A stretch of DNA of 45,097 bases from Fidelibacterota bacterium. Lineage in GTDB: Bacteria > Fidelibacterota > Marinisomatia > Marinisomatales > TCS55. Numbering within the stretch: position 1 is the first letter of the stretch; the number at the start of each line of letters is the position of its first letter. Positions 1 to 45,097 of the stretch are shown here, piece after piece. The stretch spans positions 1 to 45,097 of the forward strand of contig JASLML010000008.1 of assembly GCA_030746535.1 (NCBI GenBank), given 5' to 3'. The notes under the pieces were generated by a model. The model saw nothing but the letters and a program-made list of their open reading frames with translations, was not told the origin of the DNA and searched no databases. The position numbers and the translations under genes were made by a program.

Positions 1-3000
1 TTGAGGCCACCGGAGCAACAACACTCACCTATTCAATCATTGATGACGACACTTGGCTAAGCGGAGAAGGAAACCTGAACGAATATCCGGATTTTGCGGA
101 TGAAGGAAACGGCAATTTCAGCCTGAACTGGGGCTCACCCGCGATTGATACCGGCGATCCGACAACCTATGATACTGACGGCTCCCGCGCGGACATGGGC
201 GCCCTGCCTTACAGCGGCGGCGTTCCGGATATTTCCACGGACGATGCACTCGATTTCGGCGACGTGCTGATGGGCGATACAGGCACGGAATCATTTACGA
301 TACACAATCTTGGAACGGTGGCCCTATTTGTGGATTCCATTACGATCGATAATGCAGCATTCTCGCTTTCGGAATCATCCAGCCGTCCGGAATTCGCTTT
401 GGAAGCGGATAAAGGATTGCCGGGGCGGAAAGGCAGAACAAGCCTGATTTGGACAGCAGGAACGATCGACCCCGGTGACAGTGTGGAGATAGCGGTTGAT
501 TTCTCCAGTGAAGATTTAGGCATGCAGACAGGAACCATTACGGTGCATTCTGATGATCCGGACGGCGATGATTCGTCAAGCCTATCCGGCACCATGGTGG
601 CGCCGATAGCATCGCTTCCGGCAAACTCGATAACGGCGGTCACCTATATTCCGCAGAATACATCTTTCAGCTTTGCGCTGGACAATCTCGGCGATGCTGA
701 ATTGGATTGGTCTTTGGAAATTGATGCGGATTATTTCGGCTTTATCTGGATGGACGCGGCGGAGACATCCGGACAGGTTTCCGCAGATTCTTCTGTTGAA
801 ATTTCGGTCAATATCCAGAATACGGAAAATCTCGATGCCGGCGGATATAACGGTGCAATATATTTGAGCACGAATACACTCGTGGACGGCGATGTACCGG
901 ACGAGCCTCAGCTATCCGATACGATTGACGTCTTCTTGAACCTTCTCGCGGACAGCAGCCAGTATACGGTTGCCGAAGCGGATATTCCTTCCGGCAACGC
1001 ACCGCCGGTTGAAGTGACGGACAGCGACGGCAATCCTGTCGGCGTTCTATTGGATTTCATCAATTCAGGCGGCGGAACGGTCACCGTAACGAGGATCGAC
1101 GCATCACCGCCGGTAGATACCACTACGCCGTATACAGACCCGGACGCCACGATCACGGACCCGGCTTACAACCCGTTCTATTTTGAAATTTCCACGGACA
1201 TTACCGGCGCGTTTGCCGTGGACATCGGCTTTAATTACGGCACCATTCCCGGCATCCAGAATCCGGATTCGCTCAGGATGGGAAGGCGCGTCAGCAATGC
1301 CGGCACCAGCGTCATCCTGGATATTGTATCAGCAGCGAACACAGAAATAAATGTTTCCGATTCATCCATTGTGATCCAGAACCAAACAGGATTCAGCCAG
1401 TGGGTTATGCTCTCAAACGCAAGCGCAAACTCATTTGCAGATAACCAGGGCCCGGCGATTTCAAACATTTCGCTGTCTCCGTCTGCACCGGCAGAAACGG
1501 ATGATATTACTATTACCGCCGATCTGTCGGATGTTTCCGGCGTAAACAGCGCAACCCTGTATTTTGCCAAGGCAAGCGAATGGGCGTTTTCCAATGTCGG
1601 CATGACTGTTGTCACCGGACAGGCAAGTGCCGCCATTCCGGGCGCAAATGTAACGATGGACGGTTTAGTGTTCTACGTAACTGCGGACGATGCGCTGAGC
1701 AATGCGAGCACAAGCGACACCTCATATGTAGAAGTATCTATAGCGGACGGATCGCTTACGACCAATTCGGTCAATTCAAGTGCGCATGCTTCCGGAATTC
1801 CGATTGATAAATGGCGTATCATCGGACCGCCTGCTGTTCTTGCAGACAATAATTTAACAAGCAATATCGGCGATGAGCTCGGTACGCAAAGCGATGATGT
1901 GTGGCGCATGTTCAGCTACAATGCGAACACACAGGCCTACGCGGAGAAGCCGACAACCTTTGCGGCGGCATCCTCGTACTGGCTCTACCAGCGCGTATCG
2001 GATAATCTGCATTTTGCGCTCGGCGCAGCTTCCACCGGCGATCTGGAAGGAACATCCATTACGCTTGTTCCGGGATGGACTTTCATCAGTTCGCCCTATC
2101 CGTTCCCGGTGGATATTGATCTTTCGCAGATAGATTTTTACGGTCCGATCACGTACGGTGAAGGTGCGGAAGACTGGTCCGGAGTTGTTACCACGTTAAA
2201 ACCGTGGGGCGGATATGCGGTGTACAACAGGAACAGCGCAAATGCCACAATCACGATTCTTCCCGATGATCCTTCATCGAGCTTGATTGCGGCAAAAGCA
2301 GAAGAGGAAAACGGTTGGATTTTGAACCTGAAAGCGCAGTCGGGAGACTATGCGGACAGGAACAACCGCCTCGGCGCGCTGGAATCAGCAGAAGACGGAC
2401 TGGATCATCACGATAACCCGGCGCTCGTTCCACCCGGTAGGCACATTTTTATGACTTACACCAATCCGGCGTGGGGCGAAGGCATTGTCCTGACGTCCGA
2501 TGTCAGAAGAAATGTGTCAGACGAAATTCACATGTGGGATATTGATCTCAGAGCAAACGGAATTAATGACCCGATCGAAATTACATGGGAAATGGAACAG
2601 CCGATGGAAGCGGGAATGGGAATCAGATTGATTGATCTAAGGACGCAAACCGTTGTCAATCCGCTTACGGATGCAAAGCTGACTGTTGAACAGGTGCGGA
2701 AAGAATTCCCTGTCCACCTGAAAGCGGTAGCCGGTCCGGAAGCTCAGGTAGAGTCGGCGGTAGAGCAGCTGCTTGCATCGCTTCCGCAGTCATTTACGCT
2801 GAAACAGAATTACCCGAATCCGTTCAATGCAAATACGATGATTCGCTTTGGATTGCCGGAACCGGCAAATGTGAGGCTTACGATTGTGAATTTGTTGGGA
2901 CAGGAAATAGCTGAGATCACAAGTGGGTGGTACGATTTGGGATTCCATGAAGTGCGGTGGAACGGAATGACACTTTCGAATGAACCGGCGGCTTCCGGTG

Positions 3001-3065
3001 TATATTTCTCTGTGCTAACGAATGGCGAAGCGGTGGATGTGAAAAAGCTGATCCTGATGAAATAG
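1..3065 (+). CDS. T9SS-sorted multidomain surface protein, 5' partial
   Basis: The reading frame is open from base 3, so the gene enters from outside the window; the internal ATG at 195 is not its start. About 1020 residues are visible. The first ~75 residues (ending SPAIDTGDP...DMGALPY) look like the last turns of a right-handed parallel beta-helix. A choice-of-anchor/ASPM-like beta domain follows (about 228-600: LDFGDVLMGDTGTESFTI), then a second Ig-like or BACON-like stretch. From about 1797 comes a region shared with the giant protein at 19930-26163 (KWRIIGPP, ELGTQSDDVWRMFSYN, LVPGWTFISSPYPFP). The end (about 2780-3065) is a type IX secretion C-terminal sorting domain with QNYPNPFN, LLGQEI and GVYFSVL and a final KKLILMK. 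I infer export through T9SS and display on or release from the surface. Ligand and enzymatic role are unknown. A terminator follows. Confidence 0.9.
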   Translation, partial: EATGATTLTYSIIDDDTWLSGEGNLNEYPDFADEGNGNFSLNWGSPAIDTGDPTTYDTDGSRADMGALPYSGGVPDISTDDALDFGDVLMGDTGTESFTIHNLGTVALFVDSITIDNAAFSLSESSSRPEFALEADKGLPGRKGRTSLIWTAGTIDPGDSVEIAVDFSSEDLGMQTGTITVHSDDPDGDDSSSLSGTMVAPIASLPANSITAVTYIPQNTSFSFALDNLGDAELDWSLEIDADYFGFIWMDAAETSGQVSADSSVEISVNIQNTENLDAGGYNGAIYLSTNTLVDGDVPDEPQLSDTIDVFLNLLADSSQYTVAEADIPSGNAPPVEVTDSDGNPVGVLLDFINSGGGTVTVTRIDASPPVDTTTPYTDPDATITDPAYNPFYFEISTDITGAFAVDIGFNYGTIPGIQNPDSLRMGRRVSNAGTSVILDIVSAANTEINVSDSSIVIQNQTGFSQWVMLSNASANSFADNQGPAISNISLSPSAPAETDDITITADLSDVSGVNSATLYFAKASEWAFSNVGMTVVTGQASAAIPGANVTMDGLVFYVTADDALSNASTSDTSYVEVSIADGSLTTNSVNSSAHASGIPIDKWRIIGPPAVLADNNLTSNIGDELGTQSDDVWRMFSYNANTQAYAEKPTTFAAASSYWLYQRVSDNLHFALGAASTGDLEGTSITLVPGWTFISSPYPFPVDIDLSQIDFYGPITYGEGAEDWSGVVTTLKPWGGYAVYNRNSANATITILPDDPSSSLIAAKAEEENGWILNLKAQSGDYADRNNRLGALESAEDGLDHHDNPALVPPGRHIFMTYTNPAWGEGIVLTSDVRRNVSDEIHMWDIDLRANGINDPIEITWEMEQPMEAGMGIRLIDLRTQTVVNPLTDAKLTVEQVRKEFPVHLKAVAGPEAQVESAVEQLLASLPQSFTLKQNYPNPFNANTMIRFGLPEPANVRLTIVNLLGQEIAEITSGWYDLGFHEVRWNGMTLSNEPAASGVYFSVLTNGEAVDVKKLILMK

Positions 3066-3090
3066 ATCAGCTAATAAATTAACTTTAATA

Positions 3091-3118
3091 GGGCGGGACT
3101 GATTTACCGCCCTTTTTT
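3091..3118 (+). terminator. Rho-independent terminator after the T9SS protein
   Basis: GGGCGG (3091-3096) pairs with CCGCCC (3107-3112) across a 10-base loop and is followed by six T. It lies 25 bases after the stop codon of the upstream gene. Confidence 0.85.
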
Positions 3119-3169
3119 GTATCAATAAATTGTTGTGTAGCAGACTTGCTTTGCTGAATTTCTTTATCT

Positions 3170-4369
3170 ATGAACAATTATTTTCAACGCGTTGCACTAA
3201 GCCTGCTGCTTTCCGCTGTATCCGCACAGAACAGTGATGCCTATGTTTTGATGATTTCAATGGATGGTTTTCGGGCCGATTATTTGGACCGAACGTATAC
3301 ACCAAACTTTGATAAACTTGCGAACAGAGGTGTAAAGGCAGAAAGCTTAAGGCCGGTTTTTATTTCCAAGACATTTCCCAATCATTACAGCCTGGCCACC
3401 GGGATGTACCCCGAAAACCATGGTCTTATTGCTAACTCATTTTATGCTCCTGATCTTCAAGAACGCTATTCAATGCGTGATAGATCTAAAGTTGAAGACG
3501 GAAGATTTTATGCGGGCGAACCTATCTGGATAACCGCTGAAAAGCAGGGTCTTAAAGCAGCATCCTTTTATTGGGTTGGATCGGAAGCACAAGGATTAAG
3601 ACCTTCTATCTGGAAACGCTACGACCAAGGTGTGCCGTTTGATGCCAGAGTCGATTCTGTGATCTCATGGTTTTCCCTGCCGCCACCAAGCAGACCCAAC
3701 TTAGTGCTGCTGTATTTCCATGAGCCGGACTGGACCGGGCATGCAGAGGGCCCGAACGGATGGAAAACACTGAAGAAAGTACGCGATATGGATGCATTGC
3801 TGGGGAGGATCTTATCAAAAACCAGCAAACTGGATATTGCTCAAAATCTGAACATTATTGTTACAAGCGACCACGGAATGATGGAGGTTGATTCTGAAAA
3901 GTTGATTGATCTTTCCGCTTATGCTGATTTTTCAGATGTCAGATTTGAAGGGTCTGGCCCCACTGTCGCAATATCTTCTGACTCTGAGGAAAGATTGGGT
4001 GAAGTTTATGAATCACTTACAACAGTACCGCATTGCAACGTTTATTATAGACAAGATATCCCTGACCGCTGGCATTATAAGAATCATGACCGCATTGGTG
4101 ATATATTGGTGGTTGCCGATAAAGGTTGGTGGCTTAGTGCATTGTCTCATGGCAGCTTCCTTCCAAAAGGTATGCACGGCTACGACAATGATTTGCAAAG
4201 TATGCACGCAATATTTATTGCCGACGGCCCAGCATTTAAAGATGGTTATCTTCGCGGTATCTTTGACAATATTCATGTGTATCCGCTGGTGGCCCACATT
4301 CTAGATCTGGCCCCCTACCCGGGAATTGACGGTGATCTGGACGCCGTTCGGGACCTGTTAAGAGATTGA
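3170..4369 (+). CDS. Secreted nucleotide pyrophosphatase/phosphodiesterase (ENPP-like)
   Basis: This is a 399-residue member of the type I phosphodiesterase/nucleotide pyrophosphatase branch of the alkaline phosphatase superfamily. A short signal peptide ends near SAVSAQ (residues 15-20). The two-zinc site is complete: D32 in SMDGFRADY, nucleophile T68 in SKTFPNHYS with N71, then Asp/His in HEPDWTGH, Asp-His in TSDHGM, and His in GMHGYDN. Eukaryotic ENPP enzymes share this core and length and hydrolyse nucleotide or lipid phosphodiesters. The substrate here cannot be read from sequence. The start is the ATG at 3170, directly before the signal peptide; no strong Shine-Dalgarno is visible. Its TGA ends at 4369, and the convergent gene's stop begins at 4370. 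Confidence 0.9.
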   Translation: MNNYFQRVALSLLLSAVSAQNSDAYVLMISMDGFRADYLDRTYTPNFDKLANRGVKAESLRPVFISKTFPNHYSLATGMYPENHGLIANSFYAPDLQERYSMRDRSKVEDGRFYAGEPIWITAEKQGLKAASFYWVGSEAQGLRPSIWKRYDQGVPFDARVDSVISWFSLPPPSRPNLVLLYFHEPDWTGHAEGPNGWKTLKKVRDMDALLGRILSKTSKLDIAQNLNIIVTSDHGMMEVDSEKLIDLSAYADFSDVRFEGSGPTVAISSDSEERLGEVYESLTTVPHCNVYYRQDIPDRWHYKNHDRIGDILVVADKGWWLSALSHGSFLPKGMHGYDNDLQSMHAIFIADGPAFKDGYLRGIFDNIHVYPLVAHILDLAPYPGIDGDLDAVRDLLRD

Positions 4370-5806
4370 CTAAAAACTATAAAATCTAAGTCCGACTGAG
4401 AATATCAGCCCTTCGGCAGTTACAGTCGGATTGGGCCCGATGCTGGGATCCCATTTGCCGGAGTAGGTTTTAGTTTCTTCGCTCTCATCATCAGTATTTT
4501 CTGTGTATTGCCAGTTTTTTCCGCCGGTACTGGCGAGCACCCAATCCGCGGCAATCATCAAATCCACCTTTTTTGTCATCATAAATGAAGTGTGCAGCCC
4601 AACCATGGGGTAGAACATTCCTGCCGTAACGCTGTTATCCTCGTCATCATGCCGAAATACCACTTTCCCTTCCAGCGATACGACACCGGCGGCTCGAAAC
4701 CGTGATGTATGAATTATATTAGCGTGGAAACCGCCGCCGATTCCAAAGGTCAGGTCAAGATTACCACGGCTGTCTTCGATATTTCCAAGCCCGATATTCA
4801 TGAATCCGCCAAATCTGCGGAGCGGACGAACGAATCCGACAAATTCCATATCAAAATCACCGGATGTTTGCCCATAATCCATTTTGAATCCGATGCCATT
4901 GAGAAAAGCCATGCGTTCAAGAGCTTCAAATCCGGGCTCGATACGCCCCCATTTTCTTAATACAACTGCTCTGCTTGCATCACCGCTGACATCCACTACC
5001 TGAACCATGCCGACCGGCCTTCCGGGAACTGTGATATCTCTTCCGCGAATGGTGCGCTTTCGCCCAAGGCTGCTTATTTCGTATACGGTTCCGGCTTCAA
5101 TGCCCATATCAGCGCCAAGAAACAGAAGTACATTGTCTCCATCGACTTCAAGCACCTCGGAGGTGAGGAGAAACATTTTTCTGAGTTCTCTTTTGATTGA
5201 TCTCCGTACAATGTTCATTGCTGCGGTAAGCGATTTTCCGCGGTTCCCTCCGGTATGCTCAGCATTGATAAAGGCTGAATTGAGGGTCTGCCCCGATTCA
5301 AGATCCAGTTTTGAAATGGTAAAATTGATGACTGTCTGCATATTGTTTGCGTGCGGTTCTTCATCCGGTTTCTCAGATGAAGCCTCGGCAATCGCAATGA
5401 CCGCATCAAAAAAGTTTGCGCCTTTTTCTTTCTTTTCTTTTTTGTCTTCCGGAGGAACGCCCTTTTGGCTGTAATGCGTCATGGTTACTTTAAGCGCTTC
5501 CCGGGCACCCGATAAATTTCCAACTGTGACCAAATCTGAGTCCTTAATAATGCCCGTCATTTGCAGCGCCTGCTCATCAAGAATAGATACCAGCTGGCTC
5601 CGGTCCATAATGATGTAGCGTTTCATTCCCGAGGCTTGTTCCGCCAAAATTGCTGTTATTTTATTAACGGGCGCTTTTGGATTATCAGTGTATTCGGAAG
5701 GAAGGATGAGCAGCTTTTGGCGCTCTTCGGTAATATCCGCAGCAACCTCATTCTGTGCGTGCGCAATTGAAATGAGAATCAGGAGAAAGAAAGTTATTCG
5801 TTTCAT
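4370..5806 (-). CDS. CsgG-like protein with C-terminal beta-barrel-like region
   Basis: This is a 478-residue protein with a clear signal peptide (MKRITFFLLILISIAHAQ). Residues ~25-220 resemble the CsgG/LpoB-type periplasmic fold: ILPSEYTDNP, then YIIMDRSQLVSILDEQALQMTG, the family's typical 'DRSQL..IL.EQ..Q.SG' stretch. A Lys/Glu-rich insert (PEDKKEKKEKG) and a small beta domain follow (VLEVDGDNVLLFLGADMGIEAGTVYEI, about 215-290). That domain resembles the FlgT C-terminal fold, which often occurs with CsgG-like modules. The last ~180 residues alternate polar and hydrophobic residues and end GLRFYSF with a terminal Phe, as outer-membrane barrels do. I infer an envelope protein with a periplasmic CsgG-like part anchored by a barrel. 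The gene lies 48 bases downstream of the barrel gene at 5855. Confidence 0.7.
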   Translation of the reverse strand: MKRITFFLLILISIAHAQNEVAADITEERQKLLILPSEYTDNPKAPVNKITAILAEQASGMKRYIIMDRSQLVSILDEQALQMTGIIKDSDLVTVGNLSGAREALKVTMTHYSQKGVPPEDKKEKKEKGANFFDAVIAIAEASSEKPDEEPHANNMQTVINFTISKLDLESGQTLNSAFINAEHTGGNRGKSLTAAMNIVRRSIKRELRKMFLLTSEVLEVDGDNVLLFLGADMGIEAGTVYEISSLGRKRTIRGRDITVPGRPVGMVQVVDVSGDASRAVVLRKWGRIEPGFEALERMAFLNGIGFKMDYGQTSGDFDMEFVGFVRPLRRFGGFMNIGLGNIEDSRGNLDLTFGIGGGFHANIIHTSRFRAAGVVSLEGKVVFRHDDEDNSVTAGMFYPMVGLHTSFMMTKKVDLMIAADWVLASTGGKNWQYTENTDDESEETKTYSGKWDPSIGPNPTVTAEGLIFSVGLRFYSF

Positions 5807-5854
5807 AAAAGAGTCAAATTTAGGTTAGGTATTGTTATGCAGAGTTGATGAATA

Positions 5855-6562
5855 TCACAAGGCCCAGTTTAAGGTTCCCTTCCAACCAAGCGAAAGAGAA
5901 AATGAAACATCGCCTGATTGCGATCCTGTATGGTACCATTCCTTTTCTGCACCGGCTATCGCACGGAAGCTCTTCCCGATCGGAACCGCAAATTCACATT
6001 CTATGAGCGTTCTGGAGAGGTCGGAATCTTTTGTATCGCCAACTTGCATAAACGTTTCCACTTCAATTGATCCGGAAGCGAATGGAAAATCGTGGTCCCA
6101 AAAAATCCCTGCTTTTCCGTATGACGTTTTTTCCGAAGTGTTTAAATAATCCGATACATCGGCGGCGTAGCCTACTTCCGCATTGATGTGTCCGCTGCCG
6201 TAGGATGTTAAGAAAATACCGATACCCTGATTTACGTGGTACTGGAGGTTAAGCCCGGTTCGGGTATTCTGTCTGTATGCAAAGGTAGAAAATGCATATG
6301 CTTCTTCGAAAGAATGATATTTTCGGCTGGTTTTATACCTGAGATAGGCGAAAGAGTTATTGCCGCCCATTTCCATTCCCCACAGCCTGAGGTCCCGAAA
6401 AGTAAATTCGCTGGTGCGTTTCAGCCTGTAATAAAGAGAAAATCCAGAGTTTGCACCGGATCCAACTCCGCCGCCTCTGGCATACTGTTTCCATGAGATA
6501 TTGGAATCCTGATGTCCGTATAGTATGGACATCATCACGGCGATGCAGGCAGCGCGCTTCAC
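5855..6562 (-). CDS. Predicted outer-membrane beta-barrel protein (DUF481-like)
   Basis: This 235-residue protein has an N-terminal hydrophobic signal (MKRAACIAVMMSILYG). The rest is a repeated pattern of amphipathic strands rich in Tyr, Phe and Gly (FSLYYRLKRTSEFTF, TGLNLQYHVNQGIGIFL), with a closing stretch VSFSLSLGWKGTLNWAL. This resembles the DUF481/YdiY salt-induced outer-membrane group, but I cannot assign the family firmly. Its start overlaps the end of the ABC-2 permease by 4 bases (ATGA), so the two are likely translationally coupled. That suggests the barrel acts with the exporter, perhaps as its outer-membrane part, or is only co-expressed with it. Confidence 0.65.
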   Translation of the reverse strand: MKRAACIAVMMSILYGHQDSNISWKQYARGGGVGSGANSGFSLYYRLKRTSEFTFRDLRLWGMEMGGNNSFAYLRYKTSRKYHSFEEAYAFSTFAYRQNTRTGLNLQYHVNQGIGIFLTSYGSGHINAEVGYAADVSDYLNTSEKTSYGKAGIFWDHDFPFASGSIEVETFMQVGDTKDSDLSRTLIECEFAVPIGKSFRAIAGAEKEWYHTGSQSGDVSFSLSLGWKGTLNWAL

Positions 6563-7332
6563 TGCTTTATCTTTTTCCCGCTTTTCATAAGCAGCACTGC
6601 TGCGAGCGTGAAGAGGCCTGTCATCAGCGCTGCCATAAAGAAACTGAGTTCCGGCGACGAGTCAGACACTCCGAGAATTGTATAGCGCATTCCGTTTATC
6701 ATATAGTAAATAGGATTGATAAAACTTAAGGATTGCGCCCATTCCGGCAGCATATGAATGGAATAAAAAATTCCACCGAGGAAACTGAGCGGCGTCAGAA
6801 AAAAATTCTGAAGCATTGCAAGATTATCCCATGATTCCGCAAGCTGGCCAAGCAAAAGCCCGAGGCTAGCAAATGCCCAGGAAACCATGAACACAAACAT
6901 GATCGTCAGCGGAATGTTATGAATCGGAAGATCAATGAGAAATACACCGAGTGCAACCACCAGAATCCCGTTAACAAATCCGCGCATGGTTCCGCCAATG
7001 ATGTAAGCAACCGATACTTCCAGGCTGGACAGTGGCGAGGTTAATATGTCTGGCAGCTGCTGCAGTAGCTTCATCTGAAGCATGGAGGAGGATGTATTGG
7101 CGGTAGAGTTTGTAATTGTATTCATCATCGCAAGCCCGGGAAGAATAAATAAGGTGTAGGGAACCGCTTCACCGTCAATGGCGATCTCCCGAATGCGGCG
7201 CTCCAGTGTGAAGCCGAAAATCATGATGTAGAGTCCGGATGAAATCAGCCCGGGAATAACGGTTTGCCGGTAGACAGAAAAAAATCGGCCGACTTCCCGT
7301 TTTGTCAGAGTCCAGAATCCTACCCAGTTCAT
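6559..7332 (-). CDS. ABC-2 type transporter permease
   Basis: This 257-residue polytopic protein has about six hydrophobic segments, for example VIPGLISSGLYIMIFGF and GFVNGILVVALGVFLI. It has the family's usual N-terminal amphipathic helix (FWTLTKREVGRFFSVYRQT). The late motif FLGGIFYSIHMLPEWAQSLSFINPIYYMING is typical of the DrrB/NodJ-type permeases that move lipids, polysaccharides or drugs. It overlaps the ATPase gene upstream and the barrel gene downstream by 4 bases each. With the ATPase at 7329 it should form an inner-membrane exporter. The substrate is not evident. Confidence 0.93.
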   Translation of the reverse strand: MNWVGFWTLTKREVGRFFSVYRQTVIPGLISSGLYIMIFGFTLERRIREIAIDGEAVPYTLFILPGLAMMNTITNSTANTSSSMLQMKLLQQLPDILTSPLSSLEVSVAYIIGGTMRGFVNGILVVALGVFLIDLPIHNIPLTIMFVFMVSWAFASLGLLLGQLAESWDNLAMLQNFFLTPLSFLGGIFYSIHMLPEWAQSLSFINPIYYMINGMRYTILGVSDSSPELSFFMAALMTGLFTLAAVLLMKSGKKIKQ

Positions 7333-8264
7333 TGTGATTCCTCATCGTGGATTCCTTTCCCTGTCAGAGATAGGAATACATCCTCAAGCGAGGACTGTTC
7401 CGTTTTTACGCTTTGGATATGGCAGCTTTCACCGGCAAGGATCGCGATAATTTCAGGAAGAGATTTTTCGGAATCCTGAACCGTAAAATGAAGCCGACCG
7501 TCTTCGTGCGTGTAGGAATAGTTGGATAGTTTTGGTTCAAGCTTGTCGTTCCATCCGGTAAAACGAATGGTTATTCCCGCCTTTCCCAGGCTTTGCGTCA
7601 GTTCCTTGGGAGAACCTTCTTTAATGATTTTCCCTTCGTGAATGATGGACACATTTTCGCAGAGCATTTCGGCTTCTTCAATATAGTGTGTGGTGAGGAG
7701 AATGGTTTTCCCTGCTTTGTGCAGTTCGCGGAAATAATCCCAAAGCTCGTGCCGGAGTTCCACGTCCACGCCGGCAGTTGGCTCATCAAGGATCAGAATT
7801 TTTGGATCGTGAATAAGTGCTTTCGCCAACTGAAACCGCCGCTTCATTCCACCGGAAAGCTGTCTTAATCTCGAATCTTTCTTTTCGGTCAATCCGAGCC
7901 GTTCGATCAATTCGTCCACGCGCGGTTTCGCATTTTGGGAAGAAATCCCAAAATAGCCGGCTTGGAAGTAGAGCAGCTTTTCGATCGGGAAGAACCAGTC
8001 CGAAGGCAGTTCCTGCGCCGCTGTTCCGATTTGCGCCCGTGTGAACCGGTAATCCCTTACGGTGTCCTTTCCGAATACTTCCGTTGTTCCGCCATTTTTG
8101 ATAACAAGCCCGGTGAGGATATTGATCGTGGTCGTTTTTCCGGCACCGTTTGGGCCGAGTAGTGCGTAGAATGCACCTTCCCCGATGGAAAGATCCACGC
8201 CCTTGAGAGCTTCCGTGCCGTTATAGGATTTTTGCAGGCCGCTGATATGTACGGCAGCTGTCAT
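7329..8264 (-). CDS. ABC transporter ATP-binding protein (DrrA-like)
   Basis: The 311-residue nucleotide-binding subunit has a Walker A (GPNGAGKTT, about 37-45), a signature motif LSGGMKRR, a Walker B LILDEPTAGVDVE and a switch His in LLTTHYIEEAE. After the ~215-residue ATPase core comes a C-terminal extension (about 220-311) like that of DrrA/CcmA-type subunits. It overlaps the permease gene downstream and the small gene upstream by 4 bases, so the three form a coupled unit. It drives the export performed by the permease. Confidence 0.96.
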   Translation of the reverse strand: MTAAVHISGLQKSYNGTEALKGVDLSIGEGAFYALLGPNGAGKTTTINILTGLVIKNGGTTEVFGKDTVRDYRFTRAQIGTAAQELPSDWFFPIEKLLYFQAGYFGISSQNAKPRVDELIERLGLTEKKDSRLRQLSGGMKRRFQLAKALIHDPKILILDEPTAGVDVELRHELWDYFRELHKAGKTILLTTHYIEEAEMLCENVSIIHEGKIIKEGSPKELTQSLGKAGITIRFTGWNDKLEPKLSNYSYTHEDGRLHFTVQDSEKSLPEIIAILAGESCHIQSVKTEQSSLEDVFLSLTGKGIHDEESQ

Positions 8265-8584
8265 GAATCGCTGATCGAAAATCCAATCTCTTTCGAAAAC
8301 GGGTTCGGGAAATCAAATCCTTCAACATCCGGAAAGTGCACCACGGAGGATATATATGGCCAAGGGATCAATACGGAAGCCTCCACTGTTTTGGATTCAT
8401 CTTCTTTGCTGCCTTCCTGCGGCGGAATGCTGATGCCGGGATGCAGCACCCAGACACCGAAATCATCGTAACCGCGAACTTTCGCGTACACTTTGCTCTG
8501 GTCAATGCCGAGTTCTTGAAGTGGCTCATGGTTGTCAAGTATGAGCAGGACAATGTCGTCCACAATTTCTGCCATTTTCATCAT
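8261..8584 (-). CDS. Small uncharacterised protein coupled to the ABC exporter
   Basis: This is a 107-residue acidic, soluble protein without signal peptide or membrane segment. I do not recognise a family. Visible features are an N-terminal helix (MAEIVDDIVLLILDNHEPLQELG), a central beta-like part with FGVWVLHPGISIPP, and a C-terminal stretch rich in Pro and Phe. The first residues resemble a small helical module rather than a catalytic domain. The 3' end overlaps the ATPase start by 4 bases (ATGA). The coding frame is supported by this coupling and by its fit between neighbours. A regulatory or accessory role for the exporter is only an inference from position. Confidence 0.65.
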   Translation of the reverse strand: MMKMAEIVDDIVLLILDNHEPLQELGIDQSKVYAKVRGYDDFGVWVLHPGISIPPQEGSKEDESKTVEASVLIPWPYISSVVHFPDVEGFDFPNPFSKEIGFSISDS

Positions 8585-8628
8585 GATTGGTTCCTTATTT
8601 AATTCAGGGGAATTTAGTGCGATACGGA

Positions 8629-12268
<3,640 letters not shown>

Positions 12269-12274
12269 GTGCGA

Positions 12275-12865
12275 TTACTGTTTTTCTTGGTATATCTGAA
12301 ATCCGCTTAGCGGAGGGGTATACACGTGGAGATTGATCAGATCGCCTTTCGTTTCGTTGGACACCTTATGGATATCCTGTTCCTCAGCAGCACAGACCTC
12401 TCCCGGCTGATATTCGCGCTTGTATTGTTGTTCAGCAAGGTTCTGATGATCGGCGGTATAGATTGTTTCGGTGGATACGCCTTCTAATATCAGAAAAGCA
12501 CAGTCGCTGCCGACATGGTCATGAATCGGAGTTTCCTGATCCGGCTTCCAGCAGATAGCCACTAGTTCGTAATGCTCATTATTCTTTAGCACGTTCCTCT
12601 GGTATCCTTTTTCAACAAAACGAATATTGCGTTTCAAAGCTTCCATGTCCACATGCATGGAGGCAAGCTTTTGATCGAGCTCTTTCAGCCCCGGGCGCCT
12701 ATCTATGGAGTCCAGCCATTGTATGAGTTTTTTAGTGTTCTTGCAGCATTCGGTAAGGTCGGCAAGTGATTGTTCGTCCAGCATTATCTGGCTGACAGGC
12801 GCTGTGCTTCCATGTGCAAGCGGAGTTTCTGCGATCGATTGGGGCTGGCGGGGAGAGGGCATCAA
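12275..12865 (-). CDS. Cysteine dioxygenase (type I, cupin)
   Basis: The 196-residue iron cupin carries the full facial triad: H115 and H117 in PIHDHVGSDCAF and H166 in QDIHKVSN. R90 in YQRN matches the Arg that binds the substrate carboxylate in mammalian cysteine dioxygenase. C122 lies five residues after H117 and Y182 is in HVYTPP; they match Cys93 and Tyr157, which form the thioether cofactor. Many bacterial homologues lack that Cys, so this is a mammalian-like set. The predicted reaction is L-cysteine plus O2 to cysteine sulfinate in the cytoplasm. The start overlaps the upstream gene's stop by 4 bases; a second ATG follows directly. Confidence 0.9.
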   Translation of the reverse strand: MMPSPRQPQSIAETPLAHGSTAPVSQIMLDEQSLADLTECCKNTKKLIQWLDSIDRRPGLKELDQKLASMHVDMEALKRNIRFVEKGYQRNVLKNNEHYELVAICWKPDQETPIHDHVGSDCAFLILEGVSTETIYTADHQNLAEQQYKREYQPGEVCAAEEQDIHKVSNETKGDLINLHVYTPPLSGFQIYQEKQ

Positions 12866-13281
12866 ATCTGTTTAAAAGTGATGCATTCTTTCCACCACTT
12901 TTCATACGGTATTTTATTATGAACAAAACAGTCAAGCGTGCATTTGGCTTTGCCAACACATACTTCGGGCGGTTTACCCCTTACATCGTAATGCATTACA
13001 ACTATGAATTCATTGAATTTTTTCTTGGAGTACTGACCCATCGTGGTCAGGGCGGAATAGGCAAAGCTGAGATCATCATTGGAGCGGTTTCTGTCCGCTT
13101 TAATGTCCACGCGGTACACGCGCCCTGTCCTTGTTTTATAGATCGATACAGCCATCAGCTGGGGGGCGCTGTGGTTGCGTGTAAAATAATGCGGCGTCAT
13201 CGCTTTGAGCTGTTCATCGCTGAATTTAGGCCCTGCCATCGCCAGAGAAACAAAAGCCATCAGTAGCAGTGATTTGTACAT
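12862..13281 (-). CDS. Small secreted cysteine-containing protein of unknown function
   Basis: This is a 139-residue protein with a signal peptide (MYKSLLLMAFVSLAMAG). The mature part is basic. Its C-terminal third has four cysteines: three spaced C-x5-C-x3-C (VCVGKAKCTLDC) and one near the end (WWKECITF), which could form disulfides in the periplasm. I do not recognise a family. Its stop codon overlaps the cysteine dioxygenase start (ATGA), and its start lies 2 bases after the stop of the gene at 13284, so it belongs to the same operon. Confidence 0.68.
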   Translation of the reverse strand: MYKSLLLMAFVSLAMAGPKFSDEQLKAMTPHYFTRNHSAPQLMAVSIYKTRTGRVYRVDIKADRNRSNDDLSFAYSALTTMGQYSKKKFNEFIVVMHYDVRGKPPEVCVGKAKCTLDCFVHNKIPYEKWWKECITFKQI

Positions 13282-13283
13282 AA

Positions 13284-14255
13284 TTATTGTTTATTTCTTG
13301 TTTTGAATATGATCCACAGAAACAGTAAAAAAAGTGCTGTAAGGCCTAAAATTACAGCTTGAATCTGTCTCGGGGAATAAACAATTGAAGCTGCCCGAAT
13401 GTTGTAATCGTCGTTCAAAAATTGTTCCAGCCCGAATTTCCATTTCAATGTATCACCGGAAATGGCATCTGCGTTGTGTGTGGTAATAACGCCTGGAAGG
13501 AAAGCATACAGGCGTATGTTATCATCGGCCAGCCCGCTTGTTATACGCCATTCTTGTTCATATGGCGCCATTGCACCCTTCACGCTTTCTACATAATCCT
13601 GGGGCAGCTGATTAAGGAATGGTCCGAAAGCATTGCGCAAAAAATCCCGGCTAAGTTCATCAAACAATTCCTTTTCCTTGATGTGTATAAAGTAGCCTTG
13701 TATATGATTCTTTATCCGCTCAGCCAGATCGGGGTCGATCGCCTGCTGAACTGAAAGCTGCAGATCATCCATTCCGGCAGATACGATGAAGGTTAGCACT
13801 TCCGAAATCCATTGGGTGGAATCGGAGGAAACGCCCCGGATCTGTTTAGCAAATTGCGGGTATTTTCTGAAGGCTTCCCTGCCTCTGAAGCGGTATTCCA
13901 GCTTGTAATGTGTTGCAATCCATCCATCTGTTTTGGTGACATTGATGGAATGATTCAGATCAATTGCGGAATTGCTGCCTTGGGGGAATGCAATGCTGCC
14001 TGAAAATAGCCCGTGGGTATTCAGCGTCCATACTTTGTTGCCGTCATTTTCCTGCTGCTGAACAGAGCGGGTCCAGTCGTCACTCAGTGGGTGAGGGAAA
14101 TCATCATCAAATACATCTGTAGAGTCCCCCTTGGATTGGAAGCGCAGAGTGTAATGGCCATCGGGCAGCAGGCGAACGGAAATAACCGTTTCGACACAAT
14201 CCAAACTGAGGAACGACAGCAGCCCCAAATAGAATAACGGTTTAATGCGACGCAT
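13284..14255 (-). CDS. Membrane-anchored secreted protein of unknown function
   Basis: The frame is open further upstream, but the ATG at 14255 places a signal peptide at the start (MRRIKPLFYLGLLSFLSLDC); 14273 is an alternative. No good Shine-Dalgarno distinguishes them. The 323-residue product has a long exported region without recognisable motifs and one C-terminal membrane helix (AVILGLTALFLLFLWIIF) followed by a short basic tail (KTRNKQ). This fits a protein with its bulk in the periplasm, anchored in the inner membrane. SLDC lacks the small residue expected before a lipoprotein cysteine, so I do not call a lipobox. It overlaps the end of the PAP2 gene by 14 bases. Confidence 0.72.
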   Translation of the reverse strand: MRRIKPLFYLGLLSFLSLDCVETVISVRLLPDGHYTLRFQSKGDSTDVFDDDFPHPLSDDWTRSVQQQENDGNKVWTLNTHGLFSGSIAFPQGSNSAIDLNHSINVTKTDGWIATHYKLEYRFRGREAFRKYPQFAKQIRGVSSDSTQWISEVLTFIVSAGMDDLQLSVQQAIDPDLAERIKNHIQGYFIHIKEKELFDELSRDFLRNAFGPFLNQLPQDYVESVKGAMAPYEQEWRITSGLADDNIRLYAFLPGVITTHNADAISGDTLKWKFGLEQFLNDDYNIRAASIVYSPRQIQAVILGLTALFLLFLWIIFKTRNKQ

Positions 14256-15096
14256 TGCGCTGAATATAGCCATAAAGTTTGGGGAACAGAACTGCGCACA
14301 ATCCACCAGTGATAGCGCCAGCAAGGGCATCTATCGGGTAATGATAGAGATTGGCAAAGGTGGATAATAAAACACCTGCACAAAACAGGGAAATCGGGAT
14401 TGTCCACTTAGGAAACATTTTGCTTGCGAATACAGCAACCACCACTACCGCAGCGGAGTGAAGGCTTGGGAATGCACCACCGCCTTTATCCACATTGTTG
14501 TAGATGAAATTCATGATTGGAATGAAGAAAACACCATTATGAATCCATGCATCCCTAAGATGCATTGGCCCGGCAGAAGGAAAAAGAACAACGCTCCACT
14601 GGTGCACACACATACATAGCATCAGAGTAAAAAGATAGGTGTTTACCAGCTGCCGCTGCGATCGGTAGGTGAGCATTGCAAATAAACCCAGACTAATATA
14701 GTAAAGGAAATAAATCCCGTGAAAAAATTCTTGCCAGAATAGATTCAATCTACTGGCAATCGTTACATAAAGCTGCTGGCCAAATAATGCATTATCCCAT
14801 TCGATAATTATCGGATCTAAATCCTGCGGAATGACAGTAAACCTGAGCAGGCATACCTGCGGATAAAGCCAAATCAGTAGAAATATTGGATAAAACAAGT
14901 GCAGGAACTCGATCAATTTCCCCGGATATGTTCTGTGTGCGGCGGCGATCAGGTATATTCCCAGCATAATGGTCGCATTTGCACCAATATGGATTGCGGG
15001 ATCAGGCACCACCTTAAGGGTCAGCACAATATGCACAGTTAGGCTGAGCAGATAAACCAGCAGTATTTTATCAACAAGGTTGAGGCTGTGGCGCAT
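14242..15096 (-). CDS. PAP2-superfamily membrane phosphatase/phosphotransferase
   Basis: The 284-residue protein has about six membrane helices. It carries the PAP2 motifs GGGAFPSLHSA (PSxH) and YHYPIDALAG (His and Asp of the third motif). SAGPMHLRDAW before them resembles the Aur1/inositolphosphotransferase-type branch. Such enzymes act on lipid phosphates or transfer phospho-head groups. The substrate is unknown. An upstream open frame reaches 15282 but runs into the neighbouring gene and through a terminator, so I use the ATG at 15096, just before the first helix. The terminator at 15098-15128 ends right at this start codon, so expression needs readthrough or another promoter. Confidence 0.85.
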   Translation of the reverse strand: MRHSLNLVDKILLVYLLSLTVHIVLTLKVVPDPAIHIGANATIMLGIYLIAAAHRTYPGKLIEFLHLFYPIFLLIWLYPQVCLLRFTVIPQDLDPIIIEWDNALFGQQLYVTIASRLNLFWQEFFHGIYFLYYISLGLFAMLTYRSQRQLVNTYLFTLMLCMCVHQWSVVLFPSAGPMHLRDAWIHNGVFFIPIMNFIYNNVDKGGGAFPSLHSAAVVVVAVFASKMFPKWTIPISLFCAGVLLSTFANLYHYPIDALAGAITGGLCAVLFPKLYGYIQRNASH

Positions 15097-15097
15097 G

Positions 15098-15128
15098 GTA
15101 AAAAAAATAGGGGCGGTTCCCCGCCCCT
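15098..15128 (-). terminator. Rho-independent terminator after the TPR/SLH lipoprotein gene
   Basis: Read on the minus strand, AGGGGCGG pairs perfectly with CCGCCCCT (15109-15116 with 15121-15128) across a four-base loop. A T-rich run (the + strand A-run at 15101-15107) follows. It sits 24 bases past the lipoprotein stop and touches the next gene's start codon. Confidence 0.9.
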
Positions 15129-15152
15129 GCAAATAATTCAATGTACTGGCAA

Positions 15153-16277
15153 TCAGAAAGTGATTCTCAAGGATGTCTGAATGGTGCGTACGATCAGCAG
15201 CGCATCGGCTCCGCCAACATGCCCTGCCGGATTGAAATTGCCGGTCATTACATCGGCTTGCATAATACCGCGCTCGCTGCACAGCGCCATTGCATTGTAT
15301 GCCGGATGGCTGCTGGGCACATCACTGAATCTGGACGGATTTTCCCCGAAATACCGTGTTTCAAGACCTCCGTCGCGGGTGGCGACAACCAATAGCCTTT
15401 GCACCGCCATTGCGTAATTCGCCCGGTCCACAACGTCATTCGGATAAAATTTCCCATCCGGAAACGGATCCAAAATACCGTAACGCATCATATCTTTCAC
15501 CCATGCTTCGGCCCAATGGCCTTTGGCGTCATTGGGTGTTTGAATTGTTGATTGGGAGGCCATTTGAGAAGGCGTCTGAAATCCCGGGTTTTGCTTGGGC
15601 ATTCGTGCGATCAATTCGCCGATCTTTAATTCTTCTGCAAATAGAACTGCCATGTCAGCGCGGGTTATTTTTTCCTGCAGTGCTACTTTTTTCCCGGCAG
15701 GCGTTCCGGGCATAGCACGCACAATTTTCTGGGATCGCTGCCACTGGTAATCAGCTTTTCCTGCGTATTCGCCTTTCATTTCGACTACGCGGCGGAAATA
15801 GGATTCGGCATCTGCAAAATCAAAATGGTAAAGGTGTGCAACGCCAAACCAGTAAAGTGCGCCTTCATGGTTCTTATTCCGTTTTAATGCTTTTTCGAGA
15901 TAATCCTCTGCTTTATTGAACCATTTCTTCTCCGAATCGCGCATTGTTATCCAGACCCTCGCAGACAGGGCAAGCGCTTCGGGGTCTTTCTTGCCTCTGC
16001 TGGCACATTTGCCGGCATTGCTTTTGGCTTCGCTGTTGTTGCCCAAATGGGCGTGGGCAAGTCCCAATCCGCCGTAGCCAAGCGCAAATTTTCTGTCCAA
16101 ATCCACCGACCGCTCAAAGGATTTGATTGCCTGCATGAAATCGCCGTTATCGATGGCTCGCATACCGGCCTTGTAGTGATATTCGGGTGTGTCTACGTCG
16201 CTTTCTGGTTTCGTGCTGCAGGCCGTTATCATCAGTAGGGAAAGTATAGGTAATGTAAAGATTAAATGTTTTTTCAT
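15153..16277 (-). CDS. TPR and SLH-domain lipoprotein
   Basis: The start at 16277 is preceded by a clear AGAGAGG ribosome-binding site. It begins a lipoprotein signal (MKKHLIFTLPILSLLMITAC) with lipobox ITAC. The product is 374 residues. Residues ~30-200 hold three to four TPR-like helices (FMQAIKSFERSVDLDRKFALGYGGLGLAHAHLGN; KAEDYLEKALKRNKNHEGALYWFGVAHLYHFDFADAESYF). The C-terminal half carries S-layer-homology motifs (ITRADMAVLF, KGHWAEAWVKDMMRYGILDPFPDGKFYPNDVVDRANYAM, FSDVPSSHPAYNAM). SLH domains bind cell-wall polymers in many bacteria. I infer an envelope scaffold. A good terminator follows, and the gene diverges from the CsgG-like cluster, sharing its control region. Confidence 0.88.
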   Translation of the reverse strand: MKKHLIFTLPILSLLMITACSTKPESDVDTPEYHYKAGMRAIDNGDFMQAIKSFERSVDLDRKFALGYGGLGLAHAHLGNNSEAKSNAGKCASRGKKDPEALALSARVWITMRDSEKKWFNKAEDYLEKALKRNKNHEGALYWFGVAHLYHFDFADAESYFRRVVEMKGEYAGKADYQWQRSQKIVRAMPGTPAGKKVALQEKITRADMAVLFAEELKIGELIARMPKQNPGFQTPSQMASQSTIQTPNDAKGHWAEAWVKDMMRYGILDPFPDGKFYPNDVVDRANYAMAVQRLLVVATRDGGLETRYFGENPSRFSDVPSSHPAYNAMALCSERGIMQADVMTGNFNPAGHVGGADALLIVRTIQTSLRITF

Positions 16278-16357
16278 AATAAATACCTCTCTCAGGTTGA
16301 TGTGAAACAATAAGTTAGCTGAAATTATGATGAAATGAAACATAGTTGCACTCCCCG

Positions 16358-16373
16358 TATGACCTGCGTCACA
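16358..16373. promoter_or_regulatory. CRP/FNR-type operator candidate in the divergent control region
   Basis: On the minus strand the site reads TGTGA-N6-TCATA, matching nine of the ten half-site bases of the CRP consensus TGTGA-N6-TCACA. It lies within a longer imperfect inverted repeat, CCGTATGAC/GTCACACGG (16355-16376, 8 of 9 arm bases paired). It is 81 bases upstream of the leftward lipoprotein start and about 91 bases upstream of the rightward gene. No binding data exist. Confidence 0.5.
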
Positions 16374-16386
16374 CGGATCAATGAAT

Positions 16387-16401
16387 CAATGATTATCATT
16401 G
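16387..16401. promoter_or_regulatory. Perfect 7-1-7 dyad, Fur-like operator candidate
   Basis: CAATGAT-T-ATCATTG is a perfect 15-base palindrome. Its 13-base core matches the centre of the classical Fur box exactly. It overlaps the second of two tandem ATCAATGA copies (16377-16392). It lies 63 bases upstream of the rightward gene's ATG. Fur, Zur or another metal regulator could bind; this is inferred from the motif only. Confidence 0.5.
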
Positions 16402-16464
16402 CATCCTGAAAGAGATATAGATAATTTACTCTGCATTCGTGCATCATTACAGAAAGACACACAT

Positions 16465-17595
16465 ATGGTGAAAATAGGAAAACTAAAACTGGCTTTATTG
16501 CTGCTTGCCGCATGTGGCCAAATACTGCTTTCGCAGACGGCCAACGGAACAGGCTACGGCCAGACCAAAGATGCGGCCATCGATCAGGCCAAGCGGGATG
16601 CAGTGGAAGTCGGGCTGGGGGCCTTTATCTCTTCCGAGACAGAGGTAACGGCTACATCCTTTTCGGATAATATTTATTCCAAAGCGCAGGGTTTTGTAAA
16701 GACCTTCAATATCATTTCAGAAAGTCAGGGTCCGGATGGGCTGTGGGAGGTTACTATTGAAGCACAGGTCACTCAGATATTGGATCAGGTAATGCAGGAT
16801 GAAATGGCGCTGCAGACGCTGCTGACGAGCATGAATCGCCCAAGAATCATTTTCCTCGTTAACGAAGATAACCTGATTGATCAAACTGCTTCTGATTTCG
16901 CGGAAACACAGCTTTTGAAAATGTTTTATGATAAAGGGTTTGATGTTGTGGACCGCCAGCTGGTTGCTGCTATGAAAGGTGAACCGGATTATAATCAGGC
17001 ACTTTCCGGGAATGTGGCAGCGGCTGCAAAGATCGCAAGTCAGTTAGGCGCAGAAGTGCTCGTGCTTGGCTCGGCAAAGATTTCTTCCGGCGGGAAAGTG
17101 AAATTTGGCAAACGAGAATCAAATATGTTTTCCGGACAGGCCGATATAAACGGGAAGATCATACGTGTGGACACGGGAGAAATTCTGGCGGTCGTTCCGC
17201 AGGCACGCGGGAAAAAGGTACATATTTCAGAATCTACAGCAGGTACCAATGCCGTAAATGAGGCGGCAGCCGTGCTCGGCAGCGATATTATTCGCCAGCT
17301 GATCGAAAAATGGAGCACGCAACAGTCCAATTTTATCAAGGTTTTTCTTGTCCTGAAAAATGTGGATTTTGGCTCCTACATGGCATTTGAATCATTTTTG
17401 AAAGCACAGACTGTTCCGGGAATCAGGAATGCCTACGCAAAAAGTCTCGATGACGGTGTGGCGGAATTTGAGATTGAATTCGAAGGGAAAGCCGTAAACC
17501 TTGCGATGGGATTAAGCCAAACCTCTCCGGACGGCCTGAGTTTTAAAATTACCGGAATGACCGGTAACCGATTGACAGGGGAAATTGTTCAATAG
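16465..17595 (+). CDS. FlgT/CsgG-like secreted protein
   Basis: The start at 16465 puts a signal peptide first (MVKIGKLKLALLLLAACGQILLSQ); the open frame reaches 16399 but the extra residues are unlike a leader. The 376-residue product opens with an LPP20/FlgT-N-like module (GTGYGQTKDAAIDQAKRDAVEVGLG) around residues 25-110. A CsgG-like module follows (about 125-285: RIIFLVNEDN, FDVVDRQLVAAMK, AAKIASQLGAEVLVLGSA, RVDTGEILAVVPQ), then a C-terminal FlgT-like beta domain. FlgT acts around the flagellar base and CsgG forms an outer-membrane pore, but no flagellar or curli genes are nearby. It is the first gene of the rightward cluster, and the next gene begins 14 bases after its stop. Confidence 0.8.
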   Translation: MVKIGKLKLALLLLAACGQILLSQTANGTGYGQTKDAAIDQAKRDAVEVGLGAFISSETEVTATSFSDNIYSKAQGFVKTFNIISESQGPDGLWEVTIEAQVTQILDQVMQDEMALQTLLTSMNRPRIIFLVNEDNLIDQTASDFAETQLLKMFYDKGFDVVDRQLVAAMKGEPDYNQALSGNVAAAAKIASQLGAEVLVLGSAKISSGGKVKFGKRESNMFSGQADINGKIIRVDTGEILAVVPQARGKKVHISESTAGTNAVNEAAAVLGSDIIRQLIEKWSTQQSNFIKVFLVLKNVDFGSYMAFESFLKAQTVPGIRNAYAKSLDDGVAEFEIEFEGKAVNLAMGLSQTSPDGLSFKITGMTGNRLTGEIVQ

Positions 17596-17609
17596 AGCAG
17601 GAGTGTAGG

Positions 17610-18437
17610 ATGAACAAAATTTTTACAGCTTTAATCGTAACATCGATAGCGGCCGGGCAGGGATATGTCGGACAGCAATTTGGCAATGGATCCATCAATT
17701 ATTCCGATCGGAAAATTCAGGCAACAGGTATCGGTGCCATACCGGATATTGCACTGACTAATGCTGCACAGGCCCGCAGGGCAGCGCTGCGCATAGCAAA
17801 AGTGGATGCCATGCGGAACCTCGTGGAAATTGTTAACGGCATTACTGTAGACAGCGAAACAACGATGAGCGACGCAATGTTCGATGATGTAATTAAAACA
17901 CAGGTAAGGGGCGTTATTCGTGGAGCCGTTCAGATTGGTGATGTAAAATATTTGAGCGACACATCTATAGAGGTTACATACGAAGTTCCGATGAGCGGTA
18001 TATCGGAGATCATGACACCTCCGTCATCGCCTTCTCCAACTGGCGATGTTGTTCCGTCGGGCACACTTGGCAGCGGATTGGCTGCACCTACTACCAGTGC
18101 CGTTACCGGAATCATCATTGATGCCAGAGGCCTTGGTGTCCGCCCTGCCATGTCTCCGCGGCTGCTAGATCAAAATGGCGGTGTGGTGTACGGGCCAAAT
18201 AATTATAACCGGCAATACGCGATTACCAACGGCGTTGCAGGATATTCCAAGACTCCCGAAGCAGCTTCGCAGGATCAGCGCGTAATGGGCAATCCGCTGA
18301 TGGTAAAAGCTGTGGCTACAACAGGAACAAATAAGGCAGACGTGGTGCTGGGGAACTCGGATGTAATGAAAATTAAATCGGCAGATACAAGCCACGGAGT
18401 ACTGAGAGACTGCCGTGTCCTCATATTGCTGGATTGA
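17610..18437 (+). CDS. LPP20-like secreted protein
   Basis: This 275-residue protein starts after a good AGGAG site (14 bases past the previous stop) with a signal peptide (MNKIFTALIVTSIAAGQ). Residues ~30-130 have the LPP20-type pattern AARRAALRIAKVDAMRNLVEIVNGITVDSETTM, written here as QARRAALRIAKVDAMRNLVE, and a beta stretch SIEVTYEVPMSGISEI. A Pro/Ser-rich linker (PPSSPSPTGD) leads to a C-terminal part (ITGIIIDARGLGVRPAMSP, GVVYGPNN) resembling regions seen in other LPP20-containing envelope proteins. It probably works with the FlgT/CsgG-like protein upstream, which has the same kind of N-terminal module. Its exact role is unknown. Confidence 0.8.
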   Translation: MNKIFTALIVTSIAAGQGYVGQQFGNGSINYSDRKIQATGIGAIPDIALTNAAQARRAALRIAKVDAMRNLVEIVNGITVDSETTMSDAMFDDVIKTQVRGVIRGAVQIGDVKYLSDTSIEVTYEVPMSGISEIMTPPSSPSPTGDVVPSGTLGSGLAAPTTSAVTGIIIDARGLGVRPAMSPRLLDQNGGVVYGPNNYNRQYAITNGVAGYSKTPEAASQDQRVMGNPLMVKAVATTGTNKADVVLGNSDVMKIKSADTSHGVLRDCRVLILLD

Positions 18438-18465
18438 ACGCATTAAAAACAAAGGTCACTTGCAC

Positions 18466-19110
18466 ATGAAATATGTAATTAAGCTTTTTCTGGTCATCGT
18501 TAGCCTGGCTGCTGCAGCTTTGGCGCAGGAAGAAGCCATCAATGAGGCGATGGAAAAGGATGATTCAAAGGATCTCAAAATAGGTCAAACAGCTCCCAAA
18601 TGGGCCTTAAAGACCGATCCGGAGACGATCAATTTTGAATTCTTAAGGAAATGGACGGTGGGCAAGGATGAGCGCCTGCTTCGCCCCCAATCCCAACCAG
18701 ACCGCCATGCGGTTCTGATGAGTTTTTTTGCAACTTGGTGTGCCCCGTGCATGAAGGAATTACCCATCCTTGAAGAGGTCTATCAACAATATAAGGATGA
18801 ACAGATCAAGTTTTTCCTGATTGATATTACCGAGGCAACCAGAACAAATCCCGGATATGAGAATATGCCGAAAGCGGGACCCTTCCTTGCGGAAAAGGGC
18901 GTAACCATGGAAATTTTATATGATCTGCGCGGCAAGGTGATGGAAAATTACAATGCCCAGACCTTACCCAGGCTTTTTGTGGTGGATGGATATCAGACGA
19001 TCCGGATGACGCGCAGAGGATTCCATGCCGGAGAAGAAGAAATATTTAAAAGAGAATTATCCGAAATGATAGATATACTGCTGGATGAATTGCCTGAACC
19101 GCAGAAATGA
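18466..19110 (+). CDS. TlpA-like periplasmic thioredoxin-fold protein
   Basis: The start at 18466 gives a signal peptide (MKYVIKLFLVIVSLAAAALA); the frame opens earlier, at 18415, but overlaps the previous gene. The 214-residue product has a thioredoxin fold with active-site C92-A-P-C95 in SFFATWCAPCMKELPILEEV and the cis-Pro region NAQTLPRLFVVDGY. TlpA/ResA-type proteins reduce disulfides or service copper and haem centres outside the cytoplasm. In this cluster it may support the Cys-containing CsgG-like protein or the blue-copper giant downstream; that link is an inference from position. A perfect CRP-like site begins right after its stop. Confidence 0.88.
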   Translation: MKYVIKLFLVIVSLAAAALAQEEAINEAMEKDDSKDLKIGQTAPKWALKTDPETINFEFLRKWTVGKDERLLRPQSQPDRHAVLMSFFATWCAPCMKELPILEEVYQQYKDEQIKFFLIDITEATRTNPGYENMPKAGPFLAEKGVTMEILYDLRGKVMENYNAQTLPRLFVVDGYQTIRMTRRGFHAGEEEIFKRELSEMIDILLDELPEPQK

Positions 19111-19111
19111 T

Positions 19112-19127
19112 TGTGAAGGGCATCACA
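19112..19127. promoter_or_regulatory. Perfect CRP-consensus operator
   Basis: TGTGA-AGGGCA-TCACA matches all ten half-site bases of the CRP/FNR-family consensus TGTGA-N6-TCACA. It lies in the 77-base gap between the TlpA-like gene and the second CsgG-like gene. A possible -10 box, TAAACT (19149-19154), would give a start site near 19161, placing the dyad centre about 41.5 bases upstream, the class II activator position. The -10 assignment is weak; the dyad itself is plain in the sequence. Confidence 0.65.
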
Positions 19128-19187
19128 GAAATTTATGCTAAAACCATGTAAACTAATCTAGAATTGAAAGCAATAGAGGCCGATTTC

Positions 19188-19910
19188 ATGAAAATAACCA
19201 CACAAACATTAACCTCCATCTTGCCAGCTATACTGCTGGTTGGATGGGTCAATGCGCAGGATAAGCCAACAGCTGCTGTGCTTGATTTTGAGGCACGGGG
19301 AATTTCCGCACTGGAAGCCCAGACCCTCACAGACCGCTTCAGTGGCGAATTGGTAAACACCAGTGCCATTATCATGGTAGAGCGGAACCAAATGGATGAA
19401 ATTCTGGATGAGCAGGGATTCCAGCAAAGCGGCTGTACCAGCGCAGAATGTGCGGCTGAGATCGGCGCACTGTTGGGTGTGCAAAAAATGATTTCCGGAT
19501 CCTTCGGAAAGCTGGGTAATACCTATACCATTGAAGCAAAAATTTTCTCAGTAGAAACAGGACAGACAGAACGCGCAGTTAGCAAAACCTACAAAGGTGA
19601 AATTGACGGCCTTTTGGACCAGATCGCATTGGTGGCTTGGGAGCTAATGGGGCTCCAGCCACCGGCGGACCTTATGGCACGCGCCGGAGTAAAACCTCCT
19701 GAACCGGATAAAGTAGAAAAAGAAGGCGGCAGTAACTGGCTCTTATGGACACTTGTCGGCCTTGGTGTTGCAGGCGGCGGAGCTGCAGCGGCCATGGGCG
19801 GAGGCGGTGATGCAGGATCTGATGGTGGCGGCTCCAACGGCGGCGGTAACGGCGGCGGAGGCGGCGGAGGCGGCGGAAGTGAGCTTCCCGAACCACCGGG
19901 CACACCGTAA
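19188..19910 (+). CDS. CsgG-like protein with membrane helix and polyglycine tail
   Basis: The ATG at 19188 has an AGAGG site 9 bases upstream and starts a signal peptide (MKITTQTLTSILPAILLVGWVNAQ); a TTG at 19164 is less likely. The 240-residue product has a CsgG-like fold: PTAAVLDFEARGI, IIMVERNQMDEILDEQGFQQSG, then CTSAEC, GALLGVQKMISGSFGKLG and YTIEAKIFSVETGQ. The CTSAEC pair could form a disulfide or bind metal. A hydrophobic helix (WLLWTLVGLGVAGGGAAAAMG, about 185-205) and a tail of Gly with a few Asp, Ser and Asn follow, ending ELPEPPGTP. It resembles the gene at 4370 in its DRSQL-like motif. The next gene starts 19 bases after its stop. Confidence 0.82.
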   Translation: MKITTQTLTSILPAILLVGWVNAQDKPTAAVLDFEARGISALEAQTLTDRFSGELVNTSAIIMVERNQMDEILDEQGFQQSGCTSAECAAEIGALLGVQKMISGSFGKLGNTYTIEAKIFSVETGQTERAVSKTYKGEIDGLLDQIALVAWELMGLQPPADLMARAGVKPPEPDKVEKEGGSNWLLWTLVGLGVAGGGAAAAMGGGGDAGSDGGGSNGGGNGGGGGGGGGSELPEPPGTP

Positions 19911-19929
19911 CGGTAAGGATGGAGATATA

Positions 19930-22900
19930 ATGATGAAAAAGATAATTACAATCAGTTTATTTTTTGGGCTTGCGCTGCAGGCTCCCCTTCGCGCAACGGA
20001 TAACGTATTGCATGAAGTATCCATTTCAAGTATGTCCTTCAACCCTTCTTACCTATATATCAATGAGGGCGATACTGTAAAGTGGACCAATAACGAAACG
20101 TACACGCATACCGTTAGTTCAGCCTTATTTAGCGGTTCAGGTGATCTTGGTTACGGCGATAGTTATATTCATGTCTTTAGTTCGTACGGCACCTATTCCT
20201 ATTACTGCAATTATCACACTTCCATGTATGGCACCATTGATGTTAGCCCAGGCGGCGGAACGGATGACATAGACATTACCTATCCGGACAGCAACACGGT
20301 ATGGAATGCAGGCAATACCTACACAATTACTTGGAATACCGATTTACCCTCAACGGAAACGGTTAGCTTGGAATTGTATAAAAACGGCACCTCTGTTTAT
20401 AATATAATCGGATCTACAAGCAACAGCGGAAGTTACACCTTTTATGTCCCGGACACCGTTACAACAAGCGACAATTTTCAGATTTATATTTTTCACGGTT
20501 TCAGCGGCACCAGCGACTATAGTGATGATTTTATCATAAACGGGTCTGGCGGTAGTACAGCCACAGAGCTGACAAACGGGCAAGCGGTGACCGGAATATC
20601 AGGTTCAGCCACATCGGAACTGCATTATTACCTGTATGTTCCTAGCGATCAGGATACTCTGAACTTTTCTATTGATCAGGATGCCGGAGGTACCGGCGAT
20701 GCTGATCTATACGTACGCTACGGCAGCGAACCTACAACTGCCGTTTACGACTGTAGGCCTTACTCAAGCAACTATCCTGAAGAATGCGGGTTTTCCAGCC
20801 CCAACGAAGGCTACTGGTATGTTATGCTGAAAGCGTTTAATGGATATACAGGAGTTTCACTTGTTGGTCAATACGGGACCAGCGGCGGAGATTCAACTGA
20901 ATATATAGATGTTACCTATCCGGACAGCAACACGGAATGGAATGCAGGCAATACCTACACAATTACCTGGGATTCGAATCTGAATTTGACCGGCGGACAG
21001 AATGTAAGCTTGTGGTTAAAAAAAGATGGCAGCACTCATTCCAATATAGATCCAGGCACTGATAATGACGGTAGTTACGAATTCACTGTACCAGATACTA
21101 TTTCGACAAGTGGGAATTATCAGGTTGAAATTTACCAATACCAACTGAATGTTATTGGTCTTAGCGATTATTTTACCATTACAGGAAGCGGTGGACTTAC
21201 TGAAGGTGTATATGCGCCAGCGGCAGGTGATACGCTGTATACTGGAGACACCGAAACGATTGCCTGGTATCTTCCCAATGCTAATGTTCCCTATGACGTT
21301 GGAATTTATTTGGATTATAAGGATGAAAATGGGAACTGGCTTACATATGGTACCATTGAAACAGGCGTTTCTGTTACGGATCATGCATGGGAATACACAT
21401 GGAATATTCCTTCGGATATGCCTTCAGATGAATACCATGTTTGGCTCTATAGCGGATCTGGGAATGTTAACAACTATAGTGCTGAATTTTATGTAGAAAA
21501 TACCGGCGGTGGATCCAATTTGTGCGAAGCGGAAATTGAGTATGTGCTTGAAGGTGACGCAAAAGCCTACATCCGCTTTGACGGGCCGCTGGTGGACGGC
21601 ACTTGTGAAGATACTGGATTTTCCGGATATCACCTGTACCGCGAGGATGATCCATCTTGGTATATGGGATTTGGTGTAACAGATAATGGTATATGGCAAA
21701 CGAACCTGACCAATGGCCAAACCTATTGCTGGTATATTACAGCCCTATACGATGATTTTACCCAGGAATCTTCCGCCTCCGTAAGCGTTTGCGGAACGCC
21801 GACAAGCAATCCATCGGTGCAAGTGAGTGGATATATCTCTTATCCTGATAATGCATTCAATCACCCCAGTGGATCATTGGATATAGGTGTATTTATTAAT
21901 CCCACAGCGTGGCCGCCAACAGACGGTTCCATGCCGAATGCATTTACAACGATCAGCCCTGGCGTAGATTTTTCATCAGGTTTCTATTATGAGATTGAAG
22001 TATTTGATTCTGACTATCCCGACTTTTCAGAATATTTCATTGCAGCTGGATTTGATGAAGACGGCGATGGCAATGATGATGCGAAGGGCTATTATTCTGT
22101 TGTTGGATTCCATGATACAGATAATATTGAAGCCAATTCATACGATTTTTCAATTTATCCAACCGGTGGTGGAGGTGGCGGGCCAACCTCAATTACCGTT
22201 ACTTCACCTGGTCAGGGTTATCAGTGGGGTGCCGGAACGGCGGAATATATAGACTGGTCATCTACAACTCCCGATGGTTATGGCTATAATGTGAATATTG
22301 AACTATGGGAAAACAATTTCTATTACCAAGATATCATTCAAGATTATGCCAGCGGTCCAACAGGCGGAAGTTACTACTGGTCGATTCCAGCGGCACAATC
22401 GCCTTCCTCAAATTACCAGATAAAAGTAAAGCATTCGGATTCTATAGTGGAAGGCACAAGCGCTGTTTTCGGAATTAATAGTGGCGGCGGAGGCGGAGGC
22501 GGCAGCATTGATGAAACTTACAACCACAGCTGGACGCTGAATGAATGGCACCATATTGCACTGGAGTATGACGGGTATACAATGTGGCTGTACATTGACG
22601 GAAATAATGTTTCATCTTGGAGTGGAGCTGGAGCTGTTTCTTCTGTTGCTAATACTATGCTGCAAGTCGGATATGGCTTCAATGGTGTCGGCGACATCAT
22701 CCGCATCAGCAATACGGCCCTCTACACCGGAAACAATTTTGATCCATTTACGCAATATTGGGGCGCCAATGCTTCCACGCAACTGTTGTGGCACTGCGAT
22801 GAAAGTAGCGGCAATCAACTCACCGATGAGAGCGGAAATGGATATAACGGTTCTTTTACGAGTGGATCTCCTATCTGGGATACCAACGCCCCCTTGAATG

Positions 22901-25900
22901 GTTCAGGTGGAGGCGGTAGCGGTGATTATTCCTTTAATTTTGGATCTGTATCCCCCGAAGGGGCGGGCGTAGGCTATTTTTCATTCGGCTCAAGCCCCAT
23001 AACATTGGAAATGTTTTTTATGCTCCCAGCAAATCAAAGCAGCTTTGAGTGGTTTTGGATTCAGAATTTGATGTCTTTGAGGTACCAAAGCGGTCAAATT
23101 CAAATGCACTTTGATACCGGCGGCGGAGGAGGAAACGGCACAATTTTCGGAAATGTAAGCCTTAATGAAGACCATCCTTTTGGCCAGGTGCGGCTGGGGC
23201 TGTGGCTTCCGGGCAGCAGTATAGACAACGACCCAGACATTGCTTTGGGCCCGTGGCACGAAAATCCTCCATTTGCAGACGTATCTTTTGAGATTCATGA
23301 TGGCCAGATCGTTGCCAATGACGGACCCTACACAATCGGCGGATGCTTTGATGAAAATAATAACGGCCATTGTGACGATGGTGAACCGGTTGGATTTGCT
23401 CCTGATATTTATACGGATGAAAATGCAGAAGCCACGGGCGTCAATCTGGTGTTATCAAGTTATGAAGGGGAAATATCAGGCACCCTTTCATTTGATATGT
23501 ACGCAATACATACCGGCAATGCCTTTATAGGTGTTTTCTCGCCCGGCGACGATGATAGCTACTGGGCAAACGCAATGTATCACGAAAGTTATGTTGATAT
23601 GTCGTCTGGAGAAGATATTAGTTATGAGCTTCAAAGCTCTCAAATTTCTGATGGCTCAGGTTATAGTATCGCGGCCTTTGTGGATTACGATGATGATGGA
23701 GAGCCCGGCGATCTTGAGCCTTATGTTACCGTTGGAGACATTGAAGTTAGCAGCGGATTCGGTTCAGCCGATATTCTAGTTGCATACGAACATAGCGGAC
23801 ACTTTCAGCTAGAAGCATCTCAAATCAATATGGTTTCATTGGCAGGGGAAACTGTCGATCTGTATCTTGGAATTATGAATGATGGCGGTGGAGGCCCGGT
23901 ATTGATTGATGATATTACCACCCAGCATGGCGAATTTTCGGTAGAATGGTATCCTCTTGGCATTGCACCAAGTTCAAGTGATTTTATCCATCTTAGCATG
24001 AATTTTGCCAGTGCCGGCGAAAGAACGGGCTTGTTACACTTTGGCCTTAAAAACGCGCAGGAGGGATCTCTAGACTATACCTATACGGTAGAAGTATATG
24101 ACCCTGCCGATGCAAGCGTTGAAACAGACACTGCAACAGTTAGCGGTGACGGGTCCTACGATTTGGCTGATGCGAACACCAACTTTGATTTCACAGGCGT
24201 CAGCGGTGACGGCGGAACCATTACTGCAACACTTGTGGATGGCCAATATCCTTCAGGAGATTCATCCGGAGTTGCAGAACGCTATTGGGACATTACTGCC
24301 GACTTTGATTTTACCTCTGCGCAGGTCTGCTTTGATTTGAATCAGCTGGATGCATCAGGTCTTCTGGAAGGCATCAATGATTTTAACAGTTTGGTGATCT
24401 ATTCCCGGCCAAGCTATTCCACGGATGAGTGGATCGAGATCCAAGGTTCTGATTTATCCTATAATGAATTGGAAGGAACCATTTGCGCCAACAATGTATC
24501 GGATTTTAGCCAATGGACGGTCGGCGGCGGAGATAATTTTCTGCCTTCCTATTCCGTTACAACAGATTTGGATGTACTTACCGGTCAGGCCGGGAATGGC
24601 TTGAATGTTACCGCAACCATTACAGGATTGCCGTCTAATTTTATTGCGGCGGTAGAAGTGGAGACTTTTGTTCCGGGAGCCAACAATTGGGCGACAACTA
24701 CTTTGAGTGATGCGGATGGAGATATGACCTACGATGGCATTATACAGGATAATTTGGTTACGCCATCAGGTATGCTTGCTGCTGTAGTTGTGCATGATAC
24801 GTGGAATCGCATTTCATCATCCGATACGGTCAATATACCAGTAGCATTCAATGAAGTGAACTTGGCGCAGACCAGCGGCAATGTTTACAGGATGATTTCA
24901 GCTCCTGGTAATCTGGATGATAAAAGTATTGCAGGGGTAATCGAAGATGAGCTCGGTGGATACGATAATACTGTTTACCGTGTATTCCGCTATAATCCTT
25001 ATAATCCTGTAGATGCGTTGTACGAGGAAAATACAGGACAGTTTACTCCATCATCAGCATTTTGGATCATTACCGCCAGCGATCAAACTGTGCAGGCTGG
25101 CAGCGGAATGTCAACACCGCTCACCAATGTGCCGACCATCACCCTGCAGCCGGGCTGGAACATGATTGCAACGCCCTACAATGCTGATACATATTTAAGT
25201 TCTTTTGAAGTGTTGAGCGGTAGCGTTGAAACGAAAGTGCACCGCTATACAGGAAGTGGATATACAGAAACAACGCAGCTGCAGCCGGGCAACGGCTACT
25301 GGCTGTTTGTGAATGAAGCAGCGCAAATAAAGGTGAAATATCCCCGGCCGGGAAGCAGTAAAGTCATGGCAAAATCGTCAGGCGATCTACCACTCGATTT
25401 TTCTGCAAATATCAGAGCATCGATTGGAAATGCCAGAGATGATGAAAATGCTTTTGGGCTGATAGCAACGGCATCCGATGAATGGGACAGGCTGGATACA
25501 CGTGAACCGCCTGTGATCGGTGAATACATCAGCGTTGCCTTTGACAACCGCGACTGGTCGGATAAAGCTGGTCTTTATAATACCGATATCCAGCCATCCG
25601 GGAATGGCGTAACAGAATGGCCGCTTGTGGTTACCACCAATAAATACGGCGTTGTGAACCTGGATTTTGAATGGCTGACGGCCTTGGATCCCGGCTGGAG
25701 TGTGTATCTTGTTGACCGCGATCTCGGGCTTGCTCATGATCTCAGTGAAGCTTCGCATTATTCCTATGCATCAACGGGATCGGAAAAGGAACGAGCCTTC
25801 GTCATCATTGCCGGAGAAGAAGCGGATGTGACTACCGAAATGGGTAAATATGAACTTATTCCTGATACCTATATGCTTGGGCAGAATATCCCGAATCCGT

Positions 25901-26163
25901 TTAATCCGGTAACATCCATTCCGATTATCCTTGGCGAAGATGCTTTTGTAACTCTATCCGTGTACAATATCCGTGGTGAGGAAGTATCACGCATTCTCGA
26001 TCATCAATCCATGACAAAGGGCCACCATAATTCCATTTGGATGGGAACCGATGCCCGCGGAATGAAGGTCCCGACGGGTGTATATCTCTACCGGCTTGTA
26101 GCCGCTGACAACCTTGGCCGGATGCTATACCAACACACCCGAAAAATGATCATGGTGAAATAA
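19930..26163 (+). CDS. Giant T9SS-sorted protein with N-terminal blue-copper domain
   Basis: The start at 19930 (or 19933) follows a GGATGGAG site and begins a signal peptide; an open frame back to 19753 is the other-frame shadow of the Gly-rich tail. The 2077-residue product starts with a cupredoxin domain (about 25-105) with ligands H60, C93, H96 and M99 (C-x2-H-x2-M, amicyanin-like). Then come two Kre9/Ser-Thr-rich-type beta domains with a pre-peptidase (PPC) domain between them, a third such domain, an FN3-like domain, and a fourth copy further on. Asp-rich stretches such as FDEDGDGNDD and VDYDDDGEPGD may bind calcium. LamG halves lie at 22504-23115. A module shared with the protein at 1-3065 precedes the T9SS sorting domain (QNIPNPFNPVTS...KMIMVK). 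I infer surface exposure; function is unknown. Confidence 0.9.
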   Translation: MMKKIITISLFFGLALQAPLRATDNVLHEVSISSMSFNPSYLYINEGDTVKWTNNETYTHTVSSALFSGSGDLGYGDSYIHVFSSYGTYSYYCNYHTSMYGTIDVSPGGGTDDIDITYPDSNTVWNAGNTYTITWNTDLPSTETVSLELYKNGTSVYNIIGSTSNSGSYTFYVPDTVTTSDNFQIYIFHGFSGTSDYSDDFIINGSGGSTATELTNGQAVTGISGSATSELHYYLYVPSDQDTLNFSIDQDAGGTGDADLYVRYGSEPTTAVYDCRPYSSNYPEECGFSSPNEGYWYVMLKAFNGYTGVSLVGQYGTSGGDSTEYIDVTYPDSNTEWNAGNTYTITWDSNLNLTGGQNVSLWLKKDGSTHSNIDPGTDNDGSYEFTVPDTISTSGNYQVEIYQYQLNVIGLSDYFTITGSGGLTEGVYAPAAGDTLYTGDTETIAWYLPNANVPYDVGIYLDYKDENGNWLTYGTIETGVSVTDHAWEYTWNIPSDMPSDEYHVWLYSGSGNVNNYSAEFYVENTGGGSNLCEAEIEYVLEGDAKAYIRFDGPLVDGTCEDTGFSGYHLYREDDPSWYMGFGVTDNGIWQTNLTNGQTYCWYITALYDDFTQESSASVSVCGTPTSNPSVQVSGYISYPDNAFNHPSGSLDIGVFINPTAWPPTDGSMPNAFTTISPGVDFSSGFYYEIEVFDSDYPDFSEYFIAAGFDEDGDGNDDAKGYYSVVGFHDTDNIEANSYDFSIYPTGGGGGGPTSITVTSPGQGYQWGAGTAEYIDWSSTTPDGYGYNVNIELWENNFYYQDIIQDYASGPTGGSYYWSIPAAQSPSSNYQIKVKHSDSIVEGTSAVFGINSGGGGGGGSIDETYNHSWTLNEWHHIALEYDGYTMWLYIDGNNVSSWSGAGAVSSVANTMLQVGYGFNGVGDIIRISNTALYTGNNFDPFTQYWGANASTQLLWHCDESSGNQLTDESGNGYNGSFTSGSPIWDTNAPLNGSGGGGSGDYSFNFGSVSPEGAGVGYFSFGSSPITLEMFFMLPANQSSFEWFWIQNLMSLRYQSGQIQMHFDTGGGGGNGTIFGNVSLNEDHPFGQVRLGLWLPGSSIDNDPDIALGPWHENPPFADVSFEIHDGQIVANDGPYTIGGCFDENNNGHCDDGEPVGFAPDIYTDENAEATGVNLVLSSYEGEISGTLSFDMYAIHTGNAFIGVFSPGDDDSYWANAMYHESYVDMSSGEDISYELQSSQISDGSGYSIAAFVDYDDDGEPGDLEPYVTVGDIEVSSGFGSADILVAYEHSGHFQLEASQINMVSLAGETVDLYLGIMNDGGGGPVLIDDITTQHGEFSVEWYPLGIAPSSSDFIHLSMNFASAGERTGLLHFGLKNAQEGSLDYTYTVEVYDPADASVETDTATVSGDGSYDLADANTNFDFTGVSGDGGTITATLVDGQYPSGDSSGVAERYWDITADFDFTSAQVCFDLNQLDASGLLEGINDFNSLVIYSRPSYSTDEWIEIQGSDLSYNELEGTICANNVSDFSQWTVGGGDNFLPSYSVTTDLDVLTGQAGNGLNVTATITGLPSNFIAAVEVETFVPGANNWATTTLSDADGDMTYDGIIQDNLVTPSGMLAAVVVHDTWNRISSSDTVNIPVAFNEVNLAQTSGNVYRMISAPGNLDDKSIAGVIEDELGGYDNTVYRVFRYNPYNPVDALYEENTGQFTPSSAFWIITASDQTVQAGSGMSTPLTNVPTITLQPGWNMIATPYNADTYLSSFEVLSGSVETKVHRYTGSGYTETTQLQPGNGYWLFVNEAAQIKVKYPRPGSSKVMAKSSGDLPLDFSANIRASIGNARDDENAFGLIATASDEWDRLDTREPPVIGEYISVAFDNRDWSDKAGLYNTDIQPSGNGVTEWPLVVTTNKYGVVNLDFEWLTALDPGWSVYLVDRDLGLAHDLSEASHYSYASTGSEKERAFVIIAGEEADVTTEMGKYELIPDTYMLGQNIPNPFNPVTSIPIILGEDAFVTLSVYNIRGEEVSRILDHQSMTKGHHNSIWMGTDARGMKVPTGVYLYRLVAADNLGRMLYQHTRKMIMVK
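20275..20334 (+). repeat. 60-base internal repeat, copy 1
   Basis: This copy encodes ITYPDSNTVWNAGNTYTITW at the start of the first Kre9-like domain. It matches the copy at 20911-20970 at 57 of 60 bases, 636 bases (212 codons) away and in frame. Confidence 0.9.
20911..20970 (+). repeat. 60-base internal repeat, copy 2
   Basis: This copy encodes VTYPDSNTEWNAGNTYTITW at the start of the second Kre9-like domain. The rest of the two domains has diverged much further than this block. Confidence 0.9.
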
Positions 26164-26167
26164 CCGC

Positions 26168-26932
26168 TTGGCTTCTGCGCAAAATTCACATTTGACATAT
26201 TTGAAATCGGCTTTGCTAACCTGCGTCATTCTTTTGGCGCAGGTTAGTGCTGCTGAATTTGGCAAGATTAGTCTCCCGCTCGGTATGGTTGAGGTAAAAT
26301 CAGGAGATGCGGACTGGATTCGCGCCAAGCCTAAAATGCCAATCAATGAAAATGATTTTGTTCGCACAAAGGCTAAATCCCGTTGTGAAATTACCCTCAC
26401 CGGGGGCGGCAAAGTACGCATCGGTGAAAATTCAGAATTGGAAATAACGGCCGCCAGCGTAAAGCCTATGACAAAGGATTTCTCCGCAAATCTGAATAAA
26501 GGGAATGTATGGGTGGCAGCCAAGGCAGCATTCGGCGAAAAAAAGAGCGTTGCCATTCGCACTCCAACCGCTGTTGCAGCAATTCGCGGTACAAAATACA
26601 GGGCCACCGCTGGCGATGACGAAAGTTCTGTGCTGGTGTATGATGGAAAAGTGGACGTAAATGCAGCTAAAAATATTTCCGAAGAGCGGAAGGAAAAACG
26701 CAAAGGATTCGTGCCGGGGGGCCTAAATCCGAATAAACCCAAATTTACCTTAGGCCCGGTGACCGAAGTTTCCGGACCGTATGAAGTTACGCTTGAAGAC
26801 TGGATCAGCCTTGTGGAGGGAATGCAGATCAATGTCCGTAAAGACGGCAAATACCATATGTTTAAGTTTGATCAGTCTGTGGATGGCGAAGATGACTTCG
26901 TAAAGTGGAATCAGGACCTGGATTCCGAATAG
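26168..26932 (+). CDS. FecR-domain secreted protein
   Basis: This product of up to 254 residues has a FecR domain: GMVEVKSGDADWIRAKPKM, FVRTKAKSRCEITLTGGGKVRIGENSEL, then the hallmark AIRTPTAVAAIRGTKYRA and SVLVYDGKVDV. No ATG lies before the domain. TTG codons at 26168, 26192 and 26201 are possible starts, and the one at 26201 gives a neat signal peptide (MKSALLTCVILLAQVSAA). FecR domains are usually periplasmic sensors or anti-sigma partners, but no sigma factor lies beside this one. The next gene, a CHASE2 cyclase, begins 45 bases on, so the pair may sense an envelope signal together. It starts 4 bases after the giant gene's stop. Confidence 0.85.
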   Translation: MASAQNSHLTYLKSALLTCVILLAQVSAAEFGKISLPLGMVEVKSGDADWIRAKPKMPINENDFVRTKAKSRCEITLTGGGKVRIGENSELEITAASVKPMTKDFSANLNKGNVWVAAKAAFGEKKSVAIRTPTAVAAIRGTKYRATAGDDESSVLVYDGKVDVNAAKNISEERKEKRKGFVPGGLNPNKPKFTLGPVTEVSGPYEVTLEDWISLVEGMQINVRKDGKYHMFKFDQSVDGEDDFVKWNQDLDSE

Positions 26933-26977
26933 CAGTTTCCGCTTACCTTACGTTTCACTTTTTCTTATTTTCCAATC

Positions 26978-29284
26978 ATGTCTGACCTTCTAAAGCGCGT
27001 TTGCATTGGTGCAGTCATTGGGCTTGCAATGGCTCTTTTCGTTGGATTTGGCACGCAGGAAATCCCGTTTCTGAAAAATTTGCTCGATGGGTACGAGTAC
27101 TTATCTTACGATTCCCGCATGAAAGCCAAGGTCGCCGGTGTGGAGGAGCAATCCATCGAAGATGTGATCATCATTGATATTGATCAAAATTCGGTGGCGG
27201 CACCGGAAGACGGTGGACTCGGCAATTACAAGGATTGGCCGCACGCTGTGCATGGACAATTGATAGAATCCGTGTCCATGGGGAACCCGAAAGCCCTTCT
27301 GTTTGATATCATTTTTGATCCTGAGAATACCGATAATTATTTCCTTTTTTCCGATTTGATTTCTGAACACGATTTCACTACTAATGAAATGGTGAACCGT
27401 GCCAATCATTTTCTGATGAGCAGAAATCCGTATTCATTCATTGATCAGACAGCATTCACCCAAAAAGCATACCATGCTCTGGTTTTTGAAGAAGAAGACA
27501 GTCTGAATTTTCTCTATAAAATGGACACAGAACCGCAGGGTTATGATTACGAAAGGCACTTGATCTACGGAATTCCTAAGGAAACAGCGGAACGATTGCC
27601 AACTGCGGACAGAATTGGGAATACCTATGTAGAATTGCTATCTGCATCCGTAGGCGCCGGGAGTGCAAATTTCCCTCAAGACGCTGACGGCATTATCCGG
27701 AGAGCACCAACTGCGATCTATTTTGAAGGCCCAGAGCACGTCTATCCGAGCCTTGTTATGTCAGCTGCGATTGATGTCCTGGGGATCAAGAAAAACGGCG
27801 GATTTGATTATGATTTTGACAATAACGTTCTCAGGCTGATAGATACGACGGATACGGTAGTAAGGGAAATTCCGATTGATGACAATGGCCGCATGTTTGT
27901 GAATTATTATGGTCCGTTCAAAACATTTTACTATTTACCGTACAGTTATTGCATTGATCCAAATCTTGCGGAATACTTTGATGACAAGGTAGCGTTAGTC
28001 GGCGCATCTTTGCCGGGATTGATGGATTTGCGGAACACGCCGGTTCAGGAAACTTTCGCTGGTGTCGAGGTGCATGCAAACGTAATGCACAGCATTTTAC
28101 AAAATCAGTTTATTCAGCCCACATCCAAAACAACAAATCTGATCATTATCCTGATTGTTGCCATCATATTGGGGATTACGGTAAGTATTCCGACCAAACC
28201 GCTTTACACCCTTCCGGCACCGCTGATCGGAATTGTTGCATGGGTTCTGTTTACATACACGCAGTTTTTATCAGAATTGGTCATGTGGGAGATTGTCCGC
28301 CCGTCAATCAGTATGGCCGGCACATATTTGGGGATATTTCTCTATAATTTTCTTATCGTGGAAAAAGACAAACGCTTTCTGAAAAATACATTTGGAACGT
28401 ATATATCGCCTGAGTTGATCGATCAAATGTATGATAATAAAGAAGAACCGCAGCTTGGGGGAAACGAAGGGTATCACACGGCTTTTTTTACGGATATTCA
28501 GAGTTTCTCCGGCTTTTCAGAAAAACTGTCTGCATCCGATTTGGTAGAACTTCTGAATGATTATTTGACCGAAATGACGGATATTCTATTAGACAATAAA
28601 GGTACGTTGGATAAATACATCGGCGATGCCATTGTAGCATTTTACGGTGCACCCGCACCTGTGGACGATCATGAATACTGGGCATGTTTAACAGCAGTCA
28701 AAATGCAGGATCGCTTAGCAGAGCTACGGGAAAAATGGCAGTCTGAGGGAGACCGCTGGCCAGAGATTGTACATAACATGCAGAACAGGATCGGAATTAA
28801 TACAGGCCAGATGGTGACCGGGAATATGGGATCCACAATGCGAATGAATTACACCATGATGGGCGATACGGTCAATCTTGCCGCTCGGCTCGAAGCATCT
28901 GCGAAACAGTACGGTGTTTATATTCAGGTGGCAGAGGAATCCTACAAGGCCTGCAAAGATAAATTTATCTGGCGGGATTTGGATTTTGTCATTGTCATGG
29001 GAAAAACAGAACCTGCGCAGGTGTTTGAGCTGATCGCAGAAAAAGATAATATGCCGAAAGGATATGATAAACTTCTGCCGGCTTACCATGAGGCGGTGAA
29101 ATTGTACCGAAGTCAGGAATGGCAAAAAGCCATAGAAGCATTTAAGGCATCCGACGAGTTGGAAGATATGTTTCCGGGCAGGAAGACAAATCCAAGCAGA
29201 ATTTATATTCCAAGGTGCGAACACTATCTTGAAAATCCTCCGGGAGATGATTGGGACGGCTCATGGGCGCTTACAAAAAAGTAG
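26978..29284 (+). CDS. CHASE2-domain class III adenylate cyclase
   Basis: This 768-residue membrane protein has one N-terminal membrane helix, an extracytoplasmic CHASE2 sensor (about 30-385: VIIIDIDQNSVAAPEDGG, DDKVALVGASLPGLMDLRNTP), three membrane helices (about 385-465) and a cytoplasmic class III cyclase domain. Catalytic features are present: metal-binding D506 (FFTDIQSFSGFS) and D550 (KYIGDAIVAFYGAP), base-selecting K546, and N633 and R637 (GDTVNLAARLE). The Thr in YTMMGD instead of Asp marks class IIIb, a group that includes bicarbonate-responsive enzymes. The product is predicted to be cAMP. A C-terminal tail resembles a TPR-like helical pair. It is the last gene before the terminator at 29347. 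Confidence 0.95.
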   Translation: MSDLLKRVCIGAVIGLAMALFVGFGTQEIPFLKNLLDGYEYLSYDSRMKAKVAGVEEQSIEDVIIIDIDQNSVAAPEDGGLGNYKDWPHAVHGQLIESVSMGNPKALLFDIIFDPENTDNYFLFSDLISEHDFTTNEMVNRANHFLMSRNPYSFIDQTAFTQKAYHALVFEEEDSLNFLYKMDTEPQGYDYERHLIYGIPKETAERLPTADRIGNTYVELLSASVGAGSANFPQDADGIIRRAPTAIYFEGPEHVYPSLVMSAAIDVLGIKKNGGFDYDFDNNVLRLIDTTDTVVREIPIDDNGRMFVNYYGPFKTFYYLPYSYCIDPNLAEYFDDKVALVGASLPGLMDLRNTPVQETFAGVEVHANVMHSILQNQFIQPTSKTTNLIIILIVAIILGITVSIPTKPLYTLPAPLIGIVAWVLFTYTQFLSELVMWEIVRPSISMAGTYLGIFLYNFLIVEKDKRFLKNTFGTYISPELIDQMYDNKEEPQLGGNEGYHTAFFTDIQSFSGFSEKLSASDLVELLNDYLTEMTDILLDNKGTLDKYIGDAIVAFYGAPAPVDDHEYWACLTAVKMQDRLAELREKWQSEGDRWPEIVHNMQNRIGINTGQMVTGNMGSTMRMNYTMMGDTVNLAARLEASAKQYGVYIQVAEESYKACKDKFIWRDLDFVIVMGKTEPAQVFELIAEKDNMPKGYDKLLPAYHEAVKLYRSQEWQKAIEAFKASDELEDMFPGRKTNPSRIYIPRCEHYLENPPGDDWDGSWALTKK

Positions 29285-29346
29285 CATATGGACTGTTTTA
29301 TCTTATAATAATTATTCCGAAATTCGTGTATGCCAGAACGCAGGCC

Positions 29347-29378
29347 GGCCGACCTTTCCTTACAGGTCGGCCTTTTTT
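29347..29378 (+). terminator. Rho-independent terminator between the cyclase gene and carA
   Basis: GGCCGACCT (29347-29355) pairs perfectly with AGGTCGGCC (29364-29372) across an eight-base loop, followed by six T. It ends 18 bases before carA. A TATAAT-like box (29380-29385) directly follows the T-run. It could end the upstream operon, or act as an attenuator for carA if transcripts begin upstream of it. Confidence 0.92.
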
Positions 29379-29396
29379 ATATAATAATTTTCCCGG

Positions 29397-30497
29397 ATGA
29401 GACCTATGCCTAAACCAGCCGTACTACTCCTGAAAGACGGTCGTAAGTTTCACGGAAAATCCTTTGGGGCCGAGGGAGAAACAACCGGCGAAGTATGTTT
29501 CAATACAGGTATGACCGGCTATCAGGAAATTTTAACAGATCCTTCTTACTGCAGGCAAATTGTAACGATGACATCTCCGCATATCGGAAATTACGGAGTG
29601 AATGATGATGATATCGAATCCGCACAGATACAGGTTGCGGGATTCGCCGTAAAGGAAGAAACCGTAATACCGTCAAACTGGCAGGCAGACCGGTCGGTCG
29701 GATATTACTTACGCGATCAGGGAATTGTAGGAATTCAGGGGATTGACACCCGCGCCCTAACAAGGCATATACGGGATAAAGGTGCAATGAACGGAATTAT
29801 TTCTACTGAAGATGATGATTCAAAATCATTAATGAAAAAACTTACCAAAATTCCTGATATGAGCGGGCTGGATTTAGCAAAAGATGTATCTGCAAAAGAA
29901 AAGTATGATTGGTCTGGCAACGGCGACGAAAATCAATTTAAGGTAGCGGCGATAGATTTCGGCATCAAGTATAACATCCTTAGGCTTCTGGAGGATCACG
30001 GATGCGGCATTACCATATTCCCGGCAAATGCTTCTTCCCATGATATCATGGCATTCAACCCGGATGGCGTTTTTCTCAGCAATGGTCCGGGTGATCCTGC
30101 GGCGGTGACCTACGGAATTAAAACTGTGAGGGAACTTTTAGGGAAAAAACCGATTTTTGGAATATGCCTGGGACACCAAATTCTTGCGATCGCTCTTGGA
30201 GCAAAAACTTTCAAACTAAAGTTCGGTCACCGCGGATTAAACCATCCTGTAAAAAACCTTGAAACCAATACAATTGAAATCACAAGCCAGAACCATGGAT
30301 TCGCGGTTGACCTGGATTCACTTCCTGATGGAATAATCCCGACACATCTGAATTTAAATGACAATACATCTGAAGGTATCCAAAGCAAAGAGTTTCCGGC
30401 GTTCTCTGTGCAGTACCATCCTGAATCCAGCCCCGGGCCGCACGACAGCAGATATTTATTTGAGAAATTTATTGGTATGATGCAGCATGATTCTTGA
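29397..30497 (+). CDS. carA: Carbamoyl-phosphate synthase small subunit
   Basis: The 366-residue protein has the CarA N-terminal domain (GEVCFNTGMTGYQEILTDPSY, SPHIGNYGVN) and a class I glutamine amidotransferase domain. Its triad is C257 in FGICLGHQ, with H341 and E343 in QYHPESSPGPHD. It hydrolyses glutamine and passes ammonia to CarB for carbamoyl phosphate, used in pyrimidine and arginine synthesis. A second ATG at 29406 (MPKPAVLLL) is also possible. Its stop overlaps the following ABC ATPase gene by 11 bases. carB is not adjacent but lies three genes downstream. Confidence 0.97.
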   Translation: MRPMPKPAVLLLKDGRKFHGKSFGAEGETTGEVCFNTGMTGYQEILTDPSYCRQIVTMTSPHIGNYGVNDDDIESAQIQVAGFAVKEETVIPSNWQADRSVGYYLRDQGIVGIQGIDTRALTRHIRDKGAMNGIISTEDDDSKSLMKKLTKIPDMSGLDLAKDVSAKEKYDWSGNGDENQFKVAAIDFGIKYNILRLLEDHGCGITIFPANASSHDIMAFNPDGVFLSNGPGDPAAVTYGIKTVRELLGKKPIFGICLGHQILAIALGAKTFKLKFGHRGLNHPVKNLETNTIEITSQNHGFAVDLDSLPDGIIPTHLNLNDNTSEGIQSKEFPAFSVQYHPESSPGPHDSRYLFEKFIGMMQHDS

Positions 30498-31392
30498 AGC
30501 AAAAAACCTTACAAAATTTTATGGTTTGCGGAAGGCTGTGGACGGATTACATCTCGAGATTCCACAGGGATCGGTGTACGGATTTCTCGGGCCAAACGGC
30601 AGCGGGAAATCCACAACCATCCGCATGATGACGGCTCTCATTTCTCCGGATGAAGGTGAAGTGGTTATCAAGGGGAAATCTGTAAATCAATTCGGAAATG
30701 AGGCGCTTAACGGCGTCGGCGCACTTATAGAAAGAGCTGATTTTCACAAGCATTTATCTGGAAGAACCAATTTGGAAATGCTGGCAAGAATGGACGGTAC
30801 AAATTTTGATAGAATAGATTATGTCCTCGAAAGAACTGGTCTTTCTCAAAGAGGAGACGATAAAGTAAAAACGTATTCTCAGGGTATGAAACAGCGCTTA
30901 GGAATAGCACAGGCATTATTATCGAATCCTGAGCTTCTTATCCTTGATGAGCCGACAAACGGGCTTGATCCGAGCGGGATGAAAGAAGTGCGCGATTTAA
31001 TTGGCGAATTATCTGCGGAAGGAATTACCATTTTTGTTTCATCGCACTTACTGGACGAAGTGCAGAAAATATGCACCCACGCCGCAATAATTCATTTGGG
31101 AAGACTGATCACTTCAGGAGAAATGGATACGCTTCTGAAAGATTCCGAATTATTTGTGACTGAAATCCGGGTGAGTGATGCAGCAAAAACTACGGAGTTA
31201 TTATCATCGCTGGACTGGGTTTTCCATTGCGAATCCAGCAACGGTTCCGTTAAGGTGAATATGGATAAAGCGAGAATTTCTTATGCGGTAAAATTGCTTG
31301 TTGAAAGCGGTGTGGAAGTTTCTGCCGTTATCCCGCGGACAAGTCTTGAAGAAGTGTTTTTGTCAAAAATCGGCTCAGGAAGCCCAATTTAA
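30487..31392 (+). CDS. ABC transporter ATP-binding protein (BcrA/GldA-like)
   Basis: The 301-residue ATPase has a Walker A (GPNGSGKST, about 35-43), signature YSQGMKQRLGIAQ, Walker B LLILDEPTNGLDP and the switch His in VSSHLLDEVQ. The C-terminal extension (about 215-301) fits NatA/BcrA/GldA-type subunits. The start overlaps the carA stop by 11 bases, and its own stop shares a base with the permease start (TAATG), so all three are likely translated together. It powers the permease at 31392. Confidence 0.96.
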   Translation: MILEAKNLTKFYGLRKAVDGLHLEIPQGSVYGFLGPNGSGKSTTIRMMTALISPDEGEVVIKGKSVNQFGNEALNGVGALIERADFHKHLSGRTNLEMLARMDGTNFDRIDYVLERTGLSQRGDDKVKTYSQGMKQRLGIAQALLSNPELLILDEPTNGLDPSGMKEVRDLIGELSAEGITIFVSSHLLDEVQKICTHAAIIHLGRLITSGEMDTLLKDSELFVTEIRVSDAAKTTELLSSLDWVFHCESSNGSVKVNMDKARISYAVKLLVESGVEVSAVIPRTSLEEVFLSKIGSGSPI

Positions 31393-32228
31393 TGTTCGGC
31401 CTTATTCGCAATGAAATGCTAGTTATCTCAGGCCGCTGGCGCAGCTATATCGGTTTTATCGGGATATCCGTTCTAATGCCGCTGATATTGTGGGGATTTG
31501 TGTACGGCAGTGAAAACATACATCAAGAATATGCCCGTGAGCTGGGCGAATCATTCATGGTCGTCGGCTCAATAATCAACGCTTTTCTTGCAACCTATAT
31601 AATCATGAATGCCCTTTGGATTCATATTCCGTTTCTGGTAGCACTAGCAGCAGGAGATGCGGTTGCAGCCGATGGATCAAACGGTATTTTTCGTATAACA
31701 CTAACGCGACCGGTCAGCCGCTTAAAAATTCTTACCTCAAAATTGATTGCAACCTATATCTATACCGCTTTGCTACTGTTGTTCTGCGCATTGTGGAGCG
31801 TGGGCATAGGGTCGCTTGTATTGGGTACAGGAGATCTGATTGTTATAGATAAAGGAATCCTCATTTTGAGCCGCGAGGAAGCGCTGGTAAGAATGGCTTT
31901 ATCGTTTGCAGTAGCGATATTGGTTATGTTTTCAGTGGCAACTCTGTGTTTCATGTTTTCTGCAATGGTTAATAACGGCATCGGCCCTATTATTGGAGCA
32001 ATGCTAATTATTATTATTGGTTACCTTGTAAAAGCAATTCCACTGGATTTTTTTGACCGGATAGAGCCTTTTATGATTGTCAGCTATTTTGATGTGTGGT
32101 TAGATGCATTCAGGGACCCCATCCCCTGGTCAGATATCTGGAACAAACTGACGATTTTAACGCTGTTTTCTGTTTCATTTTATGGAATAGCCGTATACGT
32201 GTTTCTGAAAAAGGATATTACATCATGA
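31392..32228 (+). CDS. ABC-2 family transporter permease
   Basis: The 278-residue protein has about six membrane helices (YIGFIGISVLMPLILWGFVYG, SIINAFLATYIIMNALWI, YIYTALLLLFCALWSVGIGSLVLG, ALSFAVAILVMFSVATLCFMF, GAMLIIIIGYLVKAIPL, LTLFSVSFYGIAVYVFL). GDAVAADGSNGIFRITLTRPVSRLKILTSK is the soluble loop typical of ABC-2/NosY-type permeases. The substrate is unknown. The downstream LolA-like gene overlaps it by 4 bases (ATGA), hinting at a lipid or lipoprotein-related cargo. Confidence 0.9.
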   Translation: MFGLIRNEMLVISGRWRSYIGFIGISVLMPLILWGFVYGSENIHQEYARELGESFMVVGSIINAFLATYIIMNALWIHIPFLVALAAGDAVAADGSNGIFRITLTRPVSRLKILTSKLIATYIYTALLLLFCALWSVGIGSLVLGTGDLIVIDKGILILSREEALVRMALSFAVAILVMFSVATLCFMFSAMVNNGIGPIIGAMLIIIIGYLVKAIPLDFFDRIEPFMIVSYFDVWLDAFRDPIPWSDIWNKLTILTLFSVSFYGIAVYVFLKKDITS

Positions 32229-32980
32229 GCCGGATTGGTATTCTTATTCTGGCAATGTTGTCCTGCCCAATCGCTGCTGGCTTGCCTTCGTTTGAAACCA
32301 TAAGCGACAGCGTATTGCAGACGTATGGGGAGATCCAAGATTATGAGGTGGATGTAAAAATAGGAGTCAAAATGACCGGTTTTCGGATGCCGGGCAAAAA
32401 AGTGAAAGTGTTCTACAAATACCCTGACAAGATGAAAGTGAAAACGACCGGATTTGCAATTATCCCCAAAACAGGGTTTGCCGGTAATCCGCGCGATCTG
32501 TTAAAATTGATTTCAAATGTTTCGACAATTACATCCGCTCAAAGCGAAGGCGGTTCGATTCGAATCTCAGGTAATGTTAATGCGGACTCACTCGATATTG
32601 GGGTCGATGTTTCTGATGAAGAGTTGCCCGCAGTAAAGATAGATTTGATCGTAGATCAGGACTATTGGGTCATCACCAAAGCGGAAGTATATCTGGATGC
32701 TGAACCCGTATTCAGCATCAATATGGATTATACAACTGTGGATGGAATGCGTGTCCCCAGGCAGACAGAATTTGTATTAGGCATAAAGGGAATCAGCAAA
32801 TGGACAACCAGTGACCCCTATGGTGGCCCTGATAACGACAGGCACGATTTTGATTCTATTGCAGAACATTCGGGCTTCGATCCCAAGCAGGATGAAATAG
32901 CGGGAACCATCAAGATGAAATTCTCGAAATACAAAATCAACCGGGGAATAGATGATTCAATCTTTATTGAAGAGGATTAA
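32225..32980 (+). CDS. LolA-like outer-membrane lipoprotein-sorting protein
   Basis: The start at 32225 overlaps the permease stop by 4 bases and begins a signal peptide (MSRIGILILAMLSCPIAAG). The frame is open back to 32096 inside the permease gene, which I reject. The 251-residue product has a LolA/LolB-type half-barrel: VLQTYGEIQDYEVDVKIGVKM, KVKVFYKYPDKMKVKTTGFAI, IDLIVDQDYWVITKAEVYL and GMRVPRQTEFVL. LolA carries lipoproteins, and related proteins carry other hydrophobic cargo, across the periplasm. With the ABC pair it may form a transport route from inner to outer membrane. carB follows without a gap. Confidence 0.78.
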   Translation: MSRIGILILAMLSCPIAAGLPSFETISDSVLQTYGEIQDYEVDVKIGVKMTGFRMPGKKVKVFYKYPDKMKVKTTGFAIIPKTGFAGNPRDLLKLISNVSTITSAQSEGGSIRISGNVNADSLDIGVDVSDEELPAVKIDLIVDQDYWVITKAEVYLDAEPVFSINMDYTTVDGMRVPRQTEFVLGIKGISKWTTSDPYGGPDNDRHDFDSIAEHSGFDPKQDEIAGTIKMKFSKYKINRGIDDSIFIEED

Positions 32981-35900
32981 ATGCCCAGAAGAACCGATAT
33001 AGAATCCATATTAATTATCGGTGCAGGGCCGATCGTGATAGGGCAAGCCTGCGAATTTGATTATTCCGGAACACAGGCTGCCCGCGCGCTAAAAGAAGAA
33101 GGATTCCGTGTCATTCTTGTAAACTCCAATCCGGCAACCATCATGACGGATCCCGATCTGGCTCACGCGACATACATTGAACCGATTACTCCCGATTATG
33201 TTGAAGCGATTATACGGAAAGAAAATCCGGACGCAATTCTTCCGACAGTTGGAGGGCAAACAGCTCTAAATCTTGCAATAGATCTCCATAAAAATGGGAT
33301 TTTGAAAAAATACGGTGTTAGGCTCATTGGGGCCCAGGTTGACGCTATTGAAAAAGCGGAAGACAGGGAGCAGTTCAAAATTGCCATGGACAAGGTTGGA
33401 ATTGATACGGCACAGGGTGGTTTTGTGCATTCCTGGGATGAAGCAGAAGCGTTGCTTGAAGAAATTAAATTTCCCATCATTATCAGACCTTCTTTCACGC
33501 TTGGAGGAACCGGCGGATCAGTGGCCTACAATTTTGACGAGTTCCAGGAATTGGTCGAAAACGGACTTCAGGCGAGCCCAATAACGGAAGTCTTGATTGA
33601 AGAATCTTTGCTAGGCTGGAAGGAATATGAGCTAGAGGTCATTCGCGATAATGCTGATAATGCAATCATTGTGTGTTCCATAGAAAATATTGATCCTATG
33701 GGAATTCATACTGGCGATTCGGCGACGGTGGCACCGGCAATGACATTAACGGATAAGGAATTCCAGCAAATGAGGAATTGGTCGATTTTATGCCTTAGAA
33801 CAATTGGTGTGGAAACGGGAGGGTCGAATGTTCAATTCGCGGTGAATCCTGAAACAGGAAGATGCATCATCATTGAAATGAATCCTCGCGTAAGCAGGTC
33901 TTCGGCTCTCGCTTCAAAAGCGACTGGTTTTCCGATCGCGAAAATAGCCGCCAAACTTGCGGTTGGTTTTACGCTGGATGAGCTTCCCAATGATATCACC
34001 GGTAAAACCTTGGCGGCATTTGAACCGGCAATTGATTATGTGGTTACGAAAATTCCAAGATTCGACTTTGAGAAATTTCCGTCGTCTTCAGGACATCTTG
34101 GCGTTCAAATGCAAAGTGTAGGAGAAGTAATGTCAATCGGCCGGACATTCAGGGAAAGCATTCAAAAAGCAATGAGATCTCTGGAAGTCGGACTGGACGG
34201 GTTAGAGCCAAAACCACCGGCTGAAGGAGATCCCGATGTATCCCGTGCTCGTGAACTGGATATGTCAGCACTCCGTTTTGGAACCGCATTTCGGCTGTTA
34301 AAGATCCAGCATGCATTTATCGATGGCCAATCTGTTGATGACATTTTTCAAATAACAAAAATTGATCCGTGGTTTTTAAATCAGATACAACAATTAGCTT
34401 ATATCCAAAATGATGAGATTTCGAAGGAAGCATCCTTGCGGGAATTGAAACAAAATGGTTTTTCCGACAAACAAATTGGACGCATGCTTCATAAAACGGA
34501 GTTAGAAATCCGTGAATTAAGAAAAAAAGAAAATGTATTGCCGGCTTACAAAGTGGTAGATACTTGCGCCGCAGAATTTGCGGCAGAAACACCGTATTGC
34601 TATTCCACCTATGATGAGGAAAATGAGATTGTGCCTCTCGATGGAAAAAAAGTGATCATTTTAGGCGGTGGTCCCAACAGGATCGGTCAGGGGATTGAAT
34701 TTGATTATTGCTGTGTTCAAGCAGTTTTCGGATTGCAAGACAGAGGATTCAAGACCATCATGGTCAATTGCAATCCGGAAACGGTCAGTACGGATTTTGA
34801 TCTTGTGGACCGCCTCTATTTTGAGCCGGTAACATTTGAAGATGTGTTGAACATAGTTGAATTTGAAAAACCTGAAGGAGTGCTTGTTCAGTTTGGCGGA
34901 CAGACCCCGTTGAAAATTGCCAATAGGCTAGCGAAGGCAGGTGTCCCAATCATTGGTACATCACCGAAAAGTATAGATGCAGCGGAAGATCGAGAGAAAT
35001 TTGGTTCGATTCTAAAAACATTAAACGTGTCCTGTCCGGAATTCGGAACAGGAAGAACGCTGGATGAAGTGATTTCCGTCTCTGAAAAAATTGGATTTCC
35101 CGTTCTAGCTAGGCCAAGCTATGTCCTTGGCGGAAGGGCGATGGAAATTGTGTACTCAAAAGAACAACTGGTCGATTATGTTTCAAGATCTGCGGATGTT
35201 ACAGAAGGGCATCCGATCCTTATTGATGAATTTTTGGAGGATGCGTTTGAATTTGATGTCGATGCACTATGTGATGGTGAATCGGTCCACATTGGCGCAG
35301 TAATGCAGCACATTGAGGAAGCTGGAATTCACTCCGGAGATTCTGCCTGTGTGCTTCCGCCTTATAAAATATCTGCGAAGGCTATGGATGAAATTATTCG
35401 CATTACTACGGAATTGGCGCTGGAATTGAAAGTGTGCGGCCTAATAAACCTTCAATTTGCATTTAAAAAAGGAAGGGTGTATTTGCTGGAAGCAAACCCA
35501 AGGGCGAGCAGAACAGTCCCATTCGTTAGCAAGGCAGCCAATTTGCCGCTTGCACGAATAGCTGCTCAGCTTGCGGTTGGTGCAAAACTGAAAGAATTCG
35601 GATTACATCAGTGGGATTCCCATCATCATATTTCGGTGAAGGAAGCGGTTTTGCCGTTTAATAAGTTTCCTGAAGAATCTATATTTTTAAGCCCCGAAAT
35701 GAAATCCACCGGTGAAGTGATGGGAATTTCCGAAAGTTTCGGTCAGTCCTTCAGAAAGGCGTCCGTAAGCGCTGGGAATATGGTTCCAAGCAGCGGATCG
35801 GTATTTATTTCGGTGAACGATGGGGACAAATTGAACATTATATCCGTTGCGCGCGATTTGAAGGAGCTAGGATTTTCGCTGACAGGAACAAGTGGAACTG

Positions 35901-36232
35901 CTTCAGAACTGAACCGCAACGGTTTGAAGACAGAAACAATTTTCAAAGTGGGAGAAGGAAGGCCCAATGTTGTGGACGGAATTAAGAATAACGAAATTAA
36001 TTTGGTAATTAATACTCCGTTAGGAGCGACATCCCGTTTTGATGAGGAAGCGATCGGACGAGCCTGCATTCAAAAGGGAGTGCTAGCGGTGACAACATTA
36101 TCCGGAGCGGAAGCAGTTGTTCGGGCAATTCGCCAGCAAGATTCTGAAATATCCGTTTATTCTATTCAAGACTACCACAGCCGTATCTTTGCCCAAAAGA
36201 GTGATCTTTCCAAAATTCCTGTAACTGCTTAA
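32981..36232 (+). CDS. carB: Carbamoyl-phosphate synthase large subunit
   Basis: The 1083-residue protein shows the duplicated CarB plan: ATP-grasp half 1 ([18 protein letters not shown], about 10-400), an oligomerisation part (about 400-550), ATP-grasp half 2 ([17 protein letters not shown], about 560-940) and a C-terminal MGS-like allosteric domain ([20 protein letters not shown], about 940-1083). It makes carbamoyl phosphate from bicarbonate, ammonia and two ATP. The ATG directly follows the previous gene's TAA. All expected motifs are intact. mtaB begins 17 bases downstream. Confidence 0.98.
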
Positions 36233-36249
36233 GAAATAATTCAAGTGCC

Positions 36250-37563
36250 ATGAGTACACCATCCAAACGCGTTGCATTTCACACAATGGGATGCAAACTG
36301 AATTTTTCGGAAAGTTCTTCCATTTCCCGCGATTTCATTCGCAGCGGGTTTGAAAAGGTCGACTTCAGGGATGAAGCTGATATTTATGTTTTGAATACCT
36401 GCTCAGTGACAGAGAATGCTGACAAAGAAGCGCGAAAAATCATACGTCAGGCAAAACGCAGGAATCCTGATTCAGCTGTAGCAGTGATAGGATGTTATGC
36501 ACAGTTAAAACCGGATGAAATAGGAGAAATTGAGGGCGTTGACATTGTACTCGGTGCAGAAGAAAAATTCAATCTATTAGATCACTTGGATGAAATTGAG
36601 CTGAACGGCAGTACAACGGTAATTAAGTCGAAAATTGATCATGTGAACAGCTTTACACCTTCCTATTCTTCTGGAGAGCGCACACGGTCATTTCTGAAAG
36701 TTCAGGATGGCTGTGACTATACATGTTCCTTTTGCACGATTCCTTTGGCTCGCGGAAAAAGCAGAAGCGGTACGATTAAAGATACGATGAAAATAGCACG
36801 GGAAGTTGCCGCGACGGATGCTCGGGAAATTGTATTGACTGGGGTAAATATTGGGGATTTCGGAAAAGATCGCGGAGAATCTCTATTAGATTTGATCAAG
36901 AAAATGGATGCTATTGATAATATTGACAGAATTCGTATTTCATCTATTGAACCCAATTTGATAACTGATGATATTATTGATTTTTGTTCATCATCGCGAT
37001 TATTCATGCCGCATTTTCATGTACCGCTTCAGTCAGGTTCGGACAAGATATTGGGTGAAATGAAGCGCAGGTACATAACATCATTGTATGAAAACAGGAT
37101 TGCACAAATCAAAAAGCGCATTCCGGATGCTTGTATTGGTGTTGATGTCATTATAGGCTTCCCCGGAGAAACCGAGGATGATTTTTCTGAGACGTGCCGA
37201 TTCCTACATGACCTTGATATTTCATATCTGCATATATTTTCTTATTCAGAGCGTGCAAACACACCTGCGGCATCCATGGAAAAAAAGACCCGTCATAATG
37301 TAAAAAAAGAACGAAGCAGTATTCTGCATCATCTTTCTGATAAAAAATTACGCGAGTTCCAAAACCAGCATTTACATGAGGTAAGGAATGTTTTAGTTGA
37401 AACAGAATTATCCGGTACAGCCACAGGCCATACGGACAACTACATCAAAGTCGAATTTGATACAAAGCATACTGAAAATATCAGCAACACAATACAGTCT
37501 GTAGAAATATCTGAGATAAAAAACGGCTATGTCATAGGTGAAATGAGGAACAATCATGCTTAA
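36250..37563 (+). CDS. mtaB: tRNA t6A37 methylthiotransferase MtaB
   Basis: The 437-residue radical-SAM enzyme has an N-terminal UPF0004 domain with cluster cysteines C15 (HTMGCKLNFSES), C51 (VLNTCSVTENAD) and C82 (VIGCYAQL). The radical-SAM cluster is C155-x3-C159-x2-C162 in QDGCDYTCSFC. The spacing, GCKLN motif and C-terminal TRAM-like part (about 370-437) fit MtaB rather than MiaB or RimO. It adds a methylthio group to t6A at position 37 of ANN-decoding tRNAs. The two tRNA-Lys genes at 41678 and 43969 would be substrates. Its end overlaps the isoaspartyl peptidase start by 8 bases. Confidence 0.92.
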   Translation: MSTPSKRVAFHTMGCKLNFSESSSISRDFIRSGFEKVDFRDEADIYVLNTCSVTENADKEARKIIRQAKRRNPDSAVAVIGCYAQLKPDEIGEIEGVDIVLGAEEKFNLLDHLDEIELNGSTTVIKSKIDHVNSFTPSYSSGERTRSFLKVQDGCDYTCSFCTIPLARGKSRSGTIKDTMKIAREVAATDAREIVLTGVNIGDFGKDRGESLLDLIKKMDAIDNIDRIRISSIEPNLITDDIIDFCSSSRLFMPHFHVPLQSGSDKILGEMKRRYITSLYENRIAQIKKRIPDACIGVDVIIGFPGETEDDFSETCRFLHDLDISYLHIFSYSERANTPAASMEKKTRHNVKKERSSILHHLSDKKLREFQNQHLHEVRNVLVETELSGTATGHTDNYIKVEFDTKHTENISNTIQSVEISEIKNGYVIGEMRNNHA

Positions 37564-38515
37564 AAAATCAATTTTATTAATGAATGCTATTTACGTGATC
37601 ACAACTTTTTCATTGATTGGCCAAAATAAGTACGGGCTTGTGATACATGGAGGCGCCGGAACCATCACACGCAAAAATATGACAGAGGAAAAAGAAAAAG
37701 CTTACAGGAAAAGTTTAGGAGAGGCGCTGAATGCGGGATATACGATTTTGGAGAATGGAGGAACTTCATTGGACGCAGTTGAGGCGGCAGTCCGAATTAT
37801 GGAAGATTCGCCGTTGTTCAATGCTGGCAAAGGAGCAGTATTTACAAGTGCTGGAACAAATGAGCTAGACGCATCCATTATGGACGGCAGCACGTTGCAG
37901 GCAGGTGCAGTTGCCGGTGTTAAAACCATTAAAAATCCAATCACAGCTTCCAGAAAAGTGATGGAAGAAACATGGCATGTAGTACTCGGAGGTGAAGGCG
38001 CTGATAATTTTGCAAAGGAACAAGGACTTGAGATTGTGGACAATGCTTACTTTCATACAGACCGCCGCTGGAAGTCACTTCAGAAAGCAAAGGATAAGGA
38101 AAAGCACGGCACTGTTGGATGTGTGGCGCTGGATAAGAACGGGAACCTTGCTGCCGGTACGTCTACCGGCGGATTAACTAACAAGCGTTGGGGAAGGATC
38201 GGAGACTCTCCAATCATTGGCGCCGGAACTTATGCAGACAATAAAACATGCGGTGTATCCGGCACCGGACAGGGAGAATATTTTATCCGAGGGAATATCG
38301 CTTACGATGTATCAGCTATGATGGAATACAAATCCATTTCTGTTTCGGATGCGGCAAAGCAAGTCATAGAAAAACTAACAGCCAGAGGTGGAAGAGGAGG
38401 CGTGATTGCCATGGACAGCAATGGGAATATTGCAATGCCGTTCAACACTGAAGGCATGTACCGCGGACACATGATGAAAAATCAGGACACAGTTATAAGA
38501 ATCTATAAGGATTAA
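37556..38515 (+). CDS. Secreted isoaspartyl peptidase / plant-type L-asparaginase
   Basis: The 319-residue Ntn hydrolase has a hydrophobic N-terminus ([23 protein letters not shown]) suggesting export, then [12 protein letters not shown]. The self-cleavage site and nucleophile is T186 in [11 protein letters not shown], followed by the beta-subunit motifs [27 protein letters not shown] and [10 protein letters not shown]. Proteolysis at T186 gives alpha and beta subunits. The family removes isoaspartyl or asparagine residues. Its 3' end overlaps the convergent gcvP gene by 4 bases. Confidence 0.93.
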
Positions 38516-41334
38516 TCAGCAGAATTGAACGCTTCTACCGGCGGACACGTGCACACTAAATTTCTATCGCCGTGTGCATTATTAACTCTTCCTACGGCAG
38601 GCCAATATTTAAATTCTTTTTGCCATGCGGCCGGGTATGCCGCTGACTCCCGGGTATAAGGATGATCCCATTTGTCAGAGCTTATTTCTACCACGGTGTG
38701 GGGAGCGTTTTTTAAAACATTATTCTTAGCATCACTTTTCCCGGTAGCAACATCATTAATTTCATTTCGGATCGAAATCATAGCATCGCAAAAACGGTCC
38801 AATTCTTTTTTTGATTCGCTTTCGGTTGGCTCTATCATCAATGTTCCAGCAACGGGAAAGGACATTGTAGGAGCATGGAACCCGTAATCAATCAGGCGCT
38901 TTGCAACATCTTCATCCGTGATGCCCGTGCCGTTTTTGAGTGGCCTTAAATCAATGATGAATTCATGTCCGCAGTAACCGGTTTTCCCTTTGTATAAGAC
39001 CGGAAAATGATCTTCCAGCCTTTTAGCCATGTAGTTTGCATTCAGGATGGCAACTTCGGATGCCTTTTTTAAACCCTCATCACCAAGTAGTGAAATGTAG
39101 GACCATGAGATCGGGAGTATTCCGGCACTTCCCCACGGCGCAGATGAAACAGCGGGGATAGATGCATCCGTTCCGATGCTTGCCTGCGTGTGCCCGGGAA
39201 GGAATTCCGATAAGTGTTTCGCTGCGCAAATTGGCCCCATTCCCGGTCCACCTCCGCCATGAGGAATGGCAAATGTTTTATGGAGATTTACATGGCAGAC
39301 ATCAGCTCCTAAATCAGAGAGCTTGCAAAGACCAACCAAGGCATTAAGGTTGGCTCCGTCTAAATATACCTGTCCGCCATTTTCATGAATAATTTTGCAG
39401 ATGGATTGAATTTTTTCTTCGAATACGCCGTGCGTGGAAGGATAGGTAACCATAAAAGCCGCTAAATGTTCTTTGTGTTCTTCCGCTTTCGCCTTCAGAT
39501 CTTCATCATCAATGTTGCCATGTTTATCGCAGGCCACCACTACAACTTTCATACCTGCCAATACCGCACTTGCGGGATTTGTACCGTGTGCAGATGAAGG
39601 AATTAAGCAAATGTTCCGCTGACTCTCTCCGTTGGATTTGTGGTAAGCACGAATCACCATTAGTCCTGAATATTCGCCCTGAGCGCCGGAATTCGGCTGT
39701 AGAGAGACTGCGGGCAGTCCGGTGATTTTCGCCAATTGATGTTCCAAACCTTCACACAATTCCTGATATCCTTTGGTTTGATCTTCAGGAGCGAACGGAT
39801 GCATATTGGAAAATCCGGACCATGTGATGGGTTCTAGCTGGCTTGCCGCATTGAGTTTCATTGTGCATGATCCAAGCGGAATCATACTCACATTTAGCGC
39901 AAGATCCATGGATTCCAGCCTGTGGATGTACCGAAGCATTTCTGTCTCAGATCTGTGGGTATTGAAAACGGGATGCGAAAGGAAATCAGAATTCCGTTTT
40001 AATGGATTCGGGATATTTATTTTATTGTTAGCAGACTCAATTTCAACACCCATTATTTTCCCAATATCTTCAACGGTTTTTTCTGTGGATGTTTCATCAA
40101 GAGAAATCCCAATATGGCCATCGCCAAAATCTCTGAAATTATATCCTTGATCATATCCTTCCTGTAATACGTCTTCGCCTGCCTTTATTTTTATTGTATC
40201 AAAAAAGTTTTTGTGAACGGGGTTCATCTTGACTTTTTGTAGTGAATCGGCGAGAGTGTTTGTGAGGGAATGAATCCTTTTTGCTATATTTTTCAATCCA
40301 TCCGGCCCGTGATATGCCGCATACATACCAGCAATCACTGCCAGTAAAACCTGAGCCGTACAGATATTTGAAGTTGCCTTTTCTCTTCGAATGTGTTGCT
40401 CTCGTGTTTGAAGAGCCATGCGAAGCGCGGGATTCCCGTGCCGGTCAACTGATACTCCGATAATCCGTCCGGGAAGGTTACGCTTTAGTTTTTCACTGCA
40501 TGAAATAAATGCTGCATGCGGGCCTCCGTATCCCATCGGAACTCCGAACCGTTGTGCGCTTCCAACGCAAATATCAGCTCCGAATTCGGAAGGAGGCTTG
40601 AGCATTGTAAGTGCCAGCAGATCGGTGGCAACAGCAACCGCGGCTCCCGCTTCTTTGGCTCTGCTGCACAGATCGGAATAGTCCGCAATAAATCCGTCCG
40701 TAGCCGGATATTGCAACAGACAACCGAATGTATTTTCGCTGATCGAAATTGATTCGGCTGTTTGTATCTCAAGATCGATACCCAGCGGTTCTGCCCGTGT
40801 TTTTAGCACATCAATGGTTTGAGGATGACAATTATCTGCAACAATAAAGATATTTCTGTTTTTTGAATTCCGGTAAAGCATGATCATTGCTTCTGCAGCT
40901 GCGGTTGCCTCATCCAGGAGAGATGCGTTGGCAATCGGCAACCCTGTTAGGTCGGAGACCATGGTCTGAAAATTCAGCAGCGCCTCCAGTCTGCCCTGCG
41001 AAATTTCGGCTTGATAAGGTGTGTAGGCTGTATACCAGCCTGGGTTTTCGAGTATGTTGCGGCGAATCACCGGTGGAAGGAATGTGCCGTAATATCCCAT
41101 CCCAATTAAGGAAGTCAGAACACTGTTTTGCTGTTCGATCGTTTTCATCTTTTTACTTAATTCGGCTTCGCTTAATGCTACACCGACACCCAAAGATTCT
41201 GTGTTCAGGATGGACTTCGGAATTGTGCGGGCAATTAAATCATCAAGCGATTCAAGGCCTAAGGTGTTAAGCATTTGCTGCTGTTCTTCCTGATTTGGGC
41301 CAATATGCCTGGAATAAAATTCTTCTTTATACAT
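38512..41334 (-). CDS. gcvP: Glycine dehydrogenase (decarboxylating), glycine cleavage P protein
   Basis: The 940-residue single-chain P protein has both halves fused: [18 protein letters not shown] and [38 protein letters not shown] in the first half, then [14 protein letters not shown] and [13 protein letters not shown]. The PLP lysine is in [20 protein letters not shown]. It decarboxylates glycine and passes the aminomethyl group to GcvH. No other gcv genes are in this window. The start is the ATG at 41334, 12 bases after the upstream cupin's stop, so the two are cotranscribed. Confidence 0.97.
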
Positions 41335-41346
41335 GATGGCTACAGG

Positions 41347-41619
41347 TTAGGTAAATGAATAGTGCTTTTTTACCGGGGATGTGACAATCCATGTGCAGGT
41401 CAGACCCTTTGGGAAAACCACAAAATCGCCGGGTTTAATGTTTACCGTTTCCACTTCCGTCTTAACCTCTATTTCACCTTCTAATATAAGACATGATTCT
41501 TGATCCGAATATTCCCATGGAAATTGGGACACTTCGCAGGTCCAGATGGGCCAGTCATATACTCCCGTTTCGCGGAGTGATTCTTCGGAGGGCCGGGAAA
41601 TAAATATCTTGTTATTCAA
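41347..41619 (-). CDS. Small cupin (DUF861/EutQ-like)
   Basis: The 90-residue single-domain cupin has WTCEVSQFPWEYSDQESCLILEGEIEVKTE and IKPGDFVVFPKGLTCTWIV, the cupin_3 (DUF861) pattern, with few metal-binding His residues. It may bind a small ligand without being a classical metal cupin. It lies just upstream of gcvP in the same direction. A link to glycine or ureidoglycine metabolism is possible but unproven. Confidence 0.85.
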   Translation of the reverse strand: MNNKIFISRPSEESLRETGVYDWPIWTCEVSQFPWEYSDQESCLILEGEIEVKTEVETVNIKPGDFVVFPKGLTCTWIVTSPVKKHYSFT

Positions 41620-41677
41620 CGAATTGCCTTAAAAAGCGATGACTAAGATTTCTAAATGAGGAACCTAAAAATTCTTG

Positions 41678-41750
41678 TGAGCCCGGAGCGACTCGAACGC
41701 TCGGCCAATGGCTTAAAAGGCCACTGCTCTACCAACTGAGCTACGGGCTC
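41678..41750 (-). tRNA. tRNA-Lys (TTT)
   Basis: The 73-base cloverleaf has acceptor GAGCCCG/CGGGCTC, D arm GCTC-AGTTGGTA-GAGC, anticodon arm GTGGC-CTTTTAA-GCCAT with anticodon TTT, T arm GAGCG-TTCGAGT-CGCTC and discriminator A. CCA is not encoded (the next bases are CAA). It lies 66 bases downstream of queF on the same strand. Confidence 0.97.
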
Positions 41751-41816
41751 TGATATCGTTAAAATTGCGGTCGGAAAGTTAAAGAAATTAATACTCAGTT
41801 TAGACCAAAAATTAGA

Positions 41817-42206
41817 CTAATCCAGGCTTCCTTCAATACAGGTCGTATCAAATCCGCCGCGCGTATTGTACAAAGTAGTAACCTGTAATTTATCTGTAGA
41901 AAGTACGGATTTCAGATCCTTATAAATGCGCTTTGTTGCCGCTTCCTGATAAATACCGACATTCCGAAAGCTGATGAAATAATACTTCAGAGATTTAAGC
42001 TCTACACACTTTCCACCCGTTGGGTAATATTCAATGATGACATCCGCTATATCCGGCAATCCGCTGAACGGACACACAGCGCTGAACTCAGCCGTTTCCG
42101 TACATATGTATTGGTCCGGGCTGTTAAACTCGAATGTTTCAAGATAATCCGGACGAACCTGATCTTCGCTTTCAAACTCAAAAGATTTTCCCTCTGCCTT
42201 TGCCAT
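41817..42206 (-). CDS. queF: NADPH-dependent 7-cyano-7-deazaguanine reductase (QueF)
   Basis: The 129-residue unimodular QueF has catalytic C45 in [12 protein letters not shown], the nearby D52, and the family motif [14 protein letters not shown] (69-82). It reduces the preQ0 nitrile to preQ1 with two NADPH. It is the last gene of the queC-queE-queD-queF series, 3 bases after queD. Confidence 0.96.
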
Positions 42207-42209
42207 ACG

Positions 42210-42566
42210 CTATTCTCCTCGGTATATGCATCCTGTAGAACAGGTTTCTTTCACTTCAATGCCTGATAATTCAGGAAGAGTCGGTTTTAATTTTTGCCAA
42301 ATCCACACCGCCAGATTTTCACTGGAAGGATTTTCCAAGCCTCGGATATCGTTTAGACAGCTGTGGTCAAGCTGAACCATAATAGGATCAAATGCCTGTT
42401 TAATATCCGCGAAATCTATTACCCATCCTGTATGATTATCAATCCGTCCGTCCACGGTAATGCGAACTTTAAAGGAATGCCCGTGAACTTCTCGGCATTT
42501 ATGGCCGTCGGGAAGATTCGGCAGGAAATGGGCAGCCTCAAAACCAACTTCTTTATAAATTTCCAT
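42210..42566 (-). CDS. queD: 6-carboxy-5,6,7,8-tetrahydropterin synthase (QueD)
   Basis: The 118-residue PTPS-family enzyme has zinc ligands H13 (FEAAHFLP), H28 and H30 (REVHGHSF), and the catalytic C24 in GHKCREVHGH. The Cys-x3-His-x-His pattern marks QueD rather than the pterin-making PTPS. It converts dihydroneopterin triphosphate to CPH4. The gene starts 5 bases after queE stops. Confidence 0.96.
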   Translation of the reverse strand: MEIYKEVGFEAAHFLPNLPDGHKCREVHGHSFKVRITVDGRIDNHTGWVIDFADIKQAFDPIMVQLDHSCLNDIRGLENPSSENLAVWIWQKLKPTLPELSGIEVKETCSTGCIYRGE

Positions 42567-42571
42567 TTTCT

Positions 42572-43207
42572 TTAAGGTATTTCTAGGAATTTATGTGTTT
42601 GAAGGCTCATGCGCCATTGCGGATGTTTAAGACAGTATTGGACGGTACGATCAATATTTTTTTTCAAATTAGGGCCATCCATAGGCTGAAGAGAAAAATG
42701 ATCGAATTCCAAATCCTTGTGCATTGCGGGATCCATTCCGGGCTGCGGATATACAATTTTCAGTTCATCTCCCTGCTGTAAAATAAAATCGGCATTTGCT
42801 TTTGGGCTGACGCAAACCCAGTCAATCCCTTCAGGCGGAATTAAGGTGCCGTTTGTTTCAATGGCTATTTCGAACCCATTTTCATGCAGTGAATTGATTA
42901 CCGCGTCATCCATTTGAAGTAAAGGCTCACCGCCGGTGCAAACGATGAACGGTTTTGCATTAACGGATTCCGGCCAGAGATTTTGCGCAAAAGAAGCCAA
43001 GTCTTCAGCGTAATGAAACTCACCGCCCCCAGGACCGGATGTTCCGACAAAATCTGTATCGCAAAAATCGCATACGGCGTCTTTTCTGTCTTTTTCATGG
43101 CCGCTCCAGAGATTACAGCCGGCAAATCGGCAGAACACTGCAGGCCTTCCGGTATGGAAACCTTCACCCTGAATCGTGTAATACATTTCTTTAATTTTAT
43201 AACCCAT
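42572..43207 (-). CDS. queE: 7-carboxy-7-deazaguanine synthase (QueE)
   Basis: The start at 43207 gives MGYKIKEMYYTIQGEGFHTGRP, the standard QueE N-terminus. An open frame back to 43312 overlaps queC and is rejected. The 211-residue radical-SAM enzyme uses the C-x14-C-x2-C cluster variant (CNLWSG...CDFC), not the common C-x3-C-x2-C. ETNGTL and TGGEPLLQ are also visible. It rearranges CPH4 to CDG. It starts 4 bases after the queC stop. Confidence 0.95.
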   Translation of the reverse strand: MGYKIKEMYYTIQGEGFHTGRPAVFCRFAGCNLWSGHEKDRKDAVCDFCDTDFVGTSGPGGGEFHYAEDLASFAQNLWPESVNAKPFIVCTGGEPLLQMDDAVINSLHENGFEIAIETNGTLIPPEGIDWVCVSPKANADFILQQGDELKIVYPQPGMDPAMHKDLEFDHFSLQPMDGPNLKKNIDRTVQYCLKHPQWRMSLQTHKFLEIP

Positions 43208-43211
43208 GGCT

Positions 43212-43904
43212 TTACGATTGGTACGGAAGTGGGTCGGCAATGCCGGCTTCACTGAAACCCTTAATGCGAAGTGCACAGGCATCGCATTCGCCGCAGGATG
43301 TTCCGCTTTCATCCGGATTGTAGCAAGAATGGGTATTGGAATAATCCACGCCGAGCTCGGTACCTTTTTGAATAATTTCTGCTTTTGTTAAATCGATCAG
43401 CGGAGTGTGAATTTTTAACGTATTGTTGTTTTCGACACTTGACTTTGTCGCAATATTGGCCATCCTTTCAAATGACTCAATATATTCGGGGCGGCAATCG
43501 GGATATCCGCTGTAATCAAGAGCATTAACACCGATAAAGATATCGTAGCATTGCAGCACTTCGGCCCAAGCAAGCGCATAAGACAGAAAAATCGTATTGC
43601 GAGCAGGAACATAAGTAACAGGGATCGCATTCGCTTCCGAATCGGATGTATGCTGCGGCACGGGTATATCATCTGTGAGCGCAGACTTTCCAAAGGTTGC
43701 TAGATCGATTTCAATTATTTTGTGTTCAGCGGCACTGGCTTTGTGTGCCAATTGGCGTGCTGATTGTAATTCAAAAGAATGCCTCTGTCCATAATGAAAT
43801 GAGAGGGCGTGGACCGAAAACCCTTGATCGATTGCTATGGCCAGACAGGTGGCAGAATCAAGGCCTCCGCTTAACAGAATTACTGCTTTTGTATTGGTGT
43901 CCAT
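43212..43904 (-). CDS. queC: 7-cyano-7-deazaguanine synthase (QueC)
   Basis: The enzyme has a PP-loop SGGLDS near residues 12-17, [26 protein letters not shown], and the zinc site in [21 protein letters not shown] use the ATG at 43904 ([14 protein letters not shown]), giving 230 residues; ATGs at 43922 and 43952 would add a short tail. It turns CDG into preQ0 using ATP and ammonia. Only 64 bases separate it from the upstream tRNA-Lys, leaving little room for a preQ1 riboswitch. Confidence 0.95.
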
Positions 43905-43968
43905 CAAATCAGAAAACAACATTACGTTTAAACAGGAACCCATGAAATTCATAAGGTATCCATGTATG

Positions 43969-44041
43969 TGCCCGCGGGAGGACTCGAACCCCCGGCCAAG
44001 TGATTAAGAGTCACCTGCTCTACCAACTGAGCTACACGGGC
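43969..44041 (-). tRNA. tRNA-Lys (CTT)
   Basis: The 73-base cloverleaf has acceptor GCCCGTG/CGCGGGC (one T-G pair), D arm identical to the other tRNA-Lys, anticodon arm GGTGA-CTCTTAA-TCACT with anticodon CTT, T arm GGGGG-TTCGAGT-CCTCC and discriminator A. CCA is not encoded. It sits upstream of queC on the same strand. Confidence 0.97.
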
Positions 44042-44335
44042 TATTGGATGAAAAAAGAAATTAATTCAGCTAAAAAATCTATCAGAATGCAAATTAATTT
44101 TGATTTTTCATGTTTTAGACTTGCTCTAAATTATAACGGCTCTTATTTTTGACCAGCCTCTCTTATGCTGATTCTTATGAATTGCATAACAAAAGAGGTT
44201 GGCAAGTGAAAAAGAAGGCTCTTGGTTGGCGTTGAGAGCCTTTGATTTGAAAGATGCCGCAGGGTGCTTTCCCAACCGGGATGCAGACTGTGGCTTCTTT
44301 CGTTTTTGGATGTAAATTCACCCGCTTTTTGACAT
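44042..44335. other. Gene-free stretch between tRNA-Lys and tmRNA
   Basis: These 294 AT-rich bases contain no convincing gene. They must hold promoters for the leftward tRNA-que unit and the rightward tmRNA, but I cannot place either with confidence. A hairpin GGCTCT/AGAGCC (44217-44222 with 44235-44240) followed by TTTGATTT looks like a weak terminator on the + strand. GGTTGG occurs near 44198 and 44224, with CCAACC near 44272 able to pair with either. Confidence 0.5.
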
Positions 44336-44686
44336 GGGGGCGACCGGTTTCGACGGGACAGGAATTCCTTAGAACGGCATGCAGAGGCCCCAGAATCCTC
44401 TTAAATCAATCTGGAAAAACCATAGTTGCCGATTACGGCTACATGGCAGCTGCTTAAGTAAGCTGCCCGTCCTGAGCCAGTTTTGCCTGCAGGCAGGCTT
44501 ATGGGCGTCGATTACGCAGGCTGGGTATGCAGACTGCCTGATGCGGCATACTGAGAAATTATCAGGCTTCGGCTGGAATGCGTGGGTCCCTGGATCGTAT
44601 TTCAGCAACACTTAACCAGGCGACTAAGCATGTAGAAGGTCTTTTGAAACTTGTTTCGGACGGGAGTTCGAATCTCCCCGCCTCCA
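44336..44686 (+). ncRNA. ssrA: Transfer-messenger RNA (tmRNA)
   Basis: The 5' end (GGGGGCGACCGGTTTCGACG) pairs with the 3' CGCCTCC to form the acceptor stem, with one G-T pair. The T arm is GGGAG-TTCGAAT-CTCCC. The resume point fits the bacterial pattern TAGTT-GCC, followed by an open frame 44428-44457 coding ADYGYMAAA and TAA, with tandem Ala at the end as in other proteolysis tags. The encoded 3' end is ACTA rather than ACCA, so CCA must be added. It rescues stalled ribosomes with SmpB. Only 9 bases separate it from the convergent argS stop. Confidence 0.96.
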
Positions 44687-44695
44687 CTAATAGAA

Positions 44696-45097
44696 TTACA
44701 TCCGATCGGGGGAGGATATACCGAGGATTTCCATTCCGGATGCTAATACAATTTTAACAGATTCAATTAAACCCAACCGCGCTTCCGATAGATTTTTATC
44801 ATCAGTAATAACCCTGCATTCAGCATAAAATTTGTGAAAGTTTGCTGCAAGGTCTTGAAGAAAATTGGCGATCATTTGCGGCTCAAGCGTTTCCAGCGCC
44901 GATTCCATTGTATGCTGAAATTGATCCAGCTTCCTGATCAGTTCTTTTTCTGATGGCTCGGTCAGCATTGTGAAGTCTGCATCAGGGCCAATTGAAACAT
45001 CTTCAGCTGATCCGCGCTTTATGATATTGCAGATACGGGCATGCGCATACTGGAGATAAAATACAGGGTTTTTCTCAGATTGGTCTTGCGCTAGATC
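44696..45097 (-). CDS. argS: Arginyl-tRNA synthetase, C-terminal part (5' end outside window)
   Basis: The frame stays open to the window end, so the ATG at 44968 is internal. The visible 133 residues include NPVFYLQYAHARICNIIK at the end of the catalytic region and most of the DALR anticodon-binding domain (ANFLQDLAANFHKFYAECRV, SEARLGLIESVKIVL), ending GISSPDRM as ArgS proteins usually do. It charges tRNA-Arg. Confidence 0.95.
   Translation of the reverse strand, partial: DLAQDQSEKNPVFYLQYAHARICNIIKRGSAEDVSIGPDADFTMLTEPSEKELIRKLDQFQHTMESALETLEPQMIANFLQDLAANFHKFYAECRVITDDKNLSEARLGLIESVKIVLASGMEILGISSPDRM

Follow-up and report, generated by a model that had tools for sequence, protein, structure and literature searches.

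Two CRP-type sites in a gene cluster of a Fidelibacterota bacterium are best read as operators of a CRP-family activator common to the order. The activator would switch on a surface-protein operon whose last gene encodes a CHASE2 adenylate cyclase, and this enzyme would make the activator's presumed ligand, resulting in positive feedback gated through CHASE2. We place the probability of this reading at roughly 0.6. Marinimicrobia are an abundant marine phylum that is almost entirely uncultured, and a literature search found no paper on cAMP or CRP regulation in the group and nothing direct on a positive loop between a cyclase and CRP. The reading offers a specific, testable feedback circuit that links a surface operon to second-messenger production, and a promoter grammar (a TANNNT -10 element spaced 29.5 bp from the CRP box) from which regulons could be predicted across the order.

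Cluster layout and the two sites

The window, that is, the whole stretch of DNA analysed (45,097 nucleotides), is contig C73 of a 1.47 Mb genome assembly that is 85% complete. Its relevant features are as follows.

15153–16343, minus strand: divergent gene for a TPR and S-layer-homology (SLH) protein (Pfam SLH/TPR)
16358–16373, plus strand: CRP-type site of the first gap (gap1), TATGACCTGCGTCACA, 9/10 half-site bases
16399–16427, plus strand: inferred gap1 promoter, TTGCAT-N17-TAATTT, hexamers and spacing conserved in 35 regions
16465–17595, plus strand: secreted protein weakly similar to CsgG, first cluster gene (likely ATG 16465)
17610–18437, plus strand: secreted protein, family unassigned, adjacency to neighbours conserved
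18466–19110, plus strand: TlpA-like thioredoxin-fold protein (Pfam Redoxin/AhpC-TSA)
19112–19127, plus strand: perfect CRP-type site of the second gap (gap2), TGTGAAGGGCATCACA, 10/10 half-site bases
19149–19154, plus strand: inferred -10 element TAAACT, starting 29.5 bp from the gap2 centre
19188–19910, plus strand: CsgG/LpoB-like protein (Pfam; ATG 19188)
19930–26163, plus strand: giant secreted protein with cupredoxin, PPC, Kre9/KNH, laminin-G and C-terminal FlgD-Ig-type domains (Pfam; ATG 19930)
26168–26932, plus strand: FecR-domain protein (Pfam FecR, 4.7e-16)
26978–29284, plus strand: CHASE2 class IIIb adenylate cyclase (Pfam CHASE2, 8.8e-41; Guanylate_cyc, 2.5e-22)
29347–29372, plus strand: intrinsic terminator closing the cluster before carA (9-pair stem and T-tract)

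The first-pass annotation had read all ten CRP half-site bases at gap2 and nine of ten at gap1, and both readings are correct. It had also placed both sites in intergenic DNA of one rightward cluster. This is accurate for gap2, which lies between the stop codon of the TlpA-like gene (19110) and the ATG of the CsgG-like gene. The gap1 site is intergenic too, but it does not simply precede the rightward cluster. It sits in a divergent promoter region, which the first cluster gene shares with the leftward TPR/SLH gene (likely ATG 16277, with a lipoprotein-like signal), and this divergent arrangement is kept in relatives.

From 16465 onward, the seven genes of the cluster are colinear and separated by gaps of at most 77 bp, the largest being the one that holds the perfect site. 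The gene at 17610–18437 has no Pfam match, and the start of the FecR gene is uncertain, with a TTG near 26201 giving a signal peptide. No strong plus-strand terminator was found inside the cluster, while the strong one after the cyclase is the best in the region. Its hairpin is the same in the congener G002 and similar in G011 and G022, and a simple stem search detects a terminator 3' of the cyclase in only 5 of 28 relatives. The first gene has an orthologue in 41 of 61 genomes. Wherever it and the cyclase were found on one contig (G002, G004, G005, G006, G009, G011, G027, G034, G045 and G058), they have the same order and strand, 8–25 kb apart. Conserved order favours the operon reading, while distances of this size in other genera make a single transcript uncertain and count against it.

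The same layout bears on a different account, in which the sites are functional and a promoter of its own drives most transcription of the cyclase, so that sites and cyclase are merely co-located in a conserved surface-protein neighbourhood. We consider this improbable: the 8–11 kb from the sites to the cyclase (more in other genera) and a scan of clusters that found no class II element directly ahead of either FecR or the cyclase would fit it, but the short gaps running from the first gene and the position of the only strong terminator, right after the cyclase, speak for transcription through to the end.

Motif counts by themselves are weak evidence, barely above chance. The window holds one perfect match against 0.07 expected (a count reached in 7 of 100 shuffles), three matches with at most one mismatch against 1.28 expected (12 of 100 shuffles), and 12 with at most two mismatches against 17.7 expected, so that shuffles are not exceeded at this threshold. 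Genome-wide, where the regulon scans were pattern searches, 29 matches with at most one mismatch compare with 19 for the reversed pattern. The significance of the sites therefore lies in their position, conservation and promoter geometry rather than in their number. That both are chance matches is hardly credible: the near-match counts in the window do not rise above shuffles at up to two mismatches, but it is contradicted by the conservation of gap1 in 40 of 41 regions and by a fixed promoter geometry.

Conservation and promoter geometry

CRP of E. coli binds TGTGA-N6-TCACA sites and activates from centres at -41.5 (class II) or about -61.5 (class I). The first-pass annotation had made conservation among relatives with the same cluster a check on its proposal, and conservation is indeed found, order-wide for gap1, and for gap2 fully inside the genus and partially beyond.

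For gap1, the comparison covered 41 orthologous divergent regions across the order (the genome studied and its relatives). A site with at most two mismatches occurs in 40 of these, against 3 of 41 for the reversed pattern and a shuffle mean of 7.5, and one with at most one mismatch in 22, against 0.6 in shuffles; the regions are related by descent, so these counts are not independent. Alignment gives near-invariant half-sites with variable flanks, the core half-site columns carrying 1.7–2.0 bits and the adjoining columns little information. The order-wide consensus is TTTGATNNANATCACA, whose left half nearly always departs from the ideal at one or two bases.

Downstream of the site, a promoter of the form TTG-N3-N17-TAATTT recurs across relatives. 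In the genome studied, its start would fall near 16434, which puts the centre of the CRP site at about -68.5. The corresponding distance is -58.5 or -60.5 in most genomes, -68.5 or -70.5 in five, the genome studied among them, and -50.5 in one; in two further genomes the nearest site by score lies at -85.5 and another lies 26 bp closer. This placement resembles the position of a class I activator, judging from predicted starts. The site studied here lies 8 bp further upstream of its predicted promoter than those of its congeners, which counts against the preferred reading. Overlapping the predicted -35 element, positions 16388–16400 (AATGATTATCATT) form a perfect Fur-box-like core, found with one mismatch in G001 and G017. 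Fur homologues are present in all three congeners, and iron input at this promoter is possible.

Conservation of gap2 is narrower. The genus comprises three species (the genome studied and the congeners G001 and G002), and the ten half-site bases are invariant in all three while spacer and flanks vary. Beyond the genus, the site is perfect in a single other genome and degenerate or absent elsewhere, which weighs against the preferred reading. TAAACT stands exactly 29.5 bp from the site centre in all three species. If its first base is taken as -12, the centre lies at -41.5, the class II position, and transcription would begin near 19161.

The same spacing recurs beyond gap2. TANNNT is found at 29.5 bp in 19 of 27 intergenic sites, whereas the average across offsets is about 1.4. 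It is found at exactly this distance in all 12 sites of three promoter families, namely gap2 (all three species), a secreted-protein gene (perfect sites in the same three species) and a lipoprotein gene beside a second CHASE2 cyclase (six genomes), and likewise in all seven crp promoters that have a site. Ahead of the CsgG gene, a site with at most two mismatches and a -10 element at 29.5 bp occur together in 9 of 30 regions, against a mean of 0.4 at other offsets. These results favour an activator acting from a class II position.

Further sites were seen in passing. In genus g4, the gap2 element (L131, L134, L136, L144 and L157) reads TGTGTTC-N2-GCGCACT, again with 29.5-bp spacing; this variant perhaps co-evolved or is bound by a paralogue. 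The second perfect site of the genome studied (L004 1501–1516; G000:C1:32685) precedes the secreted-protein gene, with class II spacing kept in G001 and G002. Two tandem CRP-type sites 28 bp apart (L182 501–544; G000:C35) lie before a gene for a secreted EF-hand-like protein.

The regulator and its presumed ligand

The CRP-family protein supposed by the first-pass annotation is present in the genus and nearly all relatives, and missing from the assembly studied, at an assembly gap. A CRP-type helix-turn-helix (HTH_Crp_2) was detected in 52 of 61 genomes, both congeners included, and congeners and most relatives combine it with a cNMP-binding domain in one protein of about 230 residues. The genomes at least 90% complete in which it was not found (G050, G054 and G060) also have no first cluster gene, a co-absence that favours the preferred reading. 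A profile search of the 85%-complete assembly studied found no CRP with a helix-turn-helix, which weighs on the other side and at first suggested a genome with no CRP at all. Synteny pointed to another explanation. The match of the 20-kb region around the crp gene of G002 to the genome studied breaks off 40 bp short of the end of contig C19 and resumes at base 2 of C65. The crp gene thus falls in the stretch missing between the two contigs, which indicates an assembly gap and not a shown loss, and the strain itself probably carries the gene.

The genome studied does have three cNMP-binding proteins, which were rejected as the DNA-binding partner because they lack a helix-turn-helix. One is a HEAT-repeat protein with a C-terminal cNMP-binding domain (L001 55–1812; G000:C17). 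The other two stand alone (L003 1408–1917 and L002 1390–1929; G000:C55), one directly 3' of a K+-channel/TrkA gene, the other with an AI-2E-type transporter gene as its neighbour, and are possible non-transcriptional targets of cAMP.

Alignment of the orthologues with E. coli CRP, whose sequence was entered by hand, shows that the phosphate-binding cassette (G71, E72, R82 and S83) is kept in all 14 aligned orthologues, as are, in the orthologues, the residues that read TGTGA (R180, E181 and R185). Both results favour the preferred reading. At the adenine contacts T127-S128, by contrast, all 14 have Ser-Asp, which counts against it. In 7 of the 14 relatives tested, a perfect TGTGA-N6-TCACA precedes the crp gene itself. 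Sites with class II geometry at crp tie the motif to this regulator, which is the usual form of comparative evidence.

By sequence, the closest solved CRP-family chain is PDB 4ev0, which we take to be TTHB099 of Thermus, and the next-best include GlxR, M. tuberculosis CRP and Clr. TTHB099 binds DNA without cAMP and is effector-independent (PMC7662524), which is a point against cAMP as the ligand here, and other cAMP-independent CRPs are documented (PMC12040651, PMC7662524). The TTHB099 motif is of the TGT(A/g)n(t/c)c type, unlike the TGTGA half-sites of the cluster. Where TTHB099 and DdrI have an Arg-Glu pair that blocks the pocket (PMC12937710), alignments read by eye give Lys-Glu in the orthologues, as in GlxR and M. 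tuberculosis CRP. The pair had been considered as a marker of cAMP independence, and on this reading it does not discriminate.

These affinities raise the prospect that operators and activator are as proposed, with a CRP that needs no ligand, as is the case for TTHB099, DdrI and P. gingivalis Crp, or that answers to another effector. The operon would then be CRP-activated without feedback, and cAMP from the cyclase would act elsewhere, for example on the cNMP-domain proteins by the K+ channel and the AI-2E-type transporter. We judge this unlikely, if well short of negligible. Its case is the kinship with 4ev0, the Ser-Asp at the adenine contacts, the documented precedents and the three cNMP-domain proteins that have no DNA-binding domain. 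It is weakened by the intact phosphate-binding cassette, unlike that of two divergent CRP-fold proteins in the same family of genomes, by the presence of GlxR, M. tuberculosis CRP and Clr among the next-best chains, and by the wide occurrence of a CHASE2-cyclase relative (56 of 61 genomes) and of a CRP-type helix-turn-helix (52 of 61).

The cyclase and the proposed loop

The last gene encodes a class IIIb adenylate cyclase with CHASE2, as the first-pass annotation had stated. An N-terminal match covers profile positions 13–256 of 257 in CHASE2, and the class III domain keeps the full catalytic set (two metal-binding Asp, the substrate Lys, Thr replacing Asp, and the transition-state Asn and Arg), a T/N/R motif that fits class IIIb. 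Its segments FTDI, DKYIGDA and NYTMMGDTVNLAAR line up with the PDB 1wc1 cyclase, and alignment with CyaB (3r5g), CyaC and 1wc1 shows the class III catalytic residues retained, with the class IIIb Thr. The nearest relative of the protein (JAAZYX010000003.1) is 89% identical.

Under the preferred reading, the activator would act on the divergent promoter of the TPR-SLH gene and the first cluster gene (gap1) from a class I-like position. From -41.5, it would act as a class II activator on the promoter of the unit comprising CsgG, the giant secreted protein, FecR and the CHASE2 cyclase (gap2), and from the same position it would also switch on its own gene in many relatives. As the unit ends with the cyclase gene, just before the terminator, activator bound to cAMP would raise the level of the enzyme producing its presumed ligand, closing a positive loop whose gain would be set by periplasmic input to CHASE2, and perhaps to FecR as well. 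The cAMP circuit suggested at first pass gains support from promoter spacing, the sites at crp and the terminator after the cyclase; what we infer is that this CRP needs cAMP, that its activity reaches a cyclase 8–11 kb downstream of the sites, and in which direction and how strongly the feedback acts. An order-wide double positive loop, in which cAMP-CRP drives crp as well as the surface operon, and the CHASE2 cyclase at the operon's end, beside a FecR protein, makes the ligand, is a more tentative proposal that we rate somewhat below even odds. It might form a bistable switch by which the cell builds its surface in answer to a periplasmic signal.

Several known systems offer comparisons. E. 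coli CRP shares the TGTGA-N6-TCACA motif, the recognition residues and the geometry of -41.5 and about -61.5, but it represses the class I cyclase gene cyaA, whereas the site here precedes a class III cyclase and is placed for activation. GlxR of Corynebacterium, with the cyclase CyaB, and M. tuberculosis CRP are near neighbours of the regulator by sequence, and neither group is known to have a cyclase at the end of a surface operon that follows a class II site of the regulator. In C. glutamicum, the membrane cyclase CyaB supplies the ligand of GlxR (PMC7026483).

The closest likeness in make-up is to the Clr/CHASE2 cyclase pathway of Sinorhizobium meliloti (CyaD1, CyaD2, CyaK, NsrA and cyaF2), which also joins a CRP-family activator, CHASE2 cyclases, and FecR and TPR proteins. 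Its targets include one FecR-domain protein and one TPR protein, and the cyclase gene cyaF2 has a Clr-binding site (PMC5498481, PMC13001267). S. meliloti differs in belonging to another phylum and in having a Clr box resembling TGTTN8AACA, whereas here the FecR protein, the CHASE2 cyclase and the surface genes with CRP sites lie in one cluster, conserved order-wide. The echo suggests that CHASE2, FecR, TPR and a CRP-family regulator may form a recurring module.

A second CHASE2 cyclase paralogue was considered as a CRP-driven gene and rejected, since the site, which occurs in genera g1 and g4 only, lies 3' of that cyclase, before the lipoprotein gene. The paralogue was not found in the assembly studied. 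In g1 and g4, the lipoprotein gene beside it has a perfect CRP-type site with class II spacing (L164 1395–1410, L165 2393–2408 and L289–L292).
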